NCBI RefSeq assembly: GCF_009903685.1
Contig: NZ_JAAABI010000003.1
Coordinates: 255,135-319,134 of the forward strand
DNA from: Flagellimonas ochracea
Lineage (GTDB): Bacteria; Bacteroidota; Bacteroidia; Flavobacteriales; Flavobacteriaceae
DNA length: 64,000 bases
Reading direction: 5' to 3'
Part shown: in pieces, positions 1-64,000 of the stretch
Numbering within the stretch: position 1 is the stretch's first letter
Layout of the letters: each line of letters opens with the position of its first letter
Made by a program: the position numbers and the translations under genes
Notes under the pieces: generated by a model
The model's input: the letters and a program-made list of their open reading frames with translations, nothing else
Told to the model about the DNA's origin: nothing
The model's database searches: none

Positions 1-1011
1 AACGAAGGCGTCCACGGCCGCCTCGTCCAATGTGGTGTCATCAAGGTAGGGGGACAGGTCAACGGTAGTGGGGTCGCCTGAAAGCGAAAGTGTGTTTGTG
101 TTCAGATCAAGGTCCTGTATCTCGTTGTTGCTATCAATATCTCCATCGGCAGCATCAGAGCTAGCTATTTCCTGATCCACATAGATTTTTGTGGCTGCAT
201 CCTGAGCAAGCGTTGGATCTTGCAGATTGTTAATTTGAAAACCTCCCATATCCACGTTAGCAGCAGCAGCACCAAAACCGCTTAAGGGGATATTGGGTTT
301 GTCCAAACGGACATTGTCAATTCCACCAGTGCGAACATCAAGGGTATAAGGAATAATTTCATTTCCATCTCCTGTTCGTACCAATGCACCTCCTGGAGTG
401 GCATCCAATACTTCGTTACCTACAATACTATCCTTTTCCGTAATGTTTATGACCCCTTCATTTTCCAGCACCCATTGTGCACCGTTCCAGCGCAGAAGAT
501 CTCCAGTATTTCCTCCATCTGCAAGTTTGTTAAAAGTGATCGTGGCATCGGAAAGTTGGAGACCGGTTATGGATCCTTGTTGAATTTCATTGGCTCCGTT
601 TATCGAGGTGTCCACAATATTATCACCAGTAATCTGATTGACCTCAAAATTATAATTGGTATCCGTTTGTGTCACTACCACCGTGCTATCCCTAGAAAAT
701 GGATTGAATACCGCGTTCGTGCTTACGGTAAAGGAGTTGTCGAAAGCTTCACAAATATTTATCCATTCTGTTCCATCGAAGTAATGGATACATTCTTGGT
801 CGGTATTATAGACCAACGCGCCCCGTAGGGGATTGATGGTGTTCATTTGGGCATCGGTTACACGGGTAATCACCAAAACCCTAGAAGGGCTTTCCAACTC
901 CAATACGGAGGCTGGGTGAATGTTTTGTGGATTGTCACCAATTTTAATCTGTCCAGTAAGTGTGTTGATCACAAGTAGGGCAATGATCAAAAAGCTGAGT
1001 TGCGTTTTCAC
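1..1011 (-). CDS. Large secreted/surface protein with tail-fibre-like modules (partial, N-terminal 337 residues)
   Basis: An open frame runs leftwards from a GTG at 1011 off the window edge, so only the N-terminal 337 residues are seen. The first 21 residues are a clear signal peptide (MKTQLSFLIIALLVINTLTGQ), which fixes the GTG start because no in-frame ATG lies nearby upstream. It is followed by a module common at the start of Bacteroidota surface proteins (PASVLELESPSRVLVITRVT, then a short repeat ending in FDGTEWINIC). Around residues 250-280 a segment reading MGGFQINNLQDPTLAQDAAT and then KIYVD resembles the linker repeats of phage tail fibres and endosialidase-chaperone proteins. Function is unknown; a long extracellular adhesin-like or fibre-like protein is inferred. 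The C-terminus, which would show a sorting or chaperone domain, is outside the window. Confidence 0.8.
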   Translation of the reverse strand, partial: MKTQLSFLIIALLVINTLTGQIKIGDNPQNIHPASVLELESPSRVLVITRVTDAQMNTINPLRGALVYNTDQECIHYFDGTEWINICEAFDNSFTVSTNAVFNPFSRDSTVVVTQTDTNYNFEVNQITGDNIVDTSINGANEIQQGSITGLQLSDATITFNKLADGGNTGDLLRWNGAQWVLENEGVINITEKDSIVGNEVLDATPGGALVRTGDGNEIIPYTLDVRTGGIDNVRLDKPNIPLSGFGAAAANVDMGGFQINNLQDPTLAQDAATKIYVDQEIASSDAADGDIDSNNEIQDLDLNTNTLSLSGDPTTVDLSPYLDDTTLDEAAVDAFV

Positions 1012-1045
1012 GGTGTTTGTTATTTGAGGTTTCCAAACGTTGAGG

Positions 1046-1053
1046 CAAAACTA
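1046..1053 (-). promoter_or_regulatory. -7 box for the surface protein gene
   Basis: The minus strand reads TAGTTTTG, an exact match to the Bacteroidota -7 consensus TAnnTTTG, about 34 nt upstream of the GTG at 1011. No TTTG lies at the preferred 19-nt spacing, so the -33 element is weak or absent. Confidence 0.4.
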
Positions 1054-1223
1054 AGATTATGACCGGATTTTGCTAACAAATACCGTCCAAATACGAAGTT
1101 CACAGTTGAATAGCAAGGTGCTGATTTAGGTGTGTTTCGCCAGAATTAACAAAAAATTAGAATCGATTTATTTTTTTATCTGCGCTTCAAAGGTTTTCTT
1201 TAACTTGTTCCAAAGGACTTTTT

Positions 1224-1964
1224 ATGAAGAAATCAATACTGATCGCACTCCTGTTTCTATCATCTACGTTGATGTTTGCACAAGAAGAACGACAAATGCT
1301 TAGGGGAAGGGTACTGTACAAGGGGGGTAATGTGCCCAACGAAGTGGTGGTAAACTCTACCACGGAAACGGCAACTATTACGGATGAAAATGGGGAATTC
1401 CTCATTTTGGTCAAAGAAGGAGATCAATTGGTCTTCACAGCCATCAACTACCAGTTGGAGGTGGTCACCGTTACCGACGAGATTTTAAGAAAGAATAGGT
1501 TGGTGGTCGAAGTGGATGAAAAAATAAGGGAATTGGATGAGGTGGTGGTCACCCCCGAAAATCAGGAACGATTTCTTCAGGTGGAGAATGAGAGCTTTAA
1601 GCAGTATGAATATGAAATAGACCGAGGAACCGAAGTGGAAAACATTGCAGAGTCAAGGACCGTTCGTGGCATGCGGGACGGCATTAACTTTGTAAATATA
1701 TTCAAGGCACTTTTTAAACCACAGAAAGTTAGAGGTGAAGAGCGTCCACCACTAAAAGTCAGCGAAGTGTTGCGTTACGTGTATGATGATGAGTTTTTTG
1801 TGGTAGACTTGAGGCTTCCCCAAGATAAAATAGATGCTTTTTTGCTGTATTGCGATGACAAAGTACCCTCACAGGCCTTGTTGCGAAAAGAGAATGAATT
1901 TCAGTTGATTGATTTTTTGGTGACTCAAAGCAAAGCCTATCGTGACACATTGAATGAGGAGTAA
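1224..1964 (+). CDS. Secreted protein with CarboxypepD_reg-like domain (paralogue 1)
   Basis: 246 residues with a signal peptide (1-20, ending FAQ). Residues 24-110 form a carboxypeptidase-regulatory-like beta-sandwich of the type found at the start of SusC/TonB receptors: a GRV opening strand, TITDENGEF turn, and the ELDEVVV strand at 103-109 that usually leads into a TonB-dependent plug. Here no barrel follows; instead there is a roughly 130-residue C-terminal region ending in an acidic, tyrosine-rich helix. The next gene overlaps its last 11 bases and is a clear paralogue in both halves, so the pair probably arose by tandem duplication and is co-translated. A cell-envelope role is inferred; no enzymatic motif is visible. 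Confidence 0.85.
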   Translation: MKKSILIALLFLSSTLMFAQEERQMLRGRVLYKGGNVPNEVVVNSTTETATITDENGEFLILVKEGDQLVFTAINYQLEVVTVTDEILRKNRLVVEVDEKIRELDEVVVTPENQERFLQVENESFKQYEYEIDRGTEVENIAESRTVRGMRDGINFVNIFKALFKPQKVRGEERPPLKVSEVLRYVYDDEFFVVDLRLPQDKIDAFLLYCDDKVPSQALLRKENEFQLIDFLVTQSKAYRDTLNEE

Positions 1965-2766
1965 GTTTCTTTTTTCACTATTGCTTTTGATGGGTGTTTG
2001 CGTTATGGGCCAAGACATCCAGTCTAAAGAACTGCGTGGTCAAGTTATTTCTTCTGACGGTGATGTGATTGGTGTTGTGGTGCAGAACATATCTTCAAAA
2101 AGAGCAGTTATCACAGATATTGACGGGATTTTTTCCATTAATGCCCAACTGAACGACACGCTCGTTTTTTCAGCCGTTCAATACAGGCGAAAGGTACTTC
2201 CTGTGAATCAGGTTTTATGGAACACCAACTTTTTTACGGTCCGATTGGAGGAATTTGTCAATGAGTTGCGAGAAGTGGTGGTGAAACCGTACGACTTATC
2301 CGGAGATTTGAATCAGGATTTGGACAAGCTCACTTTGGAAAAAGATGTAAGTGCCGAGGCGCTGAACTTACCCAATGCCGATGTGAAGATAATCACACAG
2401 AGTGAGCGTAAGTTGCAGGAAGCTTCTGCAATGCGTGTCATAGGAGGGGGGGGAGTAGGAGGTGCCGGGGGCGCTGTTTCCCTAAATCCGCTGATTAATG
2501 CGATTACGGGCCGCACCAAAATGTTGAAGAACCGAGTGAAGGTGGACCGCAAATATGCCAGAACACAACGTGTCCAAGAATTTTATGCCGATTCACTTTT
2601 TCTGACAGTATTAAAGATTCCGATGGAGAAGATAGACGACTTTATGTATTTCTGCGAAGTGGACGAAACATTTCAAAACACTGTGGATTCCAAGGACAAA
2701 CTGAAAATATGGGACCTTATGGTACAAAAGAGCAGACTTTACAGAAGAGAAAATGGACTGGACTGA
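1954..2766 (+). CDS. Secreted protein with CarboxypepD_reg-like domain (paralogue 2)
   Basis: 270 residues, signal peptide 1-20 (ending VMGQ), CarboxypepD_reg-like domain about 25-110 with the ELREVVV strand at 104-110. It differs from its upstream neighbour by a glycine-rich hinge at residues 163-173. The C-terminal parts of both proteins share a strand followed by a helix with K-I-D-x-F and then a tyrosine/arginine-containing end. The start codon lies inside the 3' end of the preceding gene (overlap 1954-1964), suggesting translational coupling. The two products may work together in the periplasm or at the outer membrane; this is inference only. Confidence 0.85.
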   Translation: MRSKFLFSLLLLMGVCVMGQDIQSKELRGQVISSDGDVIGVVVQNISSKRAVITDIDGIFSINAQLNDTLVFSAVQYRRKVLPVNQVLWNTNFFTVRLEEFVNELREVVVKPYDLSGDLNQDLDKLTLEKDVSAEALNLPNADVKIITQSERKLQEASAMRVIGGGGVGGAGGAVSLNPLINAITGRTKMLKNRVKVDRKYARTQRVQEFYADSLFLTVLKIPMEKIDDFMYFCEVDETFQNTVDSKDKLKIWDLMVQKSRLYRRENGLD

Positions 2767-2891
2767 TGCTTTTATTTGGCATGAGCTTTGCAATCACAGC
2801 AAAGACGAGCATAGTATGAATTTAATAGCCGATCGAAACAAATTGGCAAAAAAAGTGTAACATAATTCAACACATGGGGTCTACTATACAA

Positions 2892-3407
2892 ATGAAGTTG
2901 AAGAAAGCCCAAACAATAGCGTTTTTACTTTCCGCAATACTATTGCTTTCGTTTACCGCAGCACACAAGTTCTACGTGAGTGTCACCAATGTGGTCTATT
3001 CCGAGAAAAACAATTCGTTTCAGATTACCAGTCGTGTTTTCATAGATGATTTGGAAAATGTCCTCATGGAACGCTACGGTGTAAAAACCTCCTTGGCAAC
3101 CCCTGAGGAATCAGAAACCGCTAATTTTTACATTGAGAAATATCTCAAAACGAAGTTTTTGGTGGAATTGGATGGAGAGACCGTACCCTATGTCTTTCTG
3201 GGGAAAAAGTACGAAAATGATGTCGTGGTTTTTTACATGGAAATAGAAAATGTGGATTTGGAGATTGTCAAAACAATGGTCGTACAGAATGAAGTATTGA
3301 CAGATTTGTTTGATGAACAGCAGAATATTGTCCACGTAAAATGGAAGGGAAACAAAAAGAGTTTTGTGCTTGTAAGAGAGAATAATAAAGGAATGTTAAA
3401 CTTGTAA
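2892..3407 (+). CDS. DUF6702 family exported protein
   Basis: 171 residues counted from the ATG at 2892, which opens a normal signal peptide (MKLKKAQTIAFLLSAILLLS, cleaved near AAH). An in-frame ATG at 2874 would add six residues. The mature part begins HKFYVSVTNVVYSEKNNSFQ and continues with TSRVFIDDLENVL, the hallmark of DUF6702. These proteins are seen next to M1 peptidase genes in flavobacteria, as here (59 bases before the peptidase). The molecular function of the family is not known; by position it may assist or be co-secreted with the peptidase. Confidence 0.85.
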   Translation: MKLKKAQTIAFLLSAILLLSFTAAHKFYVSVTNVVYSEKNNSFQITSRVFIDDLENVLMERYGVKTSLATPEESETANFYIEKYLKTKFLVELDGETVPYVFLGKKYENDVVVFYMEIENVDLEIVKTMVVQNEVLTDLFDEQQNIVHVKWKGNKKSFVLVRENNKGMLNL

Positions 3408-3466
3408 CAACATCTTAACAATTGGTTAAAAAAAACTAATTTAAGCCGCTTTAAAATCAATAAAAT

Positions 3467-5779
3467 ATGAACAGAATCAAGTATTGTTTTGCCTCGATAT
3501 TGTTTCTTATCGGAGCCCTTGCCATCGCCCAAGAAGAGGGTGATGCCAAACCGGAGAGACTGCCTGGCCATTACAACCAGAGTAAATTCAAACAAATGTA
3601 CGAGGAGTTTGCCACTCCCAACACTTATAGATCAGCTTCTGGGGCACCCGGCCCTGATTATTATCAACAACAAGCTGATTATGTAATGGACATAGAGTTG
3701 GATGACAAAAATGCCAGAATCTATGGTGAAGAAACCATTACCTATCATAACAATGCCCCTGAAGATTTAGAGTTTCTTTGGGTGCAGTTGGATCAGAATG
3801 TAAGGGCAAAGGATTCAAAATCTCCACTTAGAAATGGTGATGGGGTAAACATTGCCTACACAGCCGGTAATTTTGCCCAAACGTTTGTCACAGAACCTTT
3901 TGATGGAGGATTTAATATTGAATTTGTAAAAGACGCCAACGGCAAGCCGTTGTCCTATACCATCAATCAAACCATGATGCGGGTAAATATTCCGCAACCG
4001 CTTAAAAGTGGCGAAAAGATTTCTTTTTCCATCAAATGGTGGTACAACATTCCAGATCATACTGTAAATCGGGCCCGCTCAGGTTACGAGTATTTTCCGG
4101 AAGATGGCAATCGGGCCTACGTCATTGCCCAATTCTTTCCCAGAATGGCCGTATATAGCGATGTGGAAGGATGGCAAAACCATCAGTTTTGGGGAAGCGG
4201 AGAGTTTGCACTTCCTTTCGGAAACTATGAGGTGAACATCACCGTCCCAGCAGACCATGTATTGGATGCAACGGGTGTACTTCAGAATAGGGATGAGGTC
4301 TTTTCCAAAGAAATGATGAAACGCTACAAAGAGGCCAAAAAGTCCTACGACAAACCTGTACTCATTGTTACCCAAGAAGATGCGGAAGCTGCTGAAAAAG
4401 GTTTTTCCGAAAAGAAGAAAACATGGAAATTTAGGGCAACCAATGTTCGTGATTATGGTTTTGCCACTTCGCGTAAATTTATTTGGGACATGCAAGCCGT
4501 AAAAATTGGCGGTAAAGACGTCATGGCTGTTTCCCTTTATCCAAAAGAGGGGAACCCACTTTGGGAAGAGCAGTCCACAAAGGCGGTTGTACAGACACTA
4601 AAGACGTATTCAAAACACACGTTTGACTATCCTTATCACAAAGCGATTTCGGTTCATGCGAAAAACCAAGGAATGGAGTATCCAATGATTTGCTGGAACT
4701 ACGGGCGCCCCAACAAGGATGGCACCTATTCCGATAGGACCAAGTTTGGAATGATCAGTGTTATCATTCATGAAGTGGGTCATAATTTCTTCCCAATGAT
4801 CGTCAACTCTGATGAACGCCAATGGGGCTGGATGGATGAAGGATTGGACACTTTCATGCAATATTTGGCTGAACAGGAATTTGGAAAGAACTATCCGGAG
4901 GTAATTGCCCCCAACGAAAAATATCCTTCGCGCAGGGGGGAACCATACAAAATTGTTCCCTATATGAGCGGAGATCAAAACTTTTTATCCCCTATAATGT
5001 CCAATCCTGAAAATGTGTATCAATTGGGCCCTAATGCTTATGGTAAGCCCGCTACTGCGTTGAACATTCTTAGGGAAACTGTTATGGGAGAAGAATTGTT
5101 TGACCATGCCTTTAAAACCTATGCCCAGCGTTGGAAATTCAAGCATCCCACACCTGAGGATTTTTTCCGTACCATGGAAGACGCCTCTGCTGTGGATTTG
5201 GATTGGTACTGGAGAGGATGGTTCTACACTACTGACTACGTGGATATTGGCGTAAAAGGCGTAAAGAAATATTATGTCAGTAATAAACCTACCAAAGAAA
5301 TGGAAAAGTATATGGCAGATAGGAACCTGACGGAAGCTGATTTACCTCCGCTGGTTTATTTGGCCGAGGAAGAAAGTGAAGATTTTGACCCTGAATTGAA
5401 GGGAAAATCCCCAACAGAAACTTCCCAAAATCTAAAGGAGTTTATGATGGACAACATGACCGAAGCTGAAAGGGCCCAGGTTAAGGAGCCCAAATATTTT
5501 TACGAAATCACTTTTGAAAAGCCCGGAGGTATTCCCATGCCATTGATTGTGGAATATACCTATGCGGACGGCTCCAAAGAAAATGTCACGTATCCTCCTG
5601 AAATTTGGAGAAAGAATGATGCTGAAGTAAGCCGTGTGCTATCCTCCCAGAAGGAGTTGGTGGGCATTGTTGTAGACCCTAAATTGGAAACGGCGGATAT
5701 TGATACCACAAACAATGCTTGGCCATCCAAGGATGAGAAATCTGATTTTGAACAATTCAAGGAAAACATAAAGGGATAA
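3467..5779 (+). CDS. Secreted M1 family zinc metallopeptidase
   Basis: 770 residues with a signal peptide (1-21, ending AIAQ). The gluzincin site is intact: HEVGH at residues 435-439 and the third zinc ligand Glu458 in WMDEG, spaced HExxH-x18-E. The N-terminal third is the M1 saddle-like beta domain; upstream of the zinc site a GMEYP segment stands where M1 enzymes carry the GAMEN substrate-binding motif, so exopeptidase specificity may differ from classical aminopeptidase N. The product is expected to be periplasmic or surface exposed and to trim peptides from proteins in the environment. It follows DUF6702 and is closed by a strong hairpin terminator at 5803. Confidence 0.93.
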   Translation: MNRIKYCFASILFLIGALAIAQEEGDAKPERLPGHYNQSKFKQMYEEFATPNTYRSASGAPGPDYYQQQADYVMDIELDDKNARIYGEETITYHNNAPEDLEFLWVQLDQNVRAKDSKSPLRNGDGVNIAYTAGNFAQTFVTEPFDGGFNIEFVKDANGKPLSYTINQTMMRVNIPQPLKSGEKISFSIKWWYNIPDHTVNRARSGYEYFPEDGNRAYVIAQFFPRMAVYSDVEGWQNHQFWGSGEFALPFGNYEVNITVPADHVLDATGVLQNRDEVFSKEMMKRYKEAKKSYDKPVLIVTQEDAEAAEKGFSEKKKTWKFRATNVRDYGFATSRKFIWDMQAVKIGGKDVMAVSLYPKEGNPLWEEQSTKAVVQTLKTYSKHTFDYPYHKAISVHAKNQGMEYPMICWNYGRPNKDGTYSDRTKFGMISVIIHEVGHNFFPMIVNSDERQWGWMDEGLDTFMQYLAEQEFGKNYPEVIAPNEKYPSRRGEPYKIVPYMSGDQNFLSPIMSNPENVYQLGPNAYGKPATALNILRETVMGEELFDHAFKTYAQRWKFKHPTPEDFFRTMEDASAVDLDWYWRGWFYTTDYVDIGVKGVKKYYVSNKPTKEMEKYMADRNLTEADLPPLVYLAEEESEDFDPELKGKSPTETSQNLKEFMMDNMTEAERAQVKEPKYFYEITFEKPGGIPMPLIVEYTYADGSKENVTYPPEIWRKNDAEVSRVLSSQKELVGIVVDPKLETADIDTTNNAWPSKDEKSDFEQFKENIKG

Positions 5780-5802
5780 TCCACTATTGACAAGTGTTAA
5801 AG

Positions 5803-5834
5803 GCCCTGTGATTTCATGGGGCTTTTTTATTTTC
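5803..5834 (+). terminator. Rho-independent terminator after the M1 peptidase
   Basis: An 8-bp stem (5803-5810 with 5815-5822, two G-T wobbles) with an ATTT loop is followed by a T-rich tract TTTTTTATTTT. It separates the peptidase unit from tatA. Confidence 0.8.
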
Positions 5835-5849
5835 AACCCAACTTCTCAT

Positions 5850-5857
5850 TATATTTG
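5850..5857 (+). promoter_or_regulatory. -7 box of tatA, adjacent to the start codon
   Basis: TATATTTG matches TAnnTTTG exactly and ends only four bases before the ATG at 5862. Transcription would begin at or next to the start codon, predicting a leaderless message. Confidence 0.55.
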
Positions 5858-5861
5858 TGTT

Positions 5862-6140
5862 ATGATTGCTCTATTTATCAGTGGTGCCGAAATCTTTTTT
5901 ATCCTCTTTATTGTGGTTATGGTTTTTGGTGCCGATAAAATTCCGGGAATAGCCAAAGGACTCGGCAAAGGTATGCGCCAATTGAGGGACGCCACAGATG
6001 ATATTAAGCGAGAAATACAAAAAAGCGCTGAAAAACAAGGCATTGATACCGACTTCACCAAAGACATCAGAAACGAGCTGAATGAGGTTAAGAAGAATGT
6101 GGATGAGGTGACAGGAGCAGTAAAAAGGAGCACCAAATAA
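5862..6140 (+). CDS. tatA: Sec-independent (twin-arginine) translocase subunit TatA/MttA-Hcf106 family
   Basis: 92 residues from the ATG at 5862. A short N-terminal membrane helix (residues 1-20, with SGAEIFFILFIVVMVFGADK) is followed by an amphipathic helix starting PGIAKGLGKGMRQLRDA and a charged coiled C-terminal tail. This is the TatA/TatB arrangement; TatA forms the pore that moves folded proteins across the inner membrane. The Flavobacteriaceae-type GADKIP turn replaces the classical FGPKKLP. A longer frame opens at 5787, but it would run through the terminator hairpin and the promoter, so it is not used. The PAP2 gene follows after two bases, so both are probably cotranscribed. Confidence 0.88.
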   Translation: MIALFISGAEIFFILFIVVMVFGADKIPGIAKGLGKGMRQLRDATDDIKREIQKSAEKQGIDTDFTKDIRNELNEVKKNVDEVTGAVKRSTK

Positions 6141-6142
6141 TC

Positions 6143-6715
6143 ATGTGGAAAAAACTGCTCGAATGGGATCGGGATATGTTCATCTATCTCAACAACCTAG
6201 GCATAGAGACCTACGATATGTTTTGGTCCATCGTTACCAACATTTACACTTGGATTCCCCTATTTATCCTATTTATTGTAGTCATCTATTTAAAATTCCC
6301 CCAACGAGAGGCAACTTATAAGGTTTTGACCGTTTTGGGCTTGCTTGTTTTTATACTGGCCCTAACACATTTTACCAAATTATCGGTGGCACGTTTACGA
6401 CCTAATAACTCAGAAGAAATTAATACCCTGATTCGTATTTTGCATACCCCGGTGGATTATAGCTTTTTTTCGGGGCATGCCTCTAGCTCTTTTTCCCTCA
6501 CCCTTTTAGTCTATTTGTTTTTACGCAAGAAAGCTGCTTGGGCTTTGGTATTTTTTATTTGGCCAGTGCTTTTCGCACTCAGCAGAATTTACGTGGGTGT
6601 ACATTACCCGTCCGATTTAATTATGGGGGCCTTGGTTGGTGTGTGTTCGGCAGTGGTGTTCTACAAATTGCACAACAGAGTTATTTTACCCTACTCAAAG
6701 TCAGCCCGTCCCTAA
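6143..6715 (+). CDS. Membrane-bound PAP2 family phosphatase (undecaprenyl-diphosphatase or lipid phosphatase type)
   Basis: 190 residues with about five membrane segments. All three PAP2 signature blocks are present: K79-x6-R86-P87, the SGH at 110-112, and SRIYVGVHYPSD near the C-terminus, which supplies the catalytic His and Asp. The family removes phosphate from isoprenoid or lipid phosphates at the outer face of the inner membrane; recycling of undecaprenyl diphosphate is a likely role but the substrate cannot be told from sequence. It lies two bases after tatA and its 3' end overlaps the convergent methyltransferase gene by 35 bases. Confidence 0.88.
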   Translation: MWKKLLEWDRDMFIYLNNLGIETYDMFWSIVTNIYTWIPLFILFIVVIYLKFPQREATYKVLTVLGLLVFILALTHFTKLSVARLRPNNSEEINTLIRILHTPVDYSFFSGHASSSFSLTLLVYLFLRKKAAWALVFFIWPVLFALSRIYVGVHYPSDLIMGALVGVCSAVVFYKLHNRVILPYSKSARP

Positions 6716-7322
6716 TGGGTAGTATCACGGTTTCAACCCTTGGGTCTTCTACCAATTTTTTATTAAATTCAAGCAACGCCTTTGTCGCCTTATCCGATTG
6801 GGCTACCGGTTCTACCACCTTACCCGACCATAATACATTATCTGAAAGAATGATGCTTCCAGATTTGGTCTTTTGAATCGCTGATTCAAAGTAAGCGTCG
6901 TAGTTCACCTTTTGCGCATCAATAAATACCAAATCAAAGCAAAGGTCTAGACTTGGAACAATGTCAAGGGCATCCCCTACATGTTGCACAATTTGTTTTC
7001 CGAAACCACTTCGGTCAAAAAAGGTTCTTTGTATTTGGTGCAGCTCTTCATTCACTTCAATTGTGTGAAGTTCCCCATCGGATTTAAGACCTTCTGCGAG
7101 ACAAAGGGCAGAATAACCTGTATAGGTGCCAATTTCAAGAATGTATTTAGGAGCAATGATTTTCGATAACAGGCTCAATACCCTTCCTTGATGATGTCCC
7201 GTGATCATTCTGGGTTGTATTACCTTCAAATGGGTTTCCCGGGTCAACACTGTCAGCAACTCTGGTTCCGCCTGAGAATGGTCGGCAATATAATTTTCCA
7301 GTATGGGAGACAGAAAATGCAT
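6681..7322 (-). CDS. Class I SAM-dependent O-methyltransferase (catechol/caffeoyl-CoA type)
   Basis: 213 residues from the ATG at 7322. The SAM-binding loop I is LEIGTYTGYSALCLAEGL, followed by the acidic strand end HTIEVNEE and the metal/catalytic segment FDLVFIDAQK and then a LSDNVLW motif, all typical of the family 3 O-methyltransferases. These enzymes transfer methyl groups to hydroxyls of small aromatic compounds; some act on tRNA. The longer frame up to 7424 lacks family similarity and would run through the -7 box, so the 7322 start is preferred. It is divergent from the GNAT gene. Confidence 0.9.
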   Translation of the reverse strand: MHFLSPILENYIADHSQAEPELLTVLTRETHLKVIQPRMITGHHQGRVLSLLSKIIAPKYILEIGTYTGYSALCLAEGLKSDGELHTIEVNEELHQIQRTFFDRSGFGKQIVQHVGDALDIVPSLDLCFDLVFIDAQKVNYDAYFESAIQKTKSGSIILSDNVLWSGKVVEPVAQSDKATKALLEFNKKLVEDPRVETVILPIRDGLTLSRVK

Positions 7323-7335
7323 GTAATAATTTTCG

Positions 7336-7343
7336 CAAAAATA
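7336..7343 (-). promoter_or_regulatory. -7 box of the O-methyltransferase gene
   Basis: The minus strand reads TATTTTTG, an exact TAnnTTTG match, ending 13 bases before the ATG at 7322. No well-placed -33 TTTG is seen. Confidence 0.45.
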
Positions 7344-7386
7344 TGGAAAAGAACTACATTGGTTTTTACTTTTAGTGATTAACGCC

Positions 7387-7851
7387 ATGACACACAAAAA
7401 TGTACTGGTTCGCAAAGCCACCAACGAAGATTTACCAGTCTTGCTCTCCTTTGAACAAGAAATAATAAAAGCTGAACGCCCTTTTGACCCTACGATACGG
7501 GAGGACCCGGTACAATACTATGACCTCGGAAAAATGATACTTGATGAAAATGCATGTGTACTCGTTGCCGAGGTGGATGGAAAACCGGTGGCCTCTGGCT
7601 ACGCCATTAAAAAGAGGGCAAGGCACTATCTTGACCACGAGTACTATGCCTATCTGGGTTTTATGTTCACTGATCCCAAATTTAGGGGGTTTGGTATAAA
7701 TGCTTCAATTGTGGAACAATTAAAAGAATGGTCCGATGGACAAGGACTTGAAGAAATTAGGTTAACCGTTTACAATGACAATCTTCCAGCAATTAAAGCT
7801 TATGAAAAAGTGGGATTCAAAAAACATATTATTGAAATGCGTTTGGACTAA
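7387..7851 (+). CDS. GNAT family N-acetyltransferase
   Basis: 154 residues from the ATG at 7387 (a GTG at 7375 is the alternative). The GNAT fold is complete: the N-terminal VRKATNEDLPVLLSFEQE helix pair, the central strand LGFMFTDPKFRGFGI carrying the acetyl-CoA pyrophosphate loop (R-G-F-G-I), and a C-terminal NLPAIKAYEKVGFKKH. The acceptor is not predictable. A near-consensus box TACTTTTA lies about 12 bases upstream of the ATG, which supports the shorter start. It precedes kynU but has its own stop and a separate promoter box lies between them. Confidence 0.88.
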   Translation: MTHKNVLVRKATNEDLPVLLSFEQEIIKAERPFDPTIREDPVQYYDLGKMILDENACVLVAEVDGKPVASGYAIKKRARHYLDHEYYAYLGFMFTDPKFRGFGINASIVEQLKEWSDGQGLEEIRLTVYNDNLPAIKAYEKVGFKKHIIEMRLD

Positions 7852-7881
7852 GATTGTTCCAACAAATACCCTTACAAGTTG

Positions 7882-7889
7882 TATTTTTG
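7882..7889 (+). promoter_or_regulatory. -7 box of kynU
   Basis: TATTTTTG, exact TAnnTTTG match, 16 bases before the ATG at 7906. Confidence 0.5.
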
Positions 7890-7905
7890 ATGAAACCATT
7901 AGAAA

Positions 7906-9180
7906 ATGACTTTCCAAAATACCTTGGAGTGTGCGCAGGAGTTGGATGCAGCCGACCCACTGTCTAAATACCGAAAAGAATTTCACTATCCGCAAGTAAA
8001 CGGAAAAGATGTCATTTATTTCACTGGAAATTCTTTAGGACTTCAGCCAAAGTGTACACAAAAGTTTGTGGACGATGTCATGAAAGATTGGAGGGAATTG
8101 GCAGTGGAAGGCCATTTTTATGCGGATAAACCTTGGTGGGACTATCATGAGCGTTTGGCGGAGGGACTTGGCAAGGTTGTGGGCGCCCATCCAGAAGAGA
8201 TTTCGGTAATGAATACCCTTACGGTCAACCTACATCTTCTGATGGTGTCCTTCTACAGACCGACTAATAAGCGCTATAAAATTCTATGTGAAGAAAAGGC
8301 TTTTCCATCTGACCAGTATATGTTGCAAAGTCAGGTTAAATATCATGGTTTGGACCCAAAGGATGCCATTGTAGAGGTAAAAAAACGACCCGGAGAACAT
8401 TATTGGAGAACAGAAGATGTGGTCCATAAAATCAAAGAGGTCGGTGACGAATTGGCCTTGGTACTGATTGGCGGGGTCAATTACTATAATGGACAAGTGT
8501 TCAACATGAAAACCATAACCCAAGCCGGAAAATCGGTTGGCGCTTTTGTGGGATGGGATTTGGCCCATGCTGTCGGGAATGTTGACCTGAAACTGCACGA
8601 TTGGGGCGTTGATTTTGCCGCCTGGTGTAGCTACAAATACATGAACAGTGGTCCTGGCAATGCTTCGGGGATTTTTGTGCGTCAAAAACATTTGGGTAAA
8701 AAGGATATCCCCAGATTTGAGGGATGGTGGGGCACCAAAAAAGAAACTCGCTTTTTGATGCAACCAGAATTTGACCCGATAGAAACGGCGGACGCATGGC
8801 AGCTGAGCAATCCGCCCATATTGTCACTGGCTCCCTATCTCGCTTCTTTGGAATTGTTTGATGAGGTGGGTATGCAGGCCTTGATTCAAAAACAACAAAA
8901 CCTCACGGCTTTTCTGGAGTTTGTGCTATATGAAGTGGACAAAGAAGTGGAAAGCACTTTTGAAATCATTACACCCGAAGAACGAGGTTGCCAACTTTCG
9001 GTTTTCTTACATGGTGAGGGCAGGGCAATTTTTGACTATTTGATGAAAGAAGGTGTTATTGTGGACTGGAGAGAACCCAATGTTATTCGATTGGCTCCAG
9101 CACCATTCTATTGTTCCTTTACCGATATGTTTAATTTTGGGCAGATTTTGAAACAGGGAATTCTTCAAAAATCCGCTTGA
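7906..9180 (+). CDS. kynU: Kynureninase (PLP enzyme)
   Basis: 424 residues, full length for the family. The enzyme cleaves kynurenine to anthranilate, or 3-hydroxykynurenine to 3-hydroxyanthranilate, plus alanine. Family marks are FTGNSLGLQPK near residues 39-49, the PLP-contact segment FVGWDLAHAVGN, and the Schiff-base lysine K244 in AWCSYKYMNSGPG. Kynurenine 3-monooxygenase lies 7.4 kb downstream on the same strand, so the two consecutive steps of the pathway are encoded in this window, although not in one operon. An AraC regulator is convergent, its 3' end overlapping by 16 bases, and might control the pathway. Confidence 0.96.
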   Translation: MTFQNTLECAQELDAADPLSKYRKEFHYPQVNGKDVIYFTGNSLGLQPKCTQKFVDDVMKDWRELAVEGHFYADKPWWDYHERLAEGLGKVVGAHPEEISVMNTLTVNLHLLMVSFYRPTNKRYKILCEEKAFPSDQYMLQSQVKYHGLDPKDAIVEVKKRPGEHYWRTEDVVHKIKEVGDELALVLIGGVNYYNGQVFNMKTITQAGKSVGAFVGWDLAHAVGNVDLKLHDWGVDFAAWCSYKYMNSGPGNASGIFVRQKHLGKKDIPRFEGWWGTKKETRFLMQPEFDPIETADAWQLSNPPILSLAPYLASLELFDEVGMQALIQKQQNLTAFLEFVLYEVDKEVESTFEIITPEERGCQLSVFLHGEGRAIFDYLMKEGVIVDWREPNVIRLAPAPFYCSFTDMFNFGQILKQGILQKSA

Positions 9181-10028
9181 TATCTTGATTTGAGATATTG
9201 GGATGGAGTACATCCTTGATACTTTTTGAACTGTTTTGAAAAGTAAGAGGGATCATTAAAACCACATTGATACATCACACCCGTAATGGTGGTTTCCCCT
9301 CCGTTAAAGAATTCTACTGCTTTGCTCGTTCGAAATTCGTTTACAAAATCCAGAAAGCGCCGTTGAGTCATTTTTTTGAAAAAGCGACTAAAAGAATTGG
9401 GCGTAAGTCCCAATTGTGAAGAAATCACTTCCACCGAGACTTTGCCGTCGTGGTTTTTATTGATGTATTCAAAAATTTCTTCTAGTCGTTCAATTTCCTC
9501 TTTTCGATAATTGTCCATGGGTAGATTCTCAAAAAGAGGGGTGTAACCTCCACCCTTTGATAGCTGAAAAAGAATGGAGAGCAATTTGATAAGTCGCTGT
9601 GTGGAGTCAATCTCCCTAAAACTTTGGAAATCTTTCCATACCATTTGATGTGTCTGTTTATCAAAAATTAGGACTTGTTCAGATTTTTTTACCAGTTTCT
9701 GGATTTCGGAAAACTCGGGAAACACTTTCAATTTTTCTTCAAAAAAGTCCTTTCCAAATTGGATGACGATTTCGAGGTTGTCATCATGGTCTTTATTGCC
9801 AAAATCTCCATGGGGAATGTTTCCTGCCAGAAAAACCAATACGCCATTGGTGTAGGGTATTTTCTTTGGACCAATGTTCAATTGTCCAGTTCCATTTTTT
9901 ACATAGACCAGCTCGTATTCAGGATGAATGTGCCAACCTGCCGATTCACAATAATCCCCATTTTCATAGGTCTCGACCTTTAACGAAGTATTTGCACTTA
10001 GATTTATGGACTCAAACATAGGTTTCAT
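9165..10028 (-). CDS. AraC family transcriptional regulator with cupin sensor domain
   Basis: 287 residues. Residues about 15-100 form a cupin-type ligand-binding domain (SAGWHIHPEYELVYVKNG and then VFLAGNIPHGDFG), and about 185-285 hold the double helix-turn-helix of AraC, ending in the signature CGFNDPSYFSKQFKKYQGCT. The ligand is unknown; related proteins sense sugars or small aromatic compounds. Because it is convergent with kynU and near an MFS gene it may regulate either. Its start codon sits four bases from a perfect -7 box, so the message is probably leaderless. Confidence 0.9.
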   Translation of the reverse strand: MKPMFESINLSANTSLKVETYENGDYCESAGWHIHPEYELVYVKNGTGQLNIGPKKIPYTNGVLVFLAGNIPHGDFGNKDHDDNLEIVIQFGKDFFEEKLKVFPEFSEIQKLVKKSEQVLIFDKQTHQMVWKDFQSFREIDSTQRLIKLLSILFQLSKGGGYTPLFENLPMDNYRKEEIERLEEIFEYINKNHDGKVSVEVISSQLGLTPNSFSRFFKKMTQRRFLDFVNEFRTSKAVEFFNGGETTITGVMYQCGFNDPSYFSKQFKKYQGCTPSQYLKSRYQADF

Positions 10029-10032
10029 AGGT

Positions 10033-10040
10033 CAAAAATA
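10033..10040 (-). promoter_or_regulatory. -7 box of the AraC gene, adjacent to the start codon
   Basis: Minus strand TATTTTTG followed by ACCT and then the ATG at 10028. The expected transcription start coincides with the start codon. Confidence 0.55.
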
Positions 10041-10153
10041 ACATATATGGATATTTTTTGTTATCAAAAGGAATGAAATGTTTTGTAATTGGCATATTAT
10101 GTGCTAAACAGTGTGAGTTTAGTGTGGTTAATTTGCTTTGATATTTTTTCCGT

Positions 10154-11299
10154 ATGAGATCATTGCTGCTAATTTTTTCCAAAGCACGATACTTTGCCCC
10201 GGCCTGGGTATTTACAAGCCTGAATATTTGGTTTGGAACATGGGCAATTTATATCCCGAGTGTTAAAGAAAGATTGGAAATTGGCAAAGCCGATTTGGGT
10301 ATCGCCCTCTTTTGCCTATCCCTTGGCGTGTTCACCATTTTTCCATTGGCACCAAAGATTATAAATAAGCTTGGGGTTGGTAAGGCAACTTGGTTTGGGG
10401 TGCTTTTATGCAGCGTAACCGCACTTTTTCCTCTTATGGCTCCCAATTACCATGTTTTAATGGCAAGTCTTTTCTTTTTTGGAATGGCCAATGGCATTAC
10501 TGATATTTCGATGAATACCTTGGTTACCGAAATTGAAAAGGAAGATAAAAAGAATTTCATGTCTGCTGCGCATGGTTTCTTCAGCTTGGGAGGTATTTTG
10601 GTTGGGTTGGGCAGCTTTCTAATTCCCTTTATTGGAAGTCCTTTATTGCACATGGGAATTACTGTAGCTGTTGTATTGCTTATCAATGTTATTTTCTATA
10701 GAAATTATATTCATATTGTAGCGGCTCCGGTAGAGAAAGAACCTTTTAGTTTTGGGCTTTTCAAGCCACTGCTGCTGTTGGGAATCATTGGTTTTATAGC
10801 GATGGCCAGCGAAGGTGCCATTGTGGATTGGAGTGGTCTTTACCTTCAGGAAATCACTAAGGCTCCAGAAGCATTTATCGGGTCAGGATTTTTGGCTTTT
10901 TCCTTTGCTATGACACTAGGAAGATTTTTAGGTGACGGTATCAGCGAACGCCTGGGTTCAGTTAAAATAGTAACTGTGGGAGCAATTGTGGCTATTTTAG
11001 GCTATGGTTTAGTGCTATCTGAGCACACCCTGTTGGCGATTTTTGGTTTTGCTTTGAACGGCTTGGGCTTTTCGGTCATGGTCCCTGAATTGTTCCGAAT
11101 AGGCGGGAACGTTAGAGGGGTGGATTCCTCCCAGGGGGTTTCCTTTATCGCAGGCACCGGATACACCGGGTTTTTAGTAGGTCCTGTGATTTTGGGATTT
11201 CTGGCCGAAAGCTCTTCACTATCCCTCAGTTTTTATGCCCTTTTGGGTGCTGCTTTTTTTGTGCTTGCAGTCACTTTTTTTCTTCGTTCACGCCGGTAG
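10154..11299 (+). CDS. MFS transporter
   Basis: 381 residues, strongly hydrophobic with 12 predicted membrane segments. The opening (WVFTSLNIWFGTWAIYIPSV) and the helix 2-3 loop followed by LAPKIINKLGVGKA match the YbjJ/fucose-permease-like branch of the major facilitator superfamily. A second-half repeat FLGDGISERLGSVKIV mirrors the first-half loop. The substrate is not predictable; sugars or drug-like compounds are transported by relatives. It is divergent from the AraC gene with 125 bases between them, so a shared control region is possible. Confidence 0.85.
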   Translation: MRSLLLIFSKARYFAPAWVFTSLNIWFGTWAIYIPSVKERLEIGKADLGIALFCLSLGVFTIFPLAPKIINKLGVGKATWFGVLLCSVTALFPLMAPNYHVLMASLFFFGMANGITDISMNTLVTEIEKEDKKNFMSAAHGFFSLGGILVGLGSFLIPFIGSPLLHMGITVAVVLLINVIFYRNYIHIVAAPVEKEPFSFGLFKPLLLLGIIGFIAMASEGAIVDWSGLYLQEITKAPEAFIGSGFLAFSFAMTLGRFLGDGISERLGSVKIVTVGAIVAILGYGLVLSEHTLLAIFGFALNGLGFSVMVPELFRIGGNVRGVDSSQGVSFIAGTGYTGFLVGPVILGFLAESSSLSLSFYALLGAAFFVLAVTFFLRSRR

Positions 11300-11304
11300 C
11301 ACAA

Positions 11305-11985
11305 TCATTCCATTTTAATGACTAAATCCGTGAAGTTTAAACTGTAATCAGCTTCAATTTTTCGATGGTCTTGGGGAAGTTTTAGTCCTTCGAAATCTCC
11401 ATATTTTTCCCATGTTGTTGACAAAGAGGGCTCTTCTTGGTTCCCTTTTCTAAATGTCCATTCGCGAATTAAAAAGTCATCGCTAAAATAGAAATCGTAG
11501 GCATCACCAGGTGTATATCCACCTTCATTGGTATATACGATGGTCAATTTTTGCATTTTTGCATCACTTATCGGAGCCTTTTGGTCCACCGAATGCTCGA
11601 AGCTATAGTTGCCTGAATCCCAAATTAAATTAAAAGGGGCCAGCAGCCAATACCGGTCATTTATAAAACCAGCATTCACTTTGTGGGCAATGCTGTCCAT
11701 GGCATTTCGGTTGTAAATCAAGGTGTCGTTTTGTGAAATGGCAGTGATGCTGTTTTCCTTCGGTTTCCAAATCCAAGTTCGTTCAAAATGTGTGGAATCC
11801 CTATCCACATTAAATGTAAACTTGATTTCAGAAACAGCATCCCATTGATTATAACCATGTGCAAGAGCTATTTTCTCCGGAATACTCAAGGGGATATTTT
11901 CTTGGGAATTGGAATTTTTTTGAGGGTTCTTGCAGCTCAAGAAGAGGAAAACCATTACAAAAGCTGCACTTATATTGTTTTTCAC
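11305..11985 (-). CDS. Predicted lipoprotein of unknown function
   Basis: 226 residues from a GTG at 11985. This start gives a normal lipoprotein signal (VKNNISAAFVMVFLFLSCKN, lipobox LFLS-C), while the longer frame to 12030 spoils it. The mature protein has many aromatic residues and repeated beta-strand-like stretches such as DFYFSDDFLIREWTFRKG and TWEKYGDFEGLKLP, suggesting an outer-membrane-anchored beta-rich fold similar in look to LolA/LolB-type lipid-binding proteins; that resemblance is weak. It converges on the MFS gene with only five bases between stops. Confidence 0.75.
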   Translation of the reverse strand: MKNNISAAFVMVFLFLSCKNPQKNSNSQENIPLSIPEKIALAHGYNQWDAVSEIKFTFNVDRDSTHFERTWIWKPKENSITAISQNDTLIYNRNAMDSIAHKVNAGFINDRYWLLAPFNLIWDSGNYSFEHSVDQKAPISDAKMQKLTIVYTNEGGYTPGDAYDFYFSDDFLIREWTFRKGNQEEPSLSTTWEKYGDFEGLKLPQDHRKIEADYSLNFTDLVIKME

Positions 11986-11997
11986 GGTGTTTTTTTC

Positions 11998-12005
11998 CAA
12001 AGATA
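11998..12005 (-). promoter_or_regulatory. -7 box of the lipoprotein gene
   Basis: Minus strand TATCTTTG, exact consensus, 12 bases before the GTG at 11985. It lies inside the longer frame and so supports the GTG start. Confidence 0.5.
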
Positions 12006-12140
12006 ATGCCCAAAGGATGAATTGAATCATTCAAAGCTTCACTTTTTCCATTTACACTATTTGATACGGACATTTGATTGTGGTCTTCATTTAATTCCTG
12101 CAAAGTGTGCATTTGTGGGATGACTTCCTCGGAATTTGAT

Positions 12141-12148
12141 TATTTTTG
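12141..12148 (+). promoter_or_regulatory. -7 box of the clpP-like gene
   Basis: TATTTTTG, exact consensus, 22 bases before the ATG at 12171. Confidence 0.5.
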
Positions 12149-12170
12149 ACACGTTCAACAAATAATAAAA

Positions 12171-12719
12171 ATGAGTTCAAAAAAAGGAAAAGTACAAGAC
12201 TTGATTGGGGAAAGATTGTTGGAAGAGCGCAAAGTCTTTTTGTGGGGCATGGTGGATGATGATTCCGCGAAACATGTAATTGACCGCTTACTCTATCTAG
12301 ACCTTATCAACAATAAGGAAATTCAATTGATCATCAATAGTCCTGGTGGCTATGTAACTTCGGGATTTGCCATCTATGATACCATCAAACAGATAAAAAG
12401 TCCTGTTTCCACAGTTTGTTCAGGTCTTGCTGCTTCCATGGGTTCCATTCTCTTATCGGTAGGTGAAAAAGGAAGACGATTTATTCAGCCACATGCTCGG
12501 GTCATGATTCATCAACCTAGTGGAGGAGCTCAAGGACAGGCCTCTAATATTGAGATACAAGCCAGGGAAATTATAAAAACCAAGGAGCTTGGAGCCAAAA
12601 TACTGGCCGATAATTGCGGACAATCCTTTGATAAGGTAATGAAGGATTTTGATCGTGATTTTTGGATGGGCGCCGAAGAATCCATTGAATATGGTATTGT
12701 GGACGATATCCTAAAATAA
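12171..12719 (+). CDS. ClpP-family ATP-dependent serine protease subunit
   Basis: 182 residues without propeptide. The catalytic triad is complete: Ser89 in GLAASMGS, His114 in VMIHQP, and Asp163 in DRDFWMGAEE. INSPGG at 55-60 builds the oxyanion region. The protein is shorter and more divergent than the canonical ClpP, and no clpX or tig gene is adjacent, so it is likely the second ClpP paralogue that many flavobacteria carry as a solitary gene, presumably co-assembling with ClpX or ClpA in the cytoplasm. It has its own promoter box and terminator. Confidence 0.9.
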   Translation: MSSKKGKVQDLIGERLLEERKVFLWGMVDDDSAKHVIDRLLYLDLINNKEIQLIINSPGGYVTSGFAIYDTIKQIKSPVSTVCSGLAASMGSILLSVGEKGRRFIQPHARVMIHQPSGGAQGQASNIEIQAREIIKTKELGAKILADNCGQSFDKVMKDFDRDFWMGAEESIEYGIVDDILK

Positions 12720-12744
12720 ACGCTGGCCTCTGGTCATAAAAAGG

Positions 12745-12776
12745 AAAGTCCTTCACAAAAACTTGTGAAGGACTTT
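12745..12776. terminator. Bidirectional terminator between clpP-like and photolyase genes
   Basis: A perfect 14-bp inverted repeat (12745-12758 with 12763-12776) around an AAAC loop. The T-ended arms on both strands suit it to stop clpP transcription on the plus strand and possibly photolyase transcription on the minus strand. Confidence 0.85.
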
Positions 12777-12859
12777 TAATATATATGGACGCCGAAGCGG
12801 AATATTTATAATATTTACGGCAAAACCGGTGCCAGAAGATTTTAAAGAGATGTTAAAAG

Positions 12860-14392
12860 TTAAAACTCATCAGGGTGTTCAATGATCTCCCGAGCTCGTT
12901 TCTGTATTTCTTCCAATTCTTTTTTGTCTTTTTTATCGAGTAAACTTAGCATCATGGACATACGATGATTATCCTCAAAGAACGCTCTTTTTTCTTCTAA
13001 AAAGTTCCAATATAGGGCGTTAAAAGGACAGGCGTTTTCTTCTGTTTTCTTTGAAATGTGGTACTTGCACCCTTTACAATAATTTCCCATTTTATTTATG
13101 TAGTTGGCGCTGCTCACATAAGGTTTGGTGGCAATAATTCCCCCATCTGCATATTGACTCATGCCACGGGTGTTTGTAATTTCTACCCATTCGATGGCAT
13201 CGATGTATACGCCAAGATACCACGCATCCACTTCGCTAGGGTCTGTTTGGGTTAGGAGAGCAAAGTTTCCGATGATCATCAGGCGCTGTATGTGATGGGC
13301 ATAAGCTTCTTCCAAACTCTGCGATATGGATTGTTTAAGACAGTTCATCTGAGTTTTGCCCGTCCAAAAGAACTCAGGCAGTGGGTTTTTATTTTCCAGC
13401 CCGTTCAATTCGGCGTAGCCCGGCATCTCTTTCCAATAAACGCCACGCATATATTCACGCCACCCAAGGATTTGTCTGATGAATCCCTCTACTTGTGAAA
13501 TGTGGATATCGTCCTGGTTGGCATAAAAAAATTCCAAAACTCCATCCACAACTTCTTTTGGGGATATCATTTTGGTATTCATGGCGAAGGAGAGTCTAGA
13601 GTGGAAGAGAAATCTTTCATCGGTATGAAAGGCATCTTGATAGTCCCCAAAATATTTCAGAAGATGGTTACAGAAAAAATCCAAAAGTGATAAACATTCT
13701 TCTCGGGTTGTTGGCCAGGGATATTTTTTGGGATCAATCGCTCCAAAGGTCTTTACACCTGCTTCTTCAATTTCTGTGACCAGAGTGGTCACATTACGGT
13801 CAAAACGCAGTTCATTTGGTATTTCTGGAGAACCTTTCCATTTTTTGCGGTTACTCTGATCAAAGTTCCATTGGCCACCCTCCGGTTGTCCATTTTGTAC
13901 CAGGATTTCATGCTTCTTGCGCATCATACGATAGAAATTTTCCATCAGCAACTGTTTTTTTTCCTTGAAAAAATTACGAAGCTCCATGCGTGTTGTATAA
14001 AAGTGCTCTGTATCAAAGGCTTCGGAAGTTATATCCAGCGCCTTGCAGATTTTTTTTAGCTGTTCATCCAATCGGTATTCATCAGGTAATTGGTATTCAA
14101 ATTTTTCGATGTTGTTTTCGTCAACATATCTTGTGATTATTTTTTCCAGTTCATGTGCATTTTCCGAGTCACCAATTTTAAAATAGTGCACTTGATGGCC
14201 TTTCTTTTCGAGGTTTGAAGCAAAATTTCGAATGGCCAAAAAGAAACCGACCACTTTCTGTATATGGTGTTTCACATAGTCGGTTTCTTGCCGCATCTCT
14301 GCCATTAGGTAGTACACATTTTCATCTACCTCATTAAACCAGCTATGGTTGATGTTGAGTTGATCACCAAGTATCAGTCTAAGCGTTTTCAT
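12860..14392 (-). CDS. Iron-sulfur bacterial cryptochrome/photolyase (FeS-BCP, PhrB-type (6-4) photolyase)
   Basis: 510 residues from the ATG at 14392, opening MKTLRLILGDQLNINHSWF, the fixed start of the DPRP/PhrB family. Four cysteines at 351, 439, 442 and 455 (CLKQS, YCKGCKYH and ACPFNALYW) coincide almost to the residue with the [4Fe-4S] ligands known for Agrobacterium PhrB (350, 438, 441, 454). The family repairs UV (6-4) photoproducts using FAD and a lumazine antenna. It is the last gene of the light-repair cluster, starting four bases after the CRY-DASH stop. The longer frame to 14584 overlaps CRY-DASH and is not used. Confidence 0.93.
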   Translation of the reverse strand: MKTLRLILGDQLNINHSWFNEVDENVYYLMAEMRQETDYVKHHIQKVVGFFLAIRNFASNLEKKGHQVHYFKIGDSENAHELEKIITRYVDENNIEKFEYQLPDEYRLDEQLKKICKALDITSEAFDTEHFYTTRMELRNFFKEKKQLLMENFYRMMRKKHEILVQNGQPEGGQWNFDQSNRKKWKGSPEIPNELRFDRNVTTLVTEIEEAGVKTFGAIDPKKYPWPTTREECLSLLDFFCNHLLKYFGDYQDAFHTDERFLFHSRLSFAMNTKMISPKEVVDGVLEFFYANQDDIHISQVEGFIRQILGWREYMRGVYWKEMPGYAELNGLENKNPLPEFFWTGKTQMNCLKQSISQSLEEAYAHHIQRLMIIGNFALLTQTDPSEVDAWYLGVYIDAIEWVEITNTRGMSQYADGGIIATKPYVSSANYINKMGNYCKGCKYHISKKTEENACPFNALYWNFLEEKRAFFEDNHRMSMMLSLLDKKDKKELEEIQKRAREIIEHPDEF

Positions 14393-14396
14393 AAAA

Positions 14397-15695
14397 TCAA
14401 AATAAAGTGGGTTGTAGCCAAAGCTTCTGAAATTTACCGTTTGGGTCGTACATTTCTGCTTGTCGTCTTGTGTTAAACTTTCTATTTCTTGGGTCGTTGC
14501 CAACACCACTGTTGTACATCCAATTTCCCCAGTTGCTGTGCACATCATAATCCAAAAGCAAGGATTCGAAGTAGGCTGCACCAATCCTCCAGTCCTGCTC
14601 TAAATGCTTGGACCAATAACTGGCGACGTTTTGTCGTCCACGATTGCTCATCCAACCAGTAAACCTTAACTCTTCCATGTTGGCATTCACAAAAGGGTCT
14701 TCAGTTTGAGCTCCAATCCATGCATTTTTTGTTTTTTCATCACTGCCCCATGAGTATATTTTGTCCAGAATACCCTCAATCCTAAATATTTGATTTCCAT
14801 ATTTAAGGGAAATGTATTTGAAAAAATCACGCCAGATAAGTTCAAAAATCAACCAGTAAGTATCCTTGTTTTTTTCAATTTGGTCCTCAAATTTTTTTAC
14901 TTCCCAGTAGATAGTTCTAGGGGAGATGCTCCCATTGGCAAGCCATGGAGAAAATTTGGAACTGTAATCCGTCCCAATCAGTCCGTTACGGGTCCGTTTG
15001 TAGAAAGCCAATTTTTTGGTCTCCCAAAAGTAGTTTTCAAGCCGTTTCTTCGCTTCATTTTCTCCCCCTTTAAAGGGAAAGGCACTTCTGCTGTCGGTTT
15101 CAAAATCTTCAAGTCCCAATTCTTTTAAAGAAGGAAGCACCGTGTCGTTCTCAACAAGGTTATATTTCCCTTTGGGCTGAATTGCGGGAAGCGTAGGTCG
15201 AACGGCAATCACTTTCTCACATTTTTTTCGGAAATGCGTAAAAACATTGGGGATGGTTTGATAGGTGGGGTATGGTATATCCTCTGGATGGAACAAAAAC
15301 TGGCCAAAAGTCTCTACGAATGAAATTTTCGAGCCTAAATTTTTTCTAACTTCATGCAGGACCTTGATTTCTTCACTGGTCCATTCTTTTTGGAGAAAAA
15401 TGGTATCAATTTGATGGTCACTAACCAAGTTTGGAAGAATCGCTTCGGGTTTGGCGTGATATACAAAGAGAGTGATATTAAGTCTTTGGAGGTTTCCTCG
15501 AAGTTGGGTAACCGTTTGTAAAAGAAACTTAGCCCTGAATTTTTCGGTTTTCTTGAAGCCAAAAGTACTTGTTTCATAATGTCTGGGATCAAAGAAATAG
15601 ACAGCTATGACCTTATCGCCCTTAAAGGCTTTCATTATACTATGATTGTCAGATACTCTTAAATCGTTCCTAAACCAAATCAGGTTGTTTTGCAT
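14397..15695 (-). CDS. DASH-type cryptochrome / single-strand DNA photolyase
   Basis: 432 residues from the ATG at 15695 ([19 protein letters not shown]); another in-frame ATG at 15722 adds nine residues. The N-terminal photolyase antenna domain is followed by the FAD-binding helical domain, with [50 protein letters not shown] and the [17 protein letters not shown] block that is specific for the CRY-DASH class. It repairs cyclobutane dimers in single-stranded or looped DNA and may sense blue light. The 5' end overlaps the small DUF2256 gene, and the FeS photolyase follows after four bases. Confidence 0.94.
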
Positions 15696-15831
15696 TTTGT
15701 TTTGATTTTCTGCAACCTTCACTGCAATATTTCACTTCATCCCAATTGCTTTCCCATTTTTTTCTCCAAGAAAATGGCCTTTTACAGACAACACATATTT
15801 TAGTGGGAAGGTTAATCTTTTTGTGGGCCAT
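15670..15831 (-). CDS. DUF2256 small zinc-finger-like protein
   Basis: 53 residues, [20 protein letters not shown] at the N-terminus, then [10 protein letters not shown] and [10 protein letters not shown]. Cysteines 13 and 16 (CxxC) and 36 and 40 (CxxxC) form a probable zinc knuckle, and the pattern K-x-C-x-x-C-x-R-P-F-x-W-R-K-K-W is diagnostic of DUF2256. Its start overlaps the flavin reductase stop by 20 bases and its end overlaps the CRY-DASH start by 26 bases (53 if the longer start is used), so it is held inside the cluster by translational coupling. From memory, DUF2256 genes tend to sit beside cryptochrome/photolyase genes in other bacteria; function is unknown, and nucleic-acid or photolyase binding is only a suggestion. 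Confidence 0.88.
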
Positions 15832-16465
15832 TCAAAAGGGATTTTGACTTTTGGTTGGGGCGTGCATACTCCAAACGATCCAGTATTTTTGGCAATGCAT
15901 AGCCATCAAGACCTATTATAGACATGATGTTGGCCCGATCTAGGTGTACCCAATGGTCTTGGTGCAAGAGTTCGGAAGCCACATAAATGTGCTCAACTGC
16001 ACCTACTACCATAATACATCCATTTTCCTTGATAGTGTACTCGTTCACATAGCGACATCCTATTTGAACCGGGCTCTGCTTCACGTAGGGAGTTGAAAAG
16101 CCATCCTTGTAGGTTTCCTCAAAAGAGGTAATTGAAAATTCAGATATGTTCACAGGATATTTTGCTGAGGTATGATGTGCCTCTCGATACATTTCTTTTG
16201 TTATCGCATTCAAGGTATAACTTGAGGTTGCCTTTAGATTGTCATATGTGTGCCTTTCCACGGTTAAAGGCCTTAAAATAAAACCGAGAAGTGCAGGGCT
16301 ACTGCCCAAATGGAAAACGGAATTGAAAACAGCCAGATTGGTACTCCCTGAAAGTGAAGAGGAGCCAATTAAATGGGCCGACTTATAGCCCGAAATTGAA
16401 TTGATCAAATGAGATCGCTGACGTGACGGCAGATGTTCCAAGTCTGCTTTGGTAAAGTACTTCAT
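15812..16465 (-). CDS. Flavin reductase-like domain protein (DIM6/NTAB family)
   Basis: 217 residues from the ATG at 16465 ([20 protein letters not shown]). The split-barrel FMN-binding fold is shown by [20 protein letters not shown], followed by [19 protein letters not shown] and a C-terminal GLDGYALP. Such proteins bind FMN and either reduce free flavin with NAD(P)H or act as flavin-dependent oxidoreductases. It is the first gene of the light-repair cluster, overlapping DUF2256, so supply or reduction of flavin for the two downstream photolyases is a plausible role. It is divergent from the kynurenine monooxygenase gene. Confidence 0.9.
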
Positions 16466-16564
16466 ATATTTGTTTAATAAAAATACAAAAAGAATAAACA
16501 AAAAATGAATGTTTAACCTTTTTTTTGTTTTTTAGAGGGGATTATCGCCAATTTTCAAATTGCT

Positions 16565-16572
16565 TATTTTTG
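16565..16572 (+). promoter_or_regulatory. -7 box of the kynurenine monooxygenase gene
   Basis: TATTTTTG, exact consensus, 32 bases before the ATG at 16605. It lies inside the longer frame that opens at 16560, which argues for the 16605 start. Confidence 0.5.
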
Positions 16573-16604
16573 ATGTTCAACAAGAAAGAGCCCTGGGGGC
16601 ATTT

Positions 16605-17963
16605 ATGACACAGACCTCTAAAAATATAGCGATCATCGGTTCTGGATTGGTGGGTTCGCTTTTAGCCATTTATTTACGGAAATTAGGACATACGATTACT
16701 GTGTTTGATCGTAGGCCAGATATTAGGACCATTGAGTTTTCAGGAAGATCTATCAATTTGGCGATGAGCAATAGGGGATGGAAGTCGTTGCGCAAAGTGG
16801 GCTTGGAAGAACGCATCAAGGAAATTGCCATTCCTTTGGACAAAAGGGCCATGCATGTGAATGAGAAGCCTGTTTATTTCCAGAAATACGGAAAGGAAGG
16901 AGAGGCCATTTGGTCCATTTCCCGGGGAATACTCAACAAAAAAATGATTGATTTTGCGGAAGAGGCGGGTGCCAAATTCCGATTTAATGAGAAAGTTTGG
17001 GATGTTAGCTTGCCCGATGCGAAGATATTCACTGGAGAATCAGAAAAAAGTGAGTGGAAGGAATATCAATTTGACATTATTTTTGGCTGTGACGGAGCCT
17101 TTTCTAGGGTCAGGCACAAAATGCAACGAAGGAGTAGATTTGATTATTCCCAGGATTTTTTGGATGTCGGATATAAGGAGTTGACCATTCCGGCAAACCC
17201 CGATGGGACCCACAAATTGAACAAGAATTCGTTTCATATTTGGCCAAGGGGCAGGTTTATGCTCATAGCCATGCCCAATATCGATGGTAGCTTTACCTGT
17301 ACGCTCTTCCTTCCGTTTGAAGGAGAGGTCTCTTTTGAAAAAATCACCAATAAGGCCGAGGCAACGGGATTCTTCAAAACATATTTTCCAAATGTTAGGA
17401 AGGAAATCGAAAATTTGACCAGTGATTTTTTTAAAAACCCAACTAGTGCCATGGTCACTATGAAATGCTATCCGTGGACCTACTGGAACAAAGTGGCCTT
17501 GGTCGGGGATTCGGCGCATGCTATAGTACCCTTTTATGGACAAGGTATGAATGCAGGTTTTGAGGATATTTTTATGCTCAACCAACTTATGGAGACTCAT
17601 GGAGATGACTGGGACACCATATTTAAGCTATACCAAGAGCAACGTAAACCCAATGCAGATGCCATTGCAGAACTTAGCTACAGGAACTTTGTTGAGATGA
17701 GCAGTAAAACGGCTGACCCCAAATTTTTGCTTCAGAAGAAAATTGAAAAACGATTTGCACAAAGACATCCTGATAAATGGATACCGGTCTACAGTAGGGT
17801 GACATTTTCGGAGAGGCCTTATGCAGAGGCTTTGGCAATTGGTGATAGACAAGAAGAAATTATGCAGCAGATTATGCAAATGCCCAATATTGAGGAGCAA
17901 TGGGATTCTGAGGCAGTAGAGAAAAAATTATTGGGGCTTTTAAATAATATTGAAGGACATTAG
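16605..17963 (+). CDS. kmo: Kynurenine 3-monooxygenase
   Basis: 452 residues from the ATG at 16605. It hydroxylates L-kynurenine to 3-hydroxykynurenine using NADPH and FAD. The FAD fingerprint IAIIGSGLVGSLLAIYLRKL is followed by FDRRPDIR, the SGRSINLAMSNRG substrate-channel block specific for KMO, and the second FAD motif ALVGDSAHAIVPFYGQGMNA. The membrane-anchoring C-terminal helix of mitochondrial KMO is absent, as in other bacterial forms. With kynU it gives 3-hydroxyanthranilate. Dioxygenases for the steps before and after are not in the window. A small palindromic repeat begins right after its stop codon. Confidence 0.95.
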   Translation: MTQTSKNIAIIGSGLVGSLLAIYLRKLGHTITVFDRRPDIRTIEFSGRSINLAMSNRGWKSLRKVGLEERIKEIAIPLDKRAMHVNEKPVYFQKYGKEGEAIWSISRGILNKKMIDFAEEAGAKFRFNEKVWDVSLPDAKIFTGESEKSEWKEYQFDIIFGCDGAFSRVRHKMQRRSRFDYSQDFLDVGYKELTIPANPDGTHKLNKNSFHIWPRGRFMLIAMPNIDGSFTCTLFLPFEGEVSFEKITNKAEATGFFKTYFPNVRKEIENLTSDFFKNPTSAMVTMKCYPWTYWNKVALVGDSAHAIVPFYGQGMNAGFEDIFMLNQLMETHGDDWDTIFKLYQEQRKPNADAIAELSYRNFVEMSSKTADPKFLLQKKIEKRFAQRHPDKWIPVYSRVTFSERPYAEALAIGDRQEEIMQQIMQMPNIEEQWDSEAVEKKLLGLLNNIEGH

Positions 17964-17964
17964 A

Positions 17965-18010
17965 TTGTCATTTTGAAATGAGGCGCACAGCGACGATTGA
18001 GAAATGACAA
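17965..18010. repeat. Short dispersed palindromic repeat (REP/MITE-like) after kmo
   Basis: A 46-bp element bounded by TTGTCATTTT and GAAATGACAA, which are near-perfect inverted repeats. It begins two bases after the kmo stop codon. The ends match those of the other GTCATT..AATGAC elements in the trp operon, and the interior resembles the repeat embedded in trpF. Confidence 0.6.
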
Positions 18011-18071
18011 ATATTTCTGTTTTTTGTTTCCACAGCAGTATTTAAGTATAAGAGCAACTCTTTCGGTGTAT

Positions 18072-18458
18072 TTAACGCCCTTTCTTTTTCCGCATTTCCG
18101 ATTTTCGCATGGGCATACTGTCAACCAGCTCAAAAAGGGTATTGGGTTTCACTACGTAGGGATAACGAGCTTTTAGACCACCGTCTTTTCCTATGAGCAA
18201 AACCCCTTCAAAATTATTTCCAATATTGAAAACGGTGAGTTTTTGATCCGTTGGATATAATTTTAACATAAGCATATCTCGTTCTTTCAGCTCTATAGAA
18301 GTTTTTTCAAGGCATTGAATTTGTGATTTAACCAGACTGGACTCAAAATCAAAACTGACCAAAAGGACCAGTCTCTTTTTCCAACGATAATCGGATAGAT
18401 TTTGGGCATTCATGGGTATGACAACAAAAATTATAAGTATTAAAAATATTTTTCTCAT
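18072..18458 (-). CDS. DUF4174 domain protein, exported
   Basis: 128 residues with a signal peptide (ending MNAQ at about 19). The DUF4174 pattern is clear: LSDYRWKKRLVLLVSF at the start of the mature part, then GVLLIGKDGGLKARYP, and the terminal DSMPMRKSEMRKK. The domain has a thioredoxin-like outline without cysteines. Function is unknown. A near-consensus box (TATCTTTT on the minus strand) sits five bases before the ATG, so it probably has its own leaderless message. Confidence 0.88.
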   Translation of the reverse strand: MRKIFLILIIFVVIPMNAQNLSDYRWKKRLVLLVSFDFESSLVKSQIQCLEKTSIELKERDMLMLKLYPTDQKLTVFNIGNNFEGVLLIGKDGGLKARYPYVVKPNTLFELVDSMPMRKSEMRKKKGR

Positions 18459-18471
18459 TACATAAAAGATA

Positions 18472-18498
18472 CAAAAAAAGCCATCCGATCGGATGGCT
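18472..18498 (-). terminator. Terminator of the Nif3/coiled-coil operon
   Basis: A perfect 8-bp stem with GATC loop (18479-18486 with 18491-18498), followed on the minus strand by a run of seven T residues. It lies 22 bases after the stop codon at 18521. Confidence 0.88.
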
Positions 18499-18520
18499 CT
18501 TATACTTTTCGAAGACCAGT

Positions 18521-19300
18521 TTATAGTTTGGAAAACATTTTCTGCATTTTATCCTGTTCTTCCTCTGCCAACATGGGATCAACTAGAATTCTACCGCTAT
18601 GTTCGTCTGTAATTATTTTTTTGCGTGAAGCAATCTCAACTTGCACCTGGGGAGGAATAGTGAAGAAAGAACCTCCAGAAGCACCCCTTTCCACTGGAAC
18701 CACCGCCAAACCGTTCTTAACGTTATGGCGAATGCGCTTGTAGGCATTTACTAAGCGTTCTTCTATCTGTTGCTCAAATTCTTCTGATTTTTTAAGAAGT
18801 GCCTTTTCTTCTTTTTCGGTTTCGGCCAAAATGGCATCCAATTCCCCTTTCTTATGCTTTAGGTGTCCTTCTCTTTCGGTTAATTTTTCTTTGGTTTCAG
18901 TAATAACCTCTTTCTTTTGCTCAATCTGGGCTTTGAACTCCTTAATGTTTTTTTCAGCCAATTGAATTTCCAATTCTTGGAACTCCACCTCTTTGGTCAA
19001 CGAATTGAACTCACGGCTGTTTCTTACATTCTTTTGTTGTTCGGAGTATTTTTTAATAAGTGCTTTTGATTCCTCAATTAAGTTTTTCTTGGCTGCAATT
19101 TCGAAATTGATGGTCTCCACATCCGTCTTCAATTTGTCAATTCGGGTTTTAAGCCCCTGCACTTCATCTTCCAAGTCTTGCACTTCCAAGGGAAGTTCTC
19201 CTCTTACATTTCTAATTTCATCAACCCTGGAATCAATAAGTTGCAAATCATACAATGCTCTCAACTTTTGCTCTACAGTGCTTTCCTTTTTTTTCGCCAT
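18521..19300 (-). CDS. Coiled-coil protein of the C4-type zinc ribbon family, zinc ligands lost
   Basis: 259 residues. Residues about 8-180 are a long, highly charged coiled coil (many K, E, L heptads), and the C-terminus carries the conserved GGSFFTIPPQVQVEIASRKK followed by DEHSGRILVDP. In the parent family this last part is a C4 zinc ribbon (CxxCGRxL); here the cysteines are replaced (DEHSGRIL), so zinc binding is not expected. The gene follows nif3 after five bases, a pairing seen widely in Bacteroidota. Related proteins are thought to act in RNA or protein quality control, but function is not established. Confidence 0.88.
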   Translation of the reverse strand: MAKKKESTVEQKLRALYDLQLIDSRVDEIRNVRGELPLEVQDLEDEVQGLKTRIDKLKTDVETINFEIAAKKNLIEESKALIKKYSEQQKNVRNSREFNSLTKEVEFQELEIQLAEKNIKEFKAQIEQKKEVITETKEKLTEREGHLKHKKGELDAILAETEKEEKALLKKSEEFEQQIEERLVNAYKRIRHNVKNGLAVVPVERGASGGSFFTIPPQVQVEIASRKKIITDEHSGRILVDPMLAEEEQDKMQKMFSKL

Positions 19301-19305
19301 ATGTT

Positions 19306-20400
19306 TTATAAATACTTGATGGGATTTGTATTGCTCTCCGATAAAGAGATTGCAAAATTAGGAATTTTTTTTGTAAGATAATCAACCAATAAATCTTTAG
19401 TAAACTGCTCAGTTTCAAAATGCCCAATATCAGCAATCACAATATTTCCTTCAGCCTCAAAAAACTGATGGTATTTCACGTCTGCGGTAATGAATACGTC
19501 TGCTTTTGAGCTTTTGGCAGCTGCGATGGCGAAAGCTCCACTTCCCCCCAAAACAGCAACTCGTTTTACCTTTTTGCCCAACAATCTGGAGTGCCTGATG
19601 ATTCCAGCGTTCATTCTTGCCTTAACCTGATTCAAAAAGTCCGCTTCGTCCATTTCATTTTCAAGTGTGCCCACCATACCCATGCCCAGGTCTTGGTTGG
19701 TGTTTTCTAGGACCAAAACTTCATAGGCGACTTCTTCGTAAGGATGGGAGGTGAAGAGCGCGTTCAAAATATCTTGTTCTCTTTCAAAAGAAAAAATCAT
19801 ATTGATCTGTACTTCTTTTTCTAAGTGTACCGCGCCCACTTTTCCAACACTTGGATTAGCTTTTTCGCTGGCTTTAAAACTTCCTATGCCCTCCGTGCTG
19901 AAACTACAATTGCTATAATTTCCTAGCTCCCCTGCACCTGCATCAAAAAGGGCTTGTTTTACCTTTTCTGCTTCCACTAAGGGAGCATAAGTGGTCAGTT
20001 TTTTAATGGTTCGCTCTTTTGGAATGAGTATTTTAGGGTCTTTGATATCCAAAACCTCGCAAATCTTGGAGTTTACGCCGATCATACTGTTGTCCAGAGC
20101 GGTGTGCATGCTATAAATGGCTATGTTGTTCGCAATGGCCTTAATGACAACTCGTTCCACATAATTACTCCCCGTCAGCTTTTTGAGTCCCTTAAAGATG
20201 ATGGGGTGAAAGCTTACGATAAGATTGCATTTTTTTTCAATCGCCTCATCTACCACACTTTCGAGGGTGTCCAGGGTTACAAGTATTCCATTAACATGCA
20301 TGTTGGGGTCACCGACCAACAACCCAACGTTGTCAAAGCTCTCCGCATGGGCCAGGGGAGCCAGCTCTTCCCATAGTGCGCTTACTTCCTTTACAGTCAT
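19306..20400 (-). CDS. Nif3-like dinuclear metal-centre protein (YbgI/YqfO family)
   Basis: 364 residues. The metal-binding blocks are VSFHPIIFKGLKKLTG (about 63-78), YSMHTALDNSMIGVN (about 95-110) and the C-terminal IADIGHFETEQF. The length reflects the inserted PII-like domain in the middle (about 130-240, with KVGAVHLEKEVQINMIFSFE), as in B. subtilis YqfO. The family forms toroidal hexamers; it is often annotated as GTP cyclohydrolase type 2, but its true reaction is unsettled. It is first in the two-gene unit with the coiled-coil protein and divergent from lpxK. Confidence 0.92.
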   Translation of the reverse strand: MTVKEVSALWEELAPLAHAESFDNVGLLVGDPNMHVNGILVTLDTLESVVDEAIEKKCNLIVSFHPIIFKGLKKLTGSNYVERVVIKAIANNIAIYSMHTALDNSMIGVNSKICEVLDIKDPKILIPKERTIKKLTTYAPLVEAEKVKQALFDAGAGELGNYSNCSFSTEGIGSFKASEKANPSVGKVGAVHLEKEVQINMIFSFEREQDILNALFTSHPYEEVAYEVLVLENTNQDLGMGMVGTLENEMDEADFLNQVKARMNAGIIRHSRLLGKKVKRVAVLGGSGAFAIAAAKSSKADVFITADVKYHQFFEAEGNIVIADIGHFETEQFTKDLLVDYLTKKIPNFAISLSESNTNPIKYL

Positions 20401-20436
20401 CTATTATTTATTACCAGGGCTAAAGATAAAATATTA

Positions 20437-20444
20437 TAATTTCG
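20437..20444 (+). promoter_or_regulatory. Near-consensus -7 box of lpxK, adjacent to the start codon
   Basis: TAATTTCG (one mismatch to TAnnTTTG) ends four bases before the ATG at 20449, the same spacing as in tatA, the AraC gene and pyrE. Confidence 0.35.
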
Positions 20445-20448
20445 CGCC

Positions 20449-21450
20449 ATGCAACGATTACTTCGTTTATTGGCATTTCCCATTTCCATCATCTATGGAT
20501 TGGTCGTTCATATTAGAAATTTTTTGTTTGATTCGGGAGTACTTCGTTCAGTTACTTTTGACACTCCTTTGATTTGCGTTGGCAATCTCAGCGTCGGCGG
20601 CACGGGCAAAACCCCCATGATTGAATTTTTGGTTAGGATGTTGGGGGAAAACAAAGTTGCTATACTGAGTAGGGGTTACAAGCGTAAATCCAAAGGGTTT
20701 GTATTGGCAAAGTCCTATCATACAGTTCACGATTTAGGTGATGAACCGTTTCAGTTGTATCGGAAATTCCCAAACGTAATTGTTGCTGTTGATGCGGACA
20801 GACGTAACGGGATAACCCAACTAGAATCCAAGGTCCAACCAGATATTATTTTGTTGGATGATGCTTTTCAGCATAGACAAGTCAAGCCACGTTTTTCTAT
20901 CTTGTTGACTGCTTTTGATTCACTTTATGAGGATGATTGGTATCTGCCCACGGGGGATCTAAGGGATAGTAAACGGGAGGCCAGCCGAGCCGATTTGATT
21001 ATTGTGACCAAGTCTCCTGAGAACATATCAACGACCAAACGCAAGGAAATCACAAAAAAATTCAATCCAAAACCCCGCCAGAAAGTACTCTTTGCCCATC
21101 TGGCCTATGCTGAGGTGGTAAAGTCAAGTGGTTCCGAACAACTTCCTCTTTCTGCATTAAAGAATGCCAACATTGCTTTGGTAACTGGAATAGCACGTCC
21201 AGAACCTTTGGTAAAGTTTCTAAAGTCAAAGGGTCTGGATTTTAAACATTTTAAGTTTAGGGATCATCATGATTTTTCGGAAAGGGACATTGAATCCTTC
21301 AACAATTATGAAATAGTATTGACCACAGAAAAAGATTACGTTCGATTAATGGGCAGATTGCAAAACCTGTATTACTTGGAAATTGCGCATCGTTTTGATA
21401 CCGATAAGGACAGGGCAATCTTGGAAAGCAGTATTAAGGAAATACTCTAA
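20449..21450 (+). CDS. lpxK: Tetraacyldisaccharide 4'-kinase
   Basis: 333 residues. LpxK phosphorylates the lipid A disaccharide precursor at the 4' position on the inner face of the cytoplasmic membrane. An N-terminal membrane-associating helix (residues 8-26) precedes the P-loop VGNLSVGGTGKTP at 44-56, then DDAFQHRQVKPRFSILL and TTEKDYVRL near the C-terminus, all standard for LpxK. Its stop codon overlaps the convergent histidine kinase gene by four bases. Confidence 0.95.
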   Translation: MQRLLRLLAFPISIIYGLVVHIRNFLFDSGVLRSVTFDTPLICVGNLSVGGTGKTPMIEFLVRMLGENKVAILSRGYKRKSKGFVLAKSYHTVHDLGDEPFQLYRKFPNVIVAVDADRRNGITQLESKVQPDIILLDDAFQHRQVKPRFSILLTAFDSLYEDDWYLPTGDLRDSKREASRADLIIVTKSPENISTTKRKEITKKFNPKPRQKVLFAHLAYAEVVKSSGSEQLPLSALKNANIALVTGIARPEPLVKFLKSKGLDFKHFKFRDHHDFSERDIESFNNYEIVLTTEKDYVRLMGRLQNLYYLEIAHRFDTDKDRAILESSIKEIL

Positions 21451-23672
21451 ACCGAACCTTCCATTTTTTTTCTGAAGATATTCTCCCCGATTTTTTGATA
21501 AAAGACTTCGGGTTTGAAGGGTTTGGTTACCACATCATTACAGCCAGCCTGATAGAAGCTGTCCAAGCTATCATCCAAAGAAATGGCCGTTAATGCGATA
21601 ATGGGAATATCTTGGTCGAACTTGCGTATCTGGCGGGTAGCTTCCTCACCGCTTATCCCTGGCATGTGTATATCCATTAAAATGGCATCGTAGGTATTGG
21701 TCTTGGCCAGGTCAATGGCTTCGTTGCCATTGTTGGCAATATCGCAGGTAATTTCCTTTTTGGTAAGCATTTTCTTGGTGATTACCTGATTGATCTTGTT
21801 ATCCTCCACTACCAATACATGCAGACCCTTAAACTCAAATTCCTCAGGATTTAGTTCAAAGGCAACTTCTTCTTCTTGAGCATCGGCATCACATTTTAAA
21901 TCCAACTCAAAGAAAAATGAGCTTCCTTCTCCCAGTTCGCTTTCCAGATGGATGGTACTACCAAAGATTCCCAATAAGCTTTTTACGATGGTAAGACCAA
22001 GGCCCGTTCCACCATACTCACGGTTAATCTGTATGGAGCCTTGTTCAAAACTATCGAAGATATTTTTCTGTTGATCTTCAGAGATTCCGATACCATTATC
22101 TTTTACCTCAAAGTATAGTTTTACTTGGTCTTCTTTCTTGTCCAACATTTTGGCAATGACCTCGACCTTTCCATTTTTTGTGAACTTAAGTGCGTTCCCA
22201 ACAAGATTCATGAATATTTGTGAAATCTTTATTGGGTCTCCCAATAGATGCTGGGGAATATTGGGGTCATAATCCAATATGAGCTTGGTTTTGTTCTCGT
22301 TCGCATTTTGCTGCAAAGAATCTACTACATCGGTGAGTACCTTGTGCAATTTAAACTCAACACTAAGCGGCTCTAGTTTGTCGGCATCAATTTTGTTGAT
22401 TTGGAGAATATCATTAATGAAGTTCAGCAAGTATTCTCCAGAGAATTTTAGGGATTTAAGATGTTCTTTTTGGTGTTCAGCCGGATTCTCTTCCAATAAC
22501 AAGTGGGTCAGTCCAGTAACAGCATACAACGGAGTTCTCAATTCGTGGGTTACCGTGGACAAAAAGTTGGTTTTGGCTTCCATGGCTGATACTGCGGAAT
22601 CCCTTGCCAACTCCAATTCCTTATTTTTAGTGTATAATAAATCGTTGGTCTTAAGCTTTATCTGATTGTTTCTAAAGAGTGAAACAGCCAACAGGGAAAT
22701 TATGGTTAGAAAAGCTGAAGTGAGTATGGCCGTGATTTCTGAACGGTTCTTGGATTCGCTCAACTCCTCATTTCTGGCCGTGAGCTTGTTTATTTCGTTC
22801 ATTTGATGCTCAAATCGTATTCGATCAGCTGTTTTGGCCTCAAGTTTGGTTTTTTCAATATTAAAAATGGAATCTTTTATTTTCTCGAGAGCCTTTATGT
22901 AAAACAAAGATTGGTCGTAACTGCCTGTTTTTTCATAGATTATTGAAAGCTGTTCGTTGGCGGTTCTTATCTGTTTTGCAAATCCATGTTTTTGTGCCAA
23001 TTCAAGGGCCGCCTTGGAATGGATGATGCCCTCGTCCAAATCACCAAGGCCTAGACTGATTTTGGCTAATTGTATATTGGCCCGTGTAGCAAGGTAGGGC
23101 CGTTCCTTATCATCTGAGTTCACGATAAGTGCATGAAGGTTTTTTATCGCGTCTTCATACTTTTCAATATTGGTATAGATGTAGGCTTCCAAAAGCAATA
23201 TGTTGTTGCTCAGATTCCTGTTATTGCTCAGCATCCTTGATTCTTCCAAGGCCTTTAACGATTGAAAATTGTTGCCTTCATCAAAGCGTAGAGCGGCATC
23301 TAGATAAAGGTGGAAAGCCTGACCGTAGGAATATGAGATATCCTTCAACAGAATACTGGCCCGATCCCAATAAAAGATTGCCGTTTCCCTGTCACCTTCT
23401 TCCAGAAACAATCTGGCATATTGATGATAGGTGTCCAATAATAATTTGGCATCTTCACTGTCTTCGGCAATTTCAGCAGCTTCATCCAATTTTTCCAAGG
23501 CCTTATCAATCTTGTTTTGATGCCTGTACTCGGTAAATTCGTCAAAAATGGACTGCGCCTTTGCTGTGGTATTGATATTGTTTTGACCAAAGGAAATTTG
23601 TATGCATGCTAACATGCACAGTAGAAACGGTGCAAGGGCACCTATACTTTTGTGTGGTAAACTTGAGGTCAA
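21447..23672 (-). CDS. Hybrid sensor histidine kinase with TPR sensor and receiver domain
   Basis: 741 residues. Signal peptide (to about 29), a periplasmic TPR-like helical sensor (about 35-300), one membrane helix (about 312-333), HisKA with the phospho-His376 in STVTHELRTPLY, HATPase_c with N493 (LVGNALKF) and D525 (DNGIG), and a C-terminal receiver with phospho-acceptor D667 (ILMDIHMPG) and K717. No output domain follows, so the phosphate must be passed on to another protein. The start codon overlaps the stop of gapA (ATGA), which ties kinase synthesis to a glycolytic gene. The stimulus is unknown. Confidence 0.93.
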   Translation of the reverse strand: MTSSLPHKSIGALAPFLLCMLACIQISFGQNNINTTAKAQSIFDEFTEYRHQNKIDKALEKLDEAAEIAEDSEDAKLLLDTYHQYARLFLEEGDRETAIFYWDRASILLKDISYSYGQAFHLYLDAALRFDEGNNFQSLKALEESRMLSNNRNLSNNILLLEAYIYTNIEKYEDAIKNLHALIVNSDDKERPYLATRANIQLAKISLGLGDLDEGIIHSKAALELAQKHGFAKQIRTANEQLSIIYEKTGSYDQSLFYIKALEKIKDSIFNIEKTKLEAKTADRIRFEHQMNEINKLTARNEELSESKNRSEITAILTSAFLTIISLLAVSLFRNNQIKLKTNDLLYTKNKELELARDSAVSAMEAKTNFLSTVTHELRTPLYAVTGLTHLLLEENPAEHQKEHLKSLKFSGEYLLNFINDILQINKIDADKLEPLSVEFKLHKVLTDVVDSLQQNANENKTKLILDYDPNIPQHLLGDPIKISQIFMNLVGNALKFTKNGKVEVIAKMLDKKEDQVKLYFEVKDNGIGISEDQQKNIFDSFEQGSIQINREYGGTGLGLTIVKSLLGIFGSTIHLESELGEGSSFFFELDLKCDADAQEEEVAFELNPEEFEFKGLHVLVVEDNKINQVITKKMLTKKEITCDIANNGNEAIDLAKTNTYDAILMDIHMPGISGEEATRQIRKFDQDIPIIALTAISLDDSLDSFYQAGCNDVVTKPFKPEVFYQKIGENIFRKKMEGSV

Positions 23673-24679
23673 ATGTATTTTTTCTTTATAAGCAAAGCCA
23701 TTAAATCAACTATTCTGGAACAATAACCAGTTTCATTGTCGTACCAACCGATGACTTTTACCATTTTTCCAATAACGGAGGTCATCAAAGAATCAAACGT
23801 ACAAGAATGACAACTATTGTTTATATCAATGGAAACAATGGGGTCTTCCGTGTAGTTTAAGATTTTTTCCAGTTGATTTTCAGCGTAATGCTTAAAGGTA
23901 GCGTTTATTTCCTCAATCGAGGTCTCTTTCTTAACGTTGAAGGTAATATCGGTCAATGATCCGTTGGGTACTGGTACTCGAATGCCACATCCTCCAATTA
24001 CTTGTGATAAATCGGGAAAAATTTTGGTCAGGGCCTTGGCTGCTCCCGTGGTTGTAGGAATTATGGATTGTGTTGCCGCCCTGGCCCTTCGTAAATCACG
24101 ATGCGGTGCATCATGCAGGCGTTGGTCTGCAGTAAAGGAATGTATGGTGGTAATGTAGGCTTGTTCAATGCCACACAGTTCGTTGATTACTTTTATCATT
24201 GGAGCGGCATTGTTGGTAGTACATGAGGCGTTGGAGATGATGGTATCGCTTGCTTCAATGCTTTCTTCATTTACGCCCAATACCACCATTTTAATGGATT
24301 CATCCTCTGGTGGAACCGAGAGTATTACTTTTTTACTTCCATTTTTGAGGTGGTATTCCAAATCCTCACTTTTTTTGAACTTTCCAGTGGCCTCCACGAC
24401 AATTTCCACCTGAAAATCTTCCCAATCAATTTGTTTTGGGTGGCTATGATTGGTTACGTTAATTTTTTGCCCGTCCACCACTATGGCATCGGTTTCTGCG
24501 CTAATCGATGCACCAAATGGGCCATGTATGCTGTCATATTTTAAAAGGTGTGCCAAGGTTTTGGCATCGGCGAGGTCGTTAATCAGAACAACGGAAATAT
24601 GGGGATGTCCATGAAGTAGCTTAAAAAGCGTTCTTCCGATACGACCAAACCCGTTTATTCCAATATTGATTTTTTTCAT
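23669..24679 (-). CDS. gap: Type I glyceraldehyde-3-phosphate dehydrogenase
   Basis: 336 residues with the N-terminal NAD-binding motif INGFGRIGRTLFKLL, catalytic Cys153 in SNASCTTNNAAPM, and the C-terminal GWYDNETGYCSRIVDL. It oxidises glyceraldehyde 3-phosphate to 1,3-bisphosphoglycerate. It starts 21 bases after lipA and overlaps the histidine kinase start by four bases, so lipA-gap-kinase is probably one transcript. The segment ILSVPPEDESIKMVV deviates from the usual ISAPA wording, and flavobacteria often carry two gap genes; this may be the second, gluconeogenic or NADP-preferring one, which sequence alone does not settle. Confidence 0.93.
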   Translation of the reverse strand: MKKINIGINGFGRIGRTLFKLLHGHPHISVVLINDLADAKTLAHLLKYDSIHGPFGASISAETDAIVVDGQKINVTNHSHPKQIDWEDFQVEIVVEATGKFKKSEDLEYHLKNGSKKVILSVPPEDESIKMVVLGVNEESIEASDTIISNASCTTNNAAPMIKVINELCGIEQAYITTIHSFTADQRLHDAPHRDLRRARAATQSIIPTTTGAAKALTKIFPDLSQVIGGCGIRVPVPNGSLTDITFNVKKETSIEEINATFKHYAENQLEKILNYTEDPIVSIDINNSCHSCTFDSLMTSVIGKMVKVIGWYDNETGYCSRIVDLMALLIKKKYI

Positions 24680-24700
24680 TTCTTGGCAATCGGTATGTTC

Positions 24701-25576
24701 CTAGTGGATATGTTTGTGGGCTTTGTACGAAGAACGTACCAAAGCACCACTTTCCACATGCCTAAATCCCATTTTTAGCCCAATTTCCTCGTATTTTTTA
24801 AACTGCTCGGGCAGGATAAACTGCTTGACAGGAAGGTGCTTTTTGGAGGGTTGTAGATATTGACCTATGGTTACCACGTCAACATTTACACTTCTTAAAT
24901 CTTCCATAGTGGCGATAACTTCTTCTTCTTGTTCGCCCAATCCCAGCATTATTCCAGATTTTGTTCTGTTAGCGCCATTTTTCTTTAAATAGTCCAAAAC
25001 GCCCAAGCTACGGTCGTACTTAGCCTGTATGCGAACTTCTCGGGTAAGTCTTCTTACCGTTTCCATGTTGTGTGAAATAACTTCGGGAGCCACCTGTAAA
25101 ATCCGGTCTAAATGGGTTTCTATTCCTTGAAAATCGGGAATTAAGGTTTCCAAAGTGGTTTCTGGGTTCATGCGTCGCACCGCTTTCACGGTTTCGGCCC
25201 AGATAATCGACCCCATGTCCTTCAAGTCGTCCCTATCTACCGAAGTAAGTACGGCATGTTTAATACCCATTATTTTGATGGAGCGAGCCACTTTTTCAGG
25301 CTCTGCCCAATCCACATTTTCTGGTCTTCCGGTTCTTACACCGCAAAATCCGCAGGAACGGGTACAAATGTTTCCCAGAATCATAAAGGTGGCGGTCCCT
25401 TCTCCCCAGCATTCTCCCATATTGGGACAGCTACCAGAGGTACAAATGGTGTGGAGGTCATATTTTTCCACCAATCCCCTAAGCTGGGTGTATTTTTTTC
25501 CTGTTGGAAGCTTGACCCGTAACCATTTTGGTTTTCCTTTGGGTGGTATAACGTTTTCTGCTACACTGGTGCTCAT
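24701..25576 (-). CDS. lipA: Lipoyl synthase
   Basis: 291 residues. Radical SAM enzyme that inserts two sulfurs into the protein-bound octanoyl group. The auxiliary cluster cysteines are C45, C50 and C56 ([13 protein letters not shown]), and the SAM cluster cysteines are C71, C75 and C78 (CTRSCGFC). The C-terminal RSSYKAHKH completes the RSSY element that donates a serine ligand. It has its own -7 box in the 61-base gap after the sigma factor gene and is followed closely by gap. Confidence 0.96.
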
Positions 25577-25593
25577 AAACTCAATTTGGTTTG

Positions 25594-25601
25594 CAAAGAT
25601 A
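25594..25601 (-). promoter_or_regulatory. -7 box of lipA
   Basis: Minus strand TATCTTTG, exact consensus, 17 bases before the ATG at 25576. Confidence 0.45.
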
Positions 25602-25637
25602 AGAAACTGGCAAGGAAAGTTGGGGTTTGAAGCAGGG

Positions 25638-26198
25638 TCACTTCTTCTTGATGATTTCCGCCAACAGCTTTTTGGCTCTTAGCAGTTTTACCTTGATGTT
25701 ATTGACTGGTTCGTTAAGTTCTTTTGCAATGTCGGCATAGGACATTTCGTTGAAATAACGCAGGTTGATCACTTTTTGGTAGTGGGGTTTCAATTTTTTG
25801 ATGTCTTGCAACAAATTAGCAAGATTTTGCTCGGTGATCAGCCTGTCTTCCACAGTTGGGGTTTCATCAAGCACTTTCCGCACCGCATCTTCTTGGGTAT
25901 CCATACCATCTATGGGGCTTCTTTTTCTTTTTCTGATAAGGTCAACGTGCAGATTTTTCGATATCGTGATCAGCCAGGTTTTAAACTCGTAGGCTTCATC
26001 ATAGCTCTGTATCTTGTCAAATGCATTGGAAAACGTTCGGATGGTAATGTCCTCGGCGTCATTCTCATTTCTTGTTCTCAACAGCTGAAAGGCATAAACT
26101 TCATTCCAATAGGTATCCAACAGCGTGCTAAAGGCAATTTGATTTCCTTGTTTCGCCTTTTGTATGGTTTCTTTGATTGAAGTATCAGTGTTTCCCAA
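25638..26198 (-). CDS. ECF-type RNA polymerase sigma factor
   Basis: 186 residues, apparently from a TTG start at 26198 (the first residues read [20 protein letters not shown]). Region 2 shows [16 protein letters not shown] and [19 protein letters not shown]; region 4 shows [20 protein letters not shown] with the recognition helix [15 protein letters not shown]. No anti-sigma gene is adjacent; the neighbour upstream is a small membrane protein and lipA lies downstream. This arrangement, sigma gene before lipA, recurs in flavobacteria. Targets are unknown. Confidence 0.9.
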
Positions 26199-26230
26199 AA
26201 ATGTTATTTTCTACCTAGGTTGGCAAGAAT

Positions 26231-26440
26231 TTATTGAAGCTCGGGAATAGAGTCCTTTTTACAATCTTGCTCGTCGGGAAGTTTTCCGCAAAATCCACAT
26301 GCTTCTCCTTGTTTGTTAAGATATGGGCTTTGGCTCGCACAGGTTCCGGCAAATTTACCATCTTTTTTAGACCAAATTTTTATGGCAATGCCGGCAAAAG
26401 CCAATGCCAAGATTCCAATGGTCAAAAATGCTAACTTCAT
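26231..26440 (-). CDS. Small cysteine-rich single-pass membrane protein
   Basis: 69 residues from the ATG at 26440. One N-terminal membrane helix (LAFLTIGILALAFAGIAIKI) is followed by a short exposed tail with cysteines in TCASQSPY, ACGFCGKLPDEQDC. The four cysteines after the helix could form disulfides or bind metal. It lies between the two ECF sigma factor units and has its own -7 box. It resembles conserved small flavobacterial proteins annotated as membrane or secreted protein; function unknown. Confidence 0.75.
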   Translation of the reverse strand: MKLAFLTIGILALAFAGIAIKIWSKKDGKFAGTCASQSPYLNKQGEACGFCGKLPDEQDCKKDSIPELQ

Positions 26441-26455
26441 GTTCCAACTTTTGTG

Positions 26456-26463
26456 CAAAGGTA
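26456..26463 (-). promoter_or_regulatory. -7 box of the small membrane protein gene
   Basis: Minus strand TACCTTTG, exact consensus, 15 bases before the ATG at 26440. Confidence 0.45.
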
Positions 26464-26516
26464 CGAAATACCCCAATAAAAGAGAACGCGGTTTAAGGAT
26501 ACTTTAAGGGTAATGC

Positions 26517-27275
26517 CTAGTAGTTGATGTTGGCCACGATATTCTCCACTGTTGGGGCCGAGTTGCCTCCTTCCGGCTCCACAGTAATGTAGCCTATGGC
26601 ATTGTCCGCATAGGGTAGTGCCAGTAATTTATCCTTATCATCAAATTGTTTGATGACGCCCAAATTCACTAACTCTCCGTTGACTTCGGCCCACATTTGA
26701 AAGCATTTGTTTTCGGGTAGATTAGGAACGTTGCTCACGTTGATATAGGAAAGCTTTTTTACGGGATTGATGTAGGCGACCGCTTTCAATTCTTTTCCTT
26801 CTCTTTTTCCCCTCAAGGCATATTTTTTTGTATCTGGATTATTAAGAACGATGAATTGGTTTCTCATATCGGCCAACTGATCCTTCATGTTATCCTCCAA
26901 ATATTTGATTTTATTGGTGACAAGAGTGTTTTCTTGTTGTAGGGTCTTGTTCTGATTCCAGAAGAAATAGGAGGAACCGGCAAACAGCATAATGGCCACA
27001 CTTGCGGCCACTGCGTAACGAAGGAGCTTTCTGTTGGCCACTTTTTCTTTTCTGGCACTATGCAGTATGATTTCTTTTAACCCTTCTGGGGTTTTCTTCG
27101 CATATATTTTGGCGAAAGCCTCCAAATTGTCCTGAAGTTCATTATAGACCTCCCTTACTTCGGGATACATAGTTATATATCGCTCTGCTTTGGCAGTTTC
27201 CTCTTTGTTGGTATCTTCCAAGAGGTATTTCTCAAGGATGTCCGAATCTAAAAACTGTTTTACTTTTTCTTTCAT
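26517..27275 (-). CDS. Anti-sigma factor of the RskA type
   Basis: 252 residues. A cytoplasmic N-terminal helical part (LEKYLLEDTNKEETAKAERY, the ZAS-like position without zinc ligands), a membrane helix at about 87-107 (YAVAASVAIMLFAGSSYFFW), a short coiled coil, and a periplasmic RskA beta domain ending with VSNVPNLPENKCFQMWAEVN and TVEPEGGNSAPT. It should hold the upstream-encoded sigma factor at the membrane until regulated proteolysis. Its start codon overlaps the sigma stop by four bases. Confidence 0.9.
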   Translation of the reverse strand: MKEKVKQFLDSDILEKYLLEDTNKEETAKAERYITMYPEVREVYNELQDNLEAFAKIYAKKTPEGLKEIILHSARKEKVANRKLLRYAVAASVAIMLFAGSSYFFWNQNKTLQQENTLVTNKIKYLEDNMKDQLADMRNQFIVLNNPDTKKYALRGKREGKELKAVAYINPVKKLSYINVSNVPNLPENKCFQMWAEVNGELVNLGVIKQFDDKDKLLALPYADNAIGYITVEPEGGNSAPTVENIVANINY

Positions 27276-27838
27276 GGCATCGTTAGTATTATAAAAAGTA
27301 GACTCATTGCAGCGCCATATATCTTTCCAAGCTCTCTCAACCCAATTTTAAGTCTAGATTTTATTGTTCCCAAGGGAATGTCCAATTCATCACTTGCCTC
27401 CTGCTGTGTCATTCCTTCAAAAAAAAGAGCCTCCAGAACAATTCTATACTTGGATTCTATTTTATCCAGATTTTTTTGAATATCCAGATGTTCCGGCTTT
27501 ATGCTTTCTACTCCAACATTATATACGTTAGAAGCATCGATTTGGACTTCTTTATCTGCTTTATTGTTGAGGCTTCGTAATTTATCGATGGCCGTGTTCC
27601 TTGTAATCCGAAATAACCAAGTGAACAATTTGGCCTTGGAGGCATCGTAGGTATCTGCTTTTTTCCAGATTTTAATAAAGCTTTCCTGAAGCACATCTTG
27701 AGCCAACTCTTCATCTTTTACTACTTTGTATGCCACACCGAACAAGGTGTCCCCATAATTTTCATAAAGTAAAGAAATTGCCTTATCGTCCTTTTCTGCA
27801 AGGAGCGAAACAATATGTCTCTCAATTAGTGTGCTCAT
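27272..27838 (-). CDS. ECF RNA polymerase sigma factor paired with RskA-type anti-sigma factor
   Basis: 188 residues. Region 2: AQDVLQESFIKIWKKADTYD and LFTWLFRITRNTAIDKLRS; region 4: EALFFEGMTQQEASDELDIP and then GTIKSRLKIGLREL. The SigK/RskA type pairing is supported by the overlapping anti-sigma gene. The extreme C-terminus (AAMSLLFIILTMP) is unusually hydrophobic for a cytoplasmic sigma factor. Probably an envelope or oxidative stress regulator; the regulon cannot be read from here. Confidence 0.92.
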   Translation of the reverse strand: MSTLIERHIVSLLAEKDDKAISLLYENYGDTLFGVAYKVVKDEELAQDVLQESFIKIWKKADTYDASKAKLFTWLFRITRNTAIDKLRSLNNKADKEVQIDASNVYNVGVESIKPEHLDIQKNLDKIESKYRIVLEALFFEGMTQQEASDELDIPLGTIKSRLKIGLRELGKIYGAAMSLLFIILTMP

Positions 27839-28003
27839 TTTGGGCTACTTAAGGTAAAATTTATAGGGGGCAAAATCTAAAATAAGGTTTAAATCGTATA
27901 TACTACAACGTTACGGCTTAAAAAGCATTATTGAAACATTTAATAAATGCGTAAATGGACGCTTTGTCGTAAGAGTTTATAAGTTTGGTTAGTTTGGTTT
28001 GGT

Positions 28004-28037
28004 ATAACCCCCGTTATTGTTTCAATGCGGGGGTTAT
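28004..28037. terminator. Hairpin at the murB 3' end
   Basis: A perfect 10-bp stem (28004-28013 with 28028-28037) rich in G and C, with further pairing inside the loop. It includes the murB stop codon (28034-28036). The minus-strand side lacks a long T run, so it may end murB transcription weakly or protect the 3' end; the plus-strand side is followed by TTTTATG. Confidence 0.6.
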
Positions 28038-29050
28038 TTTATGACATTCACCTCTGGTTCAATAGTTATGCCAAATTTTTCAATCACTTCTTGTTGAATT
28101 TTATGTGCTAAATCCAACACTTCCTTACCTGTTGCATTGCCATAATTTACAAGTACAAGCGCCTGTTTTTCATGTACACCGGCATCACCAACCCTTTTTC
28201 CCTTAAATCCACATTGCTCAATCAACCACCCTGCCGGAACTTTAAAATAGTCCTTACCTACTTCATAATGGGGCATGTCTGGATGACGCTTCAAAATTTT
28301 ATCCAATCTTTTTCTGGCTATAACCGGATTTTTGAAAAAACTACCACTATTCCCCAAGTCTTTGGGGTCGGGTAATTTGCTTTGTCTTATGGCTATGACA
28401 GCGTTGGAAATATCCCTTATTTTAGGGTAAACGATGCCCTGCTTTTTGAGTTCCTCTTCAATGGCGCCATATCCCGTATTCAAAATGTGGTTCTTCTTGG
28501 TCAATTTAAGGTTAACTGACGTAATGATATATTTATTTTTTGCTTCCTTCTTAAAAATGGAATCACGATATCCGAACTTGCATGCTTCCAAATCAAACGA
28601 AACCAATTCTCTTGAAGCTATCTCCATGGCAGCACAGCTTACAAATACATCTTTAAGCTCAACACCATAAGCACCAATATTTTGAATAGGGGCCGTTCCT
28701 GTGTTTCCAGGAATCAGCGAAAGGTTTTCCAATCCACCATATCCGTTTTCCAAACACCACATCACCAATTCATGCCAATTTTCTCCGGCCATGGCCTTCA
28801 CTTCAACGGAATACTCATCCTCCTCTACAATGGTCTTGCCCTTTAGGTTGATGTGCATCACCAATGCATCAATATCTTTGGTCAGCAATAGATTGCTACC
28901 GCCACTTATAACAAATTTTTTGGGGTAGGCCTTGAGCTCAAGCACTTTTTGTAATTGCACCAGGCCAGTGATTTCCACAAAAAATTTTGCATTAACATCA
29001 ATACCAAACGTATTATACGGTTTTAAGGATATGTTCTCTTGGATGTTCAC
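28034..29050 (-). CDS. murB: UDP-N-acetylmuramate dehydrogenase
   Basis: 338 residues, type I MurB. It reduces UDP-GlcNAc enolpyruvate to UDP-MurNAc in the cytoplasm, with FAD and NADPH. Seen are NTFGIDVNAKFF at the start, the FAD-loop VISGGSNLLL, IPGNTGTAPIQNIGAYGVEL, the proton-donor segment NSGSFFKNPV, and the C-terminal GDAGVHEKQALVLVN. It overlaps the stop of the upstream aminotransferase by four bases, so they form a two-gene unit. Confidence 0.96.
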   Translation of the reverse strand: MNIQENISLKPYNTFGIDVNAKFFVEITGLVQLQKVLELKAYPKKFVISGGSNLLLTKDIDALVMHINLKGKTIVEEDEYSVEVKAMAGENWHELVMWCLENGYGGLENLSLIPGNTGTAPIQNIGAYGVELKDVFVSCAAMEIASRELVSFDLEACKFGYRDSIFKKEAKNKYIITSVNLKLTKKNHILNTGYGAIEEELKKQGIVYPKIRDISNAVIAIRQSKLPDPKDLGNSGSFFKNPVIARKRLDKILKRHPDMPHYEVGKDYFKVPAGWLIEQCGFKGKRVGDAGVHEKQALVLVNYGNATGKEVLDLAHKIQQEVIEKFGITIEPEVNVIK

Positions 29051-30240
29051 TGGCTGAGGTACTGTTTAAGGGCCTCGCCCAATAAAAATACAGCCTTAAT
29101 TAGTTTTTCTTTCTCTAGGACATAGGCAATTCGTATCTGGTTTTCACCCAAACCTGGGGTAGCGTAGAATCCTGCAGCCGGAGCTACCATTACGGTGCTG
29201 CCTTCCATTTCAAACTTCTCCAACATCCATTGGGCAAATTCATCCGCATCTTTAATGGGGAGTTCAACCACACAATAAAAAGCACCTTGGGGAACGGCTA
29301 CTTTAACCCCGTCCAACTTTTGAAGTTCTGAAACCAGAATGTCCCTTCGGGACATGTATTCTTCAATAACATCATCAAAATAACTCTGTGGCGTGTCCAG
29401 AGCGGCTTCACTGGCTATTTGTGCCAAGGTTGGGGGAGACAGCCGTGCCTGCGCAAATTTTAAAGCTGTTTTTATGACATTCTGGTTTTTGGAGACCAAA
29501 CACCCAATTCGTGCCCCGCACATACTATATCTTTTGGAGACGGAGTCTACAATAATGGCATATTCCTCCAGTTCCTTTTCTTGTAAAATGGAGTAATGCT
29601 GCCTTCCATCATAGGTGAACTCTCGGTACACCTCGTCGGCAATGAGGAAAAGATCATGCTTTTTTACCAGTTCCGCCAATTGTTTTATTTCCTCCTGGCT
29701 ATAAAGATATCCCGTTGGGTTACCGGGATTGCAAATAAGCACCGCTTTGGTTTTTGGGGTAATCAGTTTTTCAAAGTTCGCAATGGGCGGTAGCGCAAAA
29801 TTATTCTCGAGTTTAGACTCAATGGGTACCACATTAATCCCCATTGCGGTGGCAAAACCATTGTAATTGGCATAAAAAGGCTCAGGAATAATTATTTCAT
29901 CGTCTTTATCCATAAGGGTTCCCATGGCAAAGGAAAGTGCTTCAGAACCTCCAGTAGTGACGATGATATCATCAGCAGAAACATGGATGTCATTTTTTGC
30001 ATAGTATACCGCTATTTTGTTTCTGTACGCTTCGGAACCTTCGGTCATACTATAGGCAAGGACCTCGATAGTGTTGTTTTTTACCGCATCCAGAGCTATT
30101 TTGGGAGTTTTGATGTCGGGTTGCCCAATGTTGAGATGGATAACCTCAACACCCCTTTTTTTAGCTGCTTCAGCATAAGGGACCAATTTTCGTATGGGTG
30201 AGGCAGGCATTCGCCTTCCTTTTTCTGAGATACTTGGCAT
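29047..30240 (-). CDS. PLP-dependent class I/II aminotransferase
   Basis: 397 residues, AAT-I fold. PLP-binding elements are NPGNPTGYLYSQEE, LIADEVYREFTYDG and the Schiff-base lysine in DSVSKRYSMCGARIG. The opening (MPSISEKGRRMPASPIRKLV and then HLNIGQPDIKTP) is typical of the aspartate/aromatic aminotransferases common in Bacteroidota. The substrate is not certain. It is translationally coupled to murB; a supply of amino acids for peptidoglycan would fit but is inference. Confidence 0.92.
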   Translation of the reverse strand: MPSISEKGRRMPASPIRKLVPYAEAAKKRGVEVIHLNIGQPDIKTPKIALDAVKNNTIEVLAYSMTEGSEAYRNKIAVYYAKNDIHVSADDIIVTTGGSEALSFAMGTLMDKDDEIIIPEPFYANYNGFATAMGINVVPIESKLENNFALPPIANFEKLITPKTKAVLICNPGNPTGYLYSQEEIKQLAELVKKHDLFLIADEVYREFTYDGRQHYSILQEKELEEYAIIVDSVSKRYSMCGARIGCLVSKNQNVIKTALKFAQARLSPPTLAQIASEAALDTPQSYFDDVIEEYMSRRDILVSELQKLDGVKVAVPQGAFYCVVELPIKDADEFAQWMLEKFEMEGSTVMVAPAAGFYATPGLGENQIRIAYVLEKEKLIKAVFLLGEALKQYLSQ

Positions 30241-30389
30241 ATGGAAAATTTAAGCAAAAATGGTAAAACCTGAACTCGAAAACAACAGATTCTACCATTA
30301 TTTAGCAGGTTAGGGGAATGTTAAAAATAAGCAGTGCTCTTTGATTATTTTGTATATTTAAGATAGATAACCTGTTAGAAGTAAGCAAA

Positions 30390-31730
30390 TTGAAAAAAAA
30401 GCTACATTTTATTGCACTTCTTTTAATGCTGATACCATTTTCGATTTCAGCACAAGGTTTTCGTTTGCCTGAAAATCAAAAGTTTCAAAAGATCAATTTT
30501 GAACTTATCAGCAATTTGATAGTCATACCCGTTGAAATCAATGGGGCGGATTTAACCTTTGTATTGGACTCTGGTGTAAGTAGACCTTTACTCTTCAATC
30601 TTTCAGACCAGGATTCTTTGCAGATTAACAATGTTTCTGAAGTGACCATTCGGGGGTTGGGGGACGGAGAACCTATGAAGGCCCTGAGCTCTTCTGGTAA
30701 TAAATTTGCTTTAGGCAAGGCCAAGAATTATGATCAGGATTTGTTCGTGGTTTTGGATAAGGAAATTAATTTTTCAACTTCCCTGGGCATTCCTGTCCAT
30801 GGAATCTTGGGGTATGAGCTATTTCGGGATTTTATAGTGGAGATTAACTACGGTTCTCAATATATAAAGCTTCATAATCCAGAATTATATGACCATGCTC
30901 CGCATAAAAGGTCACAGACCCTTCCATTGTCCATACAAAATAGAAAAGCGTACGTGGAAGGAACCGTATTGATAAAAGATTCTGAAAATATACCGGTTAA
31001 ACTTTTGGTGGATACGGGTAGTGGAGATGCACTTTGGCTGTTTCATGAACCGGAAAAGGGGCTTGAGATTCCTGAAAAAAACTATGAGGATTATTTGGGT
31101 CGAGGGTTAAGTGGCGATATTTTTGGTAAACGCGCCAAAGTGAACGGTGTTCGCATAGGAGATTTTGAGCTCAAGGATGCCAAGGCTGCCTTTCCTTATC
31201 AAGAGTCCTTCGGATTTGCAAAAAATCTTGGGGACCGTAACGGAAGTGTAGGGGGTGAAATCTTGAAGCGGTTCAACATTGTCTTCGACTATCCAAGAGA
31301 ACAGGTTACGTTAAGGAAAAATAATAATTTCAGAGATCCTTTTCACTATAACTTGGCTGGCATTGATTTACAGCACAATGGCTTGCGCTATATTGCAGAA
31401 AGAATAGCAGATTCCAGAGGTGTGGTGCGCGATGATGAATCCACCTTTGGAAATGTCCAGATATTATTGGAGAATAAGACTCGATTAAGCTTGGTACCTG
31501 AAATTATTGTATCGGGTATTAGAGCTGGAAGCCCAGCCGCAGAGGCCGGATTGCAAGAGGGGGATGTCATCCTTGCTGTGAACGGTAAAAGAATATACCG
31601 TTACAAGCTGCAGGAAGTCCTAAAAATGCTTAACGAGAAAGAAGGCAAGCGAATAAAAGTACTAATAGAGCGCTATAACAAGGACATGCTCTTCACATTT
31701 GTCCTTAAGAAAGTATTTGATGATGATTAA
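30390..31730 (+). CDS. Exported retropepsin-like aspartyl protease with PDZ domain
   Basis: 446 residues from a TTG at 30390, which directly precedes a lysine-rich signal peptide (KKKLHFIALLLMLIPFSISA). Two aspartyl protease half-sites are present: LDSGVS with Asp60 and VDTGSG with Asp208; the first is DSG, the second the canonical DTG. A PDZ domain follows (about 355-440, with AGSPAAEAGLQEGDVILAVN). Such fused halves act as single-chain pepsin-like enzymes in the periplasm. A strong terminator follows. Confidence 0.88.
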   Translation: MKKKLHFIALLLMLIPFSISAQGFRLPENQKFQKINFELISNLIVIPVEINGADLTFVLDSGVSRPLLFNLSDQDSLQINNVSEVTIRGLGDGEPMKALSSSGNKFALGKAKNYDQDLFVVLDKEINFSTSLGIPVHGILGYELFRDFIVEINYGSQYIKLHNPELYDHAPHKRSQTLPLSIQNRKAYVEGTVLIKDSENIPVKLLVDTGSGDALWLFHEPEKGLEIPEKNYEDYLGRGLSGDIFGKRAKVNGVRIGDFELKDAKAAFPYQESFGFAKNLGDRNGSVGGEILKRFNIVFDYPREQVTLRKNNNFRDPFHYNLAGIDLQHNGLRYIAERIADSRGVVRDDESTFGNVQILLENKTRLSLVPEIIVSGIRAGSPAAEAGLQEGDVILAVNGKRIYRYKLQEVLKMLNEKEGKRIKVLIERYNKDMLFTFVLKKVFDDD

Positions 31731-31757
31731 AAAAGCCCCATTTTATGGGGCTTTTTT
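31729..31757. terminator. Bidirectional terminator between the aspartyl protease and DUF1573 genes
   Basis: A perfect 13-bp stem (31729-31741 with 31745-31757) with poly-A on the left and poly-T on the right, so that it works in both directions for the convergent genes. It overlaps the TAA of the protease gene. Confidence 0.9.
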
Positions 31758-31781
31758 TTTATCTATTAATATTCTTATTTC

Positions 31782-32171
31782 TTATTTAGCGCCTTCTGCC
31801 TTTACCGTTCCTTTTATTTTTAACACCTTAGTAGGCGTGTCCGCATTGGAAGTCACTGTAATGGCTTTTCGTATAGGACCAATCCTGTTGGTATCATACT
31901 TAACCTCAATTTGACCTGTTTTTCCAGGCAAAATCGGTTCTTCTGGCTTTTTTGGTATAGTGCAGCCACAACTGGACCTTACATTGCTAATTACCAAAGG
32001 TGCGGTACCGGTATTGGTAAACTCAAAAACACGGATTCCATCACTTCCCTTGGAAATTTCTCCGTAGTCGATTGTTTCACTTTTAAACTCGATTTTCGCT
32101 GTTGCATCTTGGGCATAAATCCCCAAAGAGAGCAGCCCGACGAATAACATGAGTACAGTTCTTTTCATCAT
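31782..32171 (-). CDS. DUF1573 domain exported protein
   Basis: 129 residues with a signal peptide (ending YAQ). The mature part is one DUF1573 immunoglobulin-like domain: DYGEISKGSDGIRVFEFTNT, then the family hallmark SSCGCTIPKKPEEPILPGKT. These small beta domains are frequent in Bacteroidota periplasmic and surface proteins; function is unknown. Its promoter fits the flavobacterial consensus well. Confidence 0.93.
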   Translation of the reverse strand: MMKRTVLMLFVGLLSLGIYAQDATAKIEFKSETIDYGEISKGSDGIRVFEFTNTGTAPLVISNVRSSCGCTIPKKPEEPILPGKTGQIEVKYDTNRIGPIRKAITVTSNADTPTKVLKIKGTVKAEGAK

Positions 32172-32191
32172 TTATAGTTTTGGGTGAACCT

Positions 32192-32223
32192 CAAATGTAA
32201 ATGTTTTCCCACCTACATCCAAA
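32192..32223 (-). promoter_or_regulatory. Promoter of the DUF1573 gene
   Basis: Minus strand TTTG (32220-32223), 20-nt spacer, TACATTTG (32192-32199): a near-ideal TTTG-N19-TAnnTTTG promoter, 20 bases before the start codon at 32171. Confidence 0.65.
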
Positions 32224-32228
32224 ATTCT

Positions 32229-32258
32229 TTTGTTATGTAATAACGTTACTTATTTTTG
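32229..32258 (+). promoter_or_regulatory. Promoter of valS
   Basis: TTTG (32229-32232), 18-nt spacer, TATTTTTG (32251-32258). The start codon is 107 bases downstream, leaving an unusually long leader of about 100 nt. Confidence 0.6.
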
Positions 32259-32365
32259 TTTCGTATTTCTGGATTGGCCCTCAAGTGAAGAAAAGTGCAA
32301 ATTAACATGAAGCATCTCCTCAAAAAGACCTATCCGGTTCCAAACGACAAAAACTATACCGAAAA

Positions 32366-34996
32366 ATGGACATTCCATCAAAATATGAACCTCAAAGGGT
32401 AGAAGAACATTGGTATTCCTATTGGACCAAGCACCAGTATTTTAGTTCTAAACCAGATCAAAGGGAACCCTATACCATCGTGATTCCGCCTCCAAATGTT
32501 ACCGGAGTGCTCCATATGGGGCATATGCTGAACAATACTCTTCAAGATGTATTGATTCGTAGAGCAAGGCTTTTGGGCAAAAATGCATGCTGGGTACCCG
32601 GAATGGACCATGCTTCCATAGCCACGGAAGCCAAAGTGGTGGCCAAGTTGAAGGAGAATGGGGTGGACAAAGCCGATTTGACCAGGGATGAATTTCTTGA
32701 ACATGCCTGGGATTGGACCAATGAATATGGTGGGGTAATTCTTCAACAACTAAAAAAATTGGGTTGTTCCTGCGATTGGGACCGCACTAAATTCACCATG
32801 GATGATGATATGTCTGCCTCTGTGATAAAGGTTTTTGTTGATTTATATGAAAAGGGATTGATTTATAGAGGTTTTCGGATGGTAAATTGGGATCCTGAAG
32901 CCAAAACGACCCTTTCAGACGAAGAGGTCATTCATGAAGAAAGGCAAGGGGAGCTGTATTATTTGGCCTATCCTATAGAAGACTCGGAAGAAAAAGTAGT
33001 GATTGCCACGACCCGACCAGAAACTATTTTAGGAGATACTGCCATATGCATCAACCCTAATGATGAAAGGTATCAGCATTTAAAAGGTAAAAAAGCAATA
33101 GTCCCACTCTGCAACAGGGCGATTCCAATTATCCAGGACGAATATGTGGACGTAGAGTTCGGAACTGGTTGCCTTAAAGTTACCCCAGCCCATGATGAAA
33201 ATGACAAGAATTTGGGGGATAAGTATAACTTGGAAATCATAGATATCTTTAATGAAGATGCCACGTTGAATGCCAACGGCCTCCACTACGAGGGAAAGGA
33301 CCGTTTTGTTGCACGCAATGAAATAGTCAAAGAACTAGAGGAAAAGAAGTTTTTGGTGAAAACGGAGCCATACACCAACAAAGTGGGAACTTCTGAACGT
33401 ACCAAGGCAGTAATAGAGCCACGTTTATCAGATCAGTGGTTTCTTAAAATGGACAGGTTGGCAAAACCTGCCCTTGAAGGGGTGTTAAAGACAGCGGACA
33501 TCAAATTTTACCCTAAAAAGTTTGAAAATACGTATCGCCATTGGATGGAAGGCATACGGGATTGGAATATTTCCCGACAATTGTGGTGGGGACAGCAGAT
33601 CCCTGCCTATTATTATGGTGATGGCAAGGAGGACTTTGTAGTTGCGGAGACACCTCAACAAGCCTTGGATCTGGCCAGAGCTAAATCCAAAAATTCCAAC
33701 TTGGAGCTAAACGATCTGAAGCAGGACCAAGACGTGTTGGATACTTGGTTTTCCTCTTGGTTATGGCCCATAAGTGTTTTTGGAGGCATTCTGGAACCAG
33801 ATAATGAGGAGGTAAACTACTACTATCCAACCAGTGATTTGGTCACTGCACCGGACATTATTTTCTTTTGGGTCGCCAGAATGATTATGGCTGGCTACGA
33901 ATATCGGGGACAACGTCCTTTTGAAAATGTATATTTCACTGGATTGGTACGGGACAAACAACGGCGTAAAATGTCCAAACAATTGGGTAACTCACCCGAT
34001 GCCTTAAAACTGATTAAGGATTTTGGAGCCGACGGCGTTCGCGTGGGTCTTCTGTTGAGTTCGTCAGCGGGCAACGACATTATGTTCGACGAATCACTTT
34101 GTCAACAGGGAGCTAATTTTGCCAATAAAGTATGGAATGCCTTTCGATTGGTGAAAGGGTGGGAAGTGGCCGATTTACCTCAGCCTGAAGCAGCTAAGAT
34201 TGGACTCGGGTGGTATCAGGCCAAACTGAACCAAACATTGACCGAAATTGATGACCATTTTTCAAAGTATCGCATTTCAGATGCGCTAATGGCAATTTAT
34301 AAATTGGTTTGGGACGATTTCTGTTCCTGGTTGTTGGAAATTGTGAAGCCTGCCTATCAAAAGCCAATTGACAAAACTACTTTTGATGCCGTCATAAAAC
34401 TGTTTGAAGATAACCTGAAGCTGTTGCACCCTTTCATGCCTTTTTTGACCGAGGAAGTATGGCAACATATGGCAGAACGCACTCCTGAACAAGCCTTGAT
34501 AGTTGCCAATTGGCCAAAGGTGGGTGATACCGACCCTGCCCTAATTAAAGATTTTGATTTTGCAGCTGAAGTAATCGCCGGCATACGTACCATTCGAAAG
34601 GAAAAGAACATCCCTCAGAAAGAGACACTGGAGCTATTTGTATTGAATTCCGAAAATGTTTCTGGAAAAATGAATGCCATTATTACCAAGTTGGGCAATC
34701 TTTCCAAGTTGGAGGTGATAAATATGGGTATGGATGGTGCCTTGACATTTCGCGTAAAAAGCAACGAGTATTTTATTCCGATAAGTGGAGCTGTGGACAT
34801 TGAAGCAGAAATTCAAAAACTTACCGAAGAGCTCAACTATACCCGTGGATTTTTACAATCCGTGCAAAAGAAATTGAGCAACGAACGCTTTGTGAACAAT
34901 GCCCCCGAAAAAGTGGTGGCCATGGAAAAGAAAAAAGCTGCCGATGCCGAAGCTAAAATTGACACTTTGGAAAAAAGTTTGGCCAGTTTGGGATAA
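32366..34996 (+). CDS. valS: Valine--tRNA ligase
   Basis: 876 residues, class I synthetase. HMGH at 50-53 stands for HIGH; the second signature is KMSKQ at 535-539 rather than KMSKS, a substitution seen in some bacterial ValRS. The editing domain lies between (about 200-340; ATTRPETILGDTAICINPND). The anticodon-binding helical part and a C-terminal coiled coil (VDIEAEIQKLTEELNYTRG onwards) that contacts the tRNA complete the enzyme. It appears to be transcribed alone. Confidence 0.97.
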   Translation: MDIPSKYEPQRVEEHWYSYWTKHQYFSSKPDQREPYTIVIPPPNVTGVLHMGHMLNNTLQDVLIRRARLLGKNACWVPGMDHASIATEAKVVAKLKENGVDKADLTRDEFLEHAWDWTNEYGGVILQQLKKLGCSCDWDRTKFTMDDDMSASVIKVFVDLYEKGLIYRGFRMVNWDPEAKTTLSDEEVIHEERQGELYYLAYPIEDSEEKVVIATTRPETILGDTAICINPNDERYQHLKGKKAIVPLCNRAIPIIQDEYVDVEFGTGCLKVTPAHDENDKNLGDKYNLEIIDIFNEDATLNANGLHYEGKDRFVARNEIVKELEEKKFLVKTEPYTNKVGTSERTKAVIEPRLSDQWFLKMDRLAKPALEGVLKTADIKFYPKKFENTYRHWMEGIRDWNISRQLWWGQQIPAYYYGDGKEDFVVAETPQQALDLARAKSKNSNLELNDLKQDQDVLDTWFSSWLWPISVFGGILEPDNEEVNYYYPTSDLVTAPDIIFFWVARMIMAGYEYRGQRPFENVYFTGLVRDKQRRKMSKQLGNSPDALKLIKDFGADGVRVGLLLSSSAGNDIMFDESLCQQGANFANKVWNAFRLVKGWEVADLPQPEAAKIGLGWYQAKLNQTLTEIDDHFSKYRISDALMAIYKLVWDDFCSWLLEIVKPAYQKPIDKTTFDAVIKLFEDNLKLLHPFMPFLTEEVWQHMAERTPEQALIVANWPKVGDTDPALIKDFDFAAEVIAGIRTIRKEKNIPQKETLELFVLNSENVSGKMNAIITKLGNLSKLEVINMGMDGALTFRVKSNEYFIPISGAVDIEAEIQKLTEELNYTRGFLQSVQKKLSNERFVNNAPEKVVAMEKKKAADAEAKIDTLEKSLASLG

Positions 34997-35144
34997 ATCT
35001 TAAGTGTTTTCAAGGGATTTTGATGAATAGGGAATCATCTTTTTGAAAGTTTAACATAGAAGTTTGTGGCTGTAAGGCTCAATCCAAAACCTTGATTCAT
35101 CAATTGAATTGATAGGATTATCCAGTTTTTTTTAACTTAGAAAC

Positions 35145-36413
35145 ATGGAAACTTATGCTACCGCTTTATTATACGCCATACCCTTTTTTGTAGCATTGGT
35201 ATTGTTTGAAGTGCTTTATGGGCACTTTGTGAAGAACCAAAAGCACAATGTTATGGATACTGTGAGCAGTTTAAGCTCTGGACTTACCAATATTGTGAAG
35301 GATTCATTGGGGTTGGCTTTGGTTTTGGTCACGTATCCCTATTTGGTTGAACACTTGGCAATTATTCAGATAGAGGCCAACTGGGCTGTTTGGTTAATAG
35401 CCTTCATCACAATTGATTTTGCCGGATATTGGAATCATAGATTGAGCCACCACATCAATATTTTTTGGAATCAACACGTAATACATCATAGCAGTGAGGA
35501 ATTTAATTTGGCTTGTGCTTTGCGACAGTCCATTTCGAATGTAATCGGCTATTTTCCAATATTGCTGCTTCCTGCCGCTTTTCTCGGAATTCCCAATGAA
35601 GTTATTGCCATATTGGCCCCAATCCATCTTTTTGCCCAATTTTGGTACCATACACAGCATATTGGCAAAATGGGATGGCTGGAATACATTATAGTCACCC
35701 CGTCCCAACATAGAGTGCATCATGCCATTAACCCAGTGTACATTGACAAAAATTTGGGGCAAATACTTTGTATTTGGGATCGTTGGTTTGGAACCTTTCA
35801 AGAAGAACTGGATGAGGTTCCGCCCCAATATGGGGTTTTGAAGCCTGCGGCAACATGGAACCCTATTCTTATCAATTTTCAACATTTTTGGAGGTTGTGT
35901 GTTGATGCCTGGCGGACAAGGAATTTGTGGGACAAGTTTCGTATTTGGTTTATGCCCACAGGCTGGCGCCCCTCAGATGTAACGGTAAAATACCCTATTT
36001 CCAAAATTGAGGACGTCTACAATTTTTCCAAGTACAAACCCGATGCCTCCTTGGGTCTGAAGGGCTATGCTATTTTTCAACTGCTGTGCAATACCGGGTT
36101 GTTACTTTTCATGTTCTTCAACTATGCCGAAATAGGGTTCAATAACCTCCTGTTCTTTGGTGGGTTTGTTTTTTTAGGGATTTATGGTTATACCAGTTTG
36201 ATGGATAGAAAACAACATGCGGTTTGGATAGAGGTATTCCGTGGAATCGCAGGATTGGTATTGATTTTTTTGACCGGTGATTGGTTCGGTATCAACACTT
36301 ATTTGGCTTTGGGCAGTTATCTGGTGGCGATATACTTCCTTATCACTATTTTTGGCGGCATCTACTTCACCTATTTTGAAAAAAACTACGTGGCTCCGAA
36401 TTTGGCTTCCTAA
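35145..36413 (+). CDS. Sterol desaturase / fatty acid hydroxylase family membrane protein
   Basis: 422 residues with about eight membrane segments. The di-iron histidine motifs of the family are intact: HRLSH, HVIHHSSE, HTQHIGK and HRVHHAIN. The C-terminal 140 residues carry extra membrane helices beyond the core, as in the alkylglycerol monooxygenase-like branch. The substrate may be a lipid of the cell envelope, but it cannot be named. Its 3' end overlaps the convergent ACBP gene by four bases. Confidence 0.9.
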   Translation: METYATALLYAIPFFVALVLFEVLYGHFVKNQKHNVMDTVSSLSSGLTNIVKDSLGLALVLVTYPYLVEHLAIIQIEANWAVWLIAFITIDFAGYWNHRLSHHINIFWNQHVIHHSSEEFNLACALRQSISNVIGYFPILLLPAAFLGIPNEVIAILAPIHLFAQFWYHTQHIGKMGWLEYIIVTPSQHRVHHAINPVYIDKNLGQILCIWDRWFGTFQEELDEVPPQYGVLKPAATWNPILINFQHFWRLCVDAWRTRNLWDKFRIWFMPTGWRPSDVTVKYPISKIEDVYNFSKYKPDASLGLKGYAIFQLLCNTGLLLFMFFNYAEIGFNNLLFFGGFVFLGIYGYTSLMDRKQHAVWIEVFRGIAGLVLIFLTGDWFGINTYLALGSYLVAIYFLITIFGGIYFTYFEKNYVAPNLAS

Positions 36414-36673
36414 AGCTTCTTTACTTCATTGTTGACCAATTCCACATAGCTCCTCATCGCATCTTCCTTGTTGATGTTTTGTGCTTGAATAAGTGCATTG
36501 GCCTTAAAGGCATTGATCAAAGGTGTTTTACTTCCTGGGTTGTTGTAATTCTGATTGGCAATCTTGTAGTAGGCATATAATTTCAATAAAAGGTCTGCAG
36601 GCAGGGGTTCGGTGTAAGAACTTACAAAGTCCACCGCTTCCCTGAATTTTTTATGTAACTCCTCATCAATCAT
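36410..36673 (-). CDS. Acyl-CoA-binding protein
   Basis: 87 residues, the size of eukaryotic ACBP. It holds the four-helix pattern with LHKKFREAVDFVSSYTEPLP, the binding segment LLKLYAYYKIANQNYN, and a C-terminal AMRSYVELVNNEVKKL. The conserved KATxGD segment is altered to NPGSKTPL, so affinity may differ. It is the last gene of the rsfS-to-psd unit, overlapping psd by eight bases; it probably buffers acyl-CoA for lipid synthesis. Confidence 0.9.
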   Translation of the reverse strand: MIDEELHKKFREAVDFVSSYTEPLPADLLLKLYAYYKIANQNYNNPGSKTPLINAFKANALIQAQNINKEDAMRSYVELVNNEVKKL

Positions 36674-37331
36674 CCTTTTTCCGAATTGAGGCTATGCAAG
36701 TTCTCGCTCCCACCACTTTTTGATTCAATTTTACGGTGATATTACAATCTAAAGGTAAAAGCAGGTCCACTCTAGAGCCAAATTTAATAAAGCCAGCATC
36801 CTGTCCTTGGGTTACTTGTTCCCCTTCTTCAGCATAGTTCACGATTCGCCTTGCCATTGCACCTGCAATTTGCCGATATCCAATTTCCCCAAATTTTGGA
36901 GTATGGATCACAACAGTGGTCCGCTCATTTTCTATGCTCGATTTGGGATGCCATGCCACCAAATATTTGCCCGGATGGTACTTGGAATAGGTCACGGTAC
37001 CGCTGGCCGCGTATCGGGTAACATGTACGTTTATAGGCGACATGAAGATGGACACTTGTCTACGACGGTCCTTGAAATATTCTGGTTCATCAACCTCTTC
37101 TATGGCCACGACCTTGCCATCCACGGGGGCCAGTATCTCATCGAAATTTGGGGTTACCAATCTTCTTGGATTCCTGAAGAACTGAAGAATCAGTATCAAC
37201 AAAACCAAGGCAAACACCTGTGTGCCTATGCGAATCCATTCCACCCCAATGTAAAATTGGGTGACGATTATCGCTGCAACTACAATGAAAAAAGTAGTAA
37301 TGATTATTTTTTGCCCCTCTCTATGAAACAT
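36666..37331 (-). CDS. psd: Phosphatidylserine decarboxylase (short, proenzyme)
   Basis: 221 residues, the short PSD-A form of Bacteroidota. Two N-terminal membrane helices (about 9-50), PVDGKVV at 69-75, the IFMSPINVHVTRYAASGTV block, and the self-cleavage site G185-S186 in FIKFGSRVDLLLP, where serine becomes the pyruvoyl group. It makes phosphatidylethanolamine from phosphatidylserine. Its start overlaps the cdsA stop by 11 bases. Confidence 0.94.
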   Translation of the reverse strand: MFHREGQKIIITTFFIVVAAIIVTQFYIGVEWIRIGTQVFALVLLILILQFFRNPRRLVTPNFDEILAPVDGKVVAIEEVDEPEYFKDRRRQVSIFMSPINVHVTRYAASGTVTYSKYHPGKYLVAWHPKSSIENERTTVVIHTPKFGEIGYRQIAGAMARRIVNYAEEGEQVTQGQDAGFIKFGSRVDLLLPLDCNITVKLNQKVVGARTCIASIRKKDD

Positions 37332-38124
37332 AGGAAAATATATTTAACACCAAATACGCAAAGGGTGCTGCGAACACCAAACTATCCAAACGGTCCCAGA
37401 TCCCTCCATGGCCCGGTAAAATGGCACCACTGTCCTTAACACCGGCCAAACGCTTGAATTTTGACTCTAACAAATCTCCCAAACCACCTGCAATTACAAT
37501 AACTACAGCGAGTATCATCCATTGAAATAGGGTTAATATGGGTTCGTAGCCTGCCAAAAAGTAAGCCGTCAGCAATGCAAAAATAAGACCTCCCAGAGAA
37601 CCTTCAATGGTTTTTTTTGGGGAAACTGCAGGATATAGTTTAGTTCGGCCCAAGGTTCTTCCGACCAAATAGGCAAAAGTGTCGTTCACCCATATCAAAA
37701 TAAAAATTCCCATAATCAGGATTTTTGCGAAACTATCCTGCTCGTAAGGAATCATAGTAAGGAAAATACAGCCACCACCAATGTAGAGTAGGCCAATGAC
37801 GAATTTTTGAACATCACTGAATTTTCTTGGCTTTTTTGAAAATAAAAATGTGATCAGGGACATATTGACACCTAGGGTCAGTAGCATCAAAAGGGTGATG
37901 GGCAACTCATCCTCCACTAGATAAATATAGGCCCACCAAAGCATCAAATAGGCTAAAAAAATATAATAGCCCTTCAACCGAACTATTCTTTTGAATTCAT
38001 ATAGACAGGCCAGGCCAAAGGCCATAAAAAGAAAATCGAATGCATCTGAACTTAAAAAAACAGACCCCAAAAGGAGTACCACATAAATGACGCCTGTTAA
38101 CGAGCGCCTGAGAATTTCTTTCAT
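37321..38124 (-). CDS. cdsA: Phosphatidate cytidylyltransferase
   Basis: 267 residues with about eight membrane helices. The CdsA signature is complete near the C-terminus: the WVNDTFAYLVGRTLGRTKLY segment, SPKKTIEGSLGG, GGLGDLLESKFKRLAGVKDSG and PGHGGIWDRLDS. It makes CDP-diacylglycerol, the precursor of all phospholipids. It lies four bases after the LUD gene and overlaps psd, so two consecutive branches of phospholipid synthesis are coupled. Confidence 0.96.
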   Translation of the reverse strand: MKEILRRSLTGVIYVVLLLGSVFLSSDAFDFLFMAFGLACLYEFKRIVRLKGYYIFLAYLMLWWAYIYLVEDELPITLLMLLTLGVNMSLITFLFSKKPRKFSDVQKFVIGLLYIGGGCIFLTMIPYEQDSFAKILIMGIFILIWVNDTFAYLVGRTLGRTKLYPAVSPKKTIEGSLGGLIFALLTAYFLAGYEPILTLFQWMILAVVIVIAGGLGDLLESKFKRLAGVKDSGAILPGHGGIWDRLDSLVFAAPFAYLVLNIFSYVS

Positions 38125-38128
38125 GGGG

Positions 38129-38737
38129 TTAGTAATCTTCTAGGAGCAAAAGATATACATTTTTTGAGGCACTTCCATAGGAAAGGAAATCATTTTTGTT
38201 TTCGGGGCTGGGCTGAAAGTGCTTCAATGTGGTAATGTTGTTCGGGATGTTCTTCTGGTACTTTTCTTTTATCACTTTCAATGCTTCACTGATGGAATCG
38301 ACCAGTTGGCTCGTAGTGGCAAATACAATAAGATTGGAGGGCAGCTCGTCCAATTTCTTTTCTTTTATTTGGTTGGAGCAGACCAGAATGGAGCCGTTAT
38401 GTGCTATAAGATGTTCGCAGGTTGTGAAAAAGATATCACTGTCCTGCCTATTTTGGGTAAAGGAAATGTTTTCTGATGCAAATCTACTTTCCAATCTGAA
38501 ATCCAACGAATAGAAAACCTGGTTTTGCCAATTGTTCTCGGAAATGATATTCTGTAGGGCCTCGGAAACTTCGGAGAAATCTTCACAGTATATAAACTTG
38601 CCGCCATTTTTTTTGAAGTAAATGGTAAACTTCTCATCCACTGGAATTTTTAGGTCAGGCATGTGCTCTCCACGAGTCTCCACAGTTTCCTTAGAAACCC
38701 TTTTACCACCACCGAAAAGCTTACCAAAAATTCCCAT
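38129..38737 (-). CDS. LUD-domain (LutC-like) protein
   Basis: 202 residues. The LUD/YkgG fold is suggested by KNGGKFIYCEDFSEVSEALQ, DSDIFFTTCEHLIAHNGSIL, and SNLIVFATTSQLVDSISEAL. The lactate-utilisation motifs of LutC are not all clear, and lutA/lutB are absent, so a role in lactate use is doubtful. In flavobacteria the gene usually sits between ftsH and cdsA, as here. A solitary LUD protein of unknown function is the safest description. Confidence 0.78.
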   Translation of the reverse strand: MGIFGKLFGGGKRVSKETVETRGEHMPDLKIPVDEKFTIYFKKNGGKFIYCEDFSEVSEALQNIISENNWQNQVFYSLDFRLESRFASENISFTQNRQDSDIFFTTCEHLIAHNGSILVCSNQIKEKKLDELPSNLIVFATTSQLVDSISEALKVIKEKYQKNIPNNITTLKHFQPSPENKNDFLSYGSASKNVYLLLLEDY

Positions 38738-38787
38738 TGATGTTTTTAAGAACTTTTATTCATTAAATGCGACTTATTTGAAGTGAA

Positions 38788-40728
38788 TTATTCCGCAGTT
38801 TCCAACTCTTCTTTTTCAAAAGGTCTTTTGCCAAAGATTTTTTCTAAATCATCTTTAAATATAACCTCTTTTTCCAATAACCTTTCTGCCAGTTCAGTAA
38901 GCTTATCTTTATTTGCTTCCAATAATTTAATGGCCCGATGGTATTCTTTTTCAATCATTTTTGATATTTCCATATCAATTGTTTGGGCCGTTTCTTCGCT
39001 GTAAGGTTTGGTGAACCCGTACTCGTTCTGTCCCGAGGAATCATAATACGTGATATTGCCCAATTTATCATTCAGCCCATAAATGGTGACCATGGCCCTT
39101 GCTTGTTTGGTCACTTTTTCCAAATCGCTCAGCGCACCCGTCGAAATTTTATTGAAAATGACCTTTTCGGCGGCCCTTCCCCCCATAGTGGCGCACATTT
39201 CGTCCAACATTTGCTCTGGGCGTACAATAAGTCGCTCTTCTGGTAAATACCATGCAGCCCCCAGAGATTGTCCACGGGGTACTATGGTAACTTTTACCAA
39301 AGGTGCTGCATGCTCCAGCATCCAGCTTACCGTGGCGTGTCCCGCTTCATGAAAGGCAATGGTTTTCTTCTCTTCGGGAGTAATGATTTTATTTTTCTTT
39401 TCGAGTCCACCGACAATCCTATCGACGGCATCCAAAAAATCCTGTTTGCCCACCGCCTTTTTCTCTTTTCTGGCTGCAATCAGGGCTGCTTCGTTACATA
39501 CATTCGCAATGTCGGCACCGGAGAAACCGGGTGTTTGCTTTGCAAGAAAATCCAAATCTAGCGTTTCTGCAGTTTTTATTGGGCGTAAATGCACCTCAAA
39601 GATTTCTTTTCGCTCTCTAAGGTCTGGAAGATCCACATAGATTTGACGGTCAAATCGACCGGCACGCATCAATGCTTTGTCCAACACATCGGCCCTGTTG
39701 GTCGCCGCCAACACAATTACGTTGGTATTGGTGCCAAAACCGTCCATTTCGGTCAACAGTTGATTGAGGGTGTTTTCACGTTCATCATTGGAGCCTGTAA
39801 AGTTGTTTTTTCCCCGAGCTCGTCCAATGGCGTCAATCTCATCAATAAATATGATGGCAGGGGATTTGTCCTTGGCCTGTTTGAACAGGTCACGTACCCT
39901 AGAAGCACCCACACCTACGAACATTTCCACAAAATCAGAACCTGAAAGCGAAAAGAAGGGAACTTTGGCTTCGCCGGCAACGGCCTTTGCCAATAGTGTT
40001 TTACCAGTTCCCGGAGGCCCTACCAACAAGGCGCCTTTAGGAATTTTGCCCCCGAGTGAGGTGTATTTATCCGGATTTTTGAGGAATTCCACAATTTCTT
40101 GTACTTCCTCTTTGGCTCCTTCCAGTCCTGCAACATCTTTAAAAGAGGTGCGAGTATCTGTTTTTTCGTCAAACAGCTTGGCCTTGGATTTTCCAATGTT
40201 AAAAATTTGACCACCAGCGCCTCCTCCGGCCCCACCAGACATCCGTCTCATGAGATAAATCCAAATGCCTATGATCAGTGCAAAAGGGAGCAAGGAAAGC
40301 AGGAGTTCACCGAGTACGTTTGATTCTGTGTCGAAATCAACGATGGTATCTAGGTTGTTCTCCTTTTTTATGGTATTGATTTCGTCCTCAAAGTTTTGAA
40401 GGTCACCATAATCCAAGATATATTGGGGGATTTTCCCTGCTGAGAAATTAAAAGGTTTCTCTGCAACATCCTTATGAACATCTTTCTGTAAAGCTTCTTC
40501 CGTTAAGAAGACCTTTGCCTGTCTGGTATTGGTGATAATGAGTATTTCAGCAATATCCCCGTTTCTCAGAAACTCTTGCAGTTCTGAGGTGGTAGTTTTT
40601 TCAGTGCTTGACAAACTACTTCCACCAAAGAATTGGAAGCCAATAATCAAGGCAATGACCACACCATAGACCCACCAGGAGCTAAAACGAGGTTTTTTCG
40701 GAGTATTCGAATTGTTTTCTTTTGCCAT
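38788..40728 (-). CDS. ftsH: ATP-dependent zinc metalloprotease FtsH
   Basis: 646 residues from the ATG at 40728. Two membrane helices (about 17-34 and 139-160), AAA module with Walker A GPPGTGKT at 237-244, Walker B FIDEID at 294-299, SRH region, and the zinc site HEAGH at 460-464. It degrades misfolded and regulatory membrane proteins, and in E. coli controls lipopolysaccharide synthesis via LpxC. It is five bases after rsfS and upstream of the lipid genes. The longer frame to 40782 overlaps rsfS and is not needed. Confidence 0.97.
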
Positions 40729-40733
40729 TTTTT

Positions 40734-41111
40734 TTAAGAATTGTAGCTGCTCTCCACCATGGTGACCTTGGCATCTCCCCAAAGTCCTTCAATGTCGTAG
40801 AATTCCCTAATATGTTTTTGAAATACATGTACCACGACATTTACATAATCCATCAGTACCCATTCCGCATTTTCGGAACCTTCTATGTGCCAAGGTTTGT
40901 CGTGGATGGCCTTACTGACCGTTTTTTGGATGGATGATATGATAGCGTTTACATGCGTATTGGAAGTACCATTGCAGATAATGAAGTAATCACAGACCGT
41001 ATTTTCAATTTCCCTAAGATCAAGTAGATTGACATCTACCCCTTTAACTTCCTCTATCCCGTCTAAAATTAAGGCAATTAGCTCATCTGCACTAGCTTTC
41101 GTTTTCTGCAT
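40734..41111 (-). CDS. rsfS: Ribosome silencing factor
   Basis: 125 residues, Iojap/RsfS family. It binds ribosomal protein uL14 and blocks subunit joining under starvation. Signature segments are DYFIICNGTSNTHVNAIISS, GSENAEWVLMDYVNVVVHVF, and FYDIEGLWGDAK. It heads a minus-strand unit with ftsH, LUD, cdsA, psd and ACBP. Confidence 0.95.
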   Translation of the reverse strand: MQKTKASADELIALILDGIEEVKGVDVNLLDLREIENTVCDYFIICNGTSNTHVNAIISSIQKTVSKAIHDKPWHIEGSENAEWVLMDYVNVVVHVFQKHIREFYDIEGLWGDAKVTMVESSYNS

Positions 41112-41130
41112 TCAAAAATTTTAGTTTTTA

Positions 41131-41138
41131 CAAAGTTA
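41131..41138 (-). promoter_or_regulatory. -7 box of the rsfS-ftsH-lipid operon
   Basis: Minus strand TAACTTTG, exact consensus, 19 bases before the rsfS ATG at 41111. Confidence 0.5.
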
Positions 41139-41193
41139 TATTTTTTTTGTTTTCTTAGCCCCAGATTTTAACATATCAATAAAGCCTACCACA

Positions 41194-41937
41194 TTGGGAG
41201 AACACTTTCAAATAATCAAACTTGATGCCACGGACTCCACGAACCAGTATTTAAAGAATTTGGTTGTGACGAAACCCCTTGAAGATTATACTGTGGTCAT
41301 AACGCCCAATCAGCTTAAAGGTAGAGGTCAGATGGGTTCGCAATGGCAATCTGAGGCTGGTAAAAACCTAACATTCAGTTTTTTAAAAAAATTTGATGCG
41401 CTAAGGGTAGAACACCAGTTTAATTTGAACATCTGTGCTTCGTTAACAATCTGCGAGGTTCTTGGGCTACACGGAGTTCCTAATTTAAAAGTGAAATGGC
41501 CAAACGACATTATGTCAGGTTCCTCTAAGATATGTGGTATATTGATAGAAAACATGCTCAGGGGTCGTTATGTGAGCTATTCGATAATTGGTATTGGGTT
41601 AAATGTGAACCAGACTTCGTTCCAAAATTTGGAAAAGGCATCTTCCTTGAAATCATTGGTGGGCAAATCTTTTGATTTGGATGATCTATTGCATGATGTC
41701 ATGAGGCAACTGAAACACCATTTTAGCGAAATTGAAACAAAAACGGTGACCCAAATGTTGCCGGCTTATGAACGTTTGCTTTTCCGAAAGGACAAACCCT
41801 CCACATTCAAGGACAATGAGGGTGCAGTTTTTATGGGTTTTATAAGAAGAATTGCACCTAATGGCAAACTAGTAGTGGAATTGGAGGATTCCAAAATTAG
41901 AGAATTTGACCTGAAACAAGTTACACTATTGTACTAA
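41194..41937 (+). CDS. birA: Biotin--[acetyl-CoA-carboxylase] ligase
   Basis: 247 residues, apparently from a TTG at 41194; no ATG is available in frame, and the next codon upstream of similar quality is ATA. It is the monofunctional class I ligase without a DNA-binding domain, so it does not repress biotin genes. Motifs: LDATDSTNQYLKN, the biotinyl-AMP loop GRGQMGSQWQSEAGKNL, KWPNDIM and GICILIEN-like GILIEN, IGIGLNVN. It attaches biotin to carboxylases. It is divergent from rsfS. Confidence 0.92.
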   Translation: MGEHFQIIKLDATDSTNQYLKNLVVTKPLEDYTVVITPNQLKGRGQMGSQWQSEAGKNLTFSFLKKFDALRVEHQFNLNICASLTICEVLGLHGVPNLKVKWPNDIMSGSSKICGILIENMLRGRYVSYSIIGIGLNVNQTSFQNLEKASSLKSLVGKSFDLDDLLHDVMRQLKHHFSEIETKTVTQMLPAYERLLFRKDKPSTFKDNEGAVFMGFIRRIAPNGKLVVELEDSKIREFDLKQVTLLY

Positions 41938-41938
41938 G

Positions 41939-42331
41939 CTAGATTTTATCCATATTGGACGATAGAGTCTCCATGAAGTTGGTTATGGGCGATTTTATCA
42001 TCATGGCCATCATGGCATTGAACTGCCCCTCGAAACTAAGGGCCACTTCGCTCTCATTTTCACTAAGGGCCGTAATATCACCAGTTAAGGTAAATGGCAA
42101 TTTATCACTGGCCGCGCCCAGAACCACTTTCTCGTTGGGGTACTGTTCTTTTAGCTGCAAAACGATTTCCGGCATCCCTTTGAGCGCAAATTTGAACGTT
42201 TTTTCATCCAATACTTCAAATTTGTCAATATTGTCGGGCATTAGGGTTTCAAAGTTTTTGATTTCAGTTAAAAATTCAAATACTTCTTTGTCGCTTTTGG
42301 CTACTTTCTTTTTAGAGGCTTCGATGTGCAT
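41939..42331 (-). CDS. SRPBCC/START-like small protein
   Basis: 130 residues. The pattern (EVFEFLTEIKNFETLMPDNI, FALKGMPEIVLQLKEQYPN, then TLTGDITALSENESEVALSF and a long C-terminal helix) matches the helix-grip fold of the SRPBCC superfamily, which binds hydrophobic ligands. No ligand can be assigned. It follows pyrE after nine bases and probably shares its transcript; the association with pyrE is common in flavobacteria. Confidence 0.85.
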   Translation of the reverse strand: MHIEASKKKVAKSDKEVFEFLTEIKNFETLMPDNIDKFEVLDEKTFKFALKGMPEIVLQLKEQYPNEKVVLGAASDKLPFTLTGDITALSENESEVALSFEGQFNAMMAMMIKSPITNFMETLSSNMDKI

Positions 42332-42340
42332 TATGTTATA

Positions 42341-42979
42341 TTATTTCCACTCTTGCGGATTCGACTTCCATTGCAAAAGGGTTTGTAATTGTGATTCTTT
42401 GATATAATGAGTTTCAGAGGCTTGCTCGATTAAATGTTCATAATCGGATAGTGTGTGGAGTTCCACTCCTTCTTCTTCAAAATTGGAAGTGGCAATCGGA
42501 AATCCGTACGTGAAAATGGCAATCATACCTTTTACGTTGGCATTTTGTGCCCTTAGTGCCCTTACTGCATTTAAGCTACTTTTCCCGGTGCTGATGAGAT
42601 CTTCAATAACCACTACGTTCTGACCAGCTTGAAGATATCCTTCAATTTGGTTCTGTCTTCCATGGGACTTTGCCTCAGGCCGCACATATATGAAGGGTAA
42701 TCCAAGAGCTTCTGCCACCAAAATTCCAATGCCAATGGCACCAGTGGCGACCCCAGCGATTACATCGGGTTTTCCGTATAGCGTTTCCACTTGTTTGGCC
42801 ATTTCCTCCCGAACAAAATTCCTTATCTCTGGATAAGAGAGCATAATTCTGTTATCGCAATAAATTGGCGATTTCCAGCCAGAAGCCCACGTAAATGGAT
42901 TTTCGGGTTCCAACTTAATTGCATTAATTTGCAGCAGTAGTTCGGCAGTTTTTTTTGCTGTTCCCTTCTCTAAAACCAT
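42341..42979 (-). CDS. pyrE: Orotate phosphoribosyltransferase
   Basis: 212 residues. It makes OMP from orotate and PRPP. PRPP-binding motif [18 protein letters not shown], with the catalytic flexible loop [15 protein letters not shown] upstream. The start codon lies four bases from a perfect -7 box, so the mRNA is expected to be leaderless. The gene is divergent from the NUDIX gene, whose start codon lies inside the pyrE promoter box. Confidence 0.96.
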
Positions 42980-42983
42980 TGCG

Positions 42984-42991
42984 CAAATGTA
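42984..42991 (-). promoter_or_regulatory. -7 box of pyrE, adjacent to its start codon and overlapping the NUDIX start
   Basis: Minus strand TACATTTG followed by CGCA and the ATG at 42979. The same bases contain the plus-strand ATG of the NUDIX gene at 42987. Confidence 0.6.
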
Positions 42992-43586
42992 TGAAGTTTT
43001 TGTTAATGAATCTCAACTGATCTTAACGAACAAACGACCTAAAAAATCCAATGGACATCTTTTTTCCATGGATGGTGATTCCATTTTGAAGGCCATAGAT
43101 TCTTTGGCCAAGGGAAAGCTTGAAAAGGCATACTTGTATCATCCCGATGAAGACAAAATATTGGATATTTTCATGCACAAGATTCCGGTTGCGGTTGCCG
43201 GGGGAGGTTTTGTAACCAATAAAAAGGGAAAGATACTTTTTATTTTTAGGAATGGCAGATGGGACTTGCCCAAAGGGAAAGTTGATAAAGGGGAATCCAT
43301 TGAAGATGCCGCTATAAGGGAGGTTGAGGAGGAAACCGGGGTGAAGGGACTTAAAATTGAAAAATTTTTAAGAACCACTTATCACATTTTTAGAAGAAAT
43401 GGGGAATATAGACTGAAGCAGACACATTGGTTCGCAATGTCCACTAAGTTTAAGGGAAAATTAGTGGCAGAAAAGTCTGAGGGTATCAAGAAGGTGAAGT
43501 GGAAAGGTCCAAAAAAAACCAAAAAGGCGTTGAAGAAATCATACCACAACATTAAAATATTGTTTGATGATCGGCCTAGCTCTTGA
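42987..43586 (+). CDS. NUDIX hydrolase
   Basis: 199 residues. The Nudix box GX5EX7REUXEEXGU is exact at residues 97-119 (GKVDKGES onwards, REVEEETGV). An 80-residue N-terminal extension ([18 protein letters not shown]) is a feature of the flavobacterial NUDIX proteins found beside pyrE. It hydrolyses a nucleoside diphosphate linked to another group; the substrate is unknown. No intergenic space is left for its promoter, so transcription must start within pyrE. Its end overlaps the convergent M14 gene by 11 bases. Confidence 0.92.
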
Positions 43587-45381
43587 CCAAAATTCCTGCC
43601 GCTTCGCTTCCCTTGCCAATACGATAAACGGGATAATTACGGTAGGCGCTTTCCAAATATTTGGAATGTTGGTAAATCCAATCCAATTGCGCATACCAAT
43701 TTTGTGCGAACTCAAAATCGGATTCTTTCTTATTCAAAAACGATTGTAGCAATACCGAATCTTTTTGAAGCATTTTCAATGCCAAATCTTCAAAAACATA
43801 GGGTGAAAATCCTTCTTTCCGCTGCAGAACGGTATCAAAAAAGTTCCAGTTAAAAAAAGAATCCACACCTTGGGGCTCCAATGTTTCCAATAAATACCTA
43901 ATGCCGGGTTGATTGGTTGGGATGACAAGGTCACCGACCCTGAATTTGATATCTCGGATATGTTTTTCAACCGTAGTGTTGTAATGCAGGTAATGGCCTT
44001 CATAGGGCATTTTTCGAGTTTCGAAATCGGCTATCCTGTAAGATTCCACGGTAAGCACCGTATCCTGTTGCAATGCTGTGTATTCAATCTGATTGGCATC
44101 CAACCGTTCCACAATTTTGTGCCATCCTTGTTTGAGGATATATGCTTCGGGAATCTGAACGGTATCAACAGGCACAAAATAGTTGTAATAGGTCGTTTCC
44201 TTGGTAAAAGGTTTGGAACGATCATATTTCAGTCTTGGCCATCCAGTGACATCACTCTCTAGTTGCTCTGCTTCATAACCTTTAAAGTTGAGTGTGGATG
44301 TTTTTGTACTGTCCACTTTCCAGTTGAAATAATATTCGGAAAGGGCAAGATTATCATTCAAAGTCTCCTCGCGCAAGGATTTAATTGTTTTATAGTCTTC
44401 TTCCACAACTTCCATTAGGCTATGCATTAATTGATAGGTGCCCTCCACGCGTTGCTTGTATGGTTTGAGCATATGTGTTTCCACCATAAGGCCCAGGGTG
44501 TTCCAAAGTGTGGCATATCCTGTGGAATATCGGGGATGGTCCAAAAACTGACTGAAACCATACTCAGGAGGTCTATTGAAGACATTTACATATGGGGTGA
44601 TGTCCCACCCGTTATCCATAAGGGACGACTCAAGGTTGGGTCTAAATTCTTGGTTCAGATATTTGCCAAGCTCGCCACCCATTTTGTTGTGCTGTGTGAA
44701 CAAGTGTGTCAGGGAATACTGATAATCAGCACCATTGCTCACGTGGTTTTCCACAAAAACATCGGGTTTGACTGTATGGAAAATTTGGGTGAAGGTTTTG
44801 GCATTTTTGGAATCGAGTTTAACAAAATCCCGATTTAAGTCATAATTCTGTGCATTTCCCCGAAAACCATATTCCGAAGGTCCATTTTGGTTTACCCGAG
44901 TAGTGGAATTTCTGTTGAGAGCCCCTCCCACATTGTAAATGGGTATGGTTACCAAAATGGTGTTTTTTGGACGCTCCAAAATTTTTGTGGCCAAATCACG
45001 GTAGAGTAGCATAGTGGCATCAATACCGTCACTTTCACCAGGGTGGATTCCATTGTTGATCAGTATTATAGCCTTTTCTTGGCGGACATGATCAAGGTTA
45101 AAATCACCATCTGGATTAAAGGTGACCATATGCAAGGGATACCCACTATCCGTTTCTCCAATAGTCTGAATATTTATTTCTGGAAAGTCTTGAGCCAGTT
45201 TTTTGTAATAGGTTATGGCATCTTCATAGGTTGCCGTTTCTTTTTTGTTCGAAACTTCATAAAATGTTTGGTAAGACGAAGTGGCATCTTGAGTTGTTGT
45301 TTCGCAGGATATTAACAGGGGCAACAACAAAAGGGGGATAATATATTTCAAGATAGTAGGTTGATAAATGGGGGAATACAT
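43576..45381 (-). CDS. M14 family zinc carboxypeptidase, lipoprotein
   Basis: 601 residues from the ATG at 45381 (a TTG immediately before is also possible). A lipoprotein signal with lipobox LLIS-C ends near residue 26, so the enzyme is anchored to a membrane on the periplasmic side or surface. Zinc ligands His113 and Glu116 lie in [10 protein letters not shown]; the third ligand is probably the His of [13 protein letters not shown]. The C-terminal part has beta-rich segments of unknown role. Peptide trimming outside the cell is the likely task. It lies 42 bases after the response regulator. Confidence 0.9.
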
Positions 45382-45426
45382 CAAAATAAATGTTCTTTCT
45401 TGAAGTAAAAATAGGGAATATTGCGG

Positions 45427-45840
45427 TTATGAGGCCATGTCTATCATTTCAAGGTCTGAATCGTCTATTTTGCAAATGGGTTTGTTCTTGAAGTTGATAT
45501 GGTGTGGAAAGTTTGGTTTTAGTTCTACCCACCGTTGATAATCCGAAGGATCTATGGACGATGTGATGATGTTTATGATTATTTTTTCTGAAAAATCAAG
45601 AGTTGCAAATTCTTTTAAAAAGTCCCATCCGTCCATTATGGGCATATTGATGTCCAAAAAAATAATATCTGGAATGGACTGACCGAACTCTTTTCTTTTT
45701 TTGATGTTTTCCAAAGCGGTCTGTCCGTTTTCAAAAACTTGAATGTCTTCACAAGCAACAACCAACTTCAACATTTTTTTAATGCCAAAAACAGTTATAG
45801 GGTCATCATCGACGATAAACAGGCTGTTAATCTTCTTCAT
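45427..45840 (-). CDS. Single-domain response regulator
   Basis: 137 residues from the ATG at 45840 (MKKINSLFIVDDDPITVFGI). Acidic pocket VDDD, phospho-acceptor Asp in IIFLDINMPIMDGWDFL, and a Thr/Lys end partly altered (FKNKPICKID). It is the Rcp1/CheY-like type common in flavobacteria. It overlaps the stop of the PAS kinase by 14 bases, so the two are made together; with no output domain it probably works by protein contact or phosphorelay. Confidence 0.92.
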   Translation of the reverse strand: MKKINSLFIVDDDPITVFGIKKMLKLVVACEDIQVFENGQTALENIKKRKEFGQSIPDIIFLDINMPIMDGWDFLKEFATLDFSEKIIINIITSSIDPSDYQRWVELKPNFPHHINFKNKPICKIDDSDLEMIDMAS

Positions 45841-47827
45841 TGAAATATACGTTGAATGTGGTCCCAAAACCTTCTTTGCTCTCAATGCTTATGGTTCCGC
45901 CCATGGCCTCCATTTGGTTCTTTACGATATATAGCCCGAGACCTCTTGAGTCTTTACGGTTATGAAAGGTTTTGTACATGCCAAAAATTTTGTCGCCATG
46001 TTTGTTCAAATCCAATCCTAGGCCATTATCAGATATGGTTAAAAGCGTTTTGTTTTTCAATCTGGCTGCATGGAATTTTATTATGGGCTTCCTTTCTTGG
46101 CTTTTATATTTTACCGCGTTGGTGACCAGATTTAGAAGAATGCTCTCCAGATAAGAGGGCACACAGAATACAGTTGAATCTTTCGGAATGTTGTTGATAA
46201 TTTTTACATTGTTCTGCCGTAATAAAACAGTTAGGTTTTGAAGTACCTTATCCAACACACCATTAAGGTTCAAGTGGCTTTTCTCCAGATTTATGTTGGT
46301 ATTAATGGCGACCACTTCATTGAGGTCTTCCAGGGTCAACATCAAATTATCTGAGGCCTGCGTCAACATTTTCAATATTTGCCGCTTTTCTGATTCGTTG
46401 TCTTCCTTTTTGAGAAATTGCAACAACATGGAAAAGTTGGCGGAATGGGAGCGCAGGTTGTGCGAAACAATATGGGCGAAATTTATCAACTTCTTGTTCT
46501 GTATTGAGGTCACGTTGATCAAGTTCCGTAGCTGATCCTCTTTTTTCTTCAGATGGGTAATATCCATACTGATTCCAATAAGCCCATTAACATTGCCTTC
46601 CAAGTCCAGCAGAGGAATTTTTGATGTTAAAAAATTAGTGGCTGTGCCATCTTTTTTGGTCCCAATGGTTTCTTTTCCGATTAATGGCTTCATGGTGCGC
46701 ATCACTTCCAGGTCTTCATCTCTGGACATTTGGGCCGCTTTTGTGTCATAAAGGTCAAAGTCGTTTTTACCGATAAGCTCTTCTTTTGTTTTTCCCACAT
46801 AATCACACTCTGCTTTATTGACCAATACTTTCTTTGAATCTTTGTCCTTGACAAAAACATTAAGGGGTAAGTGGTTGATCAAGGTTGTCATCAAACGCTC
46901 ATTTTCCTCGCGTTGAATTTCTGTCATGACCTGTTCGTGAATGTCCTGAAAAGTTCCAAACAGCTTTATCACAGCACCATTCTCGGTTATCGGTTTACCA
47001 GAGGCTTTCACCCACTTTTCATTTCCTTTGTTAGTTACTATAACCAATCTTTCACTGAATGGGGTCCCTTCTTCAAGGGCTTTGTGAAACAGCATGGAAA
47101 TCTTATTCCTGCTAAATCCTTTCTTATAGTACTCGATACCTTCGTTTACTCTCGGAAGATAAGAGGAGGGAACTTCGTGAATTTTTTTGGTTTCTTCGCA
47201 CCAAAAAAGCTGTTCAGTGGCAATATCATATTCCCAACAACCCACCTTGGCCACTTCCGATTTTTCCTTGAATAGCGTTTTGATCCGATCAAGCTCGAGT
47301 TCATTTTCCACAATTTTGGTGATATCATCGGTTTGGATGATGGTTCCGAGCACATTCTCCTTATCATCGAACCAAGGAGAAAATGTGCTCTCGAACCAAC
47401 AGGTTGTACCGTCCAAAGTTGTTTTATGCCTCAAAGAGCCTGATTCAAAATTTGACAAAAGGTTATCCAAGGCACGCTCGGATATGTCCTCATGCAAGGC
47501 AAATAACATATGGATATGTTTGCCAATTAGCTTCTTTTGGTCTTCACTAAAAAGATTTAACCAAGAGTCTGAAGCTCCAACCAATATTTGTTTTCTATTG
47601 ACCAATGCTGTTGCTTTGGGCAGTTGCTTAAGCAAATAATCTGTGGTTATGGTTTTGGCGGCTTTCAATACAGGGGGATAACTTTTTATTTTGATTCTAT
47701 AAGAATTTTCATACCAAAATAGAAGTATTGGCCTTTCGTCCTTATTTAATGTTGTGAATGGGTGGAAATATGTTGTTTTTATCCCTTTTGACAAGGTTTG
47801 CCAAATGGATAAATAGGATTTTGCCAA
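45827..47827 (-). CDS. Multi-PAS sensor histidine kinase
   Basis: 666 residues from a TTG at 47827, three bases after the coaD stop; the first 60 residues have no recognised domain, so the start may be later. At least three PAS/PAC units follow (about 75-190, 190-320, 320-440; CWFESTFSPWFDDKENVLGT is one PAC). The kinase core has an H-box with SHNLRSHSANFS (HNLR type, cytoplasmic family), N-box LVTNAVKYK, and G-box SDNGLGLDL. No membrane helix is seen, so it senses cytoplasmic signals, possibly redox or small molecules bound by PAS. Confidence 0.9.
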   Translation of the reverse strand: MAKSYLSIWQTLSKGIKTTYFHPFTTLNKDERPILLFWYENSYRIKIKSYPPVLKAAKTITTDYLLKQLPKATALVNRKQILVGASDSWLNLFSEDQKKLIGKHIHMLFALHEDISERALDNLLSNFESGSLRHKTTLDGTTCWFESTFSPWFDDKENVLGTIIQTDDITKIVENELELDRIKTLFKEKSEVAKVGCWEYDIATEQLFWCEETKKIHEVPSSYLPRVNEGIEYYKKGFSRNKISMLFHKALEEGTPFSERLVIVTNKGNEKWVKASGKPITENGAVIKLFGTFQDIHEQVMTEIQREENERLMTTLINHLPLNVFVKDKDSKKVLVNKAECDYVGKTKEELIGKNDFDLYDTKAAQMSRDEDLEVMRTMKPLIGKETIGTKKDGTATNFLTSKIPLLDLEGNVNGLIGISMDITHLKKKEDQLRNLINVTSIQNKKLINFAHIVSHNLRSHSANFSMLLQFLKKEDNESEKRQILKMLTQASDNLMLTLEDLNEVVAINTNINLEKSHLNLNGVLDKVLQNLTVLLRQNNVKIINNIPKDSTVFCVPSYLESILLNLVTNAVKYKSQERKPIIKFHAARLKNKTLLTISDNGLGLDLNKHGDKIFGMYKTFHNRKDSRGLGLYIVKNQMEAMGGTISIESKEGFGTTFNVYFNEED

Positions 47828-47830
47828 GAA

Positions 47831-48289
47831 TCACTTTTTTATCACCACGGTATCGGGCACCAATACTGTATAATCGCCGCCGTTCCGGATAACATCTCTA
47901 ACAATGGAAGAACTGATGTATGATTTTCCAGATGAGGTCAACAGAAATACAGTCTCAATTTCAGAAAGTTTTCTGTTAGTGTGCGCAATGGCCTTTTCAA
48001 ACTCAAAATCTGCAGGATTTCGCAATCCCCTGAGGATAAAATTGGCATCCACCTTTTTGCAAAAATCCACAGTGAGACCCTCGTAGGTCACTACTTTTAT
48101 TTTAGGTTCATCTTTAAACGCATCTTCAATGAATTTTTTACGCTCTTCAAGACTGAACATGTATTTTTTGTCGGCATTTAACCCTATAGCAATAAGGAGC
48201 TCATCAAAAAGCGTTATCCCTCTGGTGATAATGTCATAATGCCCCAAGGTCAGTGGGTCAAAAGATCCGGGAAAAATGGCGCGTCTCAT
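47831..48289 (-). CDS. coaD: Pantetheine-phosphate adenylyltransferase
   Basis: 152 residues. It makes dephospho-CoA. Nucleotidyltransferase motif AIFPGSFDPLTLGHYDII with the TxGH-type site at the start, FILRGLRNPADFEFEKAIAH, and SSSIVRDV near the end. It follows ddl after 32 bases. Confidence 0.96.
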   Translation of the reverse strand: MRRAIFPGSFDPLTLGHYDIITRGITLFDELLIAIGLNADKKYMFSLEERKKFIEDAFKDEPKIKVVTYEGLTVDFCKKVDANFILRGLRNPADFEFEKAIAHTNRKLSEIETVFLLTSSGKSYISSSIVRDVIRNGGDYTVLVPDTVVIKK

Positions 48290-48321
48290 GGTTTGGCAGT
48301 TTATCCAAAAATACAGATTTT

Positions 48322-49293
48322 CTACGGCAATGCTTCCTCAATGGCGCTTGAAAACAATTCCTTTAAAGAGATTCCTGCTGCCTTGGCCTGTTTGGGCAAT
48401 ATGCTTTCTTCGGTAAGACCGGGTATAGTATTTACTTCCAAAAGATAGGGCTCGTCTCCGATAAAGATAAATTCACTTCGGGTGTACCCCTTAAACCCAA
48501 GAACTTTATAAATAAATGCTGCCAGCTTACGCACATTGGCTTCTTTTATTGAGGATATTCTGGCCGGGGTAATTTCCTGTGATTTTCCAAGATATTTGGC
48601 CTCAAAATCAAAAAAATCGTTTTCTGAAACAATTTCGGTGATGGGAAGCACCTTTACCTGCCCTTGATACGTAATGACCCCTACGGAAACCTCAACACCA
48701 TCTAAGAAAGATTCTATCAAAACCTGATCGTCCTCGGTTAACGCCTTTTCAATGGCCCCTTTTAATTCCTTTTTTTTGTACACCTTGGATATCCCATAGC
48801 TGCTGCCCGCTCGGTTGGCCTTGACAAAACAGGGCAACCCTACTTTGTCCACGATACCATCTTCGTCAATGGTTTGTCCTTTATCCAAAAAATATGAAGT
48901 GGCACAGGGAATGCCATGGGGTTTTAGCACACTCAATAAATCCCTTTTATTAAAAGAAAGAGCAGCTTGGTAGTGATTACACGAGGTTTGCGGAACACCC
49001 ACGAGCTCAAAATAGGCCTGAAGCAATCCATCTTCCCCAGGAGTTCCATGGATGGCATTGAACACACAGTCAAATTGGATTTTCTCTGTCGCTTGTATGC
49101 TAAAATCCGAGCGATCCACGGGAAATTCCTTGCCATTTTCATCCAAAAAAAACCATTTCTCTTTTGATATGATAATACGGTATGGATGGTAAACTTCTCG
49201 GTCCAAATGCTGGTAGACCACATTTCCGCTTTTAATGGAAATATCATACTCACTCGAATAACCGCCCATAACAATGGCAATGTTCTTTTTCAT
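48322..49293 (-). CDS. ddl: D-alanine--D-alanine ligase
   Basis: 323 residues from the ATG at 49293 (MKKNIAIVMGGYSSEYDISI). ATP-grasp enzyme making the D-Ala-D-Ala dipeptide of peptidoglycan. Motifs: FNAIHGTPGEDG, the ATP-grasp hinge FVKANRAGSSYGISKV, EFIFIGDEPYLLEVNTIPGLT, ending with the omega-loop style ESILPKQAKAAG. Six extra residues upstream to 49311 are possible. It is divergent from the PASTA gene; ddl-PASTA-rluD-coaD form a conserved flavobacterial neighbourhood. Confidence 0.96.
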   Translation of the reverse strand: MKKNIAIVMGGYSSEYDISIKSGNVVYQHLDREVYHPYRIIISKEKWFFLDENGKEFPVDRSDFSIQATEKIQFDCVFNAIHGTPGEDGLLQAYFELVGVPQTSCNHYQAALSFNKRDLLSVLKPHGIPCATSYFLDKGQTIDEDGIVDKVGLPCFVKANRAGSSYGISKVYKKKELKGAIEKALTEDDQVLIESFLDGVEVSVGVITYQGQVKVLPITEIVSENDFFDFEAKYLGKSQEITPARISSIKEANVRKLAAFIYKVLGFKGYTRSEFIFIGDEPYLLEVNTIPGLTEESILPKQAKAAGISLKELFSSAIEEALP

Positions 49294-49345
49294 CCGCCTG
49301 TCGAATATCACTTTGTCAAAGTAAAGAAAAAAGGACTGGCTTTCC

Positions 49346-49353
49346 TATATTTG
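49346..49353 (+). promoter_or_regulatory. -7 box of the PASTA-rluD unit
   Basis: TATATTTG, exact consensus, 19 bases before the ATG at 49373. Confidence 0.5.
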
Positions 49354-49372
49354 TTCCCATAAGGCTTCGTGC

Positions 49373-49960
49373 ATGAAACATTTTTTAGGTTTTTTGAAAA
49401 GCAAGACTTTCTTGATTCAATTGGGGCTGGCCCTTTTGGCATTGGTACTGTTGTCGTTTTTGGCTTTGAAATGGCTTAAGAGTTCCACCAACCATGGAGA
49501 ATTTGTGGAAGTACCCGATTTTTCCAAAATGTCCGTCATGGAAATGCGTAATGCCGTTGAAGATGCTGGTTTGCGATACCAAATATTAGACTCTTCGAAC
49601 TACAATCCAGAGTATCCACGATTTTCCATTTTGGAACAGGACCCCCCTGCAGGTAACAAAGTTAAATCCAATCGAAAAATTTATTTCACGGTAAACCCAT
49701 CTGGGTATAAGAAAGTGACTGTTCCAGATATCATTCAGGTTACCCAGCGCAATGCCACCTCCATGTTAAGGGCGGTTGGTCTTGATGTACAACGGGTCAC
49801 CTATATTGATGAGTTGGGAAAGGACATGGTATACAACATGAAACATAAGGGCAAGTACATAAAGCCTGGTGATAAATTGCCGAAAACGTCCAAAATTGAG
49901 CTCATTTGTGGCAACGGAACCATCCCAGGAAGTGCACGGGTACAGGCTGATTCCCAGTAA
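49373..49960 (+). CDS. PASTA domain membrane protein
   Basis: 195 residues. One N-terminal membrane helix (about 15-32) and two to three PASTA domains outside the cytoplasm (VEVPDFSKMSVMEMRNAVED, VTVPDIIQVTQRNATSMLRA). PASTA repeats bind peptidoglycan fragments, and the gene neighbours ddl, so a cell-wall role is likely; there is no kinase or transpeptidase part. rluD follows after two bases. Confidence 0.92.
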   Translation: MKHFLGFLKSKTFLIQLGLALLALVLLSFLALKWLKSSTNHGEFVEVPDFSKMSVMEMRNAVEDAGLRYQILDSSNYNPEYPRFSILEQDPPAGNKVKSNRKIYFTVNPSGYKKVTVPDIIQVTQRNATSMLRAVGLDVQRVTYIDELGKDMVYNMKHKGKYIKPGDKLPKTSKIELICGNGTIPGSARVQADSQ

Positions 49961-49962
49961 TC

Positions 49963-50991
49963 ATGGATATCTTTCAAAACCAAGAGCCAGAACAGGATGA
50001 ACTGTTCGAGCATTACCGTTTCTTGGCCTCCAAGGGACAAGAACCACTGCGTGTGGATAAATTTTTGATGAACTTCATTGAAAATGCCACGCGAAATAAA
50101 ATACAACAGGCTGCCAAGCAAGGTCATATTTGGGTGAATGGATCTAGAGTAAAACAAAATTACAAAGTAAAGGCAGGTGATGAGGTAAAGGTTATGTTTG
50201 AACATCCCCCCTATGAATTTCTTTTGACCCCTGAGAATATTCCCTTGGATATTGTTTATGAGGATGAAACATTGTTGGTGGTGAACAAACCGGCCGGAAT
50301 GGTAGTGCATCCCGGACATGGAAACTATTCGGGCACATTGATTAATGCCTTGGTGTATCATTTTGAAAATCTGCCCAGGAACAGTTCAGAGCGTCCAGGA
50401 TTGGTGCATCGAATTGATAAAGACACATCTGGCTTGTTGGTGGTAGCCAAAACCGAGGCTACAATGAGCCATTTGGCCCAGCAGTTTTTTGAAAAAAGCA
50501 GTGAAAGGGAATACGTGGCCCTGGTTTGGGGCAATGTAGAGGATGATGAGGGAACAGTAACAGGCCATGTTGGCAGAAATCCAAAGAATCGTCTTCAAAT
50601 GATGGTCTTCCCAGAGGGCGAACAGGGAAAAGAGGCAGTGACTCACTATCAGGTGCTGGAACGGTTCGGGTATGTAACCTTGGTATCTTGTAAGCTGGAG
50701 ACAGGCAGGACCCATCAGATTCGGGTGCATATGAAACATATTGGACACACGTTATTTAATGATGAGCGTTATGGGGGAGATAGGATTTTAAAGGGGACCA
50801 CATTTACCAAATACAAGCAGTTTGTTGAAAATGCCTTTAAAATACTCCCAAGACAAGCATTACATGCCAAAACTTTGGGGTTTGAACATCCAGTAACGGG
50901 GAAATTCATGCGATTTGATTCTGATATTCCCCAAGATATGGCACAATGTATTGAAAAATGGAGGGGTTATGCCAAATATAGTTCGCAATAA
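49963..50991 (+). CDS. rluD: RluA/RluD family 23S rRNA pseudouridine synthase
   Basis: 342 residues. N-terminal S4 RNA-binding domain (about 28-85; RVDKFLMNFIENATRNKIQQ), then the synthase with VVNKPAGMVVHPGHGN and the catalytic Asp152 in HRIDKDTSGLLVVAK, and the HQIRVHMKHIGH segment. It probably modifies helix 69 of 23S rRNA as RluD does, though the exact sites are an inference from the family. It is coupled with the PASTA gene. Confidence 0.93.
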   Translation: MDIFQNQEPEQDELFEHYRFLASKGQEPLRVDKFLMNFIENATRNKIQQAAKQGHIWVNGSRVKQNYKVKAGDEVKVMFEHPPYEFLLTPENIPLDIVYEDETLLVVNKPAGMVVHPGHGNYSGTLINALVYHFENLPRNSSERPGLVHRIDKDTSGLLVVAKTEATMSHLAQQFFEKSSEREYVALVWGNVEDDEGTVTGHVGRNPKNRLQMMVFPEGEQGKEAVTHYQVLERFGYVTLVSCKLETGRTHQIRVHMKHIGHTLFNDERYGGDRILKGTTFTKYKQFVENAFKILPRQALHAKTLGFEHPVTGKFMRFDSDIPQDMAQCIEKWRGYAKYSSQ

Positions 50992-51079
50992 GATAATTCA
51001 ATCCCAAGATTGAAAACACCTTTTGCACTTCTTTCCTTAAGAATAAATTCCTCCTTATTTTTACTGGAAAACAGAACAC

Positions 51080-51841
51080 ATGAAAATCGTTATATCTCCG
51101 GCAAAGTCACTTGATTTTGAAACTGAGCTGCCCACATCCAAATATAGTCAGCCCGAATTTTTGGAACAGTCCAAAAAGCTGAACAGCATTTTGGCTAAAA
51201 AGAAACCAAAGGCATTGTCAAAACTCATGTCCATTTCAGATAATTTGGCTGAATTGAATTGGGATCGTAACCAAAAATTCTCAACCCCCTTCACTGCGGA
51301 GAATGCAAGACCGGCAATCTATGCCTTTAATGGAGATGTGTATCAGGGCTTGGATGCTTTTACCATTCCCGAGGAAAAATTGGATCGCCTTCAGGACACA
51401 CTCCGAATTTTGTCAGGTCTTTACGGGGTTTTAAAACCTTTGGATTTAATCCAGCCCTATCGCTTGGAGATGGGCACACAATTAAAGGTAGGTCGCAAAA
51501 AAAATCTATATGAATTCTGGCAAAAACAGCTTACCGACCATTTGAACAAAGAACTGGAGAATGATGAACTTTTCATCAACTTGGCAAGCAATGAATATTT
51601 TAGTGCTTTGGATGAGAAAAAACTAAAAGTTCCGGTAATCACACCAATTTTTAAGGATTGGAAGAACGATAAGCTAAAGGTGATAAGTTTTTTTGCTAAA
51701 AAAGCCCGGGGTTCCATGGTGCGATATATTTTGGAGACTGATGCGAACACCCTTGACGATGTGAAGGGATTTTACTATGATGGGTACCTTTTCAGTAAGG
51801 AACATACGGTAAAGGAAAATCAACCTGTTTTTGTTCGATAA
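51080..51841 (+). CDS. yaaA: Peroxide stress protein YaaA
   Basis: 253 residues, DUF328/UPF0246. Signature segments: [52 protein letters not shown] and [14 protein letters not shown]. In E. coli YaaA lowers free iron under hydrogen peroxide stress and binds DNA with an HhH-like fold. Apparently monocistronic; the near-consensus box TATTTTTA lies in the gap upstream. Confidence 0.94.
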
Positions 51842-52009
51842 ATCCTCGGGAAAACATAAAAATCCTTCCATTTTTCGAAAAAAGACGTTCCGTTGTTACG
51901 TTTATGCAACCCATCTCTTAAATTGTGATACACGTAAATTAAATCCCAAAGCTTCGCTTTTATAACGACCTTTGGTTGTTCAAAACAAAAATAAAATAGC
52001 GTACCATAG

Positions 52010-54556
52010 ATGCAAGAGTCCAGACGTTTAGAAGAGTTCAAAAAATCGGTGACCAATAAGTTCAACATATACAATAGCCTATTTCTGAGCTTACCTTACC
52101 GGAATGTTGAAAATGTGGGAATGCTTGTTCCGTTATTGTTTCATCAATGTGAAACAGGATTGTCGGCAGGGAAAAATCCACAGGAGATTTTAGAGGCCTT
52201 TTTCACCAATATGGTTGAAATACAAGACGAACGTGAACGGTTGGATTTTATGTTCCGTTTTATCCAATATGTGGAACGCCAAGTGGTTCTTTATGATAGT
52301 GTGGAAGATGCCGCTTTTCCTAAATTGCAAAAATACACCAATTCACTGTCCATTAAAGACTATTTTGGCCTGGTTAACAGAACTAAAAACTGGGACAAGG
52401 TAACCAAGAAATTGTCCAGTTTTAGCGCACGCATCGTTTTAACGGCCCATCCAACACAGTTTTATACACCTGCCATTCTTGACATTATTTCAGAATTGCG
52501 AACACTCATTGATCAGGACCGCATCCATGATATTGACCTTACCCTGCAGCAATTGGGGCTAACCTCCCTGGTAAACTCAAAAAAGCCAACACCATTGGAT
52601 GAGGCCAAGAACATCATTTATATTCTTCGAAATACTTACTACGATGCCGTTGGAGAACTCTTTCAATATGTAAAGAGAAATATACGCAACAAGGATTTCG
52701 ATAATTATAGGTTGATTAAACTTGGGTTTTGGCCTGGTGGCGACCGAGATGGCAACCCTTACGTTACTGCCGATATTACCCAAAAAGTGGCTGAGGAACT
52801 TCGTCTTACCCTAATGAAGTGTTATTACAACGAGCTTAAAGAGTTGCGAAAAAAATTGACCTTCAAAGGGCTGCAAGAAGAACTACTGGCGTTGAGCACC
52901 AAACTTTATGTGGCGATGTTCGACCCCAACGCACCCATAAGCTATCAGGAAATGGTAGAAAGATTAGAGGCCATTCGAGAAAAACTTGAGGCCAATTATC
53001 ACGAACTCTATTTGGACCGTTTAGATAATTTAATAGACAAAGTTCACATTTTCAAGACCCATTTTGCCACCTTGGATATCCGTCAAGACCATCGAAAGCA
53101 CAAATTGGCCGTGGAGACCATATTAAAGCAAAAAGGCATAATCAAAGAATCCCTGGATGAGCTCAAAGAAAAGGAACTTCTCAAATGGTTGTTGAAAGAA
53201 AACGTACAATTGAATGCGACTGACTTTGATGAGGAGATTGTAAAGGACACGATTACCAACATCAAGCAGTTGAAGAAAATTCAAGATAGCAACGGCGAGG
53301 AAGGATGCAATAGGTACATCATAAGTAATTCCGAAGATATTCATTCCGTACTCTTTGTATTTGGACTTTTCCGCTGGTGTGGTTGGAATGAAGAAGAAAT
53401 CACTTTCGACATCATCCCACTTTTCGAAACCATGAAGGGGATGGATGCTGCCGAGGAGGTAATGCAAACGTTGTTCGATACCCCATCTTATAGAAAACAT
53501 TTGGAGCGTAGGGACGATACCCATACCATTATGCTGGGCTTCTCCGATGGAACCAAGGACGGAGGCTATCTAAAGGCCAATTGGTCAATCCTGAAGACTA
53601 AGGAGACCTTGAGCAAAGTGTGCAGAAAAAATGGGATTAAGGCCATTTTCTTTGATGGAAGGGGCGGACCACCGGCAAGGGGAGGAGGCAAAACGCACCG
53701 TTTCTATGCCGCCCAGACCAAAGATGTTGCCAACCATGAAATACAGCTTACCATTCAAGGGCAGACAATAACAAGCACTTATGGCACCAAGGAACAGTTT
53801 ATGCACAATTCCGAACAGTTGCTCACGGCAGGTCTGAGTAATAACCTCTTTGGAAAAGAACATGTGATTTCCGTCTCACAGCGAAAACTTATTGAGGAAC
53901 TTTCTGAGTTGAGTTTCGAAAAATATGACAGGCTGAAACAGCACAAAAAATTCATGCCCTATTTGGAGCACCGAAGCACCTTGAAGTATTATACCAGAGC
54001 CAACATTGGCAGTAGACCAGGAAAGAGGGGCAATAAAAGTCAATTGACACTTTCAGATTTGCGTGCTATTTCGTTTGTGGGATCATGGAGTCAGCTCAAG
54101 CAAAATGTGCCCGGCTATTTCGGACTGGGTACGGCCATTAATGAGTTAAAGGAACAAGGAAGACTTGCTGAAGTGAAAAAATTGTACCGCGAAGTACCTT
54201 TCTTCCGTGCGTTGATGCATAATAGTATGATGTCACTTGCAAAAACGAATTTTGATTTGACCAGCTACATGAAAAATGACCCCGAATTTGGGGATTTCTG
54301 GAACATTTTGCATGATGAATACCAACTGTCGAAGAAAATGCTCCTACAGATTTCAAGGCATAAAATATTGATGGAGGACGAAGAGGTTTCCAGGGAGTCC
54401 ATTAACATTAGAGAAAAAATTGTACTGCCACTTTTGGTAATCCAACAGAACGCATTATACCATATTACGCAGAATTCTAAGTACAAAGATTTGTATGAAA
54501 AAATTGTGACCAGGTCGTTGTATGGAAACATCAATGCCAGCAGAAACTCAGCGTAG
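52010..54556 (+). CDS. ppc: Phosphoenolpyruvate carboxylase (divergent Bacteroidota type)
   Basis: 848 residues. It carboxylates PEP to oxaloacetate, refilling the citric acid cycle. The catalytic His147 lies in TAHPTQFYTPAIL, with FWPGGDRDGNPYVT for substrate binding. The second signature is FDGRGGPPARGGGKTHRF instead of the usual FHGRGGTVGRGGGP, and the C-terminus ends NASRNSA in place of the conserved QNTG. Both changes are probably shared by its lineage, and the enzyme looks active; allosteric behaviour may differ. The gap of 168 bases upstream shows no clear promoter or gene. Confidence 0.93.
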   Translation: MQESRRLEEFKKSVTNKFNIYNSLFLSLPYRNVENVGMLVPLLFHQCETGLSAGKNPQEILEAFFTNMVEIQDERERLDFMFRFIQYVERQVVLYDSVEDAAFPKLQKYTNSLSIKDYFGLVNRTKNWDKVTKKLSSFSARIVLTAHPTQFYTPAILDIISELRTLIDQDRIHDIDLTLQQLGLTSLVNSKKPTPLDEAKNIIYILRNTYYDAVGELFQYVKRNIRNKDFDNYRLIKLGFWPGGDRDGNPYVTADITQKVAEELRLTLMKCYYNELKELRKKLTFKGLQEELLALSTKLYVAMFDPNAPISYQEMVERLEAIREKLEANYHELYLDRLDNLIDKVHIFKTHFATLDIRQDHRKHKLAVETILKQKGIIKESLDELKEKELLKWLLKENVQLNATDFDEEIVKDTITNIKQLKKIQDSNGEEGCNRYIISNSEDIHSVLFVFGLFRWCGWNEEEITFDIIPLFETMKGMDAAEEVMQTLFDTPSYRKHLERRDDTHTIMLGFSDGTKDGGYLKANWSILKTKETLSKVCRKNGIKAIFFDGRGGPPARGGGKTHRFYAAQTKDVANHEIQLTIQGQTITSTYGTKEQFMHNSEQLLTAGLSNNLFGKEHVISVSQRKLIEELSELSFEKYDRLKQHKKFMPYLEHRSTLKYYTRANIGSRPGKRGNKSQLTLSDLRAISFVGSWSQLKQNVPGYFGLGTAINELKEQGRLAEVKKLYREVPFFRALMHNSMMSLAKTNFDLTSYMKNDPEFGDFWNILHDEYQLSKKMLLQISRHKILMEDEEVSRESINIREKIVLPLLVIQQNALYHITQNSKYKDLYEKIVTRSLYGNINASRNSA

Positions 54557-54570
54557 GAATGGAAAAATCC

Positions 54571-54578
54571 TATTTTTG
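54571..54578 (+). promoter_or_regulatory. -7 box of the uracil-DNA glycosylase-like gene
   Basis: TATTTTTG, exact consensus, in the 41-base gap after ppc, 19 bases before the TTG start. Confidence 0.5.
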
Positions 54579-54597
54579 AATTTCCAAAATATCGGTA

Positions 54598-55287
54598 TTG
54601 CTTTCAAAACCATTTTTACATACGCACCCTTATGCTCCCTTTTTATTTCCAGAGGCCACAAAGGTGATTGTTGGCACATTGCCACCACCGAGGTTTACTA
54701 CCGGAGACTTGAAAAAAGAAGATGTTGATTTTTGTTACGGCAGCTGCAATGGAATGCTTTGGCCCATACTGGATCACATTTTTGACCTTGGACTTAAATA
54801 CGAAACAACAATTGAAGCTGCCGAACAGCGAAAAAGATTTCTATTAAGGCAGAAAATAGGAGTTTGTGACATTGTCCACAGTGCAGAACGACATAAAATC
54901 GATGCATCCGATTTGGGTATGCACAACGTGGTACTTCGGGATTTGATAGGCTACTTGAAGCAATATCCTAAAATCACAACCCTATTGTTCACAGGAGGAA
55001 ACAGTAAGAACGGTCCAGAATATTTTTTTAGGAGACAGTTGAAAGAACATGGATTGCAACTACATGTGATATCCAATGTGGTGCCTAGAATCCATCAATT
55101 TGAATTACCCGCCACATCGAGCACATTTGAGAAACCCAGAAGGGTAAAAACCGTGTCTTTGACCGCCCCATCAGGAGCTGCCAATCGAGCCGTTGGAAGT
55201 CTGCAACTATACAAGGATCTTAAAAACAAAAACCCTGAATTCAACACATTTGATTTCAGGGTGATGCAGTATCGGGAGTTTTTTTAA
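54598..55287 (+). CDS. Uracil-DNA glycosylase superfamily protein
   Basis: 229 residues from a TTG at 54598. The UDG-superfamily fold is suggested by KVIVGTLPPPRFTTGDLKKE near the N-terminus and YGSCNGMLWPILDHIFDLGL, followed by KIGVCDIVHSAERHK; the last motif region (APSGAANRAVGSLQLYKDLK) matches the strand that enters DNA. The typical GDAPG is replaced, so it belongs to one of the atypical branches (often annotated uracil-DNA glycosylase family). A base-excision role is likely but not proven. Its end overlaps the convergent M20 gene by four bases. Confidence 0.85.
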   Translation: MLSKPFLHTHPYAPFLFPEATKVIVGTLPPPRFTTGDLKKEDVDFCYGSCNGMLWPILDHIFDLGLKYETTIEAAEQRKRFLLRQKIGVCDIVHSAERHKIDASDLGMHNVVLRDLIGYLKQYPKITTLLFTGGNSKNGPEYFFRRQLKEHGLQLHVISNVVPRIHQFELPATSSTFEKPRRVKTVSLTAPSGAANRAVGSLQLYKDLKNKNPEFNTFDFRVMQYREFF

Positions 55288-56780
55288 TCGGGTGAATTGG
55301 TCAAAATCCCATAAAAAGCTTGGATGCCATATGCCAATTGTCCAATCTTTAGATTTTCATTAGGGCTGTGCTGATTGTTATCCGCATTGACCATGGGAAC
55401 AATAAAGGCTGGAATTTTCAACTCATTGATAAATGCTGCAATGGGCACCGTACCTCCCGTGGTCCTTATCTGAATGACCTCTTTTTCGAAAGTGCTCTTT
55501 AAGGTTTCCGTTAAGAATTTCCCGTAGGAATTGTTCAAATCAGTTCTAAAAGCATCGGTAACACTACCTTCGGTAACCGTCACTATTTTGCTGTGCGCCA
55601 TACGTTCCTCTTTGGATGGAACATGATCCACAATATGGAATCCCTGTTTCTTGATATGGTCCTTAACCAATCGCTTTAAACGATTTCCGTCGCTCTCGAC
55701 CACTAAACGGAGATCCAATTCGGCCGTTGCACTTTCAGGCACAATGGTTCTTGCCTTTTCACCAATCCATCCAGAACCCAAACCACGAATGTTCAATGAA
55801 GGATATTGCAATGCTTCTTGATAAGAACCGCCGACTTTTTCTGCTGTTTTGAATTGCAATTTTTCGGAAATAGCTTGGTGGCTATCAGGAACACTTGTTA
55901 ATACTTCCAGAACAGAATCATCCAAAGTGATTCCATCATAGTAGCCCGGAATGGTTACCCTACCATTCGTATCTTTCATGCTGGCCAAAAGTTGCGCCAA
56001 TTGAAAACCAGGATTTGGGGCATAGTTACCATAATGCCCACTGTGTTGCGGTTTAATGGGCCCATACGTTGTCAAGGTCAATGTAGTAATGCCTCGACAC
56101 CCGTAAAGTATGGTCGGGTTTCCAGAAGGATGAACAGGCCCATCGGCAATGACCAAAAAATCAGCTTCCAACAATTCCCGATATTGTTTTACCGCTTTGG
56201 GCAAGGGTTTGCTACTTTTTTCTTCCTCTCCATCTAAAATCACTTTGATGTTAAACGGGATTTCCTTGCCTTCTTTTTTCAACAAATCTATGGTGTTCAA
56301 CAACATAATGATAGGCGATTTATCATCCGAAGTGGAACGCCCGAATAGTCGCCAGTCATAGTTGATGTCAGTATCAAGCTCATCAAAAGAAATGGTCTTG
56401 AAACCATCTCCTTCCGGAGTTTTGAGCACTACATCGTACGGATTGGGCTGGTCCCACTTGGAAGGGTCCACGGACTGTCCATCAAAATGCATATAGATGA
56501 GCATCGTTGGTTTGCCATCCTCAATGGGAAGGGCCGCGAAAAAAAGTGGGAGATTTTCTGTCTCCAATTCGGCTGTGTTAAAACCCCGCTCCCCAAATTT
56601 CTTTTTGAGCCAAAAAATATTATCATCAATATCATCAGGATTCAGAGCATCGTTAGGTATGGCAATAAATTCCCTAAGCTCAGTAATGGCATGGGCCACT
56701 TGGGATTTAAGGACCATATCTTCTTGTGCCGAAATTCCAAGAGCAGATAGGATTGAAAAGAGAAGAATGATTTTTTTCAT
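55284..56780 (-). CDS. M20/M25/M40 family metallohydrolase, exported
   Basis: 498 residues with a signal peptide (ending ISAQ at 19). Zinc site: the first His and Asp in YMHFDGQSVDPSKW, the bridging Asp in GRSTSDDKSP, the catalytic Glu pair in LDGEEEKSSKPLP. A dimerisation (lid) domain follows. Peptidase or amidohydrolase acting on exported substrates. It lies 22 bases after trpA on the same strand, without a visible terminator or promoter, so it may be the tail of the trp operon. Confidence 0.92.
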   Translation of the reverse strand: MKKIILLFSILSALGISAQEDMVLKSQVAHAITELREFIAIPNDALNPDDIDDNIFWLKKKFGERGFNTAELETENLPLFFAALPIEDGKPTMLIYMHFDGQSVDPSKWDQPNPYDVVLKTPEGDGFKTISFDELDTDINYDWRLFGRSTSDDKSPIIMLLNTIDLLKKEGKEIPFNIKVILDGEEEKSSKPLPKAVKQYRELLEADFLVIADGPVHPSGNPTILYGCRGITTLTLTTYGPIKPQHSGHYGNYAPNPGFQLAQLLASMKDTNGRVTIPGYYDGITLDDSVLEVLTSVPDSHQAISEKLQFKTAEKVGGSYQEALQYPSLNIRGLGSGWIGEKARTIVPESATAELDLRLVVESDGNRLKRLVKDHIKKQGFHIVDHVPSKEERMAHSKIVTVTEGSVTDAFRTDLNNSYGKFLTETLKSTFEKEVIQIRTTGGTVPIAAFINELKIPAFIVPMVNADNNQHSPNENLKIGQLAYGIQAFYGILTNSPD

Positions 56781-56802
56781 TGTATTAATTTGAGACTGAA
56801 AA

Positions 56803-57564
56803 TTAACGAATTCCCTTTACAAACTGACCAATTTTCGAAACTCCTTTTTGAGATAAATGTTTAATAAAGGCTGATCCAATAATGGCGCCTTTTGTTTTCT
56901 GTGTTGCCTGTTGAAATGTGTCGGAGTTGCTGATACCAAAACCTACAATTTGTGGGTTTTTCAGTTTCATTTCTGTGATACGCTCAAAATAAGCCTTTTG
57001 TTCAGGGCCAAAACCCTCTTTAGCTCCTGTCGTACTTGCAGAGCTTACCATATAAATGAAACCTTCTGATGCGTCGTCAATGGCTTTAATGCGTGCTTCA
57101 CTTGTTTGGGGCGTAATCAGAAAGACATTGATCAACCCATATTTTTCAAAGATGGATTTATACTCTTCTTGATAGACATCCAAGGGTAAATCTGGCAGGA
57201 TAAGCCCATCAATCCCAATTTCCTGACATTTTTTGCAGAAGGCCTCTACGCCATATTGAAGTACTGGATTAAAATATCCCATAATAATCAAAGGGACGGA
57301 AACCGTTTTTCGAATGCCCTTTAGTTGTTGGAAGAGCAATTCCGTATGCATGCCATTTTTTAATGCTGCTGTAGAACTTTGTTGGATGGTCGGGCCATCC
57401 GCCAAAGGATCACTGAACGGCAATCCGATTTCGATGAGGTCCACCCCATTTTTTTCTAATTCCTCAATTATTGGCACGGTATCGTTCAATTTCGGATACC
57501 CGGCCGTAAAATAGATGGAAAGCATTTTTTTGTCTTCTTGCAGTTTTTTATTAATTCTGTTCAT
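56803..57564 (-). CDS. trpA: Tryptophan synthase alpha subunit
   Basis: 253 residues from the ATG at 57564 (MNRINKKLQEDKKMLSIYFT). TIM barrel with catalytic Glu45 and Asp56 in VDLIEIGLPFSDPLADGPTI. It splits indole-3-glycerol phosphate and passes indole to TrpB. The longer frame to 57660 overlaps trpB and is not used; 49 bases separate the two genes. Confidence 0.96.
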   Translation of the reverse strand: MNRINKKLQEDKKMLSIYFTAGYPKLNDTVPIIEELEKNGVDLIEIGLPFSDPLADGPTIQQSSTAALKNGMHTELLFQQLKGIRKTVSVPLIIMGYFNPVLQYGVEAFCKKCQEIGIDGLILPDLPLDVYQEEYKSIFEKYGLINVFLITPQTSEARIKAIDDASEGFIYMVSSASTTGAKEGFGPEQKAYFERITEMKLKNPQIVGFGISNSDTFQQATQKTKGAIIGSAFIKHLSQKGVSKIGQFVKGIR

Positions 57565-57613
57565 TAAAAACAATTTATAGTGTAAGGATGAGTACGGGTG
57601 TGGCATCCAACGT

Positions 57614-58798
57614 CTAGAGTCTGAAATAATCAATATAATTCCGTAAATCTTTATCTCCACGTCCAGAAAGGTTGACGACCACTACATCATCCTTTTCAAA
57701 TTGCCGTTCCTCAAAAATGGCAAAAGCATGGGAGGTTTCAATGGCCGGTATGATGCCCTCCAATTGGCACAGCGCTAAACCTGCTGTCATGGCTTTGTCA
57801 TCCGTAATGGAGATAAATTCTCCACGCCCCGATTTGAAAAGATGCGCGTGCATGGGTCCTACTCCTGGATAGTCCAACCCTGCTGAAATGGAATAAGGTT
57901 CAGTTATCTGACCATCATCTGTTTGCATGAGCAAGGTTTTGCTGCCATGGATGATGCCCACCTTGCCCAAAGCTGAAGTTGCGGCGCTTTCACCAGAGTT
58001 GATGCCCTTTCCGGCAGCCTCTACCGCAATGATTCCCACATCGGGAACATCCAAATAGTGATAATAGGCTCCCGCTGCATTGCTTCCTCCACCGACACAG
58101 GCTACTACATAATCAGGGTTTTCACGTCCTTCTTTTTCCTTTAGTTGCCATTTGATCTCTTCAGAAATCACGGATTGAAAACGAGCGACCATATCGGGAT
58201 AAGGATGTGGTCCGACCACGGAACCAATGATATAATGCGTATCCACCGGATTGTTGATCCAATCCCGGATGGCCTCGTTCGTGGCATCTTTTAAGGTCCT
58301 GCTTCCGGATAGTGCAGGACGGACTTCCGTACCCAGCATTTTCATGCGAGCCACATTGGGAGCCTGTCTGGCAATGTCAATTTCGCCCATGTACACCACA
58401 CATTCGATGCCCATAAGGGCACACACAGTGGCGGTGGCCACTCCGTGTTGACCTGCACCGGTCTCTGCAATGATTCGGTTTTTGCCCAATTTCTTGGCCA
58501 TTAAAATCTGTCCGATGGTGTTGTTGACTTTATGCGCTCCTGTGTGGCAAAGGTCTTCACGCTTAAGGTAAATCTTGGTATTGTATTTTTCGGACAAACG
58601 TTTGGCAAAATAGAGTGGGGTAGGCCGACCCACATAGTCCTTCAACAGTTGGTGAAACTCTTTCTGAAAGGAAGGTTCTTCCATGATGCGGAGGTAGTTT
58701 TGCCTTAGTTCCTCGCAATTGGGATAGAGCATTTCAGGGATAAAAGCCCCACCAAATTCTCCATAGTAACCTCTTTCATCCGCGTGATATGTTTTCAT
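57614..58798 (-). CDS. trpB: Tryptophan synthase beta subunit
   Basis: 394 residues, TrpB1 type. PLP lysine K90 in [13 protein letters not shown], phosphate loop [15 protein letters not shown], and ETSHAFAI near the C-terminus. It joins indole and serine to tryptophan. Start codon overlaps the trpF stop (ATGA). Confidence 0.97.
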
Positions 58799-59514
58799 GG
58801 TTTGTCAGTTTTTGGTTGATGTTTTTCAATGAGCAATTTTTTAAAAATCTTCAATTTTTCGATGTTTTTCAGACCGGGTTCAGTTTCAAAACGACTGTTG
58901 ACATCGATGGCATAACAATATTTTGAAGCGGGACTCTCCAAAAAGGATTGTAGTTTTTCCGTTTCCTCCAGACCAATACCACCACTCAAGAAATAGGGCT
59001 TGTTGGAGGGATAGTTTTTTAAAATTTTCCAATCAAAAGTATACCCGTTTCCTCCCGGAAGTTTTCCTTTGGTGTCAAAAAGGAAATAGTTGCAGACTTC
59101 TTCGTAATCCTTCAAAATAGAAAAATCAAAATCATCCTTGATTGAGAATACTTTGATGATGTCCAAGTCTGACAGGTCGAGCGGAGTCGAGACCTTATTC
59201 CTATCGGACGCTTTCTTTTTTCTCAACTGCGCTCGAAATGACAGAAAGATGTCTTTAAGTTTGCCACAATATTCAGCACTTTCCTTTCCATGAAGTTGAA
59301 CCGCATGCAATTGGTGTTCATTTACTTTCTTAATGACGTCTTCTGCGGATGCATCAACAAAAACCCCAACTTTTTTGATGGAACTTGACAGTTGGGGAAT
59401 TTCTCCATCAAAATAGCGTGAGGAAGGCCCCCAAAAGATAAATCCCAAATAGTTTGGTTGTAGCTGGGCCACTTCCTTGGGATTGTATTTCATACCACAA
59501 ACCTTGAGCTTCAT
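58795..59514 (-). CDS. trpF: Phosphoribosylanthranilate isomerase with repeat-encoded insert
   Basis: 239 residues, about 25 longer than usual. The TIM-barrel pieces are normal: [20 protein letters not shown] with catalytic Cys6, [34 protein letters not shown] with the catalytic Asp, and [10 protein letters not shown]. Residues 91-116 ([20 protein letters not shown] and then PLDLSD) are foreign to the family and coincide exactly with a 76-bp palindromic element. The insert lies in the loop after the helix following the third strand, away from the active-site ends, and the frame is kept, so the enzyme is probably functional. Overlaps trpC by four bases. Confidence 0.93.
59169..59244. repeat. 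76-bp palindromic element inserted in frame within trpF
   Basis: Two 24-bp arms (59169-59192 and 59221-59244) are inverted repeats with five mismatches, around a 28-bp centre. The arms carry the words GTCATTTCGAGCGCAGTTGAG and their partner, similar to dispersed GTCATTTCGA..-type repeats in flavobacterial intergenic regions. The copy in trpF reads through as 26 codons without a stop. Confidence 0.8.
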
Positions 59515-60296
59515 GATTCCAGGGCTTTTATGAATTCGGCAGCATACTTTCCGGGATTTTCTGTCTTCATGAAGTTTTCTCCAATCAGGAATCCTTGGTA
59601 GCCGAATTGCCTTAGTTCTTTTATGGCATCCACATTGCTAATACCACTTTCCGACACTTTCACAAAATCATTGGGAATTTTAGCTGCTAATTCCTTACTG
59701 GTATCCAAACTGACCTCAAAAGTCTTCAGATTTCGGTTGTTCACCCCTAACATGTCCAAGCTGGGCATTATTGATTTTTGGAGCTCTTCTTCGTCATGCA
59801 CTTCAAGCAATACATCCAATCCAAGACTTTTGGCAAATTCTGATAGTGTTTTTATTTCCTTCCCGGATAAAATGGCAGCAATCAACAAGATGACGTCAGC
59901 ACCATAAGCTTTGGCCTCCAAGATTTGATATTCATCGATTACGAACTCTTTACGAAGCAGAGGAATGTTTGCCGATGCCCGTGCCAATATCAAATCATCC
60001 AAAGAGCCTCCGAAATACTTTCCATCGGTCAGCACGGACATACCGCAAGCCCCTGCAGTTTCATAGCCTTCGGCCACATCCTGAACATTTAAACTTTGAT
60101 TGATGACCGATTTGGAAGGGGAGCGTCGTTTGTGTTCGGCAATTATTCCGGTAGTGCTATTTTGCAATGCATCGGCCAACGAAATGGGTGTTCGTTCCAA
60201 TAACCCGGATTTCTCCAATTGGGAAACGGGAATAATCGATTTTTTCAAATCTACCTCTTTACATTTATCAGCTACTATTTTTTCTAGAATATTCAT
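59511..60296 (-). CDS. trpC: Indole-3-glycerol-phosphate synthase
   Basis: 261 residues from the ATG at 60296 (MNILEKIVADKCKEVDLKKS); an ATG at 60308 would add four. Motifs: IIAEHKRRSPSKSVIN with the catalytic Glu/Lys, LRKEFVIDEYQILEAKAYGA, LGVNNRNLKTFEVSLDTS, VSESGIS. Unlike in enterobacteria it is not fused to trpF. Confidence 0.97.
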   Translation of the reverse strand: MNILEKIVADKCKEVDLKKSIIPVSQLEKSGLLERTPISLADALQNSTTGIIAEHKRRSPSKSVINQSLNVQDVAEGYETAGACGMSVLTDGKYFGGSLDDLILARASANIPLLRKEFVIDEYQILEAKAYGADVILLIAAILSGKEIKTLSEFAKSLGLDVLLEVHDEEELQKSIMPSLDMLGVNNRNLKTFEVSLDTSKELAAKIPNDFVKVSESGISNVDAIKELRQFGYQGFLIGENFMKTENPGKYAAEFIKALES

Positions 60297-60318
60297 TTTT
60301 TTCATCAATGCATTAAGG

Positions 60319-60362
60319 TGTCATTGCTTTTGTTGGATTCCCGCGTTCACAGAAATGACAGC
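60319..60362. repeat. Degenerate palindromic repeat in the trpD-trpC junction
   Basis: The stretch runs from TGTCATTG to AATGACAG, with an inner TGGATTCCCGCG that matches the right half of the 61379-61450 element (TGGATTCCTGC...AATGACAA). The left half is decayed. It lies between the trpD stop and the trpC start. Confidence 0.55.
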
Positions 60363-60372
60363 ACTTTACACT

Positions 60373-61368
60373 TTAGTTTTTGCTCAATTCTTGCAATTTT
60401 TTTAGAGCTTCCAATCCTTTTCCACCCAGCAAGGATTCTTTGGCCTTTTCAAACCCAGCTTTTGGGGTGGTCCCCGCTACAGTGGCTATTGCTACACCTG
60501 CATTCGCACAGACCACATTGTTTTGGGCTTCTGTACCCTTACCTTGCAAAATGGACATAAATATTTGGGCGGATTCAGCCACATCGTCTCCTCCCAAAAT
60601 CTGATTTTGGGAAATTTTATCAACGCCAAAATCATAAGGTGTCAATATGCCTTCTGATGTGTTGGAAATTGTTTTGGTATCTCCGGTCAATGAAATTTCA
60701 TCATAACCATCCAACGCATGGAGCACCGTAAATTTCTTATCGGTATTCTGGTAGAGGTACCCGTACATCCGAGCTAATTCCAAATTAAACACCCCAACCA
60801 TCTGATTCTTTGGAAAGGCGGGGTTCACCATCGGTCCCAGCATATTGAAAAAGGTTTTTACGGCCAGTTCCCTTCGAATGGGAGCCACATTTTTCATGGC
60901 AGGGTGGAACAGGGGGGCATGCAGCACACAGATTCCAGACTCTTCGATGGATTTTTTCAAAAAACCTGCTTCATTACTGAATTTAATACCTAAAAACTCC
61001 ATTACATTGCTACTTCCGCATTTAGAGGATACTCCATAGTTTCCATGTTTTGTCACTTTTACACCAGCACCGGCAGTCACAAATGAGGCTAATGTGGAAA
61101 TGTTAAAGGTATCCTTGCCATCGCCCCCGGTCCCACAGAGATCTATGGGGTCATAATCCGATAGGTCCACGGCCAAGCAAAGCTCCAATAAGGCATCTCG
61201 AAAACCTTCAAGCTCCTCAATGGTGATGCTCCGCATCATGTACACGGTAAGAAATGCGGCAATTTGGGAAGTATTGTATTCCCCTTTGGCAATGTTGACC
61301 AAAATTTGTTTTGCCTCTTCCTTTGGAAGTATTTCGTGATTTATGAGTTTATTCAGTGTCTCTTTCAT
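60373..61368 (-). CDS. trpD: Anthranilate phosphoribosyltransferase
   Basis: 331 residues from the ATG at 61368 (MKETLNKLINHEILPKEEAK). PRPP site CGTGGDGKDTFNIST, the GVKVTKHGNYGVSSKCGSSN segment, and HPAMKNVAPIRRELAVKTFF. It joins anthranilate with PRPP. A longer frame to 61392 is encoded partly by the neighbouring palindromic repeat and is not used. It is separate from trpG, 87 bases downstream of it. Confidence 0.97.
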   Translation of the reverse strand: MKETLNKLINHEILPKEEAKQILVNIAKGEYNTSQIAAFLTVYMMRSITIEELEGFRDALLELCLAVDLSDYDPIDLCGTGGDGKDTFNISTLASFVTAGAGVKVTKHGNYGVSSKCGSSNVMEFLGIKFSNEAGFLKKSIEESGICVLHAPLFHPAMKNVAPIRRELAVKTFFNMLGPMVNPAFPKNQMVGVFNLELARMYGYLYQNTDKKFTVLHALDGYDEISLTGDTKTISNTSEGILTPYDFGVDKISQNQILGGDDVAESAQIFMSILQGKGTEAQNNVVCANAGVAIATVAGTTPKAGFEKAKESLLGGKGLEALKKLQELSKN

Positions 61369-61378
61369 CTCTTTTTGT

Positions 61379-61450
61379 TTGTCATTCCGCACTTGATGCG
61401 GAATCTATTTAAACAATAAATATGGATTCCTGCTTTTGCAGGAATGACAA
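61379..61450. repeat. 72-bp palindromic repeat with two hairpins in the trpG-trpD junction
   Basis: Outer ends TTGTCATTCC and GGAATGACAA are perfect inverted repeats. Inside are two perfect 8-bp hairpins: 61384-61391 with 61397-61404, and 61426-61433 with 61438-61445. This is the layout of REP/BIME-type or MITE elements. In the trp mRNA it would fold between trpG and trpD. Confidence 0.75.
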
Positions 61451-61455
61451 TTGAT

Positions 61456-62022
61456 TTATTCATCCAGCCAATTTTTCAGCATTTTTTTTCCTTCGGGCGT
61501 CAACACAGATTCAGGATGAAACTGAACTGCGGTTACATCATAGGTCTTGTGTCGCAATGACATAATTTGCCCATTTTCATCCACCGAAGTGGCTTCCAAA
61601 CTTTCAGGTAGCTCAGGGTGTACCACCCAAGAATGGTACCTTCCTACTTGAAGCTCTTTCGCTAAACCATTAAAAATTACATCTTCCACAATTACATTAA
61701 TGTTGGTAGCTATACCGTGGTATACTTGGTCCAAATTCACCAGCCTTCCACCAAAAACCTCCCCGATGGCCTGTTGCCCCAAGCATACTCCAAAAATTCG
61801 TTTGGTCGGGGCATAAGTTTTGATGATTTCCTTAAGTAAGCCAGCTTCGTCGGGTATTCCAGGGCCTGGGGACAGGACTATCTCTTTGAAGGGTTCCACT
61901 TCATCCAATGTCAACTGATCATTTCGTTTTACGGCAACCTCGCAATCCAAATCTTCCAGATAGTGCACCAGATTATAGGTGAAACTATCATAATTATCTA
62001 TCATTAAAATCTTTCTTCCCAT
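61456..62022 (-). CDS. trpG: Anthranilate synthase component II (glutamine amidotransferase)
   Basis: 188 residues. Class I amidotransferase with Cys80 in GVCLGQQAIGEVFGG and the His-Glu pair in VQFHPESVLTPEG, and the oxyanion turn SPGPGIPDEAG. It supplies ammonia to TrpE. Start three bases after the trpE stop. Similar proteins (PabA) serve folate synthesis; the operon position supports TrpG. Confidence 0.96.
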   Translation of the reverse strand: MGRKILMIDNYDSFTYNLVHYLEDLDCEVAVKRNDQLTLDEVEPFKEIVLSPGPGIPDEAGLLKEIIKTYAPTKRIFGVCLGQQAIGEVFGGRLVNLDQVYHGIATNINVIVEDVIFNGLAKELQVGRYHSWVVHPELPESLEATSVDENGQIMSLRHKTYDVTAVQFHPESVLTPEGKKMLKNWLDE

Positions 62023-62024
62023 GA

Positions 62025-63422
62025 TTAAATGGTTTCAGCGATTTCTAGGGCCTTGGTAAGCGCGCCCAACTTATTGTAGGTCTCTTGGAGTTCAGCTTCC
62101 GGGTCAGATGCGGCTACCAAACCTGCACCAGCCTGATAGTGGAGTTCGTGGTTTTTGCTCAGGAATGTACGAATCATGATGGCATGATTAAAATTTCCCT
62201 TGAAATCCATAAACCCGATGGCACCTCCATAGTAAGCTCGACTGGTTTTTTCATATTTTTCTATCAATTGCATGGCCATGTGCTTGGGTGCTCCACTCAA
62301 TGTTCCTGCCGGGAACGTATCCGCTACCACTTGCATGGTAGTACTTTCTTTCTTCTTAAGCCCTGTAACTTTGGACACCAAATGGATTACATGGGAAAAG
62401 TACTGTACTTCTCTATACGTTTCCACATTCACGGTATTCCCATTTCGGCTGAGGTCGTTTCGGGCCAGGTCCACCAACATTACATGTTCGCTGTTTTCCT
62501 TGTCATCCAGAGCTAATTTTTTGGCAAGCTCGGCATCTTTTTCATCATTTCCAGTCCGTTTATAGGTGCCAGCAATAGGATGAATCTCAGCTTTTCCATC
62601 TTTCACAATCAATTGTGCTTCCGGAGAGCTGCCAAAAATCTTGAAATCGCCATAATCGAAATAAAAGAGATAAGGTGATGGGTTTATGGAGCGCAAAGCC
62701 CTATAAACGTTAAATTCATCCCCTTTGAAGTTTTGTGAGAACCTTCGGGACAGTACCAACTGAAAAACATCGCCGCGTTGACAGTGTTTCTTGGCCAAAG
62801 CTACATGCTTCTTATAGTCTTCGTCCTCTAAATTGGATTTAGGTGCTCCTTCCTTGGTAAAATTATAGGAAGCAAAACTCCGCACGTTGAGTAGTTGTTC
62901 CAGTTCTTCCACATTGCTTTCCCTATCGTAACAATGCGCAAAGAGATAGGCTTCATTCTTAAAATGGTTTATCGCGATTATATTTTGGTATACTGCATAA
63001 TAGATATCCGGTATGGTGATGGAATTTTCCTTGGGGCTTAAGTGCACATCTTCAAAATAGCGGACGGCATCGTAGGCCATATACCCGAAAAGTCCATTGT
63101 AAATAAACTTGAATCCATTTTGTGATACAGAGAACTTTTTGCTAAAGTTGTGTATGGCGGCTGCAACATCCATTCGAGGGGTGATGGGGGATACCTCTTT
63201 GATACCATTGGGAAATTTTTGTGTGATGGTTTCATTTTCAACCTTGATGTATGCAATCGGATTACAGCATATATATGAAAAGCTATTGTCGTTGGTGTGG
63301 TAGTCGCTACTCTCCAACAAGATGCTATTCGGAAATTTATCCCTAATTTTTAGGTAAACACTCACCGGGGTGATGGTATCTGCCAGTATTTTTTTGTAAT
63401 GGGTTTTTAATTTATATTCCAT
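62025..63422 (-). CDS. trpE: Anthranilate synthase component I
   Basis: 465 residues from the ATG at 63422 (MEYKLKTHYKKILADTITPV); an in-frame ATG at 63440 would add six. Feedback-site motif LLES at 35-38 is present, so inhibition by tryptophan is expected. Chorismate-binding core: LSRRFSQNFKGDEF, GSSPEAQLIVKDGKAEIHPI, AGTYKRTGNDEKDAELAKKL, TFPAGTLSGAPKHMAMQLIE. First biosynthetic gene of the operon, normally expected right behind the leader, but here a GIY-YIG frame lies between. Confidence 0.97.
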   Translation of the reverse strand: MEYKLKTHYKKILADTITPVSVYLKIRDKFPNSILLESSDYHTNDNSFSYICCNPIAYIKVENETITQKFPNGIKEVSPITPRMDVAAAIHNFSKKFSVSQNGFKFIYNGLFGYMAYDAVRYFEDVHLSPKENSITIPDIYYAVYQNIIAINHFKNEAYLFAHCYDRESNVEELEQLLNVRSFASYNFTKEGAPKSNLEDEDYKKHVALAKKHCQRGDVFQLVLSRRFSQNFKGDEFNVYRALRSINPSPYLFYFDYGDFKIFGSSPEAQLIVKDGKAEIHPIAGTYKRTGNDEKDAELAKKLALDDKENSEHVMLVDLARNDLSRNGNTVNVETYREVQYFSHVIHLVSKVTGLKKKESTTMQVVADTFPAGTLSGAPKHMAMQLIEKYEKTSRAYYGGAIGFMDFKGNFNHAIMIRTFLSKNHELHYQAGAGLVAASDPEAELQETYNKLGALTKALEIAETI

Positions 63423-63479
63423 TTTTGTTTCTATTTCCACAGAGGTGTAAAGCTATTTTCGGTCAATCAAAGAAATAGG

Positions 63480-63788
63480 TTAATCTTCCCAATTTGGATT
63501 AATATCATTTATTAGGTTGATTTTCCAACGCCTATTCCATTTTTTTAATTGTTTCTCTCTTTTTATAGCCGGCATAGGGAATTTGAACTTTTCATAGTAG
63601 ACCAATATTTTCAAGGTTGTATCTACTTGCAAATTTGCTTCCAACGTCCCGCTTATGTCAATGCATTCTTTTTTCAAATCATTTGTATGTCCTATATAAA
63701 TGGTTCTCGTTTTCTTGTTCGATATTATATGGACATAAAACTCATTTTCAACTTTTAATATTTCCGCCTTAGTGGAAACCAGAACCAA
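63480..63788 (-). CDS. Degenerate GIY-YIG domain protein between the trp attenuator and trpE
   Basis: 102 codons if read from a TTG at 63788; no ATG or GTG start is available at the expected place. The GIY-YIG pair appears as EFYVHIISNKKTRTIYIGHT, followed by NDLKK, and the C-terminus AIKREKQLKKWNRRWKINLI and then NDINPNWED is the normal end of the UPF0213/YhbQ-like family. The usual catalytic arginine (LKKRIYEH type) is replaced by ECIDIS and the middle is poorly conserved. Either a decaying nuclease gene or an altered DNA/RNA-binding protein. It starts 13 bases after the terminator hairpin, so only read-through transcripts would contain it. Confidence 0.65.
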   Translation of the reverse strand: MVLVSTKAEILKVENEFYVHIISNKKTRTIYIGHTNDLKKECIDISGTLEANLQVDTTLKILVYYEKFKFPMPAIKREKQLKKWNRRWKINLINDINPNWED

Positions 63789-63800
63789 AGTTCTTCAAAA

Positions 63801-63828
63801 GAAAAAGGCTTGTCGTGATGACAAGCCT
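63801..63828 (-). terminator. Attenuator terminator of the trp operon
   Basis: A perfect 9-bp stem (63806-63814 with 63820-63828), loop of five, followed on the minus strand by TTTTTCTTTT. It lies 28 bases after the leader peptide stop. The loop plus right arm contains TCACGAC, complementary to GTCGTGA at the end of the leader coding sequence, which would allow an alternative antiterminator. Confidence 0.82.
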
Positions 63829-63855
63829 CTTATATGGTTATAATGGGGACTTAGC

Positions 63856-63912
63856 TCACGACGTTCGACGTAAGTTAATCCACCACCATGTATTTGCTAT
63901 GTGATTCTTCAT
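63856..63912 (-). CDS. trpL: trp leader peptide (three consecutive Trp codons)
   Basis: 18 residues: MKNHIANTWWWINLRRTS. The three tandem TGG codons (residues 9-11), the terminator just downstream and the trp biosynthetic genes behind it identify a ribosome-mediated attenuation leader. When tryptophanyl-tRNA is scarce the ribosome should halt on the TGG codons, leaving the GTCGTGA at codons 17-19 free to pair with TCACGAC of the terminator. The start codon lies five bases from the -7 box, so the mRNA probably begins at or beside the ATG. Confidence 0.88.
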   Translation of the reverse strand: MKNHIANTWWWINLRRTS

Positions 63913-63917
63913 TGCAT

Positions 63918-63948
63918 CAAAGATAGAAAGGAATTTTAAACCCACAAA
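63918..63948 (-). promoter_or_regulatory. Promoter of the trp operon
   Basis: Minus strand TTTG (63945-63948), exactly 19 nt spacer, TATCTTTG (63918-63925): a perfect match to the flavobacterial consensus TTTG-N19-TAnnTTTG. Confidence 0.8.
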
Positions 63949-63960
63949 CAACGTTGCTGA

Positions 63961-64000
63961 AAAATAAAAGTCCTGCTGAAAAAAAACTACTGCAGGACTT
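63961..64000 (-). terminator. Terminator of a gene beyond the right edge
   Basis: Inverted arms of 9 bp (63968-63976 with 63992-64000) followed on the minus strand by TTATTTTTC. It ends at the window edge and lies just upstream of the trp promoter, isolating the operon from the preceding unit. Confidence 0.65.

Follow-up and report, generated by a model that had tools for sequence, protein, structure and literature searches.

How does a palindromic DNA repeat come to lie inside the gene for a core enzyme, and what keeps it there? The question is raised by trpF of Flagellimonas ochracea, found in the window analysed here, a stretch of 64,000 nucleotides from a genome of 3.57 Mb.

The trpF insert and its repeat unit

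The trpF gene (58795..59514, minus strand) is an ORF for a 239-aa phosphoribosylanthranilate isomerase, assigned to PF00697 by profile match, whose nearest named relatives are Allomuricauda/Flagellimonas proteins. Its neighbours, trpB downstream (57614..58798, minus strand) and trpC upstream (59511..60308, minus strand), were named from sequence and used for a tree. No near match to trpF was found in phage records. A 76-bp element recognised by its inverted-repeat ends (59169..59244) overlaps TrpF codons 91-116. The initial annotation had described it as a palindromic repeat that lengthens the enzyme in frame. Direct comparison confirmed 24-bp inverted repeats with exactly five mismatches, and among the 63,924 spans of 76 bp in the window this one alone has ends that good. 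The reading frame through the element is open. Counted from Q-L-H-G to the next strand, the TrpF loop has 48 residues here versus 20-26 in the shortest relatives, which points to about 24 extra residues in the alpha3-beta4 loop (helix 3 to strand 4) and bears out the lengthening.

An AlphaFold2 model of TrpF (49 sequences; pLDDT 89, pTM 0.86) predicts that the insert extends helix 80-103 and forms the loop leading to strand 118-125, a part modelled less confidently (pLDDT block means over the loop of 82, 66 and 77). The best 14 Foldseek matches are TrpF or TrpC-TrpF structures, with a TM by target of 0.78-0.82 for 1dl3_B, 1nsj and 1v5x_A, and family-invariant residues are present in the window protein. 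The alpha-to-beta loops of such barrels generally sit away from the active site. A surface-loop placement had been proposed; the model predicts a loop extension with lower pLDDT at this point.

A BLAST search of the genome with a 91-bp query gave 36 places at E<=10, own copy included, and was full length solely at trpF. The repeated unit is smaller: a hairpin of about 26 nt, two of which make up the element head to head. Searched as GTCANNTCGAGCGNAGTCGAGA, this single unit, which we call A, has 26 genome copies at up to 2 mismatches, and the reversed control pattern has 0. Thus the element's unit does occur elsewhere in the genome, in-gene copies included, as expected of the dispersed repeat that the initial annotation had suspected. 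Unit 1 (59171..59192, plus strand; genome pattern match C33:314305-314326) is the second arm in mRNA sense and has the stem GG/CC. Unit 2 (59221..59242, minus strand; C33:314355-314376) is the first arm and has the stem TT/AA. The spacer between the two hairpins is 59193..59220. Part of the mismatch between the element ends comes from each hairpin having its own stem.

Each A unit consists of a GTCA head, two to three outer stem pairs, a TCGA/TCGA stem, a GA bulge and a GCGNAG loop. Alignment of the own-genome copies gives a stem of 3+4 pairs, with the outermost pair holding in 15/26, a 2-nt GA bulge and a 6-nt loop; the consensus head is TGTCA, with CGTCA in some units. Dispersed units have many different stems. 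Five clear head-to-head pairs account for 10 of the 26, and the partners of other units may be degenerate. By reading 1.5 kb either side of each unit, and taking the short ORFs (70-151 aa) that overlap some of them as spurious, we placed 8 of the 26 within six coding genes: trpF (2), metH (2), mfd, prmC, metG and an RND transporter. Pfam supports the MetH, MetG and Mfd domains and an AcrB family for the transporter; the PrmC identity rests on methyltransferase domains and our own reading.

Searched with the pattern of a second family, B, which relatives hold within trpF, the own genome contains one B-type dimer of two units (G000 C22:938340-938419; L159, L160). The window itself contains another, different palindrome-like sequence in the trpD-trpC spacer (60319-60361); a loose pattern for it gave 5 matches over the genome at 3 mismatches, itself included, with 1 for the control, and matches elsewhere were weak.

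Occupancy of the TrpF loop and of other genes

TrpF was found in 42 of the 59 genomes searched, and 30 same-genus loci were read (own genome included in both); four more genus loci and G383 complete a set of 35 Flagellimonas/Allomuricauda genomes. In 30 of the 35, the TrpF loop holds REP-type sequence of several unrelated families (A 15, B 11, E 2, D 1, A+B 1), and four of the five unlabelled loops are short. At this site the A dimer encodes LSFRAQSR...VSTALDLT and the unrelated B dimer RHAELVSASH...KQVRGD; families D and E occupy others, and L052 carries B and A in tandem. The annotation had expected relatives to lack residues 91-116. Some do have short loops; ten species, own included, share the A dimer, and others carry unrelated repeats. 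The same insert in other genera would have spoken against a repeat origin. What other genera show at this site is a different repeat, a short loop, or A units of which most are read in another frame.

A wider search covered 395 genomes, own included, of which 379 gave a match; 28 new loci came from it and 80 further regions were taken. The 210 loci taken into the extraction were reduced to 182 rows (16 yielded no site, and four, L120, L121, L122 and L128, were dropped with 8 duplicates; L073/L284 is still a duplicate). Recognised repeat families are present in 83 of 181 distinct TrpFs: B 29, A 26, C 15, D 5, E 5, A+B 2 and F 1. This is a non-random sample, since best matches to an insert-bearing query ranked first and part of them were fetched. 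Family labels come from patterns, which alone match 81 of the 182 rows, with 29 loci set by hand after reading their loops; L059, L183 and L269 are labelled without a pattern match, L274 is unlabelled despite a weak one, and a loop that holds two families is entered under one label or as A+B.

Each family pattern was seen in less than 1% of simply shuffled loops, a chance rate measured on trpF loops only. Across 79 trp loci (424 kb), 50 pattern matches fall in the loop (6,954 bases) versus 46 in the remaining ~417 kb, where one place can match two patterns. Twelve of the outside matches were read in context: 8 lie in spacers or in DNA without an ORF, two of these 8 within a frame that stays open ahead of the trpF start, and the 4 in coding DNA carry 1-2 mismatches and were taken as chance. 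Individual loops also contain composite arrangements: a 21-bp insert nested within the A unit of L041, a REP unit of one family nested in another family in L217 and L162, and three tandem D units (CTGAGCGCAGTCGAAG) in L268. Additionally, in some Flavobacteriaceae a single long ORF appears to join TrpF to the gene that follows; L071 and L073 (3001-4848) have a 616-aa ORF, probably TrpF-TrpB, and several other genomes have open frames of 613-639 aa.

We compared relatives at four of the five other genes that hold A units. REP-type sequence is present at the mfd site in 23/30 genus loci (families A, B, D), at the metG site in 16/30 (A, B, D, E), at the metH site in 12/30 (almost only A) and at the prmC site in 18 of the 27 loci read of 30 (A, D), own genome included in each case. 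trpF is one of several genes with multi-family repeat occupancy at shared sites. The picture of an isolated insertion is not supported: ten species share the A dimer, unrelated repeats take its place in others, and four further genes have repeats at shared sites.

Turnover of repeat families

A quick 62-row tree, built from TrpB, TrpC and loop-free TrpF, requires at least 22 changes of family label. On the 182-row TrpF tree (FastTree) the minimum is 52 changes versus 74-82 in 30 label shuffles; the labels are therefore partly inherited. Among the 83 occupied TrpFs the same tree requires 31 changes of type. Three sister pairs differ in family: L032/L043 (A/B), L036/L044 (A/E) and L040/L053 (A/B), with SH-aLRT values of 100, 100 and 99. 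In L032/L043 most of the coding DNA displayed has 85-98% identity, and its sole strongly divergent stretch is the loop (about 105 vs 81 bp). The pattern is similar in L034/L042, which belong to one clade and are not a resolved pair. L054/L055, both of family B, are alike throughout.

In places the flanks are less clean. Three of the four A-vs-other pairs (L032/L043, L040/L053 and L034/L042) also disagree in the trpC-trpF spacer; in L040/L053, moreover, similarity is reduced to the left of the loop, and gaps are frequent in a stretch further to the right. The L036/L044 alignment, elsewhere about 88-100% alike per 60 bp, diverges strongly over some 120 bp to the right of the loop and then matches at 359 of the next 360 bp, which looks like a recombination mosaic, as recombination would give. 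The genomes of L032/L043 (G008/G035) also differ in family at mfd (A dimer vs D dimer), with well-matching flanks, and at prmC (A vs D), where three of the first four 30-bp windows right of the site are 67-77% alike. Their metH loops are alike, and both hold A in metG, one with a nested insert.

The reading that we favour as probable is one of colonisation and replacement: a few permissive loops take up REPs of several unrelated families, which supplant each other there, and what is kept is the hairpin sequence and not the peptide. The permissive loops would be those of TrpF, Mfd, PrmC, MetG and, mostly with A, MetH, and unrelated REP families would have entered them repeatedly. New families would arrive by REP insertion, in any frame that stays open. 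Cassettes already established may also cross from one species to another, through homologous recombination of short tracts bounded by conserved flanks. Resident hairpins would then be held by constraint on nucleic acid, DNA or mRNA, with the peptide as a passive passenger. This reading builds on same-site occupancy by several families, on the family differences between sister species, on covariation within hairpins and on silent-site conservation in the arms above that of the flanks.

Alternatively, the diversity of the loop could reflect interspecies exchange of a few old allelic cassettes by homologous recombination, with little or no new insertion. The A alleles fit such a history. The trpF A set comprises ten full-length alleles from ten species, own included (L041, L052 and single-arm alleles were left out). 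TT/AA is present in arm 1 of 10/10 and GG/CC in arm 2 of 9/10 (L032 differs), and spacer length and position are identical in all ten. Because these alleles share nearly all stems and the spacer length and dispersed units vary in stem, the comparison speaks for descent over fresh copies; the ten probably go back to one insertion, with old spacers. They sit in species interleaved on the tree with those carrying B alleles. Likewise, 19 of 27 B plus-units begin at the same loop position across genera, and the L036/L044 flank resembles a mosaic. However, other genera hold A units in other frames and positions, and the nested units (L217, L162, L041) together with the several families in the loop indicate that fresh insertion is needed too. 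We regard exchange as a full explanation as unlikely, and retain it as one route within the favoured reading of colonisation and replacement.

Silent sites, hairpin pairing and known repeats

In the ten trpF A alleles, 182/207 and 239/265 fourfold sites are identical in the two arms (0.88, 0.90), versus 241/605 and 273/673 in the flanking codons (0.40-0.41). At the nucleotide level the arms show identities of 0.94 and 0.90 and the spacer 0.588; at the amino-acid level the values are 0.95 and 0.81 for the arms and 0.338 for the spacer, the spacer values resting on nine codons measured. Even in the spacer, the codon is identical in 116/137 cases of an agreeing residue (flanks 0.54), indicating that part of the silent-site effect may be base composition.

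The same comparison was made for other families and genes. Fourfold identity in mfd is 74/84 (0.88) in the B insert vs 0.44 in the left and 0.55 in the right flank (7 alleles), 46/54 (0.85) in the first D arm vs 0.39 and 0.56 (5 alleles), and 30/36 (0.83) in antisense A vs 0.49 and 0.54 (4 alleles). The prmC insert gives 159/179 (0.89) vs 0.44 and 0.41 (8 alleles), and metG A gives 35/57 (0.61) vs 152/391 (0.39) and 101/235 (0.43; 6 alleles). Silent-site conservation is clear in mfd and prmC and weak in metG. Within trpF, the B arms give 0.66 (137/208) and 0.89 vs flanks of 0.42-0.43, and the C arms 0.68 (87/128) and 1.00 vs 0.41-0.49, so that the first arm of each exceeds its flanks only moderately; the C spacer is identical at 17/17 fourfold sites. 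All of these groups were picked by resemblance to a family, which inflates conservation, a bias limited in the trpF genus set, where 5/35 loops are unlabelled and four of these are short.

Hairpin pairing was assayed by counting compensatory cells. Own-genome A units have 28, at two outer stem positions, versus 11.1 +- 2.6 in shuffles, and B units within trpF loops have 51 versus 18.0 +- 3.8, with 0/500 shuffles as high in either case. Two of the five covariation measures, pairs changed on both sides and further pair types, were not above shuffles in the A and B tests. Folded as RNA, the whole window insert gives a good structure (z -4.0 on the coding strand and -2.7 on the other), unlike its two arms taken singly (z 0.57 and -0.24). 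We nevertheless set a long cross-arm hairpin aside and treat each single hairpin as the unit, given the covariation of the stems and the many B dimers whose two stems are unlike. Wobble counts in mRNA sense (10 G-U vs 18 A-C in B units, 9 vs 3 in A units) do not separate RNA from DNA.

These data bear on the possibility that the repeats are selfish neutral filler, inserting everywhere and surviving in genes only in tolerant loops, with hairpins that have no function and reuse of sites as a filter effect. The predicted position in the alpha3-beta4 connection, at lower pLDDT within a confident model, suits this explanation, as do the acceptance of unrelated families at the TrpF loop and an A consensus that is free of internal stops except at one end of one antisense frame. 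Passengers, however, should decay like the spacer, and the A arms are instead 88-90% identical at fourfold sites vs 40-41% in the flanks, with nucleotide identities (0.90-0.94) far from the spacer's 0.588; mfd and prmC agree. We therefore consider neutral filler rather improbable. The annotation's notion of a tolerated peptide is similarly incomplete, in that conservation at silent sites is higher in the hairpins than in the gene around them. Selection on the encoded peptides for a protein-level function, such as an interaction surface on TrpF, is very hard to credit: arm amino acids are conserved among A alleles, but synonymous sites are conserved as well, unrelated peptides replace one another in sister species, and A units are translated in all three sense frames and in antisense, which argues against one selected peptide.

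Beyond the favoured reading, in which repeat families colonise and replace one another and hairpins are kept, a stronger version is conceivable but doubtful: in these flavobacteria certain loops of core enzymes may serve as permanent docking sites where functional DNA hairpins are interchangeable. Selection would act on the hairpins at the DNA or RNA level, species would exchange them as cassettes, and the peptide would be an unavoidable by-product. Both readings lose a little of our confidence through the imperfect flanks and the codon agreement in the spacer.

Several known systems resemble these repeats. Rickettsia palindromic elements (RPE) are dispersed palindromes in frame inside genes, and the window element is likewise one. 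RPE belong to another phylum; in the present case, unrelated families share a loop in sister species and silent sites are conserved. RAYT-mobilised GTAG REPs/BIMEs are dispersed hairpin units in inverted pairs, as A units are. In contrast, A units have a GTCA head, and the own genome has no match to the Y1 transposase profile (Y1_Tnp, PF01797), which matches in 10 of 60 genus genomes (own included in the 60). The single MITE feature compared, terminal inverted repeats, is present in the 76-bp element as its 24-bp ends with 5 mismatches.

The closest likeness is to CGTC-tagged REPs. Their description (Di Nocera et al. 2013, PMC3733652) gives them an unpaired CGTC/TGTC head, a short stem, mostly head-to-head dimers and no dedicated transposase. 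It counts Bacteroidetes among their phyla, equates RPE-6 and RPE-4 with CGTC-1 and CGTC-4, and places some units inside genes as inserts of 20-30 aa, with recB of two Xanthomonas occupied at about the same site and different sites otherwise. B units are alike in the CGTCAT or TGTCAT head of the units read, the stem starting after the head, and in 8 pairs with a 5-nt loop (89.0% of 328 cells paired, where the pattern fixes part of the stem). A units share the unpaired CGTC/TGTC head (consensus TGTCA) and depart, with their GA bulge and 6-nt loop, from the 8-9-bp stem and 4-5-nt loop given there. Relative to that account, the present case adds five genes with shared sites, of which four have taken up several families, and silent-site constraint. 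Our literature search, which covered few subscription papers, returned nothing on same-site multi-family REP exchange in Bacteroidetes, on many-family reuse of fixed coding loops or on silent-site constraint. REPs inside genes are already known, and what looks new is their repeated exchange at fixed loops together with silent-site constraint.

Since REPs occur at high occupancy in fixed gene loops across a bacterial family, protein length and sequence at these positions are set by repeat turnover, and indel-rich loops in flavobacterial alignments may be repeat-derived. The silent sites of coding copies also provide a direct test of nucleic-acid function of REP hairpins, a question to which intergenic copies, having no synonymous sites as a yardstick, are poorly suited.

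Lastly, a G+C-rich insert of about 21 bp was observed nested in the apical loop of A or D units, a repeat within a repeat. The cases are L041 (trpF), L338 (mfd), L365 (prmC), and L378 and L398 (metG), and the frame is kept in all five.
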